Source: Burkholderiales bacterium (GTDB lineage: Bacteria; Pseudomonadota; Gammaproteobacteria; Burkholderiales; Casimicrobiaceae). Taken from it: a DNA stretch of 63,541 nt. Under the pieces are notes generated by a model that was not told where the DNA came from, did not search any database, and saw only the letters and a program-made list of their open reading frames with translations. Below are positions 1 to 63,541 of this stretch, in pieces. The DNA is taken from the NCBI GenBank assembly GCA_020851255.1, contig JADZDA010000011.1, positions 1-63,541 on the forward strand, in the 5' to 3' direction. A program made the translations under genes and the position numbers. Each line of letters opens with the position of its first letter. Positions within the stretch are counted from its first letter, which is position 1.

Positions 1-2
1 AC

Positions 3-800
3 GTGCAGCCGTCGCGCCGGCCCAAGGACGGCCGCTACGGCGAGAACCCCAACCGGCTCTACCAGCACCACCAGTTCCAGGTGGTGCTCAAGCCCTCGCC
101 CGCCGACATCCTCGACCTCTACCTGGGCTCGCTCGAGGCGCTCGGCTTCGACTTGCGCCGGAACGACGTCCGCTTCGTCGAGGACGACTGGGAGAACCCG
201 ACGCTGGGCGCCTGGGGACTGGGCTGGGAAGTGTGGCTGAACGGCATGGAGATCACGCAGTTCACCTACTTCCAGCAGGTCGGCAGCCTCGACTGCGATC
301 CGATCACCGGCGAGATCACCTACGGACTCGAGCGGATGTCGATGTACCTGCAGGACGTCGAGTCGGTCTTCGACCTGCGCTACACCGAGTCGATCTCCTA
401 CGGCGACGTGTTCTTCCAGAACGAGGTCGAGCAGTCGACCTACGCGTTCGATCTCTCCGACGCGCCGAGGCTCTTCGAGCAGTTCGGCTACTACGAGGGC
501 GAGGCGAAGCGGCTGCTCGAGGCGAGGATGCCGCTGCCCGGCTACGAGATGATCCTCAAGGCCGGCCACACGTTCAACCTGCTCGACGCGCGCGGCGCGA
601 TCTCGGTCACCGAGCGCGCCGGCTACATCGGCCGCATCCGCGCGCTGTCGCGGCTGGTCGCGACCGCCTACGTCGATTCGCGCCGGGCGCTCGGCTACCC
701 GATGCTCGCCGAGCGCGAGCGCGCGGCGATGCCGGCGCGCTACGCGGAGGAAGCCGGCGAGCCGGCGCAACCGGCCGGTGCGGCGGAGGCCGCCCGATGA
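3..800 (+). CDS. glyQ: glycine--tRNA ligase alpha subunit, 5' truncated by window edge
   Basis: Translation [28 protein letters not shown]...[21 protein letters not shown] is characteristic of GlyQ; followed directly by glyS. Confidence 0.95.
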
Positions 801-2941
801 CCGCCGCGACGCTGCTGGTCGAGCTGGGATCGGAGGAACTGCCGCCGAAGGCGCTGCGCCGCCTCGCCGACGCCTACGCCGAGGCCCTCGCCGCGGGGCT
901 GCGCTCGCGCGGCTACCTCTCCGGGTCGTCGCAGGTCACGCCCTGCGCGACGCCGCGCAGGCTGGCCGTCACGATCACCGCGGTGCTCGCGGTCGCGCCG
1001 GACACCGAGGTCCGGGACAAGCTGATGCCGGCGAAAATCGCCTGGACGGCCGACGGGTCCGCGACCGACGCGCTGCGCAGGAAGCTCGCGCAACTGGGTC
1101 GCGCGGGGCTCGCCGACGTCCGCCGGGATGAGTCGGCCGGCGGACCGGACCGCATCGTCGTCGAGTCCGACGGCAAGGCCGACTACGCGTACCTGCGAAG
1201 CCTCGCGAAGGGCCAGCCGCTCGCGCGCGGCCTGCAGGCGGCGCTCGACGAGGCGATCGCGAAACTGCCGATCCCCAAGGTGATGAGCTACCCGACGCCG
1301 CCGTCCGGCGGCGCGTCGGGCAGCTATTTCAACCGCGAGAAGTTCGTCCGGCCCGCGCACTGGCTGGTCGTGCTGCACGGCGACGCCGTCGTGCCGGTGC
1401 GCGCGCTGGGCCTCGACGCCGGGCGCGTCACCGGCGGCCACCGCTTCCTCGGCCGGCGCGACGTCGAGATCGCGAGCGCCGACGCCTGGGTCGACGCGCT
1501 GTGGAACCACGGCAAGGTCGTCGCGCCGTTCGACGAGCGCCGCCGCGCGATCGAGGCCGCGCTCGCGAAGGCCGCGCAGGGCGACCGCGTGGTCGCGCCC
1601 GACGCGCTGCTCGACGAGGTCACGTCGCTGGTCGAATGGCCGGCCGTCTACGCCGGCACGTTCGACCCGGCGTTCCTCGCGGTCCCGCAGGAATGCCTGA
1701 TCCTGACCATGCAGCAGAACCAGAAGTATTTCGCGCTGACCGCCGACGACGGGAAGATGCGCGCGCGCTTCCTCGTCGTGTCGAACCTCGCCACCGACGA
1801 CCCGCGGGCGATCGTCGCCGGCAACGAGCGCGTCCTGCGCGCCCGGCTGGCGGACGCGAAGTTCTTCTTCGACCAGGACCGCCGGCAGCGGCTGGACGCA
1901 CGGCTGCGCAGGCTCGCGTCCGTCGTCTACCACAACAAGCTCGGCACGCAGGCCGAGCGCGTCGAGCGGATCCGGGCGATCGCGCGGGCGTACGCGCCGG
2001 TCCTGGGCGCGGACCCGGCGCTCGCCGATCGCGCCGCGGCGCTCGCGAAGGCGGACCTGGTGACCGACATGGTCGGCGAATTCCCGGAACTCCAGGGAAC
2101 CATGGGCCGTTATTACGCGCGGCACGACGGCGAGGACGCGGCGGTGGCGGACGCGATCGCGCAGCACTACGCGCCGCGCTACGCCGGCGACGCGCTGCCC
2201 GACGGGCCGGTCGCCCAGGCGGTCGCGCTGGCCGACAAGCTCGAGGCGATGGCCGGCCTGTTCGGCATCGGCCAGACGCCGACCGGCGACAAGGACCCGT
2301 TCGGCCTGCGCCGCGCCGCGCTGGGCGTGCTGCGCATCCTGATCGAGAAGCGGTCGGCCCTCGCGCTCGATGCCGCGATCGCCGCGGCGTTCCGGGCGTT
2401 CGCCGGCGTCGCGGCGGTCAAGCCGGCGACGGCGGAGCTGACCGCCTTCATCCTCGACCGGCTGCGCGGATACCTGCGGGAGGCCGGCGGCACGGCGAAC
2501 CAGGTCGAGGCGCTGATCGCGCAGCGGCCGGCGACGCTCGAAACGATGCCCGCGCGCCTGGCCGCGGTCCAGGCGTTCGAGGCGCTGCCCGAGGCCGCGG
2601 CGCTCGCCTCCGCGAACAAGCGGATCGTCAACATCCTGAGGAAGTCCGGCGCCGAGGCCGCGCCCGCCGTCGACCGCGCGAAGCTCGCGCCGGGCGCGGA
2701 GCACGATCTGTGGGCGACGTTCCAGAGCCTCGGTCCGGCGGTCGAAGGCGCCCTGGCCCGCGGCGACTTCACGACGGCGCTCAAGTCGCTCGCCGCGTCC
2801 AAGCCGGTCGTCGACCGGTTCTTCGACGAGGTGATGGTGATGGCGGACGACGCGTCGATCCGCGCGAACCGGCTCGCGCTGCTCGCCGGGGTCGCCGGGA
2901 CGATGAACCGCGTCGCCGACCTGTCGAAGCTCGCGATCTGA
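797..2941 (+). CDS. glyS: glycine--tRNA ligase beta subunit
   Basis: [31 protein letters not shown]...; ATGA overlap with glyQ stop; the ORF-track start at 233 is an over-extension. Confidence 0.95.
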
Positions 2942-3044
2942 CGGCCGCCCCGGCAGCGTTCGTGCGCGGCCGGGCAGCGCGGCCGGCACGGCCGGCGCCA
3001 CCGGGCTTCGTCGCGCACCCCGATTTGCCGCTACAGTTACGCCC

Positions 3045-3626
3045 GTGGTCCAGTTCGCCAACGAAACCGTCGCCCAGACCCGCGCCGCGCGCCTGGTCAT
3101 CCTCGACCGGGACGGCGTGATCAACGCCGACAGCGACCAGTTCATCAAGTCGCCGGACGAATGGCGCGCGATTCCCGGCAGCCTCGAGGCGATCGCCCGG
3201 CTGAACCACGCGGGCTACCGGATCGCCGTCTGCACCAACCAGTCGGGTATCGGCCGCGGGCTGTTCGACATGGCGACGCTCAACGCGATCCACGACAAGA
3301 TGCACCGCCAGCTCGCGCAGGTCGGCGGCCGGATCGACGCGATCTTCTTCTGCCCCCATACCGGGGACGCCCAGTGCGAGTGCCGCAAGCCGAAGACCTC
3401 GATGCTCTCCGAGGCCGGCCGCCGTTTCGGAGCCGACCTCACGCAGGTGCCGTGCATAGGCGACAGTCTGCGCGACCTCGAGGCGGCGCAGTCCGTGGGC
3501 GCCCAGCCGATGCTCGTGCTGACCGGCAAGGGCGAGAAGACGCTGCGCATCGGCAACTTCCCGGCCCATACCGTCATCTTTCCCGACCTCGCGTTCGCGG
3601 CCTCGGCGCTGCTCGCGCGCGACTGA
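3045..3626 (+). CDS. gmhB: D-glycero-beta-D-manno-heptose 1,7-bisphosphate 7-phosphatase (HAD family)
   Basis: LVILDRDGVINADSDQFIKSPDEW..., Cys/His zinc motif CPHTGDAQCECRKPK. Confidence 0.93.
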   Translation: MVQFANETVAQTRAARLVILDRDGVINADSDQFIKSPDEWRAIPGSLEAIARLNHAGYRIAVCTNQSGIGRGLFDMATLNAIHDKMHRQLAQVGGRIDAIFFCPHTGDAQCECRKPKTSMLSEAGRRFGADLTQVPCIGDSLRDLEAAQSVGAQPMLVLTGKGEKTLRIGNFPAHTVIFPDLAFAASALLARD

Positions 3627-3638
3627 TCGGCGCCGGCC

Positions 3639-4352
3639 GTGCAGGCGATCCGGGCCCTCCTCTTCACCGTCTTCCAGCTCGTGGTCACGCCGCTGTACGC
3701 GGCGCTGATGCTCGCGACGTTCTGGCTGCCGCGGCTCGCCCGCTACCGGATCGCCGCGAACTGGTGCCAGGTCGTCGCCTGGGGCGCGCGGCTCATCTGC
3801 GGCATCCGCTGGCGGGCCGAGGGTCTCGCGAACATCCCCCGGACGCCGCACGTGGTCATGTCCAAGCACAGCTCGACCTGGGAGACGCTGGCGCTCGGCA
3901 TCTACCTCCCGCCGATCGCGTTCGTCGCGAAGAAGGAGCTGCTCAGGCTCCCGTTCTTCGGCTGGGGATTCGCGCTCGCCTCGCCGATCACCATCGACCG
4001 CAAGGCCGGCCGCGACGCGATGGAACAGATCGCCGAGCAGGGGCGGGCGCGCTTCGCCCAGGGTTTCTGGATCGTCGTCTACCCGGAAGGCACGCGGATC
4101 CGCGCCGGAACGCGCGCCAAGTACAAGACCGGAGGAGCGCGGCTCGCCCTCGCGCTCGACGTCCCGGTGCTGCCGGTCGCGCACAACGCCGGCTGGCTCT
4201 GGCCCAAGGGCGTGTTCGGAAAGCGGCCCGGGGAGATCACCGTCGTGTTCGGCCCGCCGATCGCCACGCACGGCAAGGACCCCGGTGCGATCACCGCGGA
4301 AGTGGAAGCATGGATCGAACGCGAGGTCGCCCGGCTGGGCGCGCCCGGCTGA
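3639..4352 (+). CDS. plsC: 1-acyl-sn-glycerol-3-phosphate acyltransferase
   Basis: SKHSSTWET (HX4D variant region), YPEGTRIRAGTRAKYKTGGARLA acyltransferase motif. Confidence 0.9.
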   Translation: MQAIRALLFTVFQLVVTPLYAALMLATFWLPRLARYRIAANWCQVVAWGARLICGIRWRAEGLANIPRTPHVVMSKHSSTWETLALGIYLPPIAFVAKKELLRLPFFGWGFALASPITIDRKAGRDAMEQIAEQGRARFAQGFWIVVYPEGTRIRAGTRAKYKTGGARLALALDVPVLPVAHNAGWLWPKGVFGKRPGEITVVFGPPIATHGKDPGAITAEVEAWIEREVARLGAPG

Positions 4353-5086
4353 CCGGGCGCCCCCGCAACGCGGGCGCGGCGACGCTGCGCCGGGTCGTGC
4401 TCGCCGGCGAGCACGTCGACTACCGGCTCGTCCGCGCGCGCCGCCGCTCGATCGGCATGTCGGTGGACCTGGACGGCCTGTCCGTCCGCGCGCCGCGCTG
4501 GGTGACGCTGCGCGAGATCGAGGAGGCCCTCGTCGAGCGCGCCGCCTGGATCGTCCGCACGCTGGCCGAATGGCGGGCGCGGCGGCGCGAGGTGCTGCCG
4601 CGCGAGTGGCGAACCGGCGCGCCGATCCTCTACCTGGGCGCCGAGCTCAAGCTCGCCGTATTCCCGTCGCGGACGATGCACGTGCGCCCGGACCTCTTCG
4701 ACCTGACCGTGCTGCACCCGGCGTCCGGCGACGAGCGCGCGGTCGCGGACACGGTCGCCCGATGGCTGCGCGACGAGGCCGCCCGGCGGATCGTGCCCCG
4801 CGTCGCCGATTTCGCGCTGCGGTTCACCGAAGCGCGTCCGCCGGTCCGCCTGTCGAACGCGCGAGGCGAGTGGGGGAGCTGCAACCACCGCGGCGAGATC
4901 CGGCTGAACTGGCGACTGATCCAGCTGCCGCCGGCGCTGGCCGACTACGTCGTCGCGCACGAGGTCGCGCACCTGGTCGAGCTCAACCACTCGCGGCGGT
5001 TCTGGGCGCTGGTCGAGACGCTGATGCCCGGCCACGACGCGCACCGTCGCGCGCTCGAGGACTGGACCGCGCTGCTCGCCGCGTAG
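4310..5086 (+). CDS. YgjP-like M48-type metallopeptidase (DUF45 family)
   Basis: HEXXH motif in VVAHEVAHLVELNHSRRFW; RLSNARGEWGSCNHRGEIRLNWRL typical of the family; start approximate. Confidence 0.85.
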   Translation: MDRTRGRPAGRARLTGRPRNAGAATLRRVVLAGEHVDYRLVRARRRSIGMSVDLDGLSVRAPRWVTLREIEEALVERAAWIVRTLAEWRARRREVLPREWRTGAPILYLGAELKLAVFPSRTMHVRPDLFDLTVLHPASGDERAVADTVARWLRDEAARRIVPRVADFALRFTEARPPVRLSNARGEWGSCNHRGEIRLNWRLIQLPPALADYVVAHEVAHLVELNHSRRFWALVETLMPGHDAHRRALEDWTALLAA

Positions 5087-5099
5087 TCGCCCGGGTCGT

Positions 5100-5456
5100 T
5101 CAGCCGGCCTGCGCGGGCGCGGCGAGCGCGGGCAGGTCGACCGCGAGCCCGGCTTCGCGCTCGAGGATCGCCGCCAGCGCGGCGCCGAGTTCGCCGCCGC
5201 CGCGGCTGTCCCGCCAGCGGCCGTCGACGGCGCGGTAGTGGAATCCGCCGCTCTTCGCGGCGACCCAGATCTCGCGATTCGGTCCATGCCGGTTCACCAC
5301 GATCCGGGCGCCGCCCGCCGAATCGATCTCCAGGATGCCGTCGGCGAGCCGCCAGTCCGCGTCGACGTCGGACCCTTCGATGGCGCGCTCGACCGCGTCG
5401 GCGATCGCGTGGAGCGTCGCATCGGCGGCGGCGAGGAAACGGGCGTCGGCGGTCAT
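5100..5456 (-). CDS. cyaY: iron donor protein CyaY (frataxin-like)
   Basis: MTADARFLAAADATLHAIADAVE...GGARIVVNRHGPNREIWVAAKSGGFHYR. Confidence 0.88.
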   Translation of the reverse strand: MTADARFLAAADATLHAIADAVERAIEGSDVDADWRLADGILEIDSAGGARIVVNRHGPNREIWVAAKSGGFHYRAVDGRWRDSRGGGELGAALAAILEREAGLAVDLPALAAPAQAG

Positions 5457-5502
5457 GGCGGCGGTGATGTCGTGGCGGGGTCGCGTGCTACCATCGCCGC
5501 CG

Positions 5503-5691
5503 ATGTTACGCGATCCGTGCGACACGCCGCGCGTTTCCCGATCCGCCCGCGTGGCGGTCGCGGCGGTGGCGCTCGCCGCCCTCGTCGCCGGCTGCGGCAT
5601 CAAGGGCCCGCTCAGGCTTCCGGACGCCGCACCCGCCGCGCCGCCGGCCGCGAACCCCGGCGATCGCGCCGACCCCGCCAAGCCGAAGTGA
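5503..5691 (+). CDS. small LptM/YifL-like lipoprotein
   Basis: Signal peptide with lipobox LVAGCGIKGPLRLP, immediately upstream of lysA. Confidence 0.85.
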   Translation: MLRDPCDTPRVSRSARVAVAAVALAALVAGCGIKGPLRLPDAAPAAPPAANPGDRADPAKPK

Positions 5692-6938
5692 GCGCCTTCG
5701 CGATGCGCGGCGGCGAACTCGGCGTCGACGGCCTGCCGCTCGCCGAGATCGCCGCGCGCCACGGCACGCCGTGCTACGTGTACTCGCGGCGGGCGCTCGA
5801 GGAGGCGTACCGCGCGCTCGACGCGTCGCTCGCCGGGGTGCCGCACCTCGTCTGCTACGCGATGAAGGCGAACGCCAACCTGGCGATCCTCGACGTCTTC
5901 GCGCGGCTGGGCAGCGGCTTCGACATCGGGTCCGGCGGCGAGCTGGCCCGTGCGCTCGCCGTGGGCGCCGACCCGCGCCGGAGCGTGTTCTCCGGCGTGG
6001 GCAAGTCCGCCGCCGAGTTGCGCCAGGCGCTCGACGCGGGGATCGGCTGCTTCAACGTCGAATCGGCCGCGGAGCTCGAGCGCCTGGACGCGGTGGCGCG
6101 CGCGTCCGCGCGCCGGGCGCCGGTCTCGCTGCGGGTCAATCCGGACGTCGATCCGCGGACCCACCCGTACATCTCGACCGGGCTCAAGGAGAGCAAGTTC
6201 GGCATCGCCTTCGACGACGCGCTGGCGCTCTACCGGCGGGCGCGGTCGATGACCGGCATCGAGATCGTCGGCATCGACATGCACATCGGCTCCCAGATCA
6301 CCGAGCTCGCGCCCTACGCCGAAGCCGCCCGGAAGGTGTTCGCGCTGTGCGACGCGCTCGCGGCCGAGGGTATCGCGCTCGACCACGTCGACCTGGGCGG
6401 CGGCCTGGGCATCCGCTACCGGGACGAGACGCCGGTGCCGTTTCCCGAGTACGCCGCGATGGTGCGCGAGCTGTTCGCGGGCCGGCGGGAGCGGCTGGTC
6501 CTCGAACCGGGCCGGCGGCTCGTCGCGGAGGCCGGCGTCCTGCTCACACGCGTCGAGTACCTGAAGCCGGGTCCGGTCCGCCACTACGCGATCGTCGACG
6601 CGGCGATGAACGACCTCGTACGTCCGGCGCTCTACGACGCCTGGCACCCGGTCGCGCCGGTGCGGCCGCGTCCGGGCACGCCGATGCGCTGGGATCTGGT
6701 CGGCCCGGTGTGCGAGAGCGCGGATTTCCTCGCGCACGACCGCGACCTCGTGCTCGAGGCGGGCGACCTGATCGCCATCGGGGCCGCCGGCGCCTACGCG
6801 ATGTCGATGAGCTCGAACTACAACGCCCGGCCTCGTGCCTGCGAAGTGATGGTCGACCGCGGCGTCGCGCACGTGGTCCGTCGGCGCGAGACCGCCGCCG
6901 ATCTCTACGCGCTCGAGTCACCGCTGCCGCGGTCCTGA
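5688..6938 (+). CDS. lysA: diaminopimelate decarboxylase
   Basis: YAMKANANLAIL PLP motif, GGGLGIRY, EPGRRLVAEAG; GTG start at 5688 or ATG at 5703. Confidence 0.93.
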   Translation: MSAFAMRGGELGVDGLPLAEIAARHGTPCYVYSRRALEEAYRALDASLAGVPHLVCYAMKANANLAILDVFARLGSGFDIGSGGELARALAVGADPRRSVFSGVGKSAAELRQALDAGIGCFNVESAAELERLDAVARASARRAPVSLRVNPDVDPRTHPYISTGLKESKFGIAFDDALALYRRARSMTGIEIVGIDMHIGSQITELAPYAEAARKVFALCDALAAEGIALDHVDLGGGLGIRYRDETPVPFPEYAAMVRELFAGRRERLVLEPGRRLVAEAGVLLTRVEYLKPGPVRHYAIVDAAMNDLVRPALYDAWHPVAPVRPRPGTPMRWDLVGPVCESADFLAHDRDLVLEAGDLIAIGAAGAYAMSMSSNYNARPRACEVMVDRGVAHVVRRRETAADLYALESPLPRS

Positions 6939-7044
6939 CTCTCCCGACTCGTGCGACGCGCCGAGCATGCGGCGCGGGGCGCATCCGCGGACGTGCGGAT
7001 ACGCAACACGCGCGCGCGCCGGTCGATCCGGCCGGCTCCAAATC

Positions 7045-7072
7045 TTGCAAATCGTTGAAATGCGGCTAGAAT
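7045..7072 (+). promoter_or_regulatory. candidate sigma70 promoter TTGCAA-16 nt-TAGAAT
   Basis: Hexamers read directly, upstream of the histone-like gene. Confidence 0.5.
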
Positions 7073-7174
7073 GCAGGCAGCAGGTGCCAGAGGATTTGTC
7101 AAGAGGTCCGAGACAAGGACCCGCACCTGCCGGGTAGTCCATAACAGATCCAGAAACTCAGACAGGAGAAAACG

Positions 7175-7519
7175 ATGTTGGCTGACATGATGTCGATGAT
7201 GGCGCCGGCGGCCGCGGCCCCCGCGCCCAAGAAGAAAGCGACCAAGCGCAAGGCGAAGAAGGCCACCAAGAAGAAGGCCGCCCCGAAGAAGACGGCGACC
7301 AAGCGCACGGCCACGAAGCAGAAGGCCGCCCCGAAGAAGAAGGCGACCAAGCGCACGGCCACGAAGAAGAAGGCCACCAAGAAGAAGGCGACCAAGCGCA
7401 AGGCCACCAAGAAGAAGGCGACCAAGCGCAAGGCGAAGAAGGCGACCAAGAAGAAGGCCGCCCCGAAGAAGAAGGCCACGAAGAAGCGGGCCACCAAGCG
7501 CAAGGCCGCGAAGAAGTAA
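7175..7519 (+). CDS. histone H1-like Lys/Ala/Thr-rich repeat protein
   Basis: MLADMMSMMAPAAAAPAPKKKATKRKAKKATKKKAAPKK...; Shine-Dalgarno-like aggaga upstream. Confidence 0.85.
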   Translation: MLADMMSMMAPAAAAPAPKKKATKRKAKKATKKKAAPKKTATKRTATKQKAAPKKKATKRTATKKKATKKKATKRKATKKKATKRKAKKATKKKAAPKKKATKKRATKRKAAKK

Positions 7520-7568
7520 TCAGCGCGAGCGGCCACAAAGTCCGCCGCAAGCGTGCAGCGGACCACGA

Positions 7569-7599
7569 AAACGGGCGACGCCAGCGGCGTCGCCCGTTT
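7569..7599 (+). terminator. perfect hairpin terminator AACGGGCGACGCC-AGC-GGCGTCGCCCGTTT
   Basis: Approximately 14-bp stem, 3-nt loop, A-rich 5' and T-rich 3' flank, downstream of the histone-like gene. Confidence 0.8.
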
Positions 7600-7697
7600 G
7601 CATTCCGGCCCCCGGTTCCGGCGCGGGCCTCGGCCGGGCGCCCCGGTCCCCCCGAGCCCGGATCCGCCGCGGCCGGATTCTCCCGGCGCGGCGCCGC

Positions 7698-9344
7698 CTA
7701 GCCCCCGCGCGTCCCGTTCGCCTTCGCGTTGGTCGGCGCGCGCACGGGGGCGGGCGCCTTGGGCGCGGTCGACGGCGCGCGCGGGCCCGCGGCGGGCCTC
7801 GGGCGACTTCGGCCTCCGGTCACGACATCGGTCGTCACGCGCAGCCGCTGACCCGAGCGCAGCGCGTTCTGGGACAGGCCGTTCCAGCGGCGCAGATCCT
7901 CGGCGGTGACCCCGTAGCGGGAGGCGATCGTCGACATCGTCTCGCCGTGCCTGACCGTGTGGTAGAGCGTCCGACCGGACGGCACGCTGGTGAAGACCGT
8001 CTTCGCGAGCGACTCGGCGGTCGCGTCCGAGGGAATCTGCGCGGGCACCAGCAGCGCGTGCCCGACCGGCACCGGTGTCCTCGGCCCCAGGCCGTTGACC
8101 GCCCGCAGCGTCTCCACCGGCAGCCCGAAGCGCGCGGCGATCTGCGCCGGCGTCTCGCCGGATCGCATCCGGTGCGCCTGCCAGGTGACGCGGGGCTGGT
8201 CCGCGAGTTCGAGCTTCGCCGCGAACATCTCCGCGCGGTCGATCGGCAGCAGGATCGTGTGCTCGTCCGCGCCGGCGATCACCGGCCGGTTGTGCTGAGG
8301 GTTGAGCGACACGAACTCGTCCACCGACATCTCCGCCAGCTCGGCGGCGAGCTTCACGTCGATCGCACCCGAGGTCTTGATGGCGGTGAAGTACGGGGAG
8401 TCCGGCACCTCGGCCAGCACGAGGCCGTAGCGCTCCGGATCGCGAATCAGGTTCTTCACGGCCTGGAGCTTCGGCAGGTAGTTGCGCGTCTCCACCGGCA
8501 TCGGCAGCGCCGCGTAGTCGGCCGGCTTGCCCCTGGCGCGATTCTTCGCCACCGCGCGCGCGACGTTGCCCTCGCCCCAGTTGTACGCGGCGAGCGCGAG
8601 CTGCCAGTCGCCGAAGTCGCCGTGGAGCTTCTCCAGGTAATCGAGCGCCGACTCGGTCGCCGCCAGCACGTCGCGGCGGGAGTCGTACCAGAAATTCTGC
8701 GCGAGGCCGTACTGCCGGCCGGTCGACGGGATGAACTGCCACATGCCCGATGCCCGCGCGCGCGACATCGCGAGGGGATTGAACGCGCTCTCGACCATCG
8801 GCAGCAGCGCGAGGTCCAGGGGCAGGCGACGCGACTCGACCTCGCTGACCACGTGGTACAGGTAGCGGCGGCTGCGGTCGATCATCCGGGCCACGTAGTC
8901 CGGACGCTCCGAGTACCACTGCTCCCACTTGGTGACCCGCGGGTCGTCGACGAGGTCGGGGATCGAGTAACCGCTGACGATCCGCGACCACAGGTCCGGC
9001 GCCTGCGGCGGCAAAGGTTCGAGGTCGGCGCCCGCGGCCGCGGGAAACGGCTCCGCGGGGATGCCGCTCAGCGCTTCGTGCAGCCGCGCGACCGCGATGC
9101 GCGGCGCGACGCTCGGCGCGGGCAGGACCGGCGGCAGCGCGGTCTCGCGCACGTCCGCGGGGGTCTCGCCTACCCGGATCGCGGGCGCCGGATCCGCGGG
9201 GGGCGTGCTCGCCGGGAGATCGGGCAACGGGCGCGCGGCGGCCGGCGCGACGGCCGGCGACACGGGTTCGAACGGCGCGACCGCGCACCCGGCGATCAGG
9301 ACGACGCAGACAGCCAACGGAATCGATGAGCAGCGTCGTGTCAA
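7698..9344 (-). CDS. mltD: membrane-bound lytic murein transglycosylase D with LysM domains
   Basis: MVESAFNPLAMSRARASGMWQFIPSTGRQYGL SLT motif; two LysM segments (YHTVRHGETMSTIASRYGVT). Confidence 0.92.
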   Translation of the reverse strand: MTRRCSSIPLAVCVVLIAGCAVAPFEPVSPAVAPAAARPLPDLPASTPPADPAPAIRVGETPADVRETALPPVLPAPSVAPRIAVARLHEALSGIPAEPFPAAAGADLEPLPPQAPDLWSRIVSGYSIPDLVDDPRVTKWEQWYSERPDYVARMIDRSRRYLYHVVSEVESRRLPLDLALLPMVESAFNPLAMSRARASGMWQFIPSTGRQYGLAQNFWYDSRRDVLAATESALDYLEKLHGDFGDWQLALAAYNWGEGNVARAVAKNRARGKPADYAALPMPVETRNYLPKLQAVKNLIRDPERYGLVLAEVPDSPYFTAIKTSGAIDVKLAAELAEMSVDEFVSLNPQHNRPVIAGADEHTILLPIDRAEMFAAKLELADQPRVTWQAHRMRSGETPAQIAARFGLPVETLRAVNGLGPRTPVPVGHALLVPAQIPSDATAESLAKTVFTSVPSGRTLYHTVRHGETMSTIASRYGVTAEDLRRWNGLSQNALRSGQRLRVTTDVVTGGRSRPRPAAGPRAPSTAPKAPAPVRAPTNAKANGTRGG

Positions 9345-9431
9345 ACGTTCACTCCGGGCGACGGCGCGATCTCGGGCCGGCCGCGCGATGGTAGGCGGAC
9401 GACCCGGGACCGCGCAATCCGGGCCATCCGA

Positions 9432-10214
9432 TCAGAACACGTTCTTCCAGGCGCGCAACGCCGCGAAGACACCGACCTCGCCGTCGAGCGCATGCCCGGC
9501 ACGCGCGACGGCGGCCGCCGCGACCGCCGGGACCCGCGCGCGCAGGAACGGGTTGGTCGCCGCCTCGTCGGCGAGCGTCGACGGGACCGTCGGCAGGCCG
9601 GCCTCCCGCTTCGCGAGCTCCCGTTCCACGCGCGCCGCGATTCCCGGATTGCCCGGTTCGACCGCGGCGGCGAAGCGGAGGTTCGCGATCGTGTACTCGT
9701 GCGCGCAGTAGACGCGCGTGTCCGGCGCCAGCGCGGCGAGCTTCGCGAGCGACGCGTGCATGACCTCCGCCGTGCCCTCGAACAGCCGGCCGCAGCCGCC
9801 GGCGAACAGCGTGTCGCCGCAGAAGAGCACGGGATCGCCCCAATCCCGCCGGCCGCCGACGTACGCGACATGGCCGGCGGTGTGGCCGGGCACGTCCACC
9901 ACCTCGAGCGACAGGGCCATCCCGGGCAGGACGATCCGCTCGCCGCCGCCGACCGGCCGAGTGCATGCCGGGATCGACTCACGGGCGGGCCCGAACACCG
10001 TGATCGGGCGACCGCGAGCGAGCGCGGCGACGCCGCCCGTGTGGTCCGGGTGATGATGCGTGACCAGGATCGCGACGAGCTCGACCCGTTCGCGTTCGAG
10101 CCAGGACTCGACGGGGCCCTCGTCTCCGGGGTCGACGACCACCGCGCGATCGCCGGCGCGGATCGCCCAGATGTAGTTGTCGCTGAACGCGGGCAACGGG
10201 ATAATCGCCGGCAT
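9432..10214 (-). CDS. gloB: hydroxyacylglutathione hydrolase (glyoxalase II)
   Basis: [16 protein letters not shown]...THHHPDHTGG metallo-beta-lactamase motif. Confidence 0.95.
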   Translation of the reverse strand: MPAIIPLPAFSDNYIWAIRAGDRAVVVDPGDEGPVESWLERERVELVAILVTHHHPDHTGGVAALARGRPITVFGPARESIPACTRPVGGGERIVLPGMALSLEVVDVPGHTAGHVAYVGGRRDWGDPVLFCGDTLFAGGCGRLFEGTAEVMHASLAKLAALAPDTRVYCAHEYTIANLRFAAAVEPGNPGIAARVERELAKREAGLPTVPSTLADEAATNPFLRARVPAVAAAAVARAGHALDGEVGVFAALRAWKNVF

Positions 10215-10977
10215 GGACGCATCTTCGGAGGGCGGCGCAAGCGTGTCAACGTCGCCTGCCGGCTGGTTCCGAACGCCGCTGGGACACTACCTGCAACAGC
10301 GCGAACTCGCCTACTTCGAGCGTACGGTCGCCGACATCTTCGGGTTCTACGCGCTGCAGATCGGCCTGCCCGAGATGCCCGCGCTGGCCGCCTGCCGCAT
10401 TCCCTCGCGCTGGACCGTCGACTACGATCCGCCCGCGGCGCTCGTCGCCGACGCCCACGCGCTGCCGCTGCCGGAGAACACCGTCGATCTCGTCGTCATG
10501 CCGCACGCGCTCGAGTTCACCGACGATCCGCACCAGATGCTGCGCGAGGCGTGGCGCGTGATGCGCCCGGAAGGCCAGATCATCATCGCGGGTTTCAATC
10601 CGTTCTCGCTCTACGGCGTCAAGCGCTACTTCGGTCGCGAGCAGACTCCGCCGTGGAACGGCAATTTCATCGGTCTGTGGCGGTTGAAGGACTGGCTCAA
10701 GCTGCTGGGCTTCGACGTGATCGGCGGCCGGCTCGACGCCTACGCGCCGCCGTTCGCGCGGGAGAAATGGCTCTCCCGCTGCGGGTTCTTCGAGCAGGCG
10801 GGCGACCGGTGGTGGCCGGTCGCCGGCGGCGTCTACTTCCTGCGGGCGACCAAGCACGTGGCCGGCCTGCGCATGCTCGCGCCCTCCTGGCAACGGCGCG
10901 AGCGGCGCAACAAGGCGCTCTCCCCGGCGGCGCGCGCGAGGGAAAGCCTGACGACGCGCGAGTCCGGCCGGCGATGA
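10213..10977 (+). CDS. class I SAM-dependent methyltransferase
   Basis: [56 protein letters not shown]; start could be an internal GTG. Confidence 0.85.
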
Positions 10978-11017
10978 CCCGCTCCGTCCGCGGGGATCCG
11001 CGGCCCCCGCTCCCGGT

Positions 11018-11467
11018 GTGCTCGCGGTGACGACCGCGCACCAGGTCGTCGTCTACACCGACGGCGCGTGCAAGGGCAATCCCGGGCCGGGCGGCTGGGG
11101 CGCGCTGCTCCTGTCCGGCGGTCGCGAGAAGGAGCTCTGGGGCGGCGAGCACGCGACGACCAACAACCGGATGGAACTCACCGCCGTGATCCGCGCGCTC
11201 GAGTCGCTCAAGGGCGCCTGCGAAGTCGAGCTCCACACCGATTCGCAGTACGTAAAGAACGGCATCGAGACCTGGATCCACGGCTGGAAACGCAACGGCT
11301 GGAAGACCGCCGATCGCAAGCCGGTGAAGAACGAGGACCTGTGGCGCACGCTCGACACGCTCGCCGCGGCGCACCGCGTCCGCTGGCACTGGGTCCGCGG
11401 TCACGCGAACGACGTGGGCAATCTGCGCGCCGATGCGCTCGCGAACCGCGGAGTGCCGCCCCGCTGA
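11018..11467 (+). CDS. rnhA: ribonuclease HI
   Basis: [22 protein letters not shown]...[14 protein letters not shown]...[12 protein letters not shown]; start may be GTG at 11027. Confidence 0.95.
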
Positions 11468-11491
11468 ACCGGCGGCGGCGTCTGCCGGCCG

Positions 11492-12280
11492 CTATTTCTT
11501 GACGAACTCGCCGGACTCGCAGTCGACGCGGCGGAACGGGTAGGTGACCTTGTGGTCGCGCTCGGCGCCCTTGTCGCTCACGCGCCCGCCGACCTCGACG
11601 TAGAGCCAGCCCAGCGAAGCCCGGCGATACGTGATGTACGTCGGGAATCCGGTCCCGCCTGTTCGGAACGTGAAGATCTCGTCCCCGCCCTCGCGGCGCG
11701 TCTCGGCGAGCTTGAAGGCGACGACCGGCTTGCCGACCTGCGCGGCGACGTAGTAGACGGCGTCGTCGCGCGGCTCGAGCCTCAGGTACTCGAAGCTCAC
11801 GGTCTGGTCCGGCAGCGCGTTGTGCCCCACGCCGACCATCAGGTTGCCGCGCAACGGGTGCCAGTATTCGCGGAACTCGCGCTGCCGGCGGCCGACGCCG
11901 ACCGACCCTTTCCAGCAGCCGTTCAACCACGCGAGCGGTGCGAGCGGCCCGGTGTACGCCGGCTCCGTCGCAGGCGGCGACTCGCCGGCGCGGGCAACGC
12001 CCCTGGAGGCCGCGTCCGACTTCGGCGTCGCGTCCGGGGCAGTTGTCGACGGCGCGGCTGACGACGAACCCGCCGCAGCGCTGGCGTCGGATTTCGCCGG
12101 AGACGCGGGGACCGGCACGGAGGCGGCCGCAGGGGTCGGCGCCGACTTCTCGACGGCCGCCTTCTCGACGGGCGCCGCCGGCGATTGCGCGCCCGCCTGA
12201 GCAGCCGCGCAGGCGATCACGATCGCCACGGCGAGCGGCCGGGCGGCGTACCGGGTCCTGAACCAGGGAAATCGCGTCAT
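11492..12280 (-). CDS. secreted protein with C-terminal DUF6265-like domain
   Basis: Signal-peptide-like N terminus, Ala/Pro/Ser-rich linker, then LAWLNGCWKGSVG...REYWHPLRGNLMVGVG. Confidence 0.6.
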   Translation of the reverse strand: MTRFPWFRTRYAARPLAVAIVIACAAAQAGAQSPAAPVEKAAVEKSAPTPAAASVPVPASPAKSDASAAAGSSSAAPSTTAPDATPKSDAASRGVARAGESPPATEPAYTGPLAPLAWLNGCWKGSVGVGRRQREFREYWHPLRGNLMVGVGHNALPDQTVSFEYLRLEPRDDAVYYVAAQVGKPVVAFKLAETRREGGDEIFTFRTGGTGFPTYITYRRASLGWLYVEVGGRVSDKGAERDHKVTYPFRRVDCESGEFVKK

Positions 12281-12282
12281 GG

Positions 12283-13299
12283 TCACTGGGGCCGCGCGAG
12301 CGGCAGGTTGAGCAGGAGATTCTGCGGCTTGAGCTTGAGGCGGCGATCGGCGTCGATCGCCATCGCGAGCCACACCGGCCGCCCGGAAACCGACGCCCGC
12401 ATGTCGGACGGGTCGGCGAAATCGAGACGGAACAAGGCCACGAGCCTCCCGAGCCGGTCGGACTCGACGTCGGCGCGATTGTACAGGTCGTTCAGGATGC
12501 CCGACGCCTCGGCGTCGAGCCCCGCGTGCCAGACCCAGTGCTCGTCGTCGATCGCGCGCTGCGGCGCGACCCGCACCTCGACGTGCAGGAAGTGCCGGAC
12601 CCAGCGTTCGATCACTCGACACAGCCCGTCGAGCGCCGGCTGGCCCCGGTTCAGGCTGACGGCGAGATCGTGCCGCTCGTCCCGGGACCAGTAGACCTCG
12701 GCGTTGTCCCGCGAGAGCACGTCGACATCCATCGTCCGCATTGGGACCCGGTTCTTCGCGAGCAGTTCCCCGACGTGTCCGAAGCCGCCGGTCGTCGCAT
12801 GTCTGTCGACGGTCTGGTCGTCGGCCGACATCAGCGTGCCGTCGTCGAGGATCGCCACGCGCTGCGCCCGGAACAGCATCTCGGCGGCGCGCGCGTGGAT
12901 CGGATCCGGGCGATCGCCGAGGATATGCCGGAGCAGGACGCGGGTGAGTTCGTGGACGAACATCGGCGGAACGTCGACGCCCTCGCCCTGGAAGAGCCGG
13001 ACGTACGCGGCCTCGAGCGAAGGCGCGTCGATGAGCCGCTGCCGGAACGCGAGCCATATCCGGTAGTTCTCGCGCGCGTCGTCGTCGCGGATCGCGGCGA
13101 TCGCCGTCGGGGAGATCGCCTCCCGCGGGCTCGCGACCAGCGCGTCGTGGATGGCGAGCTCCGCATCGCAGGAACCGTCGATCGGCGCGAGCTCCGGTCG
13201 CGCGAGGTAGCCGCGCAGGAAGTCGTCGGTCACGGTCAGACGGCCGTCCGCACCGACGACCAGCCGTCGATAGCCGCAGGAAGCCCACCAGTCGGTCAT
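12283..13299 (-). CDS. DUF6352 family protein
   Basis: MTDWWASCGYRRLVVGADGRLTVTDDFLRGYLARPELAP... Confidence 0.65.
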   Translation of the reverse strand: MTDWWASCGYRRLVVGADGRLTVTDDFLRGYLARPELAPIDGSCDAELAIHDALVASPREAISPTAIAAIRDDDARENYRIWLAFRQRLIDAPSLEAAYVRLFQGEGVDVPPMFVHELTRVLLRHILGDRPDPIHARAAEMLFRAQRVAILDDGTLMSADDQTVDRHATTGGFGHVGELLAKNRVPMRTMDVDVLSRDNAEVYWSRDERHDLAVSLNRGQPALDGLCRVIERWVRHFLHVEVRVAPQRAIDDEHWVWHAGLDAEASGILNDLYNRADVESDRLGRLVALFRLDFADPSDMRASVSGRPVWLAMAIDADRRLKLKPQNLLLNLPLARPQ

Positions 13300-13384
13300 C
13301 GTCGCCGCCGGGACGCCGTGCCGCGCGCTCGGGAGCCTCGTGCGCGCTCCGGGGGGATCACCACCGCGCGCGCCGGGCCGCCCC

Positions 13385-13427
13385 AAGCGCGCGGAGCCCC
13401 CTGGGGGGAGGCGCGCAACGCGCGCTT
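13385..13427. repeat. intergenic REP-like palindrome (AAGCGCGC ... GCGCGCTT with CCCCCTGGGGGG core)
   Basis: 8-bp outer arms around an internal palindrome, in a noncoding gap. Confidence 0.6.
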
Positions 13428-13439
13428 CGGTGGGGTCAC

Positions 13440-14003
13440 CTACCCCCCCAGCATCGCCTTCTTGAGATCGGACTGGACCGGCTTGTCACCCAGCCAGATC
13501 CGGGTCATCGCCGCGTTGAACGCGTCGCCGGCGATCGTCGCCTTCGCCTGGCCGTTGAACGCGATCTGCGTCGCGCCGCCGGCGTAATCGAGCGTCACGA
13601 CGTCCTTCTCCTTGACCTCCTTGAACGCCCTCATCGTCGCGACCATCTGGTCGACTTGCGCCTTGACCGCGGCGAGCTCGGCCTCGGAGTTGTTGTCCTT
13701 GAGGCCATCGACGAGCGCGTCGACGAGCTGGTCGGCCGAGAGCGTCCGCAGCAGGTTGAGCTGGATGCGGCGCGGTCCCTTGGCCAGCACGGCGGACAGC
13801 GTACCGGCCTTCGCCGGAAGATAGAGGCTGCCGACGTAGACCTTGAAGATCGCGCGCGTGCGGATCCCCGCGCCGTTCAGCACGACCTCCTGCCCACCGA
13901 CGCTGGCCCGGTCGTCGAGATTGACCCCGCCGACCTCGGCGGCGGGCGCCGCCTGGCCGTACGCCAGCACCGCCGCGAACAGTATTCCCCGGATTGCGTG
14001 CAT
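13440..14003 (-). CDS. chalcone isomerase-like secreted protein
   Basis: MHAIRGILFAAVLAYGQAAPAAEVGGVNLDDRASVGGQEVVLNGAGIRTRAIFKVYVGSLYLPAKA. Confidence 0.85.
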   Translation of the reverse strand: MHAIRGILFAAVLAYGQAAPAAEVGGVNLDDRASVGGQEVVLNGAGIRTRAIFKVYVGSLYLPAKAGTLSAVLAKGPRRIQLNLLRTLSADQLVDALVDGLKDNNSEAELAAVKAQVDQMVATMRAFKEVKEKDVVTLDYAGGATQIAFNGQAKATIAGDAFNAAMTRIWLGDKPVQSDLKKAMLGG

Positions 14004-14075
14004 CGCTTCCTCCTCGCTCCGTTGACCTCCGTGACCCCGTGCGGTCCGGCGCCTGCGCCGTCCTGGCCCCGCCGG

Positions 14076-15272
14076 TCACACGCGCTCGAAAACGCCCGCC
14101 GCCCCCATGCCGGTGCCGACGCACATCGTCACCATGCCCCAGCGCCCGCCGCGGCGCTTCAGACCCTCGACGATCGTCGCGGTCCGGATCGCGCCGGTCG
14201 CGCCCAGCGGGTGGCCCAGTGCGATCGCGCCGCCCAGCGGATTGACCCGCGCCGGATCCATGCCGAGGTCCCGGATCACCGCGAGGCTCTGCGCGGCGAA
14301 CGCCTCGTTCAACTCGATCCAGTCGATGTCGGCGAGCGCGAGCCCCGTCGTCCTGAGGACCTTGGGAATCGCGGCGAGCGGTCCCACGCCCATGATCTCG
14401 GGTGCGACGCCGCCGACCGCGTAGCCGGCGAAGCGCGCGAGCGGCGTCAATCCGTGCGCGCGGATCGCGGCCTGCGACGCGACGATCACGGCCGCGGCGC
14501 CGTCGGACATCTGCGAGCTGTTTCCGGCGGTCACCGATCCCTTCGCCGCGAACACCGGCCTGAGCTTCGCGAGACCCTCGGCGGAGGTATCGGCGCGCGG
14601 TCCCTCGTCCTTCGCGACGTTGGTCTCGCGCTCGCTCACGCGCCCGGTCGCCAGGTCGGGGCGCCGCTCCCGCACGGCGATCGGCGCGATCTCCGCGTCG
14701 AACTCGCCGGCCGCCTGCGCGGCCAGCGCCCGGCGGTGCGACTCCAGCGCGAACGCGTCCTGATCGTCGCGCGACACCTTCCAGCGCGCGGCGACCTGTT
14801 CGGCGGTGAGGCCCATGCCGTAGGCGATGCCGAGGTTCTCGTCGCGCGCGAACACCTCCGCATTGAGCGAGAGGCGGCCCAGCATCGGGATCATGCTCAT
14901 GCTCTCGGTGCCGGCTGCGATCAGCACGTCGGCCTCGCCGGTGCGGATACGGTCGGCCGCGATCGACACCGCATTGAGGCCCGACGAGCAGAAGCGGTTC
15001 ACCGTCATGCCGGCGACCGTGTCGGGCAACCCGGCGAGCAGCACGCCGATCCGGGCGACGTTCATCCCCTGCTCGTATTCCGGCATCGCGCAGCCGGCGA
15101 TCACGTCGTCGACGGCGGCCGGGTCGAGCGTGGGCGCGCGCGCGAGCACGCTCGAGAGCGCGTGCGCGAGCAGCGTATCGGGTCGCGCCGCGCGGAAGGC
15201 GCCGCGCGGGGCCTTGCCGACCGGCGTGCGCGCGACCGCGACGATGTAGGCGTCGTTCAGTGTGCGTGACAT
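14076..15272 (-). CDS. acetyl-CoA C-acyltransferase (thiolase)
   Basis: VNRFCSSGLNAVSIAADRIRTGEADV; GHPLGATGAIRTATI; CVGTGMGAAGVFERV. Confidence 0.93.
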   Translation of the reverse strand: MSRTLNDAYIVAVARTPVGKAPRGAFRAARPDTLLAHALSSVLARAPTLDPAAVDDVIAGCAMPEYEQGMNVARIGVLLAGLPDTVAGMTVNRFCSSGLNAVSIAADRIRTGEADVLIAAGTESMSMIPMLGRLSLNAEVFARDENLGIAYGMGLTAEQVAARWKVSRDDQDAFALESHRRALAAQAAGEFDAEIAPIAVRERRPDLATGRVSERETNVAKDEGPRADTSAEGLAKLRPVFAAKGSVTAGNSSQMSDGAAAVIVASQAAIRAHGLTPLARFAGYAVGGVAPEIMGVGPLAAIPKVLRTTGLALADIDWIELNEAFAAQSLAVIRDLGMDPARVNPLGGAIALGHPLGATGAIRTATIVEGLKRRGGRWGMVTMCVGTGMGAAGVFERV

Positions 15273-15282
15273 GGAATCCAGA

Positions 15283-17682
15283 CTAGTTCCGCAGCGGCTT
15301 GCCGGTAGCGAGCGTGTGCGCGATGCGCGCCTGCGTCCGCGCGTCGCGGACGAGCGCCATGAACTCGGCGCGCTCCAGATCGATCAGCCAGCGCTCGTCG
15401 ACCAGCGATCCCGCGTCGACGTCGCCGCCGCAGATCACGCGAGCGATCCTGAGCGCGACCTCGAAATCGTAGCCGGTGACGAAGCCGCCGTCGCGCAGAT
15501 TGACGAGCATCATCTCGAGCGTGGCGATGCCGGTGCGTCCGGCGACCGGGACCGCGGTCGGCACGAGCGGCGGGCGGTACCCCGCGTCGGCCAGCGCGCG
15601 CGCCTGGCCGATCGCGACGTGCAGGATCTCGTGCGGATGGGCGACGACGACGTCGGCGGGCCGCAGGAACCCCAATGCCCTGGCCTCGAACGCGCTCTTC
15701 GCCACCGTCGCGGTCGCGATCGTCTGGAAATACGCGCGGACGAACGGAAACTGGTCGGCCTGCCCGCCGGTCGGCCCCTGCTTCACCGCGTCGGCGGCGC
15801 GCAGCGCCATTTCCTTGGTACCGCCGCCGCCAGGCAGGAGCCCGACACCCGCCTCGACGAGTCCGATGTAGGACTCGAGCGCCGCGACCGTGCGATCGCA
15901 GTGCAGGATGAACTCGCACGAGCCGCCGAGCGCCATGCCACGGACCGCGGCGACCGTCGGCACGAGCGCGTAGCGCAACGAGAGCGAGGTCCGCTGGAAT
16001 CGCGCGACGACGCGTTCGACCTCGTCGTAGCGTCCCGCCTGCACGGCCGGCGCCAGCGACGCGAGATTGGCGCCGAACGAGAACGGCTCCCGGGTCTGCC
16101 AGATCACCAGACCCGCCATCGCTCGCTCGGCGTGCTCGACCGCGCGCTCGACTCCGTCGAGGACCTCGTCGGAGATCGTGTGCTGCTTGGTCTTGAAGGT
16201 AACGACCGCGACTTCGTCTTCGAGGTGCCAGGCGCGGACCGCGTCGGTCTCGAAGATCGTGGTCCCGCGGTCGAAGCGCTCGACCGCGATCGCGTCGGGG
16301 AAGCGCTGGCGGCGGTACACCGGCAGTGTCGAGCGCGGAACGAGCCGATCGGCGGCGGCCGAATACGAGCCCGCGGCGGCGTGGACGCCGCGCGCCTGCA
16401 CGACCGCCGCGCCGCCGACCCACGCGGGCAGCGGCGCGCGGGCGAGCGCGCGGCCGGCGGCGATGTCCTCGGCGATCCAGCCGGCCACGTCGCCCCAGCC
16501 GGCCGCCTGCCAGGTCTCGAACGGGCCGATCGCCCAGCCGAAGCCCCACCGCATCGCGAGGTCGAGATCGCGGGCGGTGTCGGCGATGGCGCCGAGCTGG
16601 AACGCCGCGTAGTGGAAGACGTCGCGGAAGTTCGACCACAGGAAGTCGGCCTGCGGATGGCCGCTGGCCCTGAGCCCGCGGAGCTTTTCCGCCGGCGAGG
16701 GGAGCGCCAGGATCGCGGCGACGGCCGGATCGACCTCGGCCGCGCTCGTCCGGTATTCGCCGGTCGCGGGATCGAGGACCTGGATGTCCCGGCCGGCCTT
16801 CCGGTAGAACCCCGTCTTCGCCTTGGCGCCCAGCGCGCCCTTCGCCACCAGGGCGGCCAGCACCGGCGGGACGTCGAAATGCGCGTGCCACGGATCGTCG
16901 GGCAGCGTGTCGCGCATCGTGCCGATCACGTGCGCGGTGGTGTCGAGCCCGACGACGTCGATGGTGCGGAACGTCGCGCTCTTCGGCCGGCCGATCGCCG
17001 GCCCGGTGAGGGCGTCGACAACCTCGTAGGAAAGGCCGAGTCGCGCCGTGTGGTGGAGCGCGGCGATCACCGAGAAGACGCCGATCCGGTTGGCGACGAA
17101 GTTCGGCGTGTCCTTCGCGCGGATCACGCCCTTGCCCAGCGTCGTCGTCAGGAAGGTCTCGAGCGCGTCGAGCAGGTCGGCCGGCGTATCCGGCCCCGCC
17201 ACCAGCTCGACCAGGTGCATGTAGCGCGGCGGATTGAAGAAATGGACGCCGCAGAAGCGCGCCCGGTGCGCGGCCGGTACCGACTGCGCGAGCGCGGCGA
17301 TCGACAGCCCCGACGTGTTCGTCGCGAGTACCGCGCCGTCCTTGAGGTGCGGCCCGATCTTCGCGTAGAGGTCGCGCTTCCAGTCGAGGCGCTCGGCGAT
17401 CGCCTCGACGACGAGGTCGCAATCGCCCAGCAGCGCGAGATCCTCGCCGTAGTGCGCCGGAACGATGGCCCCGCCGAGGTCCTTCGCCGCGAGCGGCGCG
17501 GGCTCCAGCTTCGCGAGTCCCTCGATCGCGCGGCGGGCGACACCGCGCGGATCGCCTTCCCTGGCCGTCAGATCGAACAGGACGGTCGGGACGCCGGCAT
17601 TGACCAGGTGGGCGGCGATCTGCGCGCCCATGACACCGGCGCCCAGGACGGCGGCTCGGCGGACGGGGAAGGGAGGGACCAC
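15283..17682 (-). CDS. 3-hydroxyacyl-CoA dehydrogenase / enoyl-CoA hydratase
   Basis: RRAAVLGAGVMGAQIAAHLVNAG NAD-binding N terminus; C-terminal crotonase segment. Confidence 0.92.
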   Translation of the reverse strand: MVPPFPVRRAAVLGAGVMGAQIAAHLVNAGVPTVLFDLTAREGDPRGVARRAIEGLAKLEPAPLAAKDLGGAIVPAHYGEDLALLGDCDLVVEAIAERLDWKRDLYAKIGPHLKDGAVLATNTSGLSIAALAQSVPAAHRARFCGVHFFNPPRYMHLVELVAGPDTPADLLDALETFLTTTLGKGVIRAKDTPNFVANRIGVFSVIAALHHTARLGLSYEVVDALTGPAIGRPKSATFRTIDVVGLDTTAHVIGTMRDTLPDDPWHAHFDVPPVLAALVAKGALGAKAKTGFYRKAGRDIQVLDPATGEYRTSAAEVDPAVAAILALPSPAEKLRGLRASGHPQADFLWSNFRDVFHYAAFQLGAIADTARDLDLAMRWGFGWAIGPFETWQAAGWGDVAGWIAEDIAAGRALARAPLPAWVGGAAVVQARGVHAAAGSYSAAADRLVPRSTLPVYRRQRFPDAIAVERFDRGTTIFETDAVRAWHLEDEVAVVTFKTKQHTISDEVLDGVERAVEHAERAMAGLVIWQTREPFSFGANLASLAPAVQAGRYDEVERVVARFQRTSLSLRYALVPTVAAVRGMALGGSCEFILHCDRTVAALESYIGLVEAGVGLLPGGGGTKEMALRAADAVKQGPTGGQADQFPFVRAYFQTIATATVAKSAFEARALGFLRPADVVVAHPHEILHVAIGQARALADAGYRPPLVPTAVPVAGRTGIATLEMMLVNLRDGGFVTGYDFEVALRIARVICGGDVDAGSLVDERWLIDLERAEFMALVRDARTQARIAHTLATGKPLRN

Positions 17683-17797
17683 GATCGGATGTTCCGCGAA
17701 TGCCGGGCCGCCGGGAGCGGCGCGACCGCGCCGGCGGGTCGGCGCGAAGGAAGGGATCGCCGCGGGCCGGGCGCGCGCCCGACCCGCGGTCCTTCGG

Positions 17798-19207
17798 TCA
17801 GAACGTGTACGTGCCCTGCACCGAGAAGATCGTCACGTGCGCGTCGTAGGTGCCCTTGATGAGCGCGTTCGACGTGGTGCTGCCCGCGTTCTGCTCGATC
17901 GGCGCGTCCTTCGCGGAGATGAACGTGAAACCGGCGTCGAACTTGAGCTTCGGCGAGTACTTGAACTGCGCGCCGGCGCTGAACCACCAGCGATCCTCGT
18001 CCGGCAGCCGCGGCGTCCGGTCGGCCTTGTTCACCGGCGTCTGGTCGAACGCGATGCCGCCGCGGAACATCCACTTGTCGTTGTAGCGGTAGTTCGCGCC
18101 GACCGCCACGCGCCAGGCATCGTCGAAGTTCTCCGGCGTGGTCGACAGGGTCGTGCCGTTCGTACGGTCGAACTTGAGTTCGCTGATCGACGACCAGCCG
18201 GTCCACTGCACGTCGGCCATGACGTCCCAGCGGTCGTTCAGCCGGTGGAAGATCGAGACGTTCGCGATCGCCGGCAGCTTGATGTCGGACGTGACGCCGC
18301 TGTTGTAGAGCGCCTGCGCATTGATGCCGGCGGTCAGCAGGCCGACGACCGGCGCGAGCGCCGCCGGAACCGTCGGTGTCGGATTGTCGAAGTTCGCGTT
18401 GCCCTCGACCTTGTACTTGATCTCGGAGCGGTAGGACGCGCCGATCCGGGTCGACGGTGTCACGTCGGCGAGGACGCCGATGTTCCAGCCCCAGGCGCTG
18501 TCGTCGCCTTCGATCTTGGCGCTCGTATCGAGGCCGGATGTCGCCGCGATGATCGACGGCACCGACGCCGCGGGAATCTGACCGGCGGCGGCCGCGCCCT
18601 GCGCGGCCTGGGCGATCGCGCCCGAATAATTGACCTTGCTGGTCAACTCGGCGTCGATCCGCTGCCAGTTGACGCCGAACCCCAGCGAGATCATGTCGTT
18701 CACCTTGAACGAGATCGCCGGATTGACGTTGATCGTCTTGATCGCGGACTTCACCCCCTGGTAGCGGCCGATCCAGTCGCCGTCGTACTCGGTCACGAGA
18801 CCGAACGGCGCGTTGATGCCCAGGCCGAACGTCCACTGCCGGTTGATCGGCACGACGACGTAGGTGTTCGGAATGAAATTGAGCCCCCCGGCGTCGCCGC
18901 CGGTGCCTCCGAGCGGCTGGTTGAACGCCGCCTGCGAACCCTCGTCGCGGAACTTGATCGACGGCGTCACGAGGTGCAGCGCGGCGGCGGCTTCCATCGA
19001 CGGACGCTTGGACAGCGCTGCGGCGTTGGACCACATGCCGGACGCGTCCTCGGCAGCGGCGGCACCGCCGGCGAACGCATTGCCCAGCCCGCTGCCGCTG
19101 TTCTCCTGCAGCGCGAAGGCAGCGCCGGTGGCCTGGCCGGCCGCGAGCGCGCTGGCGGCGGCGAGCGCCGCGGCGATCCGGCGGGGCCGGAAGATCGTGG
19201 GGGTCAT
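17798..19207 (-). CDS. FadL/OmpP1 family long-chain fatty acid outer membrane transporter
   Basis: Signal peptide then AAFALQENSGSGLGNAFAGGAAAAEDASGMWSNAAALSKR. Confidence 0.92.
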   Translation of the reverse strand: MTPTIFRPRRIAAALAAASALAAGQATGAAFALQENSGSGLGNAFAGGAAAAEDASGMWSNAAALSKRPSMEAAAALHLVTPSIKFRDEGSQAAFNQPLGGTGGDAGGLNFIPNTYVVVPINRQWTFGLGINAPFGLVTEYDGDWIGRYQGVKSAIKTINVNPAISFKVNDMISLGFGVNWQRIDAELTSKVNYSGAIAQAAQGAAAAGQIPAASVPSIIAATSGLDTSAKIEGDDSAWGWNIGVLADVTPSTRIGASYRSEIKYKVEGNANFDNPTPTVPAALAPVVGLLTAGINAQALYNSGVTSDIKLPAIANVSIFHRLNDRWDVMADVQWTGWSSISELKFDRTNGTTLSTTPENFDDAWRVAVGANYRYNDKWMFRGGIAFDQTPVNKADRTPRLPDEDRWWFSAGAQFKYSPKLKFDAGFTFISAKDAPIEQNAGSTTSNALIKGTYDAHVTIFSVQGTYTF

Positions 19208-19372
19208 GATCGGGTCTCTCCTGAGGTTCGTCGGGACCTGGGGTCGCGCGACGGATTCTTGTGGAACGCTGACGTCACCGAGGTCCGGAGCCGCGCTGCC
19301 TCGACGCGACACCGGGTTTTCTTGGATTTTCGACTATACACGCTGTCGATCCGGGCGGCATGGTGCGCCGCG

Positions 19373-19753
19373 TCATTCCGGCGGAACCGGGCGCGGACGC
19401 CCGTCCGGCCCGATCGCGACATAGGTGAGATTCGCCTCGGTGACCTTGGCGGTCCTGAGGTCGCGGGGATCGCGTTGCGAATACACCTCGACGCCTATCG
19501 TGATCGACGTCCGGCCGATCCGCTGGATCTCGCCGTAGAACGACACGACGTCGCCGACCGAGACCGGCTCCTTGAACGTGAACGAATTGACCGCGACGGT
19601 CGCGACGCGGCCACGCGCGCGCCGCGCGGCGAGCACGCCGCCGGCGAGGTCGACCTGCGACATGATCCAGCCGCCGAAGATGTCGCCGTGCATGTTCGTG
19701 TCCGCGGGCAGCGGCATCACACGCAGCACCGGTTCTCCCTTGGGCAGCGACAC
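19373..19753 (-). CDS. acyl-CoA thioesterase (YciA-like hotdog fold)
   Basis: RVMPLPADTNMHGDIFGGWIMSQVDLAGGVLA. Confidence 0.9.
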   Translation of the reverse strand: MSLPKGEPVLRVMPLPADTNMHGDIFGGWIMSQVDLAGGVLAARRARGRVATVAVNSFTFKEPVSVGDVVSFYGEIQRIGRTSITIGVEVYSQRDPRDLRTAKVTEANLTYVAIGPDGRPRPVPPE

Positions 19754-19789
19754 GTCGCGTTTCCGGAGCCGCCGTGGACCCGGGCCGGG

Positions 19790-21472
19790 CTACTGCCCCG
19801 GCCCCTCCTTCTTCGCGAGGTCGCGCAACTCGCGCCGCAGGATCTTGCCCACGTTGGACTTCGGCAACTCGACGCGGAACATCACGTCGCGCGGGCACTT
19901 GTAGCCGGTCATGTGCTCGCGGCAGTACTTCATGACGTCCTCGGCGGTCAGCGCGGGGTCCTTCTTGACGATGTAGAGACGCACCGCCTCGCCCGACTTC
20001 TTGTCGGGGACACCGACGGCGGCGCACTCGAGGACGCCGGGATGTCCGGCGACCACGCCTTCGATCTCGTTCGGATACACGTTGAACCCGGACACGAGGA
20101 TCATGTCCTTCTTGCGGTCGACGATCCGCACGTAGCCGCGCTCGTCCATCACGCCGATGTCACCGGTCATGAAGTAGCCGTCCGCCGTCATCACCTTGGC
20201 GGTCTCGTCGGGGCGGTTCCAGTAGCCGGCCATCACCTGGGGGCCCTTGATGCAGATCTCGCCGGGCTGGCCCAGCGGCACGTCCTTGCCGGCGTCGTCG
20301 CGCAGCGCGACCAGCGTCGAGGGAATCGGCAACCCGATCGACCCGTTGTAATCGACGAGGTTGAGCGGATTGATGGTCGCGGCCGGCGAGGTCTCGGTCA
20401 ATCCGTAGGCCTCGACGAGCGTCACGCCGGTGATCTCCTTCCAGCGCTTCGCCACCGACTCCTGGACCGCCATGCCGCCGCCCAGCACCAGGCGCAGCGA
20501 CTTGAACGACAGCCGCGCGAAGTTCGGGTTGTTCACCAGCGCGTTGAACAGCGTGTTGACGCCGGTGATCGCGGTGAACCGGACCTTGCGCAGCGTCTTG
20601 ACGAAGCCGGGGATGTCGCGCGGATTGGGGATGAGCACGTTCTCCGCGCCGAGCGTCATGAAGATCAGGCAGTTCGCCGTCAGCGAGAAGATGTGGTAGA
20701 GCGGCAGCGGCGTGATGATGACCTCGCGCTGCGTCGTGTCGAGCACCGGCCGCAGCCACGCCCGGGCCTGCAGCAGATTGGCGATGATGTTTCGGTGGAG
20801 CAGGATCGCGCCCTTGGCGACGCCGGTCGTGCCGCCGGTGTACTGGAGGAACGCGATGTCGTCGTGCGCGAGCGGGACGCGCTGCAGCCCCCGCTTGCGG
20901 CCGTCGGCGATCACGTCGGACATGCGGATCGCGCTGGGCAGCGAATAGCGCGGGATCATCTTCTTGATCCGCCTCAGCACGAGGTTCACCAGCACGCCCT
21001 TGAGGCCCAGCAGCTCGCCGATCGAGGTCACGACGACGTGCCTGACCTTGGTCCTGGCGAGGACCTCGGACAGCGTGTGCGCGAAATTCTCGACGACGAC
21101 GATCACCTCGGCGCCGGAGTCGATGAGCTGGTGCTCGAGTTCGCGCGCCGTGTACAGCGGGTTGACGTTCACCACCGTGCAGCCGGCCCGCAGCGTGCCG
21201 AACAGCGCGATCGGGTACTGGAGGATGTTGGGCATCATCAGCGCGACGCGCGTGCCCTTGACCCCGCCGATGCCCTGGAGCCACGCGCCGAACGCCGCGG
21301 ACAGCGTGTCGAGCTCGCCGAACGAGATCGACTTGCCCATGCACGTGAACGCGGGGCGCACCGCGTACTTGGCGACGCTCTCCTCGAACACGTCGCGCAG
21401 CGACGCGTACTCGTTGACGTCGATCTCGGCCGGCACGCCGGCCGGATACTGCTTCAGCCAGATCTTCTCCAC
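19790..21472 (-). CDS. fadD: long-chain fatty acid--CoA ligase
   Basis: [25 protein letters not shown]-binding motif; GTG start inferred ([14 protein letters not shown]). Confidence 0.93.
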
Positions 21473-21574
21473 GTCGCTCCCCTCCCGGTCGACAGGTCGC
21501 CTCTGCGCGACCAACGACGCGCCCTCGCGCATCGCGCGGTCATCCTACACCGGTTCCCCCTCGCGTCCGTCTGG

Positions 21575-23566
21575 TCAGGCCGCCCGGGACCCTCGCCGCG
21601 CCGCGTCGTGCAGCGGTCCGCCCCGGAAGGGCGCGAAGCCGGTCCCGAAGATCGCCCCCGCGTCGACGAGGTCGGCGTCGGCGACGATGCCGTCGGCGAG
21701 CGCTCGCCTGGCCTCGTCGACCAGCGGCCCGACCAGCCGTTCGGCGAGTCCGGCGGGCGGAGCGCCCGGAGACCCGCGCTTCGGTCGCCCGGCCTCCCAT
21801 TCGTAGAATCCCTTATTCGACTTCCGCCCGAGCTGACCCGCCTCGACGCGCTTCATGAGCTCGCGGGGCGGTGATGCCTCGCCGCCGAGCAGCTTCCCCA
21901 CGGCCACGCAGATGTCGAGACCCACGGTGTCGGCGAGCTCGATCGGTCCCATCGGCATGCCGAAGGCGAGCGCGGCCTCGTCGACCGTCTCCGGGGTGAC
22001 GCCCTCGTCGACGGCGCGCATCGCCGCCATCAGGTAAGGGGCGAGGATCCGGTTGACCAGGAACCCTGGCGCGCTCTTCACCGGCAGCGGCAGCTTGTCG
22101 ATCTGGCGCACGAACGCGGCCGCGGGCGCCACCAGCGACGGCCGCGTGGTCGCGCCGACGACGATCTCCACCAGCATCATCCGCGCGACCGGATTGAAGA
22201 AGTGCAGGCCGATCAGTCGCGATGGATCGGCGAGCGCCCCGGCGATGTCCTCGAGCGGTATCGAAGACGTGTTGGTGGCGAGGATCGCATCGGGCCGCGC
22301 GCGTTTTTCCACGGCCGCGAACAGCGACCGCTTCGCATCGACGTTCTCGAAGATCGCCTCGATGATCACGTCGGCGCGGGCCGCGCCGTCGCCCGCCACG
22401 TCGGGACTCAGGCGGTCGGACGCGTCCCGGGCGCGCCGGGGATCCCTCAGCCGGTCGGCGAAGAGCTTCGCCGCCCGCTGCATCGCCGGCGCGAGCCTTC
22501 CGGCGTCCTGATCCTGCAGCGTGACCTTGAGCCCGCGCAGCGCGCACCAGGCGGCGATGTCGCCGCCCATCGTCCCGGCGCCCACGACGTGGACGTGCGC
22601 GGCCTTCGCCTCGCCCTCCTTGCCCAGCGCCTTCAGACGCTCCTGCAGCCCGAAGACGCGCAGGAGGCTGGCGGTCGTCGGGGAGGCGACGAGCGAGGGG
22701 ATGCTCGCCGGGTCGGCCTCGGGAACCGCGAGCGCGTTGCCGTCGTGACGCTTCCAGATCTCGAGGATCGCGTACGGCGCCGGATAGTGCTCGCGCCGCG
22801 CGCGCTTCGCCACGGCCTTCGCGGCCTGCGCGGCGATCAGGCGGCGGGCGATCGGATTGAGCGTGACCGATTGCGCGAAAGCGAGTGTCCGCGCCGGCGG
22901 CAGCGCTTTCAGCATTCCGCGCGCGGTGTTCTCCATGATCCGGACCGGCACGCACTCGTCGACGATCCCGAGTTTCTTCGCGCGGCGGGCGTCGACAGTC
23001 TTGCCGGTCAGCATGAGGTCGAGCGCCGCCGGCGCGCCGGTGAGGCGCGGCAGCCGCTTCATGCCGCCCCAGCCGGGAACGATGCCCAGCATCACCTCGG
23101 GCAGACCCAGGCGCGTGCCCGGCTCGTCGATCGCGACGCGGTAGCGGCAGGCGAGCGCGAGCTCGAGACCGCCCCCGAGACAGAACCCGCGGATCAGCGC
23201 GAGCGTCGGGTAAGGTAGCGCCGCCAGACGCTCGAACGCCTCCCAGCCGCGACGGACCAGCGCGAGGGCGCCCTCCGCGGTCGCGATCGCACCGAATTCG
23301 TCGACGTCGGCACCGGCGATGAAGCCGTTGGCCTTGCCCGAGCGGATCAGCAGCGCCCGCGGCCGGTCGGCGTCGAGCCGGTCCAGCGCCGCGTGCAGTT
23401 CGGCCAGGACCTCGGCCGACAGCGTGTTCGTGCTCGCGCCGGCACGGTCGAGCGTGAGCACGGCGAGGCCGTCGGCTTCGCGCGCGATCGCCCAGTGACG
23501 CAGCGGCCCGGGCGCGGCGGCCGGCGGCGGCGCTACGCGGATCGTCGTTTGGTCGAGCGCGCTCAT
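21575..23566 (-). CDS. 3-hydroxyacyl-CoA dehydrogenase NAD-binding / enoyl-CoA hydratase (FadJ-like)
   Basis: Crotonase N terminus (SGKANGFIAGADVDEF, CLGGGLELALACRYR) plus VHVVGAGTMGGDIAAWCALRG. Confidence 0.92.
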   Translation of the reverse strand: MSALDQTTIRVAPPPAAAPGPLRHWAIAREADGLAVLTLDRAGASTNTLSAEVLAELHAALDRLDADRPRALLIRSGKANGFIAGADVDEFGAIATAEGALALVRRGWEAFERLAALPYPTLALIRGFCLGGGLELALACRYRVAIDEPGTRLGLPEVMLGIVPGWGGMKRLPRLTGAPAALDLMLTGKTVDARRAKKLGIVDECVPVRIMENTARGMLKALPPARTLAFAQSVTLNPIARRLIAAQAAKAVAKRARREHYPAPYAILEIWKRHDGNALAVPEADPASIPSLVASPTTASLLRVFGLQERLKALGKEGEAKAAHVHVVGAGTMGGDIAAWCALRGLKVTLQDQDAGRLAPAMQRAAKLFADRLRDPRRARDASDRLSPDVAGDGAARADVIIEAIFENVDAKRSLFAAVEKRARPDAILATNTSSIPLEDIAGALADPSRLIGLHFFNPVARMMLVEIVVGATTRPSLVAPAAAFVRQIDKLPLPVKSAPGFLVNRILAPYLMAAMRAVDEGVTPETVDEAALAFGMPMGPIELADTVGLDICVAVGKLLGGEASPPRELMKRVEAGQLGRKSNKGFYEWEAGRPKRGSPGAPPAGLAERLVGPLVDEARRALADGIVADADLVDAGAIFGTGFAPFRGGPLHDAARRGSRAA

Positions 23567-24856
23567 CTAGATCTTCTCCACCAGCATGGCCCCGCCCAGC
23601 CCGCCGCCGATGCAGATCGCGGCCATCCCGCGCCGGCCGCCGGTCCGCTCGAGCGCTTCCAGCACGTGCAGCGCGATCCGCGCGCCGGAGGCGCCGACCG
23701 GATGGCCGAGCGCGATCGCCCCGCCGTCGACGTTGAGCTTCTCCGTGTCGAGCGTCCCCATGGCGCCCTCCAGCCCGAGTTCGGTGCGGCAATAGTCGTC
23801 GCTCTCCCAGGCACGCAGGCACGCGATCACCTGCGCGGCGAACGCCTCGTTGATCTCCCAGGCGTCCAGGTCGTTCAGTCCGAGTCCGTGGCGTTGCAGG
23901 ATCGGTGTCGCCGCGTGCACCGGTCCCAGGCCCATCTGCGCCGGGTCGAGGCCCGCCCACTGGCTGTCGACGATGCGCCCGCGCGGGACGAGCTTGTGCT
24001 TCTCGACCGCGCGCTCCGAAGCGACGACGACCCAGGCGGCGCCGTCGGTGACCTGCGAGCTGTTGCCGGCGGTCACGTTGCCGTACTTCCGGTCGAAGAA
24101 CGGCCTGAGCTTCGCCAGATTCTCCGGTGTCGAGTCCTCACGTACCCCGTCGTCGGCCGCATGGAGCCTGCCCGCCGGGTCGTAGAGCGGTACCACCTCG
24201 CGCGCGAATCGCCCCTGCCGCTGAGCCGCCAGGACGCGCGCATGGCTCTGCGCGGCGTACGCGTCCATCTGCGCGCGCGTGATCCCGAACCGGTACGCGA
24301 GGTTCTCGGCGGTCTGCCCCATCAGCAGACCCACGATCGGATCGGTGAGTCCCTTCATCAGCCCGATCACCGGCGCGAGGGAGGCGGGCCGGAACGTCGC
24401 CAGCAACGCCGCGCGCTGGCCGACCGACTTGGCGGCGTACCAGTTGGCGAGCCACAGCACCATCGCGTCGCCGAACAGCAGCGGCGCTCGGGACAGCGCA
24501 TCGACGCCGCCGGCGAGCACCAGGTCCGAGCGACCGGTGCGGATCTGCGCGATCGCCGAGTCGATCGCCTGCATGCCGGACGCGCAGTTTCGCATCACCG
24601 TCCAGCCGGGAACCTTCTGCCCGCAGCCCATCCGGAGCGCGACGACGCGCCCGATGTTGACCTCGTCGGGCGACGGCGCCGCGCAGCCGAGGATGACTTC
24701 GTCCAGGTCGGTCGGCGCGAACGGCTGGCGCAGCAGCAGCGCGCGACCGGCCGCCGTCGCGAGATCGGAGGCCGCGAACGGCCCGGGACGGTTGCGCGCC
24801 TTGAGGAACGGCGTGCGCGCGCCGTCGACCAGGTAGATCGGTTCGCCGCTCTTCAT
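23567..24856 (-). CDS. acetyl-CoA C-acetyltransferase (FadI-like thiolase)
   Basis: MRNCASGMQAIDSAIAQIRTGRSDLVLAGG; GHPVGASGARIALHVLEAL. Confidence 0.92.
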   Translation of the reverse strand: MKSGEPIYLVDGARTPFLKARNRPGPFAASDLATAAGRALLLRQPFAPTDLDEVILGCAAPSPDEVNIGRVVALRMGCGQKVPGWTVMRNCASGMQAIDSAIAQIRTGRSDLVLAGGVDALSRAPLLFGDAMVLWLANWYAAKSVGQRAALLATFRPASLAPVIGLMKGLTDPIVGLLMGQTAENLAYRFGITRAQMDAYAAQSHARVLAAQRQGRFAREVVPLYDPAGRLHAADDGVREDSTPENLAKLRPFFDRKYGNVTAGNSSQVTDGAAWVVVASERAVEKHKLVPRGRIVDSQWAGLDPAQMGLGPVHAATPILQRHGLGLNDLDAWEINEAFAAQVIACLRAWESDDYCRTELGLEGAMGTLDTEKLNVDGGAIALGHPVGASGARIALHVLEALERTGGRRGMAAICIGGGLGGAMLVEKI

Positions 24857-24857
24857 G

Positions 24858-27389
24858 TCAGGCCGCCGCCTTGTGGACGCGCGCGGGCGCCGGGCCCGCG
24901 ATCGCCTGCGCCGGCTCCCCGGGCAGGGTCACCCGCTGCCGGCTCGTGCCCAGGTCCTGCGCGAAGTCGTCGACGCGGATCACCCGCGCGACCAGCGCAC
25001 GCTGATCGACGAGCGTTCGCGCCTCGTCCGCCCCGATCACGCCGGCGTCGACCGCCCTGCGGGCCAGCGCCTCGATGTCCTCGCCGGGGGCGAGAGCCAG
25101 GTCGATCGTCTTCGCCTTCGCGGCCGCCTTGAGCTTCGCCTCGACCGGCTCGACGGCGACCGTCGCCTCGAGCGCGCGCTCGATCAGCGCGACCGGATCG
25201 TCGTCGGCCTGCGGCAACACCATCGGCAGCGTCAGGCGATCGCGCGTCGCCGATGGTTCGATCAGGCGCTTCGCGACCTCGTGGCCGAGCCGGTCGGACG
25301 GCACGACATACGGGCGCCCGAGCGGGAAGACCATCCGGCGCACGAACGCGCTGATGAACCGGTTCGGGAAATTCGAGATCACGCCCTCGAACGCGGTCTG
25401 CGCCTGGTACATCGCGTCCCAGATCGCCCAGTGCGCGAGCGGCGCGTCCCCGGCCTGCCGGCCTTCGCGCTCGTAGCGGACGAGCGTCGCCGAGCACAGG
25501 TACAGCGACGACAGCACGTCGCCCAGCCGCGCCGAGAGCTTCTCCTTGCGCTTGAGCGCACCGCCCAGCGTCCCCATCGACACGTCGGCGAGACAGGCCA
25601 GCGCCGCCGAGAAGCGCGTGAGCTGCTGGTAATAGCGGCGCATTTCCGGCGCGACGTCGTCCGGCGCGCGGACGAAGTGCGAGCCGGTGAGTCCCATGAC
25701 CAGCGTGCGCGCGACGTTCGACACGAGGAAGCCCGCGTGCCCGGCGATCGCCTCGTCGAACGCGACCGATGCGCGTGCGGCGTCGGGTTCGCGGGTCGCG
25801 GCGATCTCCTTCAGCACGTAGGGATGGCAGCGGATCGCTCCCTGGCCGAAGATGATCAGGCTGCGCGTCAGGATGTTCGCGCCCTCGACGGTGATGGACA
25901 CCGGCATCTGCATGTAGGCGGCACCGAGGAAATTCGACGGCCCCATGCAGATGCCCTTGCCGCCGACGATGTCCATCGCGTCGTTGATGACCTCGCGGTT
26001 GCGCTCGGTGATGTGGAACTTGGCGATGCTCGACAGCACGGCGGGCTTCTCGCCCAGGTCGACCGCCATCGCGGTCAGCACGCGGGTCGCGTCCATCAGG
26101 TAGAGGTTGCCGCCCATCCGCGCGAGCGCCTCCTCGACCCCCTCGAACTTCCCGATCGCGGTCTTGAACTGCGTGCGCACGCGCGCGTAGCCGCCGGTCG
26201 TGCGCACGGCCAGCTTCGCCATGCCGGTGTTCGACGAGGGCAGAGAGATGCCACGGCCGGCGGCCAGGCACTCCATCAGCATCCGCCAGCCTCGGCCGAG
26301 CATCGGCTGGCCGCCGATGATCCAGTCCATCGGGATGAAGACGTCGCGCCCCCAGTTCGGTCCGTTCTGGAACACCGTGTTGAGCGGCATGTGGCGCCGG
26401 CCGATCTGCACGCCCGGGTGCGAGGTCGGGATGAGCGCGCAGCTGATGCCCAGGTCCTCCTTGTCGCCGAGCAGACCCTCCGGGTCGTAGGCACGGAACG
26501 CGAGGCCGAGCAGCGTCGCCACCGGCCCGAGCGTGATGTAGCGCTTGTCCCAGGTGAGCCGCAGGCCCAGCACGCGGCGGCCCTCGTGCTCGCCCCAGCA
26601 CACGATGCCGTAGTCCGGGATCGATGCGGCGTCGGAGCCCGCGGTCGGATTCGTGAGCGCGAAGCAGGGGATCTCGAGGCCCCTCGCGAGTCGCGGCAGG
26701 TAGTGGCGCTTCTGCTCGTCGGTGCCGTAGTGCAGCAGCAGCTCACCCGGACCGAGCGAGTTGGGCACGAGCACGGTCACGGCGATCGTCCCCGAGCGCG
26801 TCGACAGCTTCTGGACGACCTGCGAGTGCGCGTACGCGGAGAATCCCAGGCCGCCGAACTCCTTCGGAATGATCATTCCGAGGAAACCGCGGTCCTTGAT
26901 GAACTGCCACACCGGCGGCGGGAGGTCCTTGTAGACGTTGGTCGTCTCCCAGTCGCTCACCATCGCGCAGAGCTCGTCGACGTCGTGGTCGAGGAAACGC
27001 TGCTCGTCCGCGGTGAGCGTGGGCGCGGGCAGCGCGAGGAGCTTCGACCAGTCCGGTCGGCCGGAGAAGAGCTCGCCGTCCCACCAGACGGTTCCGGCCT
27101 CGATCGCCTCGCGCTCGGTCTGCGACATCGGCGGCATCGCCTTGCGGAACGCGGCCAGCAGGGCGTCGGTCAGCAGCAACCGGCGCAGCGGCGCGACGAA
27201 GAGCACCGGCAGGACGACGACCGCGAGGGCGGCCAACGCGAGCGTGAGCGCCACCGGCAGCATGCCGCCGAACCACGCGACGCCGAGCAGGCCGGCGACG
27301 GCGGCGCTCCAGGACCAGGCGGGCGCGCGTGCGTAGGCCAGGGCGGTGGCGGCCACCGCGGCGATCAGGAACCACAGGACGATGAGCAT
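24858..27389 (-). CDS. fadE: FadE-type acyl-CoA dehydrogenase
   Basis: Long form (843 aa) with N-terminal hydrophobic segments; FALTNPTAGSDAASIPDYGIVCWGEHEG; C-terminal DUF1974-like part. Confidence 0.93.
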   Translation of the reverse strand: MLIVLWFLIAAVAATALAYARAPAWSWSAAVAGLLGVAWFGGMLPVALTLALAALAVVVLPVLFVAPLRRLLLTDALLAAFRKAMPPMSQTEREAIEAGTVWWDGELFSGRPDWSKLLALPAPTLTADEQRFLDHDVDELCAMVSDWETTNVYKDLPPPVWQFIKDRGFLGMIIPKEFGGLGFSAYAHSQVVQKLSTRSGTIAVTVLVPNSLGPGELLLHYGTDEQKRHYLPRLARGLEIPCFALTNPTAGSDAASIPDYGIVCWGEHEGRRVLGLRLTWDKRYITLGPVATLLGLAFRAYDPEGLLGDKEDLGISCALIPTSHPGVQIGRRHMPLNTVFQNGPNWGRDVFIPMDWIIGGQPMLGRGWRMLMECLAAGRGISLPSSNTGMAKLAVRTTGGYARVRTQFKTAIGKFEGVEEALARMGGNLYLMDATRVLTAMAVDLGEKPAVLSSIAKFHITERNREVINDAMDIVGGKGICMGPSNFLGAAYMQMPVSITVEGANILTRSLIIFGQGAIRCHPYVLKEIAATREPDAARASVAFDEAIAGHAGFLVSNVARTLVMGLTGSHFVRAPDDVAPEMRRYYQQLTRFSAALACLADVSMGTLGGALKRKEKLSARLGDVLSSLYLCSATLVRYEREGRQAGDAPLAHWAIWDAMYQAQTAFEGVISNFPNRFISAFVRRMVFPLGRPYVVPSDRLGHEVAKRLIEPSATRDRLTLPMVLPQADDDPVALIERALEATVAVEPVEAKLKAAAKAKTIDLALAPGEDIEALARRAVDAGVIGADEARTLVDQRALVARVIRVDDFAQDLGTSRQRVTLPGEPAQAIAGPAPARVHKAAA

Positions 27390-27426
27390 CGGTGCCTCCG
27401 GTCGTGCGTCGCGCGTCGCGCGCGGG

Positions 27427-28134
27427 TCAGCGTCGGGCCGGCGCGACGAGCGCGCCGTCCAGTTCCGCGGTCACTTCGGACAGATCGGGCAGCGGCGCCT
27501 TGAGTCCCGCGAGCAGGAACGGCGCGAGACGGCGCAGCAGGACCTCGTCGTTCGCCGTCTCCCGCGGCTTGAGCTCGGCGATCAGCTTGAGCGCGTCGGT
27601 GCCCGCGAGCGTGTAGGACAGCGCGCCCATGATGAAGTGCAGCCGCCACGAGAGTTCCTTGCGGGGCAGGTGCGGGAGCGCCAGCGCGAACGCCGACTTG
27701 AACCGCGCGATCATCGTCGCGTACTGCTCGGAGAGGAACCGGCGGATGAACGGCGCCGGATCGGCGTACGCGCGCCCGAGGAGCCGCAGGAAGTCGTTGC
27801 CGCCGGTCCGCGGATCGCGCGCGAGTTCGAGCGCGGGGACGAGCAGCGCGGCGAGGATGCGCTCGCAGGCGACGGCCCGGCCGCCCGCCTCGCGCTCCGC
27901 ACGGTCGAGCAGGTCGACGCGGCGCTGGTTCATCGGATCGAGCCGGCGCGTGAGTACCGCGCGGAAGAGCTCTTCCTTGGAACCGTAGTGGTAGTTCACG
28001 GCGGCGAGGTTGACTCCGGCGGCCGCGGTGATCGACCGCAGCGTCGTCGCCTCGTAGCCATGCGCCATGAACAGCGCCTCGGCGGCGCCGCAGATCCGCT
28101 CGCGGGTCGCCGGCGCGCTGCGCGCCGTGGTCAT
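27427..28134 (-). CDS. TetR family regulator, PsrA/FadR-like
   Basis: RERICGAAEALFMAHGYEATTLRSITAAAGVNLAAVNYHYGSKEELFRAVLTRRL closely resembles PsrA HTH; start may be 28155. Confidence 0.85.
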   Translation of the reverse strand: MTTARSAPATRERICGAAEALFMAHGYEATTLRSITAAAGVNLAAVNYHYGSKEELFRAVLTRRLDPMNQRRVDLLDRAEREAGGRAVACERILAALLVPALELARDPRTGGNDFLRLLGRAYADPAPFIRRFLSEQYATMIARFKSAFALALPHLPRKELSWRLHFIMGALSYTLAGTDALKLIAELKPRETANDEVLLRRLAPFLLAGLKAPLPDLSEVTAELDGALVAPARR

Positions 28135-28284
28135 CGGAAGTACCGAACCGTCCATGTCGCCTCGCCTGGGCCGCCGTTCCCTCCGGACGCCGCGCTCACG
28201 CGCCGCGACGCGCCCGGGGTATCCGGATCGAAAGGCGATCGCGCGCTCCGCGTTCGCCGGTCGTCGATCGTTCGAGAAAGTCAA

Positions 28285-28300
28285 TCAAACGATTGTTTTA
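28285..28300. promoter_or_regulatory. candidate PsrA-type operator CAAAC-GATT-GTTTT
   Basis: Matches remembered PsrA consensus (C/G)AAAC(N2-4)GTTT(G/C) with one end mismatch; just downstream of the predicted tetR -10. Confidence 0.6.
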
Positions 28301-28329
28301 ATCCTAAGTTTGTTCGGCGGCCCCGTCAA
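28301..28329 (-). promoter_or_regulatory. candidate sigma70 promoter TTGACG-17 nt-TAGGAT for the tetR-fad operon
   Basis: Minus-strand hexamers, -35 at 28324-28329 and -10 at 28301-28306. Confidence 0.5.
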
Positions 28330-28524
28330 GCCCCCGTTCCCCCGACCCGGAAACGCCTGCCTCGCGGCGGCCGACTCCGGGTATCGGCCGCGAAACAGAT
28401 GCCAGACGCGACCCTGTCCGGCCGGGCCGATCCGCGCTGCCTGCAGCGCCATCCTTACCCCAGGACGCCTCGCCGGCGATCCGTGGCGCCGTTTCCCGAC
28501 CACCGGCTGTGGCAGCATCGGCCG

Positions 28525-29469
28525 ATGAATGCGGCGCACCGGCCCCTGGGCCCGACAGCCCACGGGTCGCCAGACGGCGCCGGCGGCGATCCCCTACACC
28601 CGGCGGCCCCCACGCCACGCGACCGCCGGGTCGGGTTCGCCTACGGATTGGTCGGCGTGACCGCCTTCAGCCTGACGCTGCCGGCGATGCGGCTCGCCGT
28701 CGCGCATCTCGATCCGCTGTTCGTCGGGCTGGGCCGCGCGGTCGTCGCCGCGGCGCTCGCCGGCGGGGTGCTGGCGGTCACCCGGAGCCCGCGCCCGCGC
28801 GGGCGGCAGTGGCGCGACCTCGCGCTGGTCGCCCTCGGCGTGGTCGTCGGATTCCCGGTGCTCTCGGCGTACGCGATGCGGCACGTCGACGCGTCCCACG
28901 GTGCGGTGCTGACCGGTTTGCTGCCGCTCGCCACCGCGGGGTGCGCGGCGTGGCTCGCGCACGAGCGGCCCGCGCGGCGCTTCTGGTTCTGGGCGCTGTT
29001 CGGCAGCGCGGTCGTGGTCGGCTACGCCCTGTGGCGCGGAGGTGGCGCCCCGCATCCGGCGGACGCGCTGCTGGTCGGCGCCGTCGCCGCCGCCGCGCTG
29101 GGCTACGCGAAGGGGGCGACGCTCTCGCGCGAGCTGGGCGGCTGGCAGGTCATTTCCTGGGCGCTGGTGCTGTCCGTGCCGTTCCTGATCGTCCCCTCCG
29201 CGCTGTCGATCGACGCCCGCGCCGCGTCGGCGCCCGCGTCCGCGTGGATCGCCTTCGCCTACGTCTCGCTGGTGTCGATGTATCTCGGCTTCTTCGCCTG
29301 GTATCGCGGGCTCGCGCAGGGCGGCATCGCCTCGGTCGGGCAGACACAACTGCTCCAGCCGATCCTGACGATCATCGCCTCCGCCGCGATCCTCGCCGAA
29401 CCGCTCGATCCGCTGACGTTCGCCGCCGCGGCGCTGGTGATCGTCGCGATCGCGATGGGGCGGCGGTGA
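28525..29469 (+). CDS. DMT/EamA family transporter
   Basis: Ten hydrophobic segments; QTQLLQPILTIIASAAILAEPLDPLTFAAAALVIVAI. Confidence 0.88.
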   Translation: MNAAHRPLGPTAHGSPDGAGGDPLHPAAPTPRDRRVGFAYGLVGVTAFSLTLPAMRLAVAHLDPLFVGLGRAVVAAALAGGVLAVTRSPRPRGRQWRDLALVALGVVVGFPVLSAYAMRHVDASHGAVLTGLLPLATAGCAAWLAHERPARRFWFWALFGSAVVVGYALWRGGGAPHPADALLVGAVAAAALGYAKGATLSRELGGWQVISWALVLSVPFLIVPSALSIDARAASAPASAWIAFAYVSLVSMYLGFFAWYRGLAQGGIASVGQTQLLQPILTIIASAAILAEPLDPLTFAAAALVIVAIAMGRR

Positions 29470-29564
29470 AACGGGGCAAATGGGGTCAGACTCGAATAAA
29501 TTGCGGTGAATCGGGCCAATTCACCGCAATTTGTTCGAGTCTGACCCCATTTTCCCCGTTTCAC
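29466..29564. repeat. REP/MITE-like inverted repeat, 46-bp arms, 7-nt loop
   Basis: GTGAAACGGGGcAAATGGGGTCAGACTCGAAtAAATTGCGGTGAAT against its reverse complement, 44/46 identical. Confidence 0.9.
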
Positions 29565-29628
29565 CATTTCACCCGCGCGATTTCCTTATACTCGCCGCTC
29601 GCGACTCGTTCCGGAGGGACCCCCGCCG

Positions 29629-29958
29629 ATGGGCACGATCTCGGTCGTCAAGAAGCACCACCTGCCGCACGCCAAGGCGATGTCCGTCGCCGAGAAGATG
29701 GCGAAGGACCTGAACCAGCGCTTCGACCTGGCCTGCACCTGGGACGGTGACGAATGCCGGTTCGAACGCTCCGGGCTCACCGGGCAGATGCGCGTCGGCA
29801 AGGACCGCATCACGCTCGACGTGAAACTCGGCTTCCTGCTCTCGGCGGTCGCTCCGTCGATCGAGCGCGCGATCCACGAGGAGCTCGTCCAGCTGGTCGG
29901 CCATCCTCCCGGCGACGAATCGCGAACCGCGGGAGCGAGGAAGCCCCGCAAGGCGTAG
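29629..29958 (+). CDS. polyhydroxyalkanoic acid system family protein (PHA_gran_rgn)
   Basis: VVKKHHLPHAKAMSVAEKMAKDLNQRFDLACTWDGDECRFERSGLTGQMRV. Confidence 0.85.
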   Translation: MGTISVVKKHHLPHAKAMSVAEKMAKDLNQRFDLACTWDGDECRFERSGLTGQMRVGKDRITLDVKLGFLLSAVAPSIERAIHEELVQLVGHPPGDESRTAGARKPRKA

Positions 29959-29986
29959 GGGACCGCGCCCGGCTCCGCTGTCGCTG

Positions 29987-30175
29987 GTGTCCCGTTCCGG
30001 AGGTTCCTTGCCGAATCGCGGCGCAGCGTCCCCCGGCGGTCGCGCAAGGGCGACGAGAAAGGCGCGCGGCGCGGCGCCGGTCGCAGCCGGGTTCGGGAAT
30101 ACCCGCAAGACCGGCAGCAATGCAGCGCGTCATTTCTCGCTAGTCCTTGGGCAAGGAATCTCCGGAACGGGACAC
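29987..30175. mobile_element. 189-bp MITE-like element with 26-bp terminal inverted repeats (25/26 identical)
   Basis: GTGTCCCGTTCCGGAGGTTCCTTGCC at left; reverse complement of GTGTCCCGTTCCGGAGATTCCTTGCC at right; no credible ORF inside. Confidence 0.75.
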
Positions 30176-30948
30176 TAGGCCGGAGGAGCCGGCTCGGCCC
30201 GGGGCGGCTCGGAGAACGGCGAGTCCGCGCCGGCGAAGATCGCGTCGAGCAGCGCGGATTCGCGCTCGCGGATGGTCGCGAGGAACTCGGCCGCGCCGCC
30301 CATCCGGTGGAACGCGGAGAATCCGCGCTCGAGGAAGGTCTGCAGCTCGTCGAGGCCCGCGAGCCGCGCGGGCTTGCGCATCATCGTGAGCGCGCTGCGG
30401 ATCAGCGGCTTCTTCACATAGCGATCGAGCGCCTCGCCGACGTCGACGATCAGCGCGACCTGCCGCCGCCGGTCGCCCTCGCGGCCGGTGCGGCGCAGCG
30501 CGCGGCAGTAGTCGTCGACGCCGAACGCGCCGTCCCCCGACGGCAGATGCGCGAGCATCGCCGCATCGAGCTCGTGAGACAGCGCCGACAGCTCCATCGC
30601 GCGCGCCACCGTTTCGACCACGCGCTCCGGCAAGAGCCGCGTCATCGCCGGAACCACGCGGGAGAGGTCGGCGTCGCGCCGGCTGAAATCCTGCGGCCCG
30701 TACAGGTCGGACTGGAAGAACGCGATCGCGTCCCGGTAGCGGGGCTCGCTCGCGAGGTCGGCGTAGGTCGCCGCGAGACGGCGGGACTGCCAGTCGGACA
30801 GCCGGGCGAGCGCGCGGGCGACGCCCGGGTCGGCCGCCCGTCCGGCATGCAGCGCGTGCGCCCGCTCGAGCGAGCGGACGAGCGCACGGGCGGCGGAGTG
30901 CGCGCCCGCATCGGCGGTCGTCGCTTCGGGGTACCTTGCCGAACTCAT
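30175..30948 (-). CDS. FFLEELY-motif family protein (variant FFQSDLY)
   Basis: RYRDAIAFFQSDLYGPQDFSRRDADLSRVVPAMTRLLPE. Confidence 0.7.
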   Translation of the reverse strand: MSSARYPEATTADAGAHSAARALVRSLERAHALHAGRAADPGVARALARLSDWQSRRLAATYADLASEPRYRDAIAFFQSDLYGPQDFSRRDADLSRVVPAMTRLLPERVVETVARAMELSALSHELDAAMLAHLPSGDGAFGVDDYCRALRRTGREGDRRRQVALIVDVGEALDRYVKKPLIRSALTMMRKPARLAGLDELQTFLERGFSAFHRMGGAAEFLATIRERESALLDAIFAGADSPFSEPPRAEPAPPA

Positions 30949-31054
30949 CTGGGCGCAAGTCTAGCGCCAGACCGACCGGACGCGTGCGAGGGCATTAGGT
31001 GGAAGACTCTAGTATCGGAAGATACCGTGACGCCACCGCGCCAAGGCCAGACCG

Positions 31055-31612
31055 GTGGAACCCGAGCCTACGGCGACACGCGTCGCCGCCCCTTCCCGAC
31101 GTCGCTTCCTGCAGGCGGGCGCCGCCGGCGCGGTCGTGCTCGCGATCGCGTCGGCCGCCGTCTGGATCCGGTCGCGCGAACGCGAAGCCGGCATGTTCCC
31201 CCCGCTCGCCGCGGACGCGCGCGCCGTCGTGTCCGCGATCGTGCCGGCGATGCTCGCCACGGCGCTGCCGCAGGATCCCGCGGCGCGGCGCTCCGCGATC
31301 GCCGACACGGTCGCCGCGATCGAGCGCGCGATCGCCGGACTCGCGCCCGCCGCCCGCGACGAACTCGCGCGCCTGTTCTCCCTGCTCACGCTCACGCCCG
31401 GCCGGCGCGTGTTCGCCGGCGTCGCGTCGCCCTGGAACGAAGCCCCACCGGACGAGATCGAGGCCTTCCTCGCGCGCTGGCAGTCGAGCCGCTGGGCGCT
31501 GAAACGCAGCGCCTACGACGGGCTGCACCAGCTCGTGATGGCGGCGTGGTACGCGCAGCCGCGCGCCTGGGCGAGCATCGGTTACCCGGGCTCCCCGTCG
31601 CTCGCCGTGTGA
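31055..31612 (+). CDS. Tat-signal small protein, gluconate 2-dehydrogenase subunit 3-like
   Basis: SRRRFLQAGAAGAVVLAIASA twin-arginine N terminus; immediately upstream of a GMC oxidoreductase. Confidence 0.65.
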   Translation: MEPEPTATRVAAPSRRRFLQAGAAGAVVLAIASAAVWIRSREREAGMFPPLAADARAVVSAIVPAMLATALPQDPAARRSAIADTVAAIERAIAGLAPAARDELARLFSLLTLTPGRRVFAGVASPWNEAPPDEIEAFLARWQSSRWALKRSAYDGLHQLVMAAWYAQPRAWASIGYPGSPSLAV

Positions 31613-31616
31613 CGCC

Positions 31617-33239
31617 ATGAGCGACCCGATCCCCCGGATTCCCGACCCGATCAAGGCCGGCCTCGCCGCCGGATGGGACGTCGTCGACGCTTCGCGGCTT
31701 GCCGCCGACCTCCACATCGAGGCCGACGTGGCGATCGTCGGCAGCGGCGCGGGCGGCGGCACCGCGGCCGAGACGCTGGCGCTCGCCGGCCTCAAGGTCG
31801 TCGTGCTCGAGGAAGGCCCCCTGCGTTCGTCCAGCGACTTCCGGATGCGCGAATCCGACGCCTATCCCGAGCTCTACCAAGAGTCGGCGGCGCGCAAGAC
31901 CGCGGACAAGGCGATCGCGATCTACCAGGGCCGCTGCGTCGGCGGCGGCACGACCGTCAACTGGACGAGTTCGTTCCGCACGCCGCCGGCCACGCTCGCG
32001 CACTGGGCGCGCGCGCATGCGATCCCGGGACTGTCGGCCGAAGCGATGGCCCCGTGGTTCGCGAAGATGGAGGCGCGCCTGGGCATCGCGCCCTGGGACA
32101 CCGCGCCCAATCCGAACAACGCGGCGCTCGCACGCGGCGCCGCGAAGCTCGGTGCGGGCAGCGACTCGATCCGGCGCAACGTCCGCGGCTGCTGGAACCT
32201 GGGCTACTGCGGCATGGGCTGCCCGACCAACGCGAAGCAGTCGATGCTGGTCACGACCCTGCCGAGCGCCCTCGCGCGCGGCGCGAAGCTCGTCACGCGC
32301 GTGCGCGCCCAGCGGTACGTGCTCGCCGGCGAGCGCATCGACCGCCTGGAGGCGTGGGCGCTCGACGCGTCGGGCACGACGCCGACGGCGCGGCGCGTGG
32401 TCGTGCGGGCGCGCGTCCATGTCGCCGCGGCGGGCGCGATCGGCACGCCGGCGCTGCTCCTGCGCAGCAACGTCCCCGATCCGCACGACCTGGTCGGCAG
32501 GCGCACGTTCCTGCACCCGACCGTCGTGTCCGCGGCGCTGATGCCCGATCGCGTCGACGGCTTCCGCGGCGCGCCGCAGACCGTCTATTCCGACCACCAT
32601 CTCGATCGCTACGCGGCCGATGGCCCGATCGGCTTCAAGCTCGAGGCGGCTCCGATCCACCCGGTGCTGACCGCGATCACGCTGCCCGGTCACGGCGAGG
32701 CGCACGCGGCCTGGATGCGAGAGCTGCCGCGCCTGCACGTCCAGATCGCGTTGCTGCGCGACGGCTTCCACCCGGCGAGCCCCGGAGGCCGCGTGCTGCT
32801 GCGCGACGACGGCACGCCGGTGCTCGACTACCCGCTCGGCGACTACGTGTTCGACGGCGTGCGTCGCGCGTTCCTCGCGATGGCCGAACTGCAGTTCGCC
32901 GCCGGCGCGCGGGCCGTGATGCCGGTGCACGGCGCCGGCGAGTCCTGGACGTCGCCGGCCGCCGCGCGCGCGGCGATCGAGCGCTTCGACCTGGCGCCGC
33001 TCGCGACGCCGGTCCTGTCCGCGCACGTGATGGGCGGCGCGCCGCTGGGGCCGGACGAAGCGACCTCGGTCGTCGTCCCGGACGGACGCCACCACCACCT
33101 CGGCGGTCTCTACGTGCTCGACGGCTCGCTCTTCCCCACGTCGATCGGCGCCAATCCGCAGCTGTCGATCTACGGCCTGGTGGCGAAACTCGCGCACGGG
33201 CTCGCCGGCTCGCTCGCCGGTCGTACGGCCGCCGAGTGA
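31617..33239 (+). CDS. GMC family oxidoreductase (long-chain alcohol oxidase-like)
   Basis: EADVAIVGSGAGGGTAAETLALAG FAD motif; RCVGGGTTVNW; GCWNLGYCGMGCPTNAKQSM. Confidence 0.88.
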   Translation: MSDPIPRIPDPIKAGLAAGWDVVDASRLAADLHIEADVAIVGSGAGGGTAAETLALAGLKVVVLEEGPLRSSSDFRMRESDAYPELYQESAARKTADKAIAIYQGRCVGGGTTVNWTSSFRTPPATLAHWARAHAIPGLSAEAMAPWFAKMEARLGIAPWDTAPNPNNAALARGAAKLGAGSDSIRRNVRGCWNLGYCGMGCPTNAKQSMLVTTLPSALARGAKLVTRVRAQRYVLAGERIDRLEAWALDASGTTPTARRVVVRARVHVAAAGAIGTPALLLRSNVPDPHDLVGRRTFLHPTVVSAALMPDRVDGFRGAPQTVYSDHHLDRYAADGPIGFKLEAAPIHPVLTAITLPGHGEAHAAWMRELPRLHVQIALLRDGFHPASPGGRVLLRDDGTPVLDYPLGDYVFDGVRRAFLAMAELQFAAGARAVMPVHGAGESWTSPAAARAAIERFDLAPLATPVLSAHVMGGAPLGPDEATSVVVPDGRHHHLGGLYVLDGSLFPTSIGANPQLSIYGLVAKLAHGLAGSLAGRTAAE

Positions 33240-33341
33240 CATCGCGCGCTTTAGGATGTTTGCTCTAGCGATCCGCCGCTAAAGTGCATCATCGCCGCGG
33301 CGTCGTCCGCGGCACGGATCCAATCACCTCAGGAGATATCG

Positions 33342-33827
33342 ATGGCCACGTCCTCGTACGCCCGCACCCTTCCCACCGGCGAGGCGCTGCTCGCCGCTTC
33401 CCGCCAGGTCTGGCTCGCCGGACTGGGCGCCGCGGTCGTCTCCCGCGAGTGGGCGCACAACGAAGCCGGTCAGGTGTTCCGCACGCTGGTCCGCGAAGGC
33501 ACCGCGATCGAGGCGCGCACGTTCCGCATCGTCGGCGACGGCATCGAGACCGGGTTCACCCGCGCCAACGCGCTGTGGCGGCGCACGCGCGACACCGTGA
33601 CCGGCACCGTGAAGGCGTACGCCGAGACGGCGACGACGCTGGTGCGCGAGACGCTGCCGCGCAACCTGCCCAAGCTCGACCTGCCCGCGACCCTGCGCCG
33701 GGTGATGCCGCCGAAGGCGAAGGCCGCCCGCGCGAAGCGCGCGGTCAAGTCGCGCACGACGCGCGCGAAGACGGCCGCCCCGCGGACGGTGAAGCGGGCG
33801 AAGAAGCGCGCGACGAAGCGCGCGTAG
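33342..33827 (+). CDS. phasin family protein with basic histone-like C-terminal tail
   Basis: ASRQVWLAGLGAAVVSREWAHNEAGQVFRTLVREG (compare SSRQIWLAGLGAFSRAQAEGQKVFDTLVKQG at 40 kb); KAKAARAKRAVKSRTTRAKTA tail. Confidence 0.75.
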   Translation: MATSSYARTLPTGEALLAASRQVWLAGLGAAVVSREWAHNEAGQVFRTLVREGTAIEARTFRIVGDGIETGFTRANALWRRTRDTVTGTVKAYAETATTLVRETLPRNLPKLDLPATLRRVMPPKAKAARAKRAVKSRTTRAKTAAPRTVKRAKKRATKRA

Positions 33828-33914
33828 CGCGATACACTGGACGCATCCGACCGCCGACCGGGACGTCGAGATCCCGGCGGCCGGTCGCAAACCGCGTCCG
33901 CCGCCAGGAGGCTC

Positions 33915-35189
33915 ATGCCGCGTCGTTCGCCGGCCCCGCGCCGCCGATTGCCCGGATCCGCCGGTCCGCCGCGCGGCGGGCTCGCGCGGGCCGGCGGCGG
34001 ACCGCGGGGAGGCCGCGCCGAGATCGGCGCGCTGCTCGCGCTGGCCGACTCGCTCGACGGCCTCGATCTCAACGACTTGGACGTCTACGTCGGCGTCTCG
34101 TCGGGCGGCTTCGTCGCCGCCGCGCTGGCGAACGGCATCTCGCCGGCGCAGATGTACCGGTTGTTCATCGACGACGGCGCCGACGCCGCCCTCAAGCCCG
34201 AGATCTTCCTGCGCCCGGCGGTCGGAGAATTCTGGCGGCGCGCGAACGCGCTGCCCGCGCTCGCCTGGCGCGCGGCGCTCCAGTACCTGCGCGACCCGTT
34301 CCACCGCGGCGTGATGAGCTCGTTCTCGACGCTCGCGCGCGCGATGCCGACCGGCGTGTTCGACAACGGCGCGATCGACGCCTTTCTCGCCCGGCTGTTC
34401 GCCGCGTCCGGCCGCACCAACGACTTCCGCGAACTGCACCGGCGCCTGTACCTGGTCGCGACCAACCTCGACACCGGCGCCTCGGTCACCTTCGGCGCGC
34501 CCGGCCACGACCACGTGCCGATCTCGCGGGCCATCGAGGCGTCGAGCGCGCTGCCCGGACTCTTCCCGCCGGTAGAGATCGACGGCGAGCACTACGTCGA
34601 CGGCGCGCTCAACAAGACGTTGCACGCCTCCGTGGCGCTCGAAGCCGGGGTCCGGCTGCTGCTGTGCGTCAACCCGCTGGTGCCGTTCGACGCGAGCAGC
34701 GCGACACGTCGCGGGCGACTCACCGTCGAGAAGCTGAACCAGGGCGGCCTGCCGCTCGTGCTGTCGCAGACCTTCCGCGCGATCATCCACTCGCGGATGC
34801 GCGTCGGCATGGAGAAGTACCGGACCCAGTACCCGAGCGCCGATGTCGTGCTCTTCGAGCCCGACCGCGAGGACGCCGACATGTTCTTCGCGAACATCTT
34901 CAGCTACTCGCAGCGCAAGCGGCTGTGCTCGCTCGCCTTCGCCAAGACCCGGTACAACCTGCGCCTGCGCGCGGCGACGCTCGGCCCGGTCCTCGCGCGG
35001 CACGGGATCGCCTTGCGGGAGGACCGCATCGCCGATTCGACGCGCGACGTGCGCTCGGCGCTCACCGATCCGCGTGCCGTCCGCGCCGATCCGCGCCGCC
35101 GCCGCAACGTCCGCGGAACCGCGCGCGAACTCGCGCACACGCTCGACCAGCTCGAACGCTGGATGGCCTCCCGGCCGCGCGCGACCTGA
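33915..35189 (+). CDS. patatin-like phospholipase
   Basis: LDVYVGVSSGGFVAAALANGI (GXSXG) and VDGALNKTLHASVALEAG. Confidence 0.88.
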   Translation: MPRRSPAPRRRLPGSAGPPRGGLARAGGGPRGGRAEIGALLALADSLDGLDLNDLDVYVGVSSGGFVAAALANGISPAQMYRLFIDDGADAALKPEIFLRPAVGEFWRRANALPALAWRAALQYLRDPFHRGVMSSFSTLARAMPTGVFDNGAIDAFLARLFAASGRTNDFRELHRRLYLVATNLDTGASVTFGAPGHDHVPISRAIEASSALPGLFPPVEIDGEHYVDGALNKTLHASVALEAGVRLLLCVNPLVPFDASSATRRGRLTVEKLNQGGLPLVLSQTFRAIIHSRMRVGMEKYRTQYPSADVVLFEPDREDADMFFANIFSYSQRKRLCSLAFAKTRYNLRLRAATLGPVLARHGIALREDRIADSTRDVRSALTDPRAVRADPRRRRNVRGTARELAHTLDQLERWMASRPRAT

Positions 35190-35255
35190 GGTTCGCGGCG
35201 TCCGCGGCCGGGGCCGATCGCGCTACACTGGGGCACCACCCCCGCATCGCGTCCC

Positions 35256-35912
35256 ATGGCCGAAAAGAAGCGGCCGCGCCGCACGCGCGAACGCATCCTC
35301 GAGTACGCGCTCGACCTGTTCAATCGCCACGGCGAGCCGTCGATCACGACGGCGCACATCGCCGACGAGATGAACATCAGTCCGGGCAACCTCTATTATC
35401 ATTTCCGCAACAAGGACGAGATCATCGGGGAGCTGTACGCGGCCTACGAATCGGCCGTCCTGCCCCTGTTCGCGTCTCCGCCCGACCGCCGGCCCGGCGT
35501 CGAGGATCTCTGGCTGATGCTGCATCTCCTGTTCGAGCGGATGTGGGAGCACCGGTTCCTGTTCCGGGACCTGGACGAGATCGCGTCGCGCAACCGCCGC
35601 GTCGCCGCACGCTTCTCCGAACTCACCCGCCGCGGCGAACGCACCGTGATAGAGTTGTGCGAAGGCATGATCGCCGCGGGGACGATGGTCGCCACGCCCG
35701 GCGAGACCGCGGCGCTCGCGCGCAACGTCGCGCTGGTCTCGACGTACTGGCTGCCGTTCCAGCGGCTCGAGTCGCCGCAGGCGGACGCGGCGCCCGAGGC
35801 CCGCCTCGACCGCGCCTGCTATCAGGTGCTCGCGCTGGTCGCGCCGTTCCTCGTCGGCGAAGCCCGCGCGCTGATCGACCGTCTGGGCGGCGAGTATCTG
35901 CACGGAGGGTGA
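35256..35912 (+). CDS. TetR/AcrR family transcriptional regulator
   Basis: RTRERILEYALDLFNRHGEPSITTAHIADEMNISPGNLYYHFRNKDEII. Confidence 0.93.
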   Translation: MAEKKRPRRTRERILEYALDLFNRHGEPSITTAHIADEMNISPGNLYYHFRNKDEIIGELYAAYESAVLPLFASPPDRRPGVEDLWLMLHLLFERMWEHRFLFRDLDEIASRNRRVAARFSELTRRGERTVIELCEGMIAAGTMVATPGETAALARNVALVSTYWLPFQRLESPQADAAPEARLDRACYQVLALVAPFLVGEARALIDRLGGEYLHGG

Positions 35913-35916
35913 CGCG

Positions 35917-36693
35917 ATGGCTAAGAAGTGGGTCAAGTTCCCGTACGCGGACAAGTCGCTCGACCGCGACGAGGCCGCGGTGAAGAAGGCGTGGGCGCGC
36001 CTGCACCGTGGCGACGCCGAGCCCGCGCCCAGGTCCGCCGGCGTGCTCGCGGCGTGGACCGCGTTCCACGCGGGTCGTTTCGCCGACGCGGTGGAGCTCG
36101 GCCGCGAGGCCGGAGGCGCCGGCGTCAACGCCGCGGTCAAGGCGCAGGCGATCTACGCGAACTACCTGGAGAAGAACGACAAGGCGAAGCTCGCGCTGTT
36201 CGACGAGGCCGCCGCCTGGGCCGACGAGCGGCGCCGCGAATCTCCGAAGGACGCGAACGCGCACTACCTCTACGCGTACGCGCTCGGCCGCTACGGACAG
36301 GGGATCTCGGTGGCGAAGGCGCTGTCGCAAGGCTTCGGCGGCAAGATCAAGGACGCGCTCACGACCGCGATCAAGCTCGAACCGAAGCACGCCGACGCGC
36401 GGATCGCCTACGGCGCCTACCAGGCCGAAGTGATCGACAAGGTCGGCGGCATCGTCGCCGGCGTCACCTACGGGGCGAAAAAGGACGCCGCGGTGGGGTG
36501 TTTCGAGCAGGCGCTCGAGCTCAACCCGGATTCGGCGATCGCGCGCGTCGAGTTCGCCAACGGGCTGCTCCTCCTGTTCGGCAAGTCGAAGATCGCCGAC
36601 GCCGAGAAGCTCTATCGCGAGGCGTCGGCGACCGCGCCGGCCGACGCGATGGAGCGCCTCGACGTCGAGCTCGCGAAATCCGAGCTCGAGTGA
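35917..36693 (+). CDS. tetratricopeptide-repeat protein of unknown function
   Basis: AIKLEPKHADARIAYGAYQAE..., CFEQALELNPDSAIARVEFANGLLLL. Confidence 0.7.
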   Translation: MAKKWVKFPYADKSLDRDEAAVKKAWARLHRGDAEPAPRSAGVLAAWTAFHAGRFADAVELGREAGGAGVNAAVKAQAIYANYLEKNDKAKLALFDEAAAWADERRRESPKDANAHYLYAYALGRYGQGISVAKALSQGFGGKIKDALTTAIKLEPKHADARIAYGAYQAEVIDKVGGIVAGVTYGAKKDAAVGCFEQALELNPDSAIARVEFANGLLLLFGKSKIADAEKLYREASATAPADAMERLDVELAKSELE

Positions 36694-36712
36694 CCGGCGC
36701 GGGGCCGATCCG

Positions 36713-37630
36713 ATGACCGCCTCCGGACGCGTCGCCGGGGTCATGCGCGCGGCCTGCCTCGCGGCCATGCTGGCGTCCATGCCGGCCGCGATCGCCCAGC
36801 CCAGGGCCGGACCGGCCGAGCGCATCGACACGCTGAAGCGCATCCGCGACACCGGCGTGATCCTCGTCGGCGTGCGCGAGTCGAGCGTGCCGTTCTCGTT
36901 CCTCGACGCCCAGAAGCATCCGCAGGGCTACACGGTCGACCTGTGCCTGCGCGTCGCCGACTCGGTCAAGGCCGAGCTGAAGCTCCCTCGCCTCGAGGTC
37001 CGCTACGTCGTGGTGACCTCGGCGAACCGGATCGCCGCCGTCGAGGAAGGGCGCGTCGACCTCGAGTGCGGTTCCACGACCAACACGAGCGAGCGACAGA
37101 AGAAGGTCGCGTTCGCCTATACGACGTTCGTCGCGGGCATCAAGATGCTGGCGAAGAAGTCGTCGAACGTGACCGCCGTCGAGGACCTGCGCGGCAAGAA
37201 GGTCGTCGTCACCGCGGGCACGACCTCCGAGAAGATGGTCGCGGCGCTGAACGACGAGCGGGTGCTGAAGCTCGAGATCCTCCGGGCCAAGGACCACGAC
37301 GAGAGCTTCCGGCTGGTCGAGACGGGTGCGGCGGTCGCCTTCCCGATGGACGACGTGCTGCTCTACGGCCTCGTCTCGCGCTCCGCGCGGCCGGACGATT
37401 TCGCGATCGTCGGCAAGTACCTGTCGGTCGAGCCCTACGCGATCATGATGCGCAAGGACGACCCGGCGTTCGAGCGGCTGGTCAACCGGACGCTGAACGA
37501 AATGTTCCAGTCCGGCGAGATCCGGCGCATCTACGCGAAGTGGTTCGCCTCGAAGGAGCTCACGGTGCCGATGAGCCCGTACCTGCGCGAAGCCTTCCGG
37601 TTGCCCAACACCCACCCCGCCTGGCCCTGA
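36713..37630 (+). CDS. amino acid ABC transporter substrate-binding protein
   Basis: TLKRIRDTGVILVGVRESSVPFSFLDAQKHPQGYTVDLCLRVADSVKAEL. Confidence 0.92.
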   Translation: MTASGRVAGVMRAACLAAMLASMPAAIAQPRAGPAERIDTLKRIRDTGVILVGVRESSVPFSFLDAQKHPQGYTVDLCLRVADSVKAELKLPRLEVRYVVVTSANRIAAVEEGRVDLECGSTTNTSERQKKVAFAYTTFVAGIKMLAKKSSNVTAVEDLRGKKVVVTAGTTSEKMVAALNDERVLKLEILRAKDHDESFRLVETGAAVAFPMDDVLLYGLVSRSARPDDFAIVGKYLSVEPYAIMMRKDDPAFERLVNRTLNEMFQSGEIRRIYAKWFASKELTVPMSPYLREAFRLPNTHPAWP

Positions 37631-37675
37631 CGGCGCCGCGACGCCGGACCGGGGCAACGCGCCGCGCGGAGCGCG

Positions 37676-39142
37676 TCAGGCGGCGCCCACCGCCTCGGCC
37701 GCGCGTGCCGGGTCGAGGTCGCCGCCCGAGTCCCAGGGGCACATGAGCGTGGTCAGCACCAGCTTCTCGAACTCGTCGCCGAATCGCGCGATCACGCGCT
37801 CGGGATCGGGACACAGGCCACGGTCGGTGACGATGCCGAACTGGACCTTGCCCTCGTAGGAGATGATCGACACGCCCATGCCGATGTCGCCCGACTGCGG
37901 CACCCAGAACATCAGGCTGTCGATGCGCGCGCCGGCGAGCCACAGCGGCTGCCCGGGGCCCGGCACGTTGGTCATCACGGCCGTCGCGTTGCGCGCGAGC
38001 ACCGACAGGAGCGCTTCCTGCAGCGCGCGCGGTCCCGCGCCCATCGCCGCCAGGATGCCGAGCGCGAGCACCGGCTGGTAGCTCCCCTTGAGCGCGTTCA
38101 TGTTGCCGCGCACCGCGTACAGCCGTTAGATCGGATTGCGAATGCCGATCGGCAGGTCGAGGAAGACGAGCCCGAACCGGTTGCCGAGCTTGTAGGCCTT
38201 CTCCATCGGCCGCAGGTTCACCGGCACCAGCGCACGCAGCATGACGCCGTCGGTGTCGTCGCCCCGGTCGCGCAGGTAGCCCGCGAGCGCGCCGGCCACC
38301 GACGACAGCAGCACGTCGTTCACCGACGCGCCCAGCGCGCGGCCGACGGCCTTCACTTCGTCGAGCGGGATCGGATCGGCCCAGGCGACGCGCTTGGACG
38401 CGCCCGGCTTGCCCTTGTATCGCGTCGGCGAATCCTGGCCCATCGTCGCGAGCTTGGCGATCTCGACGGTGAGCGCGCTGCCCTGCTCGGCGAGCGCGAC
38501 CGCCTTCGCCGGGTCGTGCCAGATCGCGGCGCCCCGGTCGACGATCGTGCCGCCGACCTTCATCGCGACCTCGAGCGCGCCGGCGAACGGCTGGACGAGC
38601 TGCGCGACCGGATCGTCGGCGGGCGCCGCCCGTTCCCGTTTCGGCGGATCGAACGGCATGGCCGGCGGTCCGTCGGCACCGGCATCGGTCATCGACAACA
38701 TGACGCGGACGAGCGCGATGCCGTCGGCGTAGCAATGGTGGATCCGGCAGACGACCGCGGCGCCGCCGTCGTAGCCTTCGACCAGGTGGAACTGCCAGCG
38801 CGGATGGGCGGGGTCGATCGGCGTCGCGGCCAGCCGCGACACCAGCGTCTGCAGCTCGGCGCGTCCCCCCGGCGACGCCAGCTTCGCGCGCACGACGTGC
38901 CGATCGATGTCGAAGCCGCGATCGTCCTGCCAGTAGGCGACGCCCGCGGCTTCGACCGGAACCTGGCGGAACCGCCGGAAGACGAGGAAGCGTTCCCGGA
39001 TGACGCGCCTGAGCCGGGCGAGGGCGACGCGCTCGCGGAAAATCAGCACGCCGCAGATCATCATCAGGTTGTGCGGACGGTCCATCCGCAGCCACGCGGT
39101 GTCGACCGCGGAGATCTTCTCGCGCCGGGAGGTGGCGGCCAT
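37676..39142 (-). pseudogene. WS/DGAT wax ester synthase / diacylglycerol acyltransferase, interrupted by an in-frame TAA at 38126-38128
   Basis: HHCYADG (HHxxxDG) active site and SVNDVLLSSVAG in the 5' part (38126-39142); RGNMNALKGSYQPVLAL...NVPGPGQPLW in the 3' part (to 37676), same frame. Confidence 0.85.
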
Positions 39143-39284
39143 CGGGCGTCGGAACCGGGAGGGGGAATCCGGGCGGCGTATCGGGATCGGCGGCGGCCGT
39201 TCGTTGCGGGCGCTTTCGCGTTCGCGCTAAAGTAGCATGAAACCTCCGCGCCGGCGGAGGAGCGAACCGGAGGAGGAGGAGCCG

Positions 39285-39563
39285 ATGGCCGCCGCGCCCA
39301 AGAAGGACGACCTGAAGGCGAAGTTCGAGGCCGCGGCCGCGGCCGCGAAAAAGACCCGGAAGAAGCCGGACAACGCGACGCTGCTCAAGCTCTACTCGTA
39401 CTACAAGCAGGCGACCGAGGGCGACTGCAAGGGCGATCGTCCCGGCGGATTCGACTTCGTCGGCGGGGCGAAGCACGACGCCTGGTCCAAGCTCGCGGGG
39501 ATGAGCAGGGACGACGCGATGAACAACTACATCAAGCAGGTCGACAAGCTCAACCGCGAGTAG
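39285..39563 (+). CDS. acyl-CoA-binding protein (ACBP)
   Basis: LKLYSYYKQATEGDCKGDRPGGFDFVGGAKHDAWSKLAGMSRDDAMNNYIKQV. Confidence 0.9.
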   Translation: MAAAPKKDDLKAKFEAAAAAAKKTRKKPDNATLLKLYSYYKQATEGDCKGDRPGGFDFVGGAKHDAWSKLAGMSRDDAMNNYIKQVDKLNRE

Positions 39564-39632
39564 GGCGCCGCGTTCCGGAATCCGGGGCGGCGCGGCCGCG
39601 GAACCCGCAACGCCCGAGGACCGCGAACGAAA

Positions 39633-39653
39633 AGGCCCGCGTCGCGCGGGCCT
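39633..39653 (-). terminator. rho-independent terminator for the phasin gene
   Basis: Minus strand AGGCCCGCG-CGA-CGCGGGCCT followed by TTTTCG. Confidence 0.75.
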
Positions 39654-39688
39654 CGCCGATGCCGGGGACGCCCCGGCTCGCGCCGGGA

Positions 39689-40360
39689 TCAGTCCAGCGC
39701 GGCCTTCGCCACCTTGCGCGCGGTGCGCACGGTCTTCCGGGCCGTCCGGGTCGCGGCGGTCACCGCCCCGCTGGCCGTCCGGGTCGCGGCACTGACCGCG
39801 CCGCTCGCGGTGCGCGCCGCGCTCGTCGCGGTCTTCGCGGCCGCCGAGGCGGCCCCCTTGACGATCTTGCCCACCGGCGAGGGCTGCGGCCGCCGCGGCG
39901 GCTTGACGCCGGTCGCCTTGATCAGCTCGTTGACCGCCTCCGAGAGCGCGTCGACGCGCTCGGCGAGCTTCTCGACGTCGTTCTGCGTGTGCACGCCGAG
40001 CTTCGACAGCGCCCGCGCGACGCGATTCTCGAAGACGTGCTCGAGCTTGTCCCAGGTGCCTCCGGCCATCGCCCCGACCTCCTTCGCCTTCGCTTTCGCC
40101 GCATCCGTGGCCGCGGCGGCCGTGTGCGCGGCCGCGCGTCGCGTCCGGGTCTCGAGATCCTCGCCCTGCTTGACCAGCGTGTCGAACACCTTCTGCCCCT
40201 CGGCCTGCGCCCGCGAGAACGCGCCCAGGCCGGCGAGCCAGATCTGCCGCGACGAGTCGATCACCGACTGGGAGAGATCCTTGGACGAGGGCTTCGCGTG
40301 TCCTCGCTCGTCACCCGCGTTCGATTCGGCCTTCGCCCTGGCTTTGGCGGCTTTGAGCAT
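39689..40360 (-). CDS. phasin family protein, PhaF/PhaI-like with Ala/Lys/Arg-rich tail
   Basis: SRQIWLAGLGAFSRAQAEGQKVFDTLVKQGEDLETRTRR...; tail KTATSAARTASGAVSAATRTASGAVTAATRTARKTV. Confidence 0.9.
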   Translation of the reverse strand: MLKAAKARAKAESNAGDERGHAKPSSKDLSQSVIDSSRQIWLAGLGAFSRAQAEGQKVFDTLVKQGEDLETRTRRAAAHTAAAATDAAKAKAKEVGAMAGGTWDKLEHVFENRVARALSKLGVHTQNDVEKLAERVDALSEAVNELIKATGVKPPRRPQPSPVGKIVKGAASAAAKTATSAARTASGAVSAATRTASGAVTAATRTARKTVRTARKVAKAALD

Positions 40361-40421
40361 TCGCGGTCCTCCCCGGGTGGTGTCGCGGCGGCCCCGCGCC
40401 CCGCGCGCAGCCTTCGGTCGG

Positions 40422-40450
40422 ATTCTAGGTGCCGCCGATAGAGCAATCAA
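40422..40450 (-). promoter_or_regulatory. candidate sigma70 promoter TTGATT-17 nt-TAGAAT for the phasin gene
   Basis: Minus-strand hexamers with 17-nt spacer. Confidence 0.5.
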
Positions 40451-40585
40451 CCTAATGAGCGCGCCTGGCGCGCGACCGGCGACGAACCCCCGCGGATTCG
40501 ACCCGCCCGTATAATCGTCGCCCCGGCCGCGCGCGACGGCCGAAGCTCCCCGCGGAACGCCGCGGGACCGCCCGAGGAGAAGTCG

Positions 40586-42571
40586 ATGACCTACTTCGTC
40601 ACCGGAGCGACCGGCTTCATCGGCCGCTATCTCGTCGCCAACCTGCTCAAGCGCGGCAAGCCGGTCTACGCGCTCGTGCGCAAGAGCTCGGTCAAGAAGC
40701 TCGACGCGCTGCGCGAGAGCCTGGGCGCGAACGAAAAAACGCTGATCGCCGTCCCCGGCGATCTCGCGAAGAAGCACCTCGGCGTGTCCGACGCCGATCT
40801 CAAGAAACTCAAGGGCAAGGTCGACCACGTCTTCCACCTGGCGGCGATCTACGACCTGAACGCGTCTGCCGAGGAGCAGAAGGTCGCCAACGTCGACGGG
40901 ACGCGACACGCCGTCGAGTTCGCCGAGGCGGTCCAGGCCGGTTGCTTCCACCACGTCTCGTCGATCGCGGCGGCCGGCCTCTACGACGGCGTCTTCCGCG
41001 AGGACATGTTCGACGAGGCCGAGGACCTCGACCACGCGTACTTCAGCACCAAGCACGAGTCCGAGGGCGTCGTGCGCAAGCGCTGCAAGCGGCCCTGGCG
41101 GATCTACCGGCCGGGATTCGTCGTCGGCCACTCGAAGACCGGCGAGATCGACAAGATCGACGGCCCGTACTACTTCTTCAAGACGATCCAGAAGATGCGC
41201 GACATGCTGCCGCCGTGGATGCCGACGATCGGCATCGAGGGCGGACGCATCAACATCGTCCCGGTCGATTTCGTCGCCGACGCCCTCGACCATCTCGCGC
41301 ACAAGAAGGGCCTCGACGGCAAGTGCTTCCACCTGACCGATCCGGCCCCGCACCGGATCGGCGAGGTGCTCAACATCTTCGCCAAGGCGGCGCACGCGCC
41401 GCAGATGACGTTGCGCGTCAACGCCAAGATGTTCGGCTTCATCCCCGCGCCGGTCGTCTACGGACTCGCCTCGCTCGCCCCGGTCAAGCGCGCCATCAAG
41501 GTGACGCTGAACGACCTGGGCATCCCGCGCGACGTGTTCCAGTTCGTCAACTGGCCGACCCGCTACGACAACCGCGAAGCGGCGAAGGCGCTCAAGGGCT
41601 CCGGCATCGAGGTCCCGCCCCTCGAGAACTACGCGTGGCGGCTCTGGGACTACTGGGAACGCAACCTCGATCCGGACCTCTTCATCGACCGCAGCCTCGC
41701 CGGCCGGGTCAAGGGCAAGGTCGTCGTCGTCACCGGCGGCTCGTCGGGCATCGGGCAGGCGACCGCGCACAAGCTCGCGGAGGCCGGCGCCAGGGTGATC
41801 ATCGTCGCCCGCGACCCGGAGAAACTCGAGGCGACGCGCAAGGAGATCGCCGCGCACGGCGGCACCTGCATCACCTATTCCTGCGACCTGACCGACCTGG
41901 CCGCGATCGACGCGCTGTCGAAGAAGATCCTCGCCGAGCACGGCGGCGTCGACTTCCTGGTCAACAACGCCGGCCGCTCGATCCGGCGCGCCGTCGTCAA
42001 CTCGATCGACCGTTTCCACGATTTCGAGCGCACGATGCAGCTCAACTACTTCGGCGCGGTCAAGCTGATCCTCGCCTTCCTGCCGGCGATGGTCGCCCGC
42101 AAGAAGGGCCACGTCATCAACATCAGCTCGATCGGCGTGCTGTCGCGCGCGCCGCGTTTCTCCGCGTACGTCGCGTCGAAGGCGGCGCTGGACGCCTTCT
42201 CCGAATGCGCCGCCTCCGAGCTGCTCGACAAGGGCGTCCACTTCACCAACATCAACATGCCGCTGGTCCGCACGCCGATGATCGCGCCGACCAGGATCTA
42301 CGAAAACGTGCCGACGCTCTCCCCTGAGGAGGCCGCGGGGCTGGTCGTCGACGCGATCGTCCACCGGCAGGTCCGGATCGCGACGCGGCTCGGGATCTTC
42401 GGCGCGATTTCGCACGCGATCGCGCCCAAGCTCACGCAGGTGCTGCTCAACACCGCGTTCAACATGTTCCCGGATTCCTCCGCCGCGCAAGGAAAGAAGG
42501 ACGGCGAGTCGCAGGCGCTCACCGCCGAGCAGATCGCGTTCGCGCAGATCACGCAGGGGATCCACTGGTAG
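40586..42571 (+). CDS. two-domain fatty acyl-CoA reductase (Maqu_2507/FACoAR-type)
   Basis: MTYFVTGATGFIGRYLVANLL N-terminal reductase; HHVSSIAAAGLYDGVFREDMFDEAEDLDHAYFSTKHESE; C-terminal SDR KVVVVTGGSSGIGQATAHKLAEAGA; closely resembles remembered Marinobacter Maqu_2507 across its length. Confidence 0.88.
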   Translation: MTYFVTGATGFIGRYLVANLLKRGKPVYALVRKSSVKKLDALRESLGANEKTLIAVPGDLAKKHLGVSDADLKKLKGKVDHVFHLAAIYDLNASAEEQKVANVDGTRHAVEFAEAVQAGCFHHVSSIAAAGLYDGVFREDMFDEAEDLDHAYFSTKHESEGVVRKRCKRPWRIYRPGFVVGHSKTGEIDKIDGPYYFFKTIQKMRDMLPPWMPTIGIEGGRINIVPVDFVADALDHLAHKKGLDGKCFHLTDPAPHRIGEVLNIFAKAAHAPQMTLRVNAKMFGFIPAPVVYGLASLAPVKRAIKVTLNDLGIPRDVFQFVNWPTRYDNREAAKALKGSGIEVPPLENYAWRLWDYWERNLDPDLFIDRSLAGRVKGKVVVVTGGSSGIGQATAHKLAEAGARVIIVARDPEKLEATRKEIAAHGGTCITYSCDLTDLAAIDALSKKILAEHGGVDFLVNNAGRSIRRAVVNSIDRFHDFERTMQLNYFGAVKLILAFLPAMVARKKGHVINISSIGVLSRAPRFSAYVASKAALDAFSECAASELLDKGVHFTNINMPLVRTPMIAPTRIYENVPTLSPEEAAGLVVDAIVHRQVRIATRLGIFGAISHAIAPKLTQVLLNTAFNMFPDSSAAQGKKDGESQALTAEQIAFAQITQGIHW

Positions 42572-42611
42572 GCCCGCGCGGGCCGCACCGCGCCGGCGCG
42601 CGCGCCGCGAT

Positions 42612-43517
42612 TCAGCGCGGGCCGAGCAACTCGGCGACGACGAGGCGGGCGACGTCCGCGTCGATCAGCAGGGCGTTGTGCCCGATGCCGACGAGCTCGA
42701 CGTTGCGCGCGCCCTCGAGCCGCGACGAGAGCTGGGGCGCGACCATCGAGTCGTGCCACGACCAGATCGACACGATTTCGGTCGTCGTGGGCAGCGGTTC
42801 GGCGGCGAGCGCCTCGAGCCAGGCGTTGCCCGGCCGCAGCTGCGAGAGCGAAGTGCCCGGGAAGCACCGGGCGTGGACGCTGCCCGCGTAGGGCGCGGCG
42901 AGCGTGACCGCGAGCCGGAGCTTCGCGCCGCCGTGCTTGCGCAGGTACGCGCGCGTGACGATGCCGCCCATGCTGTGCGAGACGATCGCGACCGACGTCG
43001 CGCCGGTCTCGGCGAGCACGCGATCGATCTTCGCCGCGAGCTGGTCGACGAACCGATCGATCGACGCGAGCGGCGGGCCGTAGGAGATCGCGTACAGCGG
43101 TCCCACGCCGGCGGCCGCGAGGCGGCGGCGCAGCGAGGTCCACACGCCGGCGTTGCACAGCACGCCGTGGACGAGGAGGACCGGGCGCTCCGCGCGCCGC
43201 GGCGGATCGTCGGGCACGAGCTCGCGGTAGAGGAGCATCCGCGGCGCCGAACCCAGCAGCGCACGCCATTCGTCGGCGACGAGCGCGAGGGTCGCGAACG
43301 GTCCGATCCGCCGGTCCGGCGGCCGGCGACTGCGCCAGAACCAGGCGATGACGAAGTTCGCCAGCGTGAGCGCGAGCACCAGTGCGAAATAACCGCCGGC
43401 GAATCCGGCGATCCACGGCCATGCCGATCCGCCGGCCGCGGGCGCGCGCGCGGCGAACACGACGCACGCGGCGACGGCGGTCAGGAACAGGACGGCGAAG
43501 CTCGCAGCCGACCACAT
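42612..43517 (-). CDS. alpha/beta hydrolase (lipase/esterase-like) with N-terminal TM helices
   Basis: RPVLLVHGVLCNAGVW; SHSMGGIVTRAYLRKHG (GXSXG variant). Confidence 0.85.
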   Translation of the reverse strand: MWSAASFAVLFLTAVAACVVFAARAPAAGGSAWPWIAGFAGGYFALVLALTLANFVIAWFWRSRRPPDRRIGPFATLALVADEWRALLGSAPRMLLYRELVPDDPPRRAERPVLLVHGVLCNAGVWTSLRRRLAAAGVGPLYAISYGPPLASIDRFVDQLAAKIDRVLAETGATSVAIVSHSMGGIVTRAYLRKHGGAKLRLAVTLAAPYAGSVHARCFPGTSLSQLRPGNAWLEALAAEPLPTTTEIVSIWSWHDSMVAPQLSSRLEGARNVELVGIGHNALLIDADVARLVVAELLGPR

Positions 43518-43609
43518 CCGCGCATTATCGCGGCGCCCGGCCGGCGACGCACGCCGGGCGCGATGCCGCGCGACGCCCCGGGGCGCGGGGCGTACCCGGC
43601 CACGCCGGG

Positions 43610-44548
43610 TCAGTACCCCGGGCGCGGGATCCAGTGGGCGCGCCAGCTCCGCAACGCCGTGATCGTCGAGGCGAGGTCCGGGATCAGGACCATCCCGGGG
43701 ACGGTCTTGCGGATGCGGCGGGTCATGTCCCCGCCGGCCCAGATCGAGACCTGGGGCGGCAACTGCTGGCGCAGCGATGCGAGCCCCTCGAGCGCGAGGC
43801 GCAACGGGAACGCGCCCGAGAACGACAGCGCCAGGATGTGCGCCTTGTGCGCGATCGCCGCGCGCCGGACGTCCTCGATCGGCGTCTGGGGACCGAGCGA
43901 GATGCAATTGACGCCCTCCGGGCACAGGAGCGCCTCGACCATCAGCAGGCCGATGCCGTGCTGCTCGTTGGGGAACGTCGTCAGCAGCACGCGGGGCACG
44001 CCGGTGGTCTGGCGCGGGAACGCGTTGATCGCGGTCCTCAGCACCACCTGGAGCTGCTCGGTGTAGAGGTGTTCCTCGAACACCTGCAGCTCGCCGCGCA
44101 TCCACGCATCGCCGACCGCCTGGTTGAGCGGCGTCACCGATTCCAGCACGAACTTCTGCAGGCCCTGGCGCATCACGAGCTGCGCGAGCGCGTGCTGGAG
44201 CGCGGGCGCATCGTGCGTCTGCAACAGATGGATGATCTCGCGCTCGAAGCTCTGCGCGAGCGCGTCCGGCCGCTCGCTCGCCCGGGCGTCCGACAACGCC
44301 TTCAGTTCATCGAGCGGGAGCCCGATGATCTTGCCCGGCCGCAGCCCCGCGTCCATCAACCGCTTGATCGCCCGGAGGCGGGCGACCTCGGTGGGACCGT
44401 ACTGCCGCTCGCCATGTGGATCGCGACCGGGCGACGGAAAGCCGTAGCGCCGTTCCCACATCCGCAGGACGTCCTTGGACAAGCCCGTCTCGCGTTCGAC
44501 CGCGCTGATATTGAATACCGAGGTACCCACGGAGGCGACAGCACTCAT
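43610..44548 (-). CDS. litR: MerR-type regulator with cobalamin-binding domain, LitR/CarH-like photoreceptor
   Basis: MerR HTH FNISAVERETGLSKDVLRMWERRYGFP; WMRGELQVFEEH = W-x9-EH; EQHGIG = E-x-H-x-x-G; GGD near C terminus. Confidence 0.88.
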   Translation of the reverse strand: MSAVASVGTSVFNISAVERETGLSKDVLRMWERRYGFPSPGRDPHGERQYGPTEVARLRAIKRLMDAGLRPGKIIGLPLDELKALSDARASERPDALAQSFEREIIHLLQTHDAPALQHALAQLVMRQGLQKFVLESVTPLNQAVGDAWMRGELQVFEEHLYTEQLQVVLRTAINAFPRQTTGVPRVLLTTFPNEQHGIGLLMVEALLCPEGVNCISLGPQTPIEDVRRAAIAHKAHILALSFSGAFPLRLALEGLASLRQQLPPQVSIWAGGDMTRRIRKTVPGMVLIPDLASTITALRSWRAHWIPRPGY

Positions 44549-44567
44549 TTTCGTCCTAGACAAACGG

Positions 44568-44596
44568 TTGACAAATGTGTTTTCAGCCCTTATCGT
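44568..44596 (+). promoter_or_regulatory. candidate sigma70 promoter TTGACA-17 nt-TATCGT toward folE2
   Basis: Hexamers read directly. Confidence 0.6.
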
Positions 44597-44620
44597 ACGG
44601 CCTAGTAGACCGAATGTCCA
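44592..44620 (-). promoter_or_regulatory. candidate sigma70 promoter TGGACA-17 nt-TACGAT toward litR
   Basis: Minus-strand hexamers; -10 overlaps the -10 of the opposing promoter. Confidence 0.5.
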
Positions 44621-44627
44621 GGACATT
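44613..44627. promoter_or_regulatory. perfect 7-1-7 palindrome AATGTCC-A-GGACATT, candidate LitR operator
   Basis: Exact symmetry; overlaps the predicted litR -35. Confidence 0.6.
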
Positions 44628-44818
44628 TACCCCATATGGCCGCGAATCGTCCAGCCTAAACCCTGGACGGAGCATTGCTGTCGAATGTCCGAGTCCGGTG
44701 TCGTCGCGACCGTCGTTCCTCGTCGTGTCGGCATGCGCGGCCCTGGCGCGCCTGGCGGGCGCCCCGGACCGCGCCGGACTCGTACCGCCGCCCCTGTCAC
44801 CGAAACGGAGCTGACGCC

Positions 44819-45631
44819 TTGAACGCCCCCGAACGCCTGTTCCTCCCCGACACCCAGTCCCTGCCCGACGGGAGACGTCTCGCGATCCAGAAGGTCGGCA
44901 TCAAGGGGTTGCGCTATCCGGTCGCGCTGCTCGACCGCGACGGAGCGACCCGGTCGACGGTCGCGACGTTCACGATGACCGTCGGCCTGCCGCACGACGT
45001 CAAGGGGACGCACATGTCGCGCTTCGTCGAGATCCTCGAGGGCGTGCGCGCACCGCTGGACCTCGACGGATTCCGCGCGATGGTCGATCGGATGCTCGGC
45101 CGGCTCGGCGCCAGCGACGGCGAGGTCGAAATGCGCTTCCCCTGGTTCATCCGCAAGGCCGCGCCGGTCTCGGGCGTCGAGAGCCTGCTCGACTACGAGG
45201 CCGCGTGGACCGCGACGCGCAAGGGCGGGCGAACCCGGGTCGAGGTCGCGCTGACCGCGCCGGTCACGAGCCTGTGCCCGTGCTCGAAGAAGATCAGCGA
45301 CTACGGCGCGCACAACCAACGCTCGCACATCACCATCCGCGCCGAAATCAGCGTCGGGTCCGTCGCGCTGGAAGAACTCGCCCGAGTCGCCGAGGACGAA
45401 GCGTCCTGCGAGGTCTGGGGGCTGCTCAAGCGCCCCGACGAGAAATGGGTCACCGAACGCTCGTACGACAACCCGAAGTTCGTCGAGGATCTGGTCCGCG
45501 ACATCGCGCTGGGCCTAGCCCGGGATCCGCGCATCGGCCGGTTCGTCGTCGCCAGCGAGAATTTCGAATCCATACACAACCATTCCGCGTACGCCGAGAT
45601 CGAGGGCGTGGGGGCGGGCCGCGACGGCTGA
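44819..45631 (+). CDS. folE2: GTP cyclohydrolase FolE2 (type IB)
   Basis: CPCSKKISDYGAHNQRSHITI signature; TTG start inferred. Confidence 0.93.
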   Translation: MNAPERLFLPDTQSLPDGRRLAIQKVGIKGLRYPVALLDRDGATRSTVATFTMTVGLPHDVKGTHMSRFVEILEGVRAPLDLDGFRAMVDRMLGRLGASDGEVEMRFPWFIRKAAPVSGVESLLDYEAAWTATRKGGRTRVEVALTAPVTSLCPCSKKISDYGAHNQRSHITIRAEISVGSVALEELARVAEDEASCEVWGLLKRPDEKWVTERSYDNPKFVEDLVRDIALGLARDPRIGRFVVASENFESIHNHSAYAEIEGVGAGRDG

Positions 45632-45713
45632 CACCCGGGCGCCTGCGGGCCGCGCGCGTCGCGCGCCGCGATCGGGGAAGTTCGGCCGGGCCGCGGCCCG
45701 ACATCAGGAGAAC

Positions 45714-46997
45714 ATGGTGCGCATCGCCGTCGTAGGATCGGGCATCGCCGGGCTCTCGTCCGCGCTGCTCCTCACCCGCCAGGGACACCAGGTCAGCGTC
45801 TTCGAGTCCGACGCGCGCCCGGGCGGTCACTCGCACACCGTCGATGTGACGCTCGACCGACTGACCTTCCCGGTCGACACCGGCTTCCTCGTATTCAACG
45901 ACCGCACCTATCCCCGGCTCGTGCGGTTGTTCGACGAGCTGGGCGTCGAGAGCGTCCCTTCGTCGATGTCGTTCTCGGTGCGCAACGACCGCGCTGGCGT
46001 CGAGTGGGCCGGGACCAGCGCCGCAGCGCTGTTCGCGCAGCCGCGCAACGCCGCCCGACCCGCGTTCTGGCGGATGCTCGCGGACATCGTCCGCTTCAAC
46101 CGCGATACCACCGCGCTCGAAAAAGCGGATCGTGTGGCGCGGGTTCCGCTCGGCGATTACCTCGAGGCCGGCCGCTACTCCGCCGCGTTCCGCGACTGGT
46201 ACCTGGTGCCGATGGCCGCTGCGATCTGGTCGTCCCCGGCGAAGGACATCCTCGATTTCCCTTTGCCGTCGTTCGTCCGCTTCTGCCACAACCACGGCCT
46301 GCTCGCGATCGCCGACCGGCCGCAGTGGCGAACGGTGCGCGGCGGTTCGCGCACGTACGTCCGCAAGATCGTCCAGCAGCTCGGGGACCTGCGGCTGTCG
46401 ACGCCGGTCGAGCGGGTCCGCCGCCTGGCCGGACACGTCGAAGTCGATACGCCCGGACGCCGGGCCGAGAGATACGACGCGATCGTGCTCGCCTGCCATG
46501 CCGACCGTTCGCTCACGCTGCTCGCCGATCCCACCCATGCCGAGGCGAGGCTGCTCGCCGACATCCGCTACCAGTCCAATCGTGTGGTCCTGCACACCGA
46601 CGCCGAGCTGCTGCCGCGGGCCAGGCGCGCGTGGGCGAGCTGGAATTACCTCGCCGCCGACGATCCGACCGGTACGCGCCCGGTGGCGGTCAGCTACCTG
46701 ATCAACCGGCTCCAGCCGTTGCCGGTCGAGCGGCCGGTCGTGGTGACGCTCAATCCGGCGATCGAGCCCGCCACGCACTCTGTGATCGACGAATACGAGT
46801 ATTCGCATCCGCTGACCGACGCGCGCGCGGTCGCCGCCCGGCGCGCGATCGCCACGCTGCAGGGCACGCGGCGCACCTGGTACGCGGGCGCCTGGCTGGG
46901 CCACGGGTTCCACGAAGACGGGATCGCGTCCGCGCACGCGGTCGCCGACTCGATCGCCCGGCACACGCAGTCGGCGCGCGTGCTGGCCGCCGCGTGA
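45714..46997 (+). CDS. FAD-dependent oxidoreductase (amine oxidase / cyclopropane-FA-associated type)
   Basis: MVRIAVVGSGIAGLSSALLLTRQGHQVSVFESDARPGGHSHTVDV. Confidence 0.9.
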   Translation: MVRIAVVGSGIAGLSSALLLTRQGHQVSVFESDARPGGHSHTVDVTLDRLTFPVDTGFLVFNDRTYPRLVRLFDELGVESVPSSMSFSVRNDRAGVEWAGTSAAALFAQPRNAARPAFWRMLADIVRFNRDTTALEKADRVARVPLGDYLEAGRYSAAFRDWYLVPMAAAIWSSPAKDILDFPLPSFVRFCHNHGLLAIADRPQWRTVRGGSRTYVRKIVQQLGDLRLSTPVERVRRLAGHVEVDTPGRRAERYDAIVLACHADRSLTLLADPTHAEARLLADIRYQSNRVVLHTDAELLPRARRAWASWNYLAADDPTGTRPVAVSYLINRLQPLPVERPVVVTLNPAIEPATHSVIDEYEYSHPLTDARAVAARRAIATLQGTRRTWYAGAWLGHGFHEDGIASAHAVADSIARHTQSARVLAAA

Positions 46998-47010
46998 GAA
47001 CGTTCGCGCC

Positions 47011-47826
47011 ATGAACGCCCGCGTCGCCGACGACGACGCCTACGCGCTGGACGCCCTGCACGCGGACGGCTGCGCGATCATCGAAGGCGAGATCGCCCAT
47101 CGCCGATCGCGTCCCGCGGTCCACGCGTTCCGCTACCCCGGCTTCTGCCTGCGACTGCCGCTGTCGCGGCTCGCCGAACTGCCGCGCCGGGGAGTCGCGC
47201 TCAACCGCGCGGGATGGGTCGCCTTCCACGAGCGCGACCACGGTCCGCGCGACGGCACCTCGCTGCTCGGCTGGATCCGCGCGCTCCTCGACCGCGAAGG
47301 CGTGGCCGCCGACGGCGAGATCGTGTTGCACGCGTTCCCGCGGATGCTGGGCTACGTGTTCAACCCGGTGAGCTTCTGGGTCGCGCACGACCGCCGGGGC
47401 GCGGTGCGCGCGGTGCTCGCCGAAGTCCGCAACACTTTCGGCGAGCGGCACGACTACCTGGTCGCGCACGTGGACGGTCGTCCGATCGCCTCCGGCGAGA
47501 CACTGGAGGCGCGCAAGGTCTTCCACGTGTCGCCGTTCTGCGCGGTCGAGGGCCGCTACGCGTTCCGCTTCGCGTTCGGCGCCGACCGCTGGCTCGCGCG
47601 TGTCGACCATTTCGACGGTGCGCAGCCGGAGCCGCTGCTCGAGACCTGGTTCTCGGGTCGGCCGGCGCCGCTGTCCCCGCGCGCGACGCGCGCGCTACTG
47701 TGGCGCTACCGGTGGTTCACGCTCGGCGTGATCGCACGCATCCACTGGCAGGCGCTCCGGCTCTGGCGCAAGCGCGTCCCCTTCCACATCAAGCCCGAGC
47801 CGCCGGCGAAGGTCCTGAGCCGCTGA
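47011..47826 (+). CDS. DUF1365 family protein
   Basis: AIIEGEIAHRRSRPAVHAFRYPGFCLRLPLSRL...FNPVSFWVAHDRRGAVRAVLAEVRNTFGERHDYLV. Confidence 0.9.
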   Translation: MNARVADDDAYALDALHADGCAIIEGEIAHRRSRPAVHAFRYPGFCLRLPLSRLAELPRRGVALNRAGWVAFHERDHGPRDGTSLLGWIRALLDREGVAADGEIVLHAFPRMLGYVFNPVSFWVAHDRRGAVRAVLAEVRNTFGERHDYLVAHVDGRPIASGETLEARKVFHVSPFCAVEGRYAFRFAFGADRWLARVDHFDGAQPEPLLETWFSGRPAPLSPRATRALLWRYRWFTLGVIARIHWQALRLWRKRVPFHIKPEPPAKVLSR

Positions 47827-49064
47827 TGTCCGCCACCGTCCCCTTGCAGCCCCTGCGACCGGCCCGATGCCGATCGCTGCCCGCCTCGGCGCGGATGCTG
47901 TTCGCGCTCCTGTCCGCGATGGACCGCGGCCGGCTCGAAGTCGTCGCGCCCGACGGGGTGTCGTACGCGTTCGGACCGGGCGGGACGCCCTGCACCGGCG
48001 TCCCGGCGCACGCGGCGGTCCTGCGGCTCCACGACTGGCGGGTCGCGCGCGCGGCGCTGTCCGGCGGCGACGTCGGCTTCGGCGAGAGCTACATGGCCGG
48101 GCATTGGGACACGCCCGATCTCGTGCACCTGCTCACGGTGCTCGCGGCGAACCAGCCGGCGCTCGAGCGCGCGTTCTACGGCCGCGCGTGGACCCGCGGG
48201 CTCCTGCGGCTGCGCCACTGGCTCAACGCGAACACGCGGCGCGGGTCGCGCAGGAACATCGCCGCGCACTACGATCTGGGCAACGATTTCTACGCCCTGT
48301 GGCTCGACCCGACGATGACCTACTCGTCGGCGCTCTTCGACGGCGACCGCGACCGCTCGCTGGAAGCCGCGCAGAAGGCGAAGATCGGCCGGCTCCTCGA
48401 CGCGCTCGACCTCGCGCCCGGCGCGCGGATCCTCGAGATCGGCTGCGGCTGGGGCGGCTTCGTCGAAGCGGCCGCGCGCGCGGGTCACCGCGTCACCGGC
48501 GTTTCGCTCTCCCGGGAACAGACCGCGTACGCGGCCGAGCGCATCCGGCGCGCCGGGCTCGACGCGAGCGTCGATCTGCGCCTTCAGGATTACCGCGACG
48601 TGCGCGAGCGCTACGACGGCGTCGCGTCGATCGAGATGTTCGAGGCGGTCGGCGAGCGCTACTGGCCCGCGTACTTCCGCGCGGTCCGCGATGCGCTCGT
48701 CCCCGGCGGCCGCGCGGCGATCCAGGCGATCACCATCGCCGACCATCGGTTCGAGCGCTACCGGACGCAGTCGGACTTCATCCAGCGCCACGTCTTTCCC
48801 GGCGGCATGCTCGCGTCGCCCGCGCGCCTCGCCGCCGAAGCCCGGGCCGCGGGCCTGGCGATCGCCGGGGAGCACGCGTTCGGCCGCGACTACGCCGAGA
48901 CACTGCGGCGCTGGCTCGCCGCCTTCGACGCGCACGCCGAGGCGATCGCCCGGCGCTTCGACCCGACGTTCGTGCGCTGCTGGCGCTTCTATCTCGCCTA
49001 CTGCGCCGCCGGATTCGACACCGGGACCACCGATGTCCACCAGTTCACGCTCATCCGCTGCTGA
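47826..49064 (+). CDS. cyclopropane-fatty-acyl-phospholipid synthase family methyltransferase
   Basis: NIAAHYDLGNDFYALWLDPTMTYSSALF; ILEIGCGWGGFVEAAARAGHRVTGVSLSREQ. Confidence 0.93.
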   Translation: MSATVPLQPLRPARCRSLPASARMLFALLSAMDRGRLEVVAPDGVSYAFGPGGTPCTGVPAHAAVLRLHDWRVARAALSGGDVGFGESYMAGHWDTPDLVHLLTVLAANQPALERAFYGRAWTRGLLRLRHWLNANTRRGSRRNIAAHYDLGNDFYALWLDPTMTYSSALFDGDRDRSLEAAQKAKIGRLLDALDLAPGARILEIGCGWGGFVEAAARAGHRVTGVSLSREQTAYAAERIRRAGLDASVDLRLQDYRDVRERYDGVASIEMFEAVGERYWPAYFRAVRDALVPGGRAAIQAITIADHRFERYRTQSDFIQRHVFPGGMLASPARLAAEARAAGLAIAGEHAFGRDYAETLRRWLAAFDAHAEAIARRFDPTFVRCWRFYLAYCAAGFDTGTTDVHQFTLIRC

Positions 49065-49617
49065 CACGCTCGCCGCGGCGCTCGCCGTCTGGTTCGCGGT
49101 CGCCGCCGCGATGCCGGCGGCGGCCGCGGATGCCCGGCGCGCACCGGCGCTGCCGGTCGCCGTGGCCGAACTCGCGCCGGACCTGCGTGTGCAGGGTGGC
49201 GGCGAATTGCGCTTCCTCGGGCTGCCCGTCTACGACAGTTACTACTGGGCGGGTGCGCGCGGACACTCCACGGCCGACCCGTTCGCGCTCGACCTCCACT
49301 ACCGCCGCGCGTTGAACGGGGAACGGATCGCCGAGCGCAGCATCCACGAGATCGAGCGAGCGGGTGGCGCCGGCGTCGCGGAGCTCGCGCGCTGGGGCGC
49401 GGCGATGAAGGCGATCTTCCCCGATGTCGGCAAGGGCGACCGCCTGACCGGTGTCAATCTCCCCGGCCGCGGCGTCCGGTTCTTCCACAACGGCAAGCCG
49501 ATCGGCGAAATCGCCGAGCCCACGTTCGCGCGGGCGTTCTTCGGAATCTGGCTCGATCCGGGCACCTCCCAGCCCGAACTGCGGCGCAGATTGCTCGGCG
49601 AGCGGCCAATTCCGTGA
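49033..49617 (+). CDS. chalcone isomerase-like periplasmic protein
   Basis: Signal-peptide-like N terminus; GGGELRFLGLPVYDSYYWAG...RALNGERIAERSIHEIERAG. Confidence 0.82.
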   Translation: MSTSSRSSAADTLAAALAVWFAVAAAMPAAAADARRAPALPVAVAELAPDLRVQGGGELRFLGLPVYDSYYWAGARGHSTADPFALDLHYRRALNGERIAERSIHEIERAGGAGVAELARWGAAMKAIFPDVGKGDRLTGVNLPGRGVRFFHNGKPIGEIAEPTFARAFFGIWLDPGTSQPELRRRLLGERPIP

Positions 49618-50951
49618 AGCGGGCGCAGGTTCGGGGCGCGGCGGGGAAACACGCCGGCATCGGCGCCGCGAACCGCGCCGCGTACGGCGCGTTCGCGCTG
49701 CCACTCGCGATGGGCGCGCTGCCGCTGTACGTGCACCTGCCGAAGTTCTACGGCGAGGTCTACGGCCTGGGGCTGGTCACGCTGGGCGTGCTGCTACTCG
49801 CGCTGCGCGCGGTCGACGCGATCGCCGACCCGCTGATCGGCGCATGGAGCGATCGCGGTCCGCCGCGCAAGCGGTTGATCGCGTGGAGCGCGCCGGTCCT
49901 CGCGTTCGGCATGGTCGCGCTCTACACGCCGCCGGTCCGGGGCGAGACGGCGTTGCTCCTTTGGCTCGGCACCGCGCTGGCGATCGTCTACGCCGCGTAT
50001 TCGATCGCGACGATCAACCACAACGCCTGGGGCGCCGAACTGTCGGCCGATCCGGTCGAACGCACACGGATCACCGCGACCCGCGAAGGACTCGCCCTCT
50101 GCGGCGTGGTCGTCGCGAGCGTACTCCCCGCGCTCCTCGGCGGGTCGGAGGGTGAGGCCGCCGGCCTGCCCCGATTCGCATGGGTCTACGCTGCGATCGT
50201 CGCCCTGGGTCTCGCGGTCACGCTGATCGCGCCCGCCGCACCGCGCCCCGGCACCGCGCCCGGGTCGACGCTCGCGGGAGTGCGCGAGGCGCTCGCCGAT
50301 CCGTTGTACCGGCGGCTACTCGCCGTCTATCTCGTCAACGGGATCGCGGCCGCGGTTCCGGCGACCCTCGTCCTCTTCTACATCGCCGACGCGCTGCAGG
50401 CCGAGGGCCGTCAAGGGCACTTCCTCGCGCTCTACTTCGTGTCGGGCGCCGCCTTCCTGCCGCTGTGGGTGCGCGTCTCGGCGCGCGCGGGCAAGGTCCG
50501 AGCGTGGGGCGCGTCGATGATCGTCGCGGCGGCGGCGTTCGTCTGGGCCGCCTTGCTGGGCGCGGGCGACGTCGCCGCCTTCGCGGTCGTTTGCGTGCTG
50601 TCCGGTGCGGCGCTCGGCGCCGACCTCGCGCTGCCGCCGTCGATCGTCGCCGACGTGGCCGGGCGGCACGCCAGGTCTCGTCCGACCGGCGCGTACTTCG
50701 GCGTATGGACGCTCGCGACCAAGCTCAATCTCGCGCTCGCCGCCGGCATCGCGTTGCCGCTCGTCTCCGCGCTGGGCTACGAACCGGGTTCGCGCGACGA
50801 TTCCGCGCTGCGTGCGCTCGCGATCGTGTACGCCGCGCTCCCCTGCGGGCTCAAGGTCGCCGCGCTCGCTGCGCTGCGGACCTACGCCGCGGCCGCCGCC
50901 GCGGACGCGGCCTCGCCCCCTCGAATCTCGCCGATACGGTATCCCGGATGA
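49614..50951 (+). CDS. MFS transporter (glycoside/sodium symporter type)
   Basis: Multiple TM segments; VHLPKFYGEVYGLGLVTLGVLLLALRAVDAIADPLIGAWSDR. Confidence 0.88.
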   Translation: MKRAQVRGAAGKHAGIGAANRAAYGAFALPLAMGALPLYVHLPKFYGEVYGLGLVTLGVLLLALRAVDAIADPLIGAWSDRGPPRKRLIAWSAPVLAFGMVALYTPPVRGETALLLWLGTALAIVYAAYSIATINHNAWGAELSADPVERTRITATREGLALCGVVVASVLPALLGGSEGEAAGLPRFAWVYAAIVALGLAVTLIAPAAPRPGTAPGSTLAGVREALADPLYRRLLAVYLVNGIAAAVPATLVLFYIADALQAEGRQGHFLALYFVSGAAFLPLWVRVSARAGKVRAWGASMIVAAAAFVWAALLGAGDVAAFAVVCVLSGAALGADLALPPSIVADVAGRHARSRPTGAYFGVWTLATKLNLALAAGIALPLVSALGYEPGSRDDSALRALAIVYAALPCGLKVAALAALRTYAAAAAADAASPPRISPIRYPG

Positions 50952-51508
50952 AACGCCCGAACCCGCGCTCCCCGTCACTCATCGCCGGCTTCCGCGCCGC
51001 CCTGGCCGCGATCGGCGTGCTCGGCCTCGCGTCCTGCGCGAGCGTCGACGTCTCGCAGTACCGCTCCGAACGGCCCGCGCTCGATCTGGCGCGCTACTTC
51101 GACGGCACGCTCGACGGCTGGGGCATGTTCCAGGACCGCTCGGGCGCGGTCGTCACGCGATTCAACGTCGTCGTCGAAGCGACGTGGCGCGACGCCACCG
51201 GCACGCTGGACGAGTCGTTCGAATACGCGGACGGCCGGCGCGAGCGCCGCGTCTGGACGATCGTCAAGGACGGCGACCGTTACCGGGGAACGGCCGCCGA
51301 TGTCGTCGGCGCCGCGACCGGTGTCGCCGTGGGCAACGCGCTGCGATGGAATTACGTGCTCGCACTCCCGGTCGACGGCCGCGTATGGCACATGGACATG
51401 GACGACTGGATGTTCCTCGTCGACGAGCGCACGATGCTCAACCGTACCACGATGTCGAAGTTCGGTGCGCGCGTCGGCGAGGTGACGCTCGCCTTCCGCA
51501 AGCGCTGA
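50948..51508 (+). CDS. DUF3833 family lipoprotein
   Basis: LGLASCASVDVSQYRSERPALDLARYFDGTLDGWGMFQDRSG. Confidence 0.88.
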   Translation: MKRPNPRSPSLIAGFRAALAAIGVLGLASCASVDVSQYRSERPALDLARYFDGTLDGWGMFQDRSGAVVTRFNVVVEATWRDATGTLDESFEYADGRRERRVWTIVKDGDRYRGTAADVVGAATGVAVGNALRWNYVLALPVDGRVWHMDMDDWMFLVDERTMLNRTTMSKFGARVGEVTLAFRKR

Positions 51509-51526
51509 GTTCCAACCCCCGGGATC

Positions 51527-52399
51527 ATGTTCGCCCCGCTGAATCCGCCGCTGCCCGACTGGAAGGACGCGCGCGTCTGGGTGATCGGCGCGTCGACCGG
51601 CATCGGCGCCGCGACGGCGCGAAAGCTGCTCGCGATGGGTGCGCGCGTCGCGATCTCCGCGCGGTCGGCCGACAAGCTCCGCGACCTTGCCGCCGATTCG
51701 CTCGCGGCGGGTCGCGCGGCGGTCGAGCCGCTCGATGTCACCGACGACCGCGAAGTGCACGCGGCGTGGGAGCGCGTGCGCGCGCGCTGGAACGGCATCG
51801 ATCTCGTGCTGATTGTCGCCGGTACGCACGAGGAAATCCGCGCCTGGGACCTGACGGCCGCGAAGGCGCGGGCGCTGATCGACGTCAACCTGACCGGCGC
51901 GATCTCGGTCGTCGCGGCGGTCGTCCCCGCGCTGCTCGAACGCCGCCGCGGCGCGATCGCGCTCGTGTCGTCGGTCGCCGGCTACCGTGGATTACCGCGC
52001 GCGCTCGTGTACGGCCCGACCAAGGCGGCGCTGATCAATTTCGCCGAGGCGCTGTGGCTCGATCTCGCACCTTGCGGCATCGGCGTCCACGTGATCAACC
52101 CGGGCTTCGTGAAGACGCCGCTCACCGGGCGCAACGATTTCCCGATGCCGCATCTGATCGACGCCGAAACGGCGGCCGGCGAGATCCTCGCCGGGCTGGA
52201 AAGGCGCGAGTTCGAGATCCACTTCCCGCGTGCGTTCACGCGGAAACTGAAACTCCTGCGGCTGCTGCCCTACCGCCTCTATTTCGCGGCGATCCGCCGC
52301 GCGACCGGCATCGCCGTCCACCGGCCGCCCGCACGAGACGCCGGGCCCGGGGATCCTCCCTCCGAACTTCCTCCGTCCACGCCGACGGATACCCGATGA
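51527..52399 (+). CDS. SDR family NAD(P)-dependent oxidoreductase
   Basis: DARVWVIGASTGIGAATARKLLAMGARVAISARS; YGPTKAALINF. Confidence 0.9.
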   Translation: MFAPLNPPLPDWKDARVWVIGASTGIGAATARKLLAMGARVAISARSADKLRDLAADSLAAGRAAVEPLDVTDDREVHAAWERVRARWNGIDLVLIVAGTHEEIRAWDLTAAKARALIDVNLTGAISVVAAVVPALLERRRGAIALVSSVAGYRGLPRALVYGPTKAALINFAEALWLDLAPCGIGVHVINPGFVKTPLTGRNDFPMPHLIDAETAAGEILAGLERREFEIHFPRAFTRKLKLLRLLPYRLYFAAIRRATGIAVHRPPARDAGPGDPPSELPPSTPTDTR

Positions 52400-52842
52400 C
52401 CGACGCACTCGACCACAACCGCCGCGCGACGGCCGCCGCCCGCGCGTTCTACGAGAGGTTGACGCCCGCCGACCTGGCCTCGCTGCGCGAGGTCGACGCG
52501 GACGACGCCGCCTTCCGCGACCCGTTCAACGACGTGCGCGGCGTCGACGCGATCGCCCGGATATTCACGAAGATGTTCGCCGAACTCGACGACGTCCGGT
52601 TCTCGATCCGCGAGACCGTCGTCGGCGAGGAGGGCGCGATGCTGGTCTGGGACATGACCTACCGGGTCCGTCGCTGGCGACCGCGTCAGGCGCAGTCGAT
52701 CCACGGCGCGACGCACCTCCGGTTCGCGCCGGACGGCCGCATCGCCTGGCATCGCGACTACTGGGACGCGGCCGGCGAGCTCTACGCGAAGCTGCCGCTG
52801 ATCGGTCCGCTGATGCGCTATCTCGAGCGCCGGCTCGCGTGA
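52396..52842 (+). CDS. nuclear transport factor 2 (SnoaL-like) family protein
   Basis: DAAFRDPFNDVRGVDAIARIFTKMFAELDDVRFSIRETV...WHRDYWDAAGELYAKLPLIG; 4-nt overlap with SDR. Confidence 0.88.
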   Translation: MTDALDHNRRATAAARAFYERLTPADLASLREVDADDAAFRDPFNDVRGVDAIARIFTKMFAELDDVRFSIRETVVGEEGAMLVWDMTYRVRRWRPRQAQSIHGATHLRFAPDGRIAWHRDYWDAAGELYAKLPLIGPLMRYLERRLA

Positions 52843-52891
52843 ACGCGCGCCGCGTGCATCGCCCGCGGTTTCGCACAGATGCGGCATGGTC

Positions 52892-52920
52892 AAAGAAACG
52901 GTCCCGCTCGCGCGGGACCG
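52892..52920 (-). terminator. rho-independent terminator for the small ORF at 52994-53191
   Basis: 9-bp perfect stem CGGTCCCGC/GCGGGACCG, 4-nt loop, followed by TTTCTTTG on the minus strand. Confidence 0.75.
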
Positions 52921-52993
52921 GTGAGGGCGCCCCGGGGACTCCGGGACGTTGGGGGTCGGGGCCGCGCCGGCGGGGAAGCCCGGCGCGTCGGCG

Positions 52994-53191
52994 TCAGTTG
53001 ATCCGGGTCACCGGCTGGTACGACAGGTATTTCACGTCGACGACCGCGTACGCTGGCGCGCTCTGCACGATGACCGCCTCGTGCGTGAAATGGCTCGGCG
53101 CGACGACGAACGCCGACAGCGTCGCGAGCGACAGAGCGACCGCGGCGACGACCAGCGCGGCGCGTTCGAGCGGGGTACGGGTGTGTTCCAT
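52994..53191 (-). CDS. small single-TM hypothetical protein (65 aa)
   Basis: MEHTRTPLERAALVVAAVALSLATLSAFVVAPSHFTHEAVIVQSAPAYAVVDVKYLSYQPVTRIN; terminator downstream. Confidence 0.55.
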   Translation of the reverse strand: MEHTRTPLERAALVVAAVALSLATLSAFVVAPSHFTHEAVIVQSAPAYAVVDVKYLSYQPVTRIN

Positions 53192-53442
53192 GGCGATTCC
53201 TTCGGGTCTCGGGGTTCTGATGAGTCAATGCCCGTTGGATGCGCAGTCTCCGCACTTCGGATTCAGCGCGCCACGGGGTCGCGACGAGGCGGCCCGCGGG
53301 GAGGACGAAGCGTCGGCGACACCGACGAACGGAGAGGTCCGGGCGCCGCCGGATGCCGGCACTGGCCGGACCCGGCACCGGGGGGATCCGGGGCGGGCGC
53401 GGTTTGACGCCTTCCGGAATCCCGGCGATAATTCAATGCTTT

Positions 53443-53519
53443 GGCGAGCTAGCTCAGCTGGTTAGAGCAGAGGAATCATAATCCTTTGGTCCGGGGTTCG
53501 AGTCCCTGGCTCGCCACCA
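53443..53519 (+). tRNA. tRNA-Met (anticodon CAT), elongator-like, CCA encoded
   Basis: GGCGAGC acceptor pairs with GCTCGCC; AGCTCAGCTGGTTAGAGC D arm; CAT anticodon; GGTTCGAGTCC T arm. Confidence 0.95.
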
Positions 53520-53525
53520 TTCCCC

Positions 53526-53554
53526 GAAGGCCCGCGGCGCTCCCGCGGGCCTTC
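53526..53554 (+). terminator. 12-bp hairpin GAAGGCCCGCGG-CGCTC-CCGCGGGCCTTC downstream of the tRNA
   Basis: Perfect stem, weak T-tract. Confidence 0.6.
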
Positions 53555-53778
53555 GTCCGTCCTGGGAGGGGCCTGCCTGTTCGTGATGCGGGACGCTCCT
53601 CACCGAACGGGCGGCGCGCAGACTCGGGGCGGGTTCGCATGCGACCCCCGGCCAAGGCGCGGGTCGCAGAGGTTGACGTGCAAGATCCGGTTCAACAGAA
53701 TGCGCGGGCCGCCGCCCGGCGCAACCCGGTTGCGATGCCGGCGACGACGCGCGGCGCGGCGAGAAGGGCTGAGGGAAC

Positions 53779-55119
53779 ATGAGATCGTGGGCCGGCATGC
53801 GATTCACCGCTGCTGCGGGCGTGTTCCTCGCGCTTTCCGCATCCGGCGCGCTGGCCGCGGCGCTGAGCCTCACCGGATTGCTGGATCCCAACGACGCCCA
53901 GGATGTCTTCCTCCACCCGTTCACGCTGACCGCGCCGGCGACCGTCACGATCCAGAGCTACGGTCACGGCGGTTCGGCTGGGGCGCCGGCGGGCAGGAAC
54001 GCCGCCGGCACGGTGATCGCAGCGGGCGGGTTCGATCCCTACCTCTCGGTCTTTTCCGGCACCGGGTCGACCGCCACTTTCGTCGCCGCGAACGACGACG
54101 GAACCTGTCCGCCCGGCACGGTTTCGGACGGCGCCTGCCGCGATCCGGCGCTGTCGATCGCATTGCCCGCGGGCAACTACACCCTCGCGCTGTCGGCGTT
54201 CCTCAATCTGTCGATCGCCGAGAACTACGGGAGCGGATCCCTGGGCGACGGATTCGCCGGCCTGGGGAGCTTCGGCACCCGATCCAATGCCTGGGCCGTC
54301 GACATTTCCGCGCCTTCGCTAGTCGTCCCGACGCGATGGCTGGGCGTCGCGCCCGGCTCGATCACCTTCGGCGCCCAGACCGTCGCCACGACCAGCGGTC
54401 CGTCGACGGCGATCGTGACCAGCCTGGGCAGCGCCGCGGTCGACTTTTCGTCGGTCTCGCTGTCGGGCGCGAACGCCGGTGACTTCGCGGTCGGCGGCAC
54501 CTGCGGCGGCTCTCTCGCGCCGGCCGCCACGTGCACGCTCACCGTGACGTTCACGCCGTCCGCGCCGGGACCGCGCTCCGCGCAGGTGACCCTGGCGTCG
54601 AACGCCGGCAACAATCCGGTCGTCCTCGACGTGGGAGGAACCGGCACGACCGGGGCCGTCGCCAGCGCGTCGCTCTCCGCGACCAGCCTGGATTTCGGAA
54701 CCCGCGCGCTGGGTTCGCCGTCGCCGCAGCAGTCGATCGTCGTCACCAATACCGGCGGAGCGTCCCTCGTGATCGGGGTGAACTCGCTCGGCGGCGCGAA
54801 CGCCGGTGATTTCGCCATCGCCGCCGACGGCTGCGCCGGACAGACGCTGGCGCCGGCGCTGTCATGCACGATCGCGGTGTTCTTCACGCCGCAGACGGTC
54901 GGACCGCGGACGGCGAGCTACACGATCAACTCGAACGCGAGCAACAACCCGACCCTCGTCGCGCTCACGGGCGCCGGGGCGACACCGCAACCGATTCCCA
55001 CGATCGGCGAGACGACGCGATGGTTGATCACGCTGCTCCTCGCCATCGCCGCCATGCGAGCGCTCGCCAGACGGTGCTCGCGATCCCCTTCCCCGCCCCC
55101 CGCGCACAGCCCCAGGTGA
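53779..55119 (+). CDS. choice-of-anchor D repeat surface protein with IPTL-CTERM-like sorting tail
   Basis: Signal peptide; two repeats (SGANAGDFAVGGTCGGSLAPAATCTLTVTFTPSAPGPRSAQVTLASNAG and GGANAGDFAIAADGCAGQTLAPALSCTIAVFFTPQTVGPRTASYTINSNAS); IPTIGETTRWLITLLLAIAAMRALARR. Confidence 0.8.
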   Translation: MRSWAGMRFTAAAGVFLALSASGALAAALSLTGLLDPNDAQDVFLHPFTLTAPATVTIQSYGHGGSAGAPAGRNAAGTVIAAGGFDPYLSVFSGTGSTATFVAANDDGTCPPGTVSDGACRDPALSIALPAGNYTLALSAFLNLSIAENYGSGSLGDGFAGLGSFGTRSNAWAVDISAPSLVVPTRWLGVAPGSITFGAQTVATTSGPSTAIVTSLGSAAVDFSSVSLSGANAGDFAVGGTCGGSLAPAATCTLTVTFTPSAPGPRSAQVTLASNAGNNPVVLDVGGTGTTGAVASASLSATSLDFGTRALGSPSPQQSIVVTNTGGASLVIGVNSLGGANAGDFAIAADGCAGQTLAPALSCTIAVFFTPQTVGPRTASYTINSNASNNPTLVALTGAGATPQPIPTIGETTRWLITLLLAIAAMRALARRCSRSPSPPPAHSPR

Positions 55120-55123
55120 AACC

Positions 55124-55648
55124 ATGAAGATCCCTCGTCTCTCCTCCGGTGTCACCGCGACGATCCTCGCCTTCGCGGCCGCGGTGGCGCCGCAAGCCGC
55201 GCACGCGCAGGTCAAGCCCGCGAAGACGATCGAAGTGTCGGCCCTGAACGCGATCAGCGCGAGCTGCACGATGCCGTCGGGAGCGGGCGCGCTGCAGAAG
55301 TGCCAGGCCTACACCGTGCCCGCCGGCAAGCGGCTCGCGATCCGGATGGTGACGTATACGCACAGCGATGACCCGACCAAGGCGTTGGCCGGGATCCTGT
55401 ACGGCCGCGACGCGAAACCCGCCGATCTCACGATCTCGGGATTGCAGGACGCCGTGGATCCCCGCGTTGCGTCGATCCTCGCCGGAGGGCCGGCCACCGT
55501 CCAGTCGAGCCTGGCCCTCGCGTGGGGATCGCAGCTCGTCGACATGGTGCTCCTCGCCGGCGACGTGCTGGCGGCGAGCGGGTTCTTCCGCGCGAACCCC
55601 AACAACAACGCGACGCTCGCGTTCTTCGGCTACCTCGTCGACGAGTGA
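55124..55648 (+). CDS. secreted hypothetical protein
   Basis: MKIPRLSSGVTATILAFAAAVAPQAAHAQVKPAKTIE signal peptide; no family recognised. Confidence 0.55.
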   Translation: MKIPRLSSGVTATILAFAAAVAPQAAHAQVKPAKTIEVSALNAISASCTMPSGAGALQKCQAYTVPAGKRLAIRMVTYTHSDDPTKALAGILYGRDAKPADLTISGLQDAVDPRVASILAGGPATVQSSLALAWGSQLVDMVLLAGDVLAASGFFRANPNNNATLAFFGYLVDE

Positions 55649-55729
55649 GCATCGGCGCCGGCGCGGGGTCATCGCGCCGGGCGCCGTTCCCGCACCGAGC
55701 CGATCCGCGTACGCCCGGCGATCGGGACG

Positions 55730-57604
<1,875 letters not shown>

Positions 57605-57713
57605 CCGCCAAGCATATCGGAACCGCCGGTCGGCCCGCTGACGACAGCCGCCAGCGAGCCCGCGTCGCCGATGCGCACCGTCGTGCGCGGCGCGCGGGTG
57701 GGAATCGGCGCGT

Positions 57714-58160
57714 CTACGCGCAGCCGTCGTCCTTCTGCCGGCGTTCCTGGATCGCGATCTCGTCGGCCGCCTTCTTGCGCGCGGTCGTCGTCGACTTCGC
57801 CTCCGCGAGCACCGCGCGCTGCTGCGCGATGTTCGCCTGGTAGTTCGCGCAACGGTCGCGGCGCTGCACTTCCTCCCGGTCGGCGACCGCGCGGTTCTGC
57901 GCGACCACCTTGTCGTCGAGCACGACGACCCGGCCGTCGGTCTTGCGCGCCGGCGGCTCGGCGGCGACCGTCGCAACGCCGCGTCCCGTCGGACCGGAGC
58001 CCTGAACCGGCTCCTGTTTGGTCGACGGATCGCAGGCCCTGGTCTGGAAGACCACGGTGCCGTCCGGTGACGTGCACTTGTACAAGGCGGCGTGGACCGA
58101 AGTCGCCGGAAGGGCCATGCCCGCGGCGAACGTCGCTACGGCGACGAGGAATGTGCGCAT
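57714..58160 (-). CDS. DUF4124-like periplasmic protein
   Basis: MRTFLVAVATFAAGMALPATSVHAALYKCTSPDGTVVFQTRACDPS. Confidence 0.75.
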   Translation of the reverse strand: MRTFLVAVATFAAGMALPATSVHAALYKCTSPDGTVVFQTRACDPSTKQEPVQGSGPTGRGVATVAAEPPARKTDGRVVVLDDKVVAQNRAVADREEVQRRDRCANYQANIAQQRAVLAEAKSTTTARKKAADEIAIQERRQKDDGCA

Positions 58161-58365
58161 GATCGCAGGTCGGAGTGCAAAGGGCTCCCCGCGATCGATG
58201 CAATCCGCATGCCACGCGGCCGCACTTCCGGACGAACGGCAGGGCGCCGACGGCCGGCCCCGGGAAGGCGGGACGATGCGCGCTCGAATGGCGGCGCGCC
58301 GCGGGCGGCGGTTCGCGCGGTCGGGTGACGCCCGGCGTCGCCACCCGACCGCCCGGGGCGCTGCG

Positions 58366-59736
58366 CTACGCCGGTTCGACGACCGACGGCAATCCGGCCA
58401 GGGCCATCGCCAGTTCCTTCTGGTCGTAGTCGAGGTCCTTCAGCCGGCCGCCGAAGTAGTCGATGTACGCCTGCATGTCGAAGTGGCCGTGCCCGCAGAG
58501 GTTGAAGAGGATCGCGCGCGAGGTCCCTTCCTCGCGGCAGCGGATCGCCTCGTCGATCGCGCCCTTCACCGCGTGGTTCGCCTCGGGCGCCGGGACGATG
58601 CCCTCGGCGCGCGCGAACTGCACGCCGGCCTCGAAGACCTTGGTCTGGTGATACGCGGTCGCCGAAATCAGCCCGAGTTCCTGCAGGTGCGACACCATCG
58701 GCGCCATGCCGTGGTAGCGCAGGCCGCCCGCGTGGAAGCCCGGCGGCGTGAACGTCGAGCCCAGCGTGTGCATCTTCGCGAGCGGCGTCAGGTGCGCGGT
58801 ATCGCCGAAGTCGTACGCGTACCGGCCGCGCGTGAGACTCGGGCACGCGGCCGGCTCGACGGCGATCACCTTCACCTTCTTGCCGCCGCGCAATTGCGCG
58901 CCGATGAACGGGAAGGCGATGCCGGCGAAATTCGACCCGCCGCCGGTGCAGCCGACGATGATGTCCGGGTAGTCGCCGGCCATCTCGAGCTGCTCCATCG
59001 CCTCGATGCCGATGATCGTCTGGTGCAGCAGCACGTGGTTGAGCACGCTGCCGAGCGCGTACTTGGTGTCGTCGTTCTGCGCGGCGATCTCGACCGCCTC
59101 GGAGATCGCGATGCCGAGGCTGCCCGGATGGTCGGCGCGCTGCGCGAGGATCGCGCGTCCGGACTGGGTGAGGTTCGACGGCGACGCGATGCAGCGCGCG
59201 CCGTAGGCCTCCATCAATGCCCGGCGGTACGGCTTCTGGTCGTAGGAGACGCGCACCATGAAGACCTGCACGTCGAGCCCGAAGAGCGCCCCGGCGAACG
59301 CGAGCGAGCTGCCCCACTGGCCCGCGCCGGTCTCGGTGACGAGTTTCTTCACGCCGGCTTCGCGGTTGTAGAACGCCTGCGGCACCGCGGTGTTCGGCTT
59401 GTGGCTGCCCGCCGGCGACACGCCCTCGTACTTGTAGTAGATCCGGGCCGGCGTCTGCAGCACCTTCTCGAGGCGGCGGGCGCGGAACAGCGGCGCGGGC
59501 CGCCACTGCCGGTAGACGTCGCGCACCGGACCGGGGATCGGCACGTCGCGTTCGGTCGTCACCTCCTGGAGGATCAGCTCCATCGGAAAGAGCGGCGCCA
59601 GATCGTCCGGACCGACCGGCTTCTTCGTGCCCGGGTGGAGCACCGGCGGCAACGGCCTGGGCAGGTCGGCCTGCAGGTTGTACCAGGCCTTGGGGATGCG
59701 GGATTCGTCGAGGACGTACTTCACGGTGTCGGGCAT
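58366..59736 (-). CDS. TrpB2-type tryptophan synthase beta-like PLP enzyme
   Basis: [64 protein letters not shown]. Confidence 0.88.
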
Positions 59737-59855
59737 GGGCTCTCCTGCGATCGGCGGGACGGACGACGCGCGCGCGGGGCGCGGTGGGGCGATGATAACG
59801 GCTGCGGCGCGATCGGTGCGGCGCTGATCCAGATCAACCGGCGCGCGGGAAAGAC

Positions 59856-60290
59856 TCAGTCGGGCTCGATGCCCACGTCCCGGACGACCTTCGACCGCTT
59901 GGCGACCTCGGACCGGATCAGCCGGCCGAGCTCGTCGGGCGTGCCGCCGACCGCCTCCAGGCCGCCTCTGCGCCGCCTTCGGCGAGCCTGCGCCGGTCCT
60001 CCGGGATCGCGAGCCCCTCGTTGAACGCCAGGTTGAGCCTGCCCACGACGTCGGCCGGCGTGCCCGCCGGGGCGACGACGCCTTCCCAGGCGATCGCCTC
60101 GAACCCGGGCAGCGTCTCGGTGAGCGCTAACAGATCCGGATAGTTGCGCGAGCGCTTCGGGCTCGAAGCCGCCAGCGCCCGCAGTTTCCCCGTGGCCACG
60201 TGCGGCATCCGGTTCGCTTGGTCGCCGAACGCGACCTGGATCTGCCCGCCGAGCAGGTCGGTCGCATCGCGGACGCGCCGGCGGCAAGGG
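59856..60290 (-). pseudogene. tripartite tricarboxylate transporter substrate-binding (Bug) family remnant
   Basis: [61 protein letters not shown] in one frame, [30 protein letters not shown] in another; N-terminal half absent. Confidence 0.8.
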
Positions 60291-60362
60291 CCATGGGTTG
60301 TCGCAAGGCGCCGTCCGAATTGGTAGCATCGCCCGGCCGTCGTGACGAGAACGGGAGTCCCG

Positions 60363-61361
60363 ATGACCGGTCGCTGCGAATTCCCGATCCTCGATCTCGA
60401 AGACCCGCCCGGGCGGTTCGCCGCGTCGTTGCGCGACGCACTCGAGCAGGTCGGCTTCTACGCACTGGTCAACCACGGCGTCGATGGGCGGCTCGTGCGC
60501 GCGGTCTACGACGCCGCCGAGCGCTTCCACGCGCTGCCCGAGGCGACGCGCCGCTCGCTCGCCGTGGCCGCCGGACACGGCGGCTACCTGCGACTGGGAG
60601 GCAGCACCTCGTACACGTCCCGGATCGCCGGCGAGGTCCGCAAGCCGAACCTCGTCGCCGGATTCTTCGTCCATCGGGATCGCCCGGAAGACGATCCGCT
60701 CGCCCGCAGCGGCGCCCCCCTGCTCCGCATGCGCAACCGCTGGCCGCCCGAAACCGCGCTGCCCGGGCTGCGGGCGACACTGCTCGAGTACACGTCGGCG
60801 CTCGAGGCCCTGGGGCGACGGCTGCTGCCGCGATACGCCGCCGCACTGGAGCTGCCGGCCGACCACTTCGACGCGAGCTTCGCCGAGGCGCACTACACGC
60901 TGAAGCTCGCGCATTACCCGGTCCTGCCCCACGACGAGCACCAGTGGGGTCTCGCGCCGCACACCGACGCGGGGTTCCTCACGCTGCTCCCCGACAACGA
61001 CACCCCCGGCCTGGAGATCCGACCGCCGGGCGGCGAGTGGCACGCGCCGCCGCGATGTCCCGGCGCGTTCATCGTCAACTCCGGCGAGACGCTCAAGCGC
61101 TGGACCAACGACCGGTTTCTCGCGACCGAGCACCGCGTGCGCAACGATTCGGGCCGCGACCGGTACTCGGTGCCGTTCTTCTACGACCCCGATCCGCGCG
61201 CGACCATCGCCTGCCTGCCGACCTGCACCGGACCGGACCGTCCGCCGCGTCACGACCCGATCACTTTCGGCGACTACTGGCAGTGGTACGTCGGCGCCAA
61301 CTTCGGTGGCGATCGGGTGCGAACGGGGGGCGCGAGCACCCGCGTCCGGGACACGCGATGA
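60363..61361 (+). CDS. isopenicillin N synthase-like 2-oxoglutarate/Fe(II) oxygenase
   Basis: GFYALVNHGV; HTDAGFLTLLPDND; ATEHRVRNDSGRDRYSVPFFYDPD. Confidence 0.88.
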   Translation: MTGRCEFPILDLEDPPGRFAASLRDALEQVGFYALVNHGVDGRLVRAVYDAAERFHALPEATRRSLAVAAGHGGYLRLGGSTSYTSRIAGEVRKPNLVAGFFVHRDRPEDDPLARSGAPLLRMRNRWPPETALPGLRATLLEYTSALEALGRRLLPRYAAALELPADHFDASFAEAHYTLKLAHYPVLPHDEHQWGLAPHTDAGFLTLLPDNDTPGLEIRPPGGEWHAPPRCPGAFIVNSGETLKRWTNDRFLATEHRVRNDSGRDRYSVPFFYDPDPRATIACLPTCTGPDRPPRHDPITFGDYWQWYVGANFGGDRVRTGGASTRVRDTR

Positions 61362-62641
61362 ACGCGGGCACGCCGGACGGACGGAGGGTCGACGTCTTCC
61401 TCGCCGGCGACGCGCTCGTCGTCGAACCCTGGTCGCAAGTCGTCGATCCCGCGTTCGTCGCGCTGGTCGAGCGGATGCGCGCGGCCGACGCGACGATCGT
61501 CAATCTCGAAACCGTGGTCCACGAGTTCCGCCACCCGGCGCAGGCCGATTCCGGCGGCACGTACATGGCGACGCCGCCCTCCATCGCCGCCGAGCTGCGC
61601 TGGGCGGGCGTCGACATGGTTTCGTCGGCGAACAACCATGCGTTCGACTACGGTTCCGGCGGCATCCTCGAAACGCTGGAGCACGTCGGGCGGTCGGGCA
61701 TCGCCGTGGCCGGCATCGGGCCGGACCTCCAGCATGCGCGGGCGCCGGTCTATCACGATGCCGCCGGAACGCGGCTCGCGCTCGTGTCGATGGCCGCGAC
61801 GTTTCATCCGTACCATCGTGCGTCGGCCTCGCGCGCGGACGTGGCCGGACGACCCGGCGTCAATCCGCTGGCGATCACCCACGGCCGGATGCTGACCTTG
61901 CCCGCGCGGGCGCTCGACTGGGTCGGTCGCCTGCACCACTTGCGCGAAGGCCGTCCGATCCCGGGCGAGAAGCGGCTCAGGCTGCTGCGCGGCGCGATCG
62001 AAATCCGCGGCGGGCCGGCGCACGAGATCGGCGTGGGCGCCCGGGTCGTCGCCGCCGATCGTCGCGCGAACCTGGACGCGGTCCGCGACGCCGCGAAGCG
62101 CGCGGACATCGTGATCGCGGCGATCCACAGCCACGACCATCGCCGCTGGCTGCGACGGTTCGCGCACGAGGCGATCGACGCGGGCGCCGCGGTCGTCCAC
62201 GTGCACGGGCTGCATGCCGTGCGGGGCATCGAAGTCCATCGCGGCGCGGTCGTGCTCTACGGGCTCGGCGACTTCGTCTACCAGCCGCACCGCGTCGCCC
62301 GCTTTCCGTCCGATCAGTACGAACAGTTCGGCCTGTCGCCGGACGCGCGGCCGGAGGACGCCGTCGACTACCACGACCGCCGCTACGGTCTCCACCGGCG
62401 CGAGACCTTCGAGGGCGCGGCGGCGCTCGTCAGCTTCCGCGATCGCCGTCCGGCGGCGGTGCGACTGCTGCCGATCGACCTGGGGTTCGGAGCGCCGCCC
62501 GAGGAGCGCGGGCGGCCGGGTCTCGCCCGCGGGGCGCTCGGCCGGCGGATCGTCGCGACGATCGCGCGTCGCTCGAAACGCTACGGCACGCGCGTGAGCT
62601 ACGACGAGGCGCGCGACGAGGGCGTCGTCCCGCTCGCCTGA
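61358..62641 (+). CDS. CapA family metallophosphatase-like protein
   Basis: VDVFLAGDALV; NLETVVHEF; MVSSANNHAFDYGSGGILETLEHV; VIAAIHSHDH; VVHVHGLHAVRGIEVHRGAVVLYGLGDFVYQ. Confidence 0.85.
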   Translation: MNAGTPDGRRVDVFLAGDALVVEPWSQVVDPAFVALVERMRAADATIVNLETVVHEFRHPAQADSGGTYMATPPSIAAELRWAGVDMVSSANNHAFDYGSGGILETLEHVGRSGIAVAGIGPDLQHARAPVYHDAAGTRLALVSMAATFHPYHRASASRADVAGRPGVNPLAITHGRMLTLPARALDWVGRLHHLREGRPIPGEKRLRLLRGAIEIRGGPAHEIGVGARVVAADRRANLDAVRDAAKRADIVIAAIHSHDHRRWLRRFAHEAIDAGAAVVHVHGLHAVRGIEVHRGAVVLYGLGDFVYQPHRVARFPSDQYEQFGLSPDARPEDAVDYHDRRYGLHRRETFEGAAALVSFRDRRPAAVRLLPIDLGFGAPPEERGRPGLARGALGRRIVATIARRSKRYGTRVSYDEARDEGVVPLA

Positions 62642-62681
62642 CGTCCGGGGACGGCGGTCCGACCCGTCACCCGATCGGTGC

Positions 62682-63227
62682 TCAGCGCGCCGGCACGTCG
62701 AGGACGATCGGCTCGTGGCCGGTCGCCGCGAGGAACGTCTCGAGTCCCGCGTGCGAGAACGCGATCGTCGCGGTGTTCACCAGCGGATGCGCCTGCAGGC
62801 GCTCCGCCGCCCACAGCGCGGAGTCGATGACCGGCGTGGCGCGGCGATCGCGGTCGTTCCGCAGCCCGAACACGCTGACCGCGCCGGGCGTCACGCCCAG
62901 CACGTCGAGGAGCGTCGCCGGCGAGGCGAGCGAGAGCTTGCCCGCGCCGATCGCCTCGCCCAGCGCGCGCAGGTCGACGCTCTTCTCGTACGGAATGACG
63001 ACGAGGAAGAGCCGGTCGCCCTTCTTCGTCTGCACGAACAGGTTCTTGCACGAGGTCCCGGCGTGCATCGGCACCAGCCGCTTCGCCTCCTCGACCGTGT
63101 AGACGGCCGGATGCGCGCAGTACTCGACTTCGATGCCGCGCGCGCGCAGGAAGTCGAGCAGCTCCGCCTCCGCTCCCGCCGCGCCGTCGCTGCCGCCCGC
63201 CGCCTCCGGTCCGCCGGCCGCGCTCAC
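62682..63227 (-). CDS. YbaK/ProX-type aminoacyl-tRNA deacylase
   Basis: [50 protein letters not shown]. Confidence 0.88.
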
Positions 63228-63541
63228 AGCACCTGCTCCAGGAACTCGCGCGTGCGGGACTCGCGCGGCCGCGTGAAGAACTCCTCGGGCGGCGCGTGCT
63301 CGACGATGACGCCGCCGTCGGTGAAATAGACCCAGTGCGCGACCTCGCGCGCAAAGCGCATCTCGTGGGTCACGAGCACGCAGGTCATGCCGTCATCGAC
63401 CAGTTCCCGCACGGTCACCAGCACCTCCTTCTTGGTCTCCGGGTCGAGCGCCGCCGTGACCTCGTCGAAGAGCATGATGTCCGGATTCATCGCGAGCGAG
63501 CGGGCGATCGCGACCCGCTGCTGCTGCCCGCCGGAGAGCTC
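63224..63541 (-). CDS. amino acid ABC transporter ATP-binding protein, truncated by window edge
   Basis: [61 protein letters not shown]. Confidence 0.93.

Follow-up and report, generated by a model that had tools for sequence, protein, structure and literature searches.

A LitR/CarH-family regulator divergent from a predicted furan-fatty-acid operon, with paired palindromic operators conserved across many betaproteobacteria

The window, by which we mean the whole 63,541-nucleotide stretch of Burkholderiales DNA analyzed here, encodes a LitR/CarH-family repressor on the minus strand (43610..44548) that is divergent from nine genes on the plus strand. The repressor consists of a MerR helix-turn-helix (aa 13-74), a B12-binding_2 helical bundle (aa 103-171), and a B12-binding Rossmann domain (aa 186-275), and its matches to MerR_1, B12-binding_2, and B12-binding all exceed the Pfam gathering cut-offs. 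The plus-strand genes encode a FolE2 GTP cyclohydrolase I (44819..45631, TTG start; Pfam GCHY-1), a UfaD-type FAD fatty-acyl desaturase (45714..46997; Pfam Amino_oxidase; PMC7380195), a UfaO-type DUF1365 protein of the furan-forming oxygenase family (47011..47826; Pfam DUF1365; PMC7380195), a UfaM-type SAM methyltransferase of the CFA synthase superfamily (47826..49064; Pfam CMAS), a chalcone-isomerase-like (CHI-like) protein with an N-terminal signal-like stretch (49033..49617; Pfam Chalcone_3), an MFS_2 transporter (49614..50951; Pfam MFS_2), a DUF3833 putative lipoprotein (LASC; 50948..51508; Pfam DUF3833), a short-chain dehydrogenase/reductase (SDR; 51527..52399; Pfam adh_short), and a SnoaL/NTF2-like protein (52396..52842; Pfam SnoaL_2). 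These genes overlap or are separated by tens of bases at most.

An earlier note on this DNA had described a nine-gene operon with a divergent regulator; every gene is present, with Pfam agreeing on each, and the coordinates were as given apart from gene starts, which we place at 44548 (regulator), 44819 (folE2), and 49033 (CHI-like, resulting in a 32-bp overlap with ufaM). The ATG at 44548 is the most likely regulator start, since the longer open reading frame reaching 44626 would contain both operators and both promoters described below. Directly downstream of the regulator, at 42612-43517 (-), lies a gene for a PGAP1/lipase-like alpha/beta hydrolase, which is also found in the loci of eight close relatives (L148-L155). 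A plus-strand gene at 40586-42571 encodes a two-domain protein, a Male-sterility-type acyl reductase joined to an SDR, and is conserved in the closest relatives' loci.

The intergenic region between regulator and operon contains a palindromic operator, TTGTCnnnGACAA, at two predicted sites to which no strand is assigned. Site 1 (44551..44563, TCGTCCTAGACAA) is a palindrome, and site 2 (44614..44626, ATGTCCAGGACAT), a perfect palindrome, lies 63 bp from it. A promoter scan of the window placed one plus-strand and one minus-strand promoter face to face between these sites: a predicted sigma-70 promoter of the operon (44568..44596 (+), TTGACA-N17-TATCGT) and one of the regulator (44592..44620 (-), TGGACA-N17-TACGAT), whose -35 falls within site 2. 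Site 1 also holds one 11-bp repeat (TAGACA/TTGACA); the dominant element is the palindrome, which occurs twice. We tried reading the operator as direct repeats only and rejected this, as it was weaker than the palindrome across 152 loci.

Of these 152 distinct loci, 119 contain the exact core TGTCnnnGACA, compared to a shuffled mean of 0.48, and 142 contain it when one mismatch is allowed, compared to 11.6 in shuffles; the core was picked from part of the same data, so these single-site statistics are somewhat favored. Spacing played no part in that choice. Pairs of sites spaced 62-64 bp apart were found in 74/152 loci (0.01 in shuffles), with an exact 63-bp spacing in 57, and a 74-bp spacing was found in 13 loci, some with an additional 11-bp repeat. 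A -35 TTGAC begins 17 bp after the start of site 1 in 52 of the 74 pairs. The conserved operators over both predicted promoters support divergent control of the operon. As 63 bp corresponds to six helical turns, a single oligomer might bridge both operators.

UfaD, UfaO, and UfaM family members are all adjacent in the operon, assigned through the Pfam families given in PMC7380195 rather than by aligning them directly with the Rhodobacter proteins. In the alphaproteobacteria Rhodobacter sphaeroides and Rhodopseudomonas palustris, the methylase UfaM, the NAD/FAD desaturase UfaD, and the DUF1365 protein UfaO are necessary and sufficient to convert cis-vaccenoyl chains to 9M5-furan fatty acid, with O2 as the source of the ring oxygen (PMC7380195). 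The earlier note had tied an FAD/methyltransferase pair to furan fatty acids; sequence supports that chemistry, and the gene set is fuller than a pair, being a complete ufaD-ufaO-ufaM. DUF1365 had been listed as well, its role as the furan-forming oxygenase family having been overlooked. By its gene families, the operon holds the complete known set for the furan-fatty-acid pathway, and furan fatty acids would be its lipid product. The UfaO model is confident and beta-rich (pLDDT 92.9), and a structural search of the PDB with it returned no match at E <= 0.001; UfaO looks like an oxygenase without a structural relative in the PDB. The invariant His30, Asn141, and His245 of UfaO/DUF1365 form a candidate metal or catalytic site.

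Among the genes that follow, the MFS protein has MFSD2A lysophosphatidylcholine symporters as its only PDB sequence matches, and the DUF3833 protein is predicted to fold as a calycin-like barrel. A lipid-handling role for both may be imagined on this basis. Since RSP1087-1089 are dispensable for furan synthesis in R. sphaeroides (PMC7380195), the roles assigned to the downstream genes are guesses.

Both hallmarks on which the regulator had been called a light-sensing CarH/LitR-type protein are present: W149-x9-E159-H160 in the helical bundle and E195-x-H197-x-x-G200, with H197, in the Rossmann domain. Its domains and residues place it in a class-I-like LitR/CarH family; as a CarH proper it falls below the NCBIfam equivalog cut-off (NF052513, 140.9 bits vs the required 400). 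Compared to TtCarH (PDB 5C8D and 3WHP), the regulator retains W131, E141, H142, H177, and G192. His132 is replaced by Met150 and G160 by Pro, and the R176-D201 salt bridge is lost, both residues being Gln. The 160 betaproteobacterial locus sequences that we aligned, from two overlapping samples of 80, have W131 in 158 cases, His142 in 156, and His177 in 155; none of them (0/160) has His132, the upper ligand of the CarH light state. In TtCarH, the H132A substitution largely blocks light-driven tetramer dissociation, leaving the protein mostly tetrameric after illumination (PMC10442372), so that the clade must stabilize its light state differently or respond less. His132 is described as present in "many" CarH proteins, that is, not in all (PMC9304148). 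Given the missing His132 and R176-D201, the light-state mechanism may differ from that of TtCarH.

From the published light signature of GxxW, EH, GxxH, and GxxxP (PMC11796333), the regulator has GxxW, EH, and GxxxP, and its GxxH reads N-E-Q-H, the Gly of this element being variable in relatives. The defining trait of class II LitR, absence of the second B12-binding domain, does not apply here, as the domain is present. The regulator is a class-I-like variant that has its own operator and probably altered photochemistry. Also present in the genome are genes for a PduO-type adenosyltransferase and several more B12-binding proteins, making AdoCbl plausible in the cell. We considered a second paralogue in the same genome (contig C222) as the sensor and rejected it, both motifs being absent. 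In one same-family relative (L047, genome G163), the operon is retained next to a regulator without the His of EH and without the B12-ligand His, offering a natural test of B12-independent control.

We sampled 300 genomes of the order, 98 of which have a clear regulator homologue by a cut that we set on the match list. DUF1365 is carried by 87/98 of these vs 58/202 of the others (odds ratio 19.6; Fisher p = 5e-24, which is indicative only, as the genomes are related). The ufaD-ufaO-ufaM genes adjoin the regulator in 62/80 loci from the order sample and in 64/80 named loci, the latter including Thauera, Zoogloea, Accumulibacter, Rubrivivax, and Azoarcus. Over these two overlapping samples, more than 120 loci from other betaproteobacteria show the arrangement. 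The association of regulator and operon is far beyond chance. Plasmid pAZKH of Azoarcus sp. KH32C has a matching gene order without folE2, including the 32-bp ufaM/CHI overlap; the regulator homologue of this strain is AZKH_RS26025. A glutathione-peroxidase-like gene stands first in the operon in 25/80 and 29/80 loci of the two samples. Tree reconstruction joins the window to two close ufa-linked relatives (0.84) and nests them among loci that have the regulator but no ufa genes; deeper branches are weakly supported. The window's operon has no glutathione-peroxidase-like gene; the sister loci L150-L154 retain the regulator beside such a gene (L154 has neither of the two), and the stretch covered contains no ufa genes. 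This difference suggests gene gain or loss at the switch.

Three known systems offer comparison. Class II LitR regulons of Pseudomonas (PplR1-3, and PmlR1/R2 with phrB, SDR, FAD, and ufaM) likewise combine a LitR-family repressor with two operators and share the FAD/UfaM/SDR operon and co-regulated fol genes, folE/folX/folM there and folE2 in their place here. In a related Pseudomonas operon, ufaM is 25-33-fold light-induced, and LitR represses at two sites, on the -35 and after the start; PmlR2 uses two TGTACA-N12-TGTACA elements, of which the first overlaps the -35 and the second follows the start (PMC9758184). The Pseudomonas proteins lack the second B12 domain, work with a LOV partner, and have phrB in the cluster and the TGTACA-N12-TGTACA motif, whereas here the B12 motifs are intact and the operator is TTGTCnnnGACAA. 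The layout is thus class II-like, with a motif of its own. CarH proteins of Thermus, Bacillus, and Myxococcales share the architecture of MerR, four-helix, and Rossmann B12 domains, the W, E, H, and lower His, a -35 adjoining the operator, and TnnACA half-sites 11 bp apart, seen here within site 1. However, the known targets of CarH are mainly carotenoid genes, and its operators are tandem 11-bp direct repeats (nnnnTnnACAn; PMC9304148), unlike the paired palindromes here, and the regulator departs from CarH in having no His132, no R176-D201, and a score under the NCBIfam cut-off. The Rhodobacter sigmaE-ChrR regulon (RSP1087-1091, ufaM) likewise deploys ufaD, ufaO, ufaM, and genes downstream of them against singlet oxygen, but there control lies with a singlet-oxygen-responsive anti-sigma factor. 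In the alphaproteobacterium Qingshengfaniella, sigmaE-ChrR adjoins ufaD-ufaO. A profile search found ChrR above the cut-off in only 2/300 genomes of the order, and matches to the ChrR anti-sigma factor in the window's own genome (86% complete) reach only about 30 bits vs the 124.5 cut-off.

From gene content, gene order, motif conservation, and operator statistics, we infer AdoCbl binding, a light response, and a furan product, and we consider it fairly likely that the locus is a self-regulated light-stress switch, with both promoters repressed in the dark and released by light. In the dark, AdoCbl-loaded regulator would bind the two palindromic operators 63 bp apart and shut the two face-to-face promoters, its own and the operon's. 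Light would break the Co-C bond and loosen the regulator oligomer, and folE2-ufaD-ufaO-ufaM-chi-mfs-DUF3833-sdr-ntf2 would then be transcribed. UfaM would methylate cis-vaccenoyl chains, UfaD desaturate them, and UfaO close the furan ring with O2, giving chains that would scavenge singlet oxygen; the CHI-like, MFSD2A-like MFS, and DUF3833 proteins probably transport or retain the modified lipids. The score under the CarH cut-off, the missing His132 and R176-D201 contact, and the L047 regulator weigh against this reading. That the operators control the operon is more certain than that light is the signal. More tentatively, we hypothesize as a genuine possibility that the regulator belongs to a separate clade of B12 photoreceptors in betaproteobacteria. 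Its members would let go of DNA without passing through the His132 bis-histidine step, would clamp a pair of palindromic operators spaced six turns apart across divergent promoters, and would govern both furan-fatty-acid synthesis and a dedicated set of envelope proteins for lipid handling (MFSD2A-like transporter, calycin-like lipoprotein, and CHI-like protein).

The complete absence of His132 from the 160 betaproteobacterial relatives, set beside the tetrameric state of illuminated TtCarH H132A (PMC10442372), and the glutathione-peroxidase-like genes that begin many operons would fit a regulator that binds cobalamin but senses B12 or redox/oxygen status instead of light, the operon being a general lipid-oxidation response. 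We regard this as unlikely: the residues contacting AdoCbl in TtCarH (W, E, H, and the lower His) hardly vary, GxxW, EH, and GxxxP of the light signature are retained, light induces the same output operon in Pseudomonas (PMC9758184), and not every CarH has His132 (PMC9304148). The LOV-driven class II LitR that controls a similar operon in P. mendocina (PMC9758184) raises the idea that the regulator here is not itself the sensor and that repression is lifted by a partner, for example a short LOV protein. We judge this very unlikely, given that both B12 motifs are intact and that class II proteins are described as having no second B12 domain.

A further alternative concerns the product, which could be cyclopropane or methyl-branched fatty acids rather than furans, as ufaM belongs to the CMAS/CFA family in Pfam. 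In CFA synthase, Cys139 and His266 hold bicarbonate. At the corresponding E. coli CFA positions, however, the UfaM-type homologues have Gln for His266 in 129/129 and Ser or Ala for Cys139 in 123/129, and the DUF1365 and FAD partners exactly match the R. palustris ufaD-ufaO-ufaM set (PMC7380195), making a non-furan product highly improbable.

Systems of this kind were already known: Pseudomonas has LitR/ufaM operons that are induced by light (LOV-driven class II; PMC9758184), and alphaproteobacteria have sigmaE-ChrR. What is new is the order-wide module in which a class-I-like regulator, lacking His132 and using an operator of its own, is paired with the complete furan operon, although class I/ufa pairs may have been described earlier. 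The ufaD-ufaO-ufaM genes and their followers thus appear under three sensors: a B12-type regulator (betaproteobacteria), a LOV-driven LitR (Pseudomonas), and sigmaE-ChrR (alphaproteobacteria). The swapping of sensors on a single photoprotection pathway can therefore be tested directly. The light-switch reading would extend B12 photoreceptors past carotenoids to membrane lipids and puts the generality of His132 ligation in question.

Operators were also found outside the locus. An exact palindrome lies on contig C224 of genome G000 (C224:32599-32611; L130:7600-7612), 76 bp upstream of an iscR-like gene. Among genomes in which the iscR start was found, an exact operator precedes it in 3/27 regulator-bearing genomes (the window's own, G240, and G102) and 0/17 regulator-free ones; we therefore rejected iscR as a general regulon member, its operator being lineage-specific at best. 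The earlier note was correct that photolyase is absent from the window; one is encoded elsewhere in the genome (contig C145), and we rejected it as a co-regulated gene, with no operator upstream of or near this copy. In the relative G218, an operator palindrome (L298:3177) separates an SDR gene from a divergently oriented pair, encoding a lipocalin and a photolyase-related (DPRP) protein, which suggests a wider light regulon in that genome. In G148, exact operators read by eye (L296, L297) lie near genes for FAS1-like proteins and an apparent MAPEG-like protein and near a MerR-family gene.
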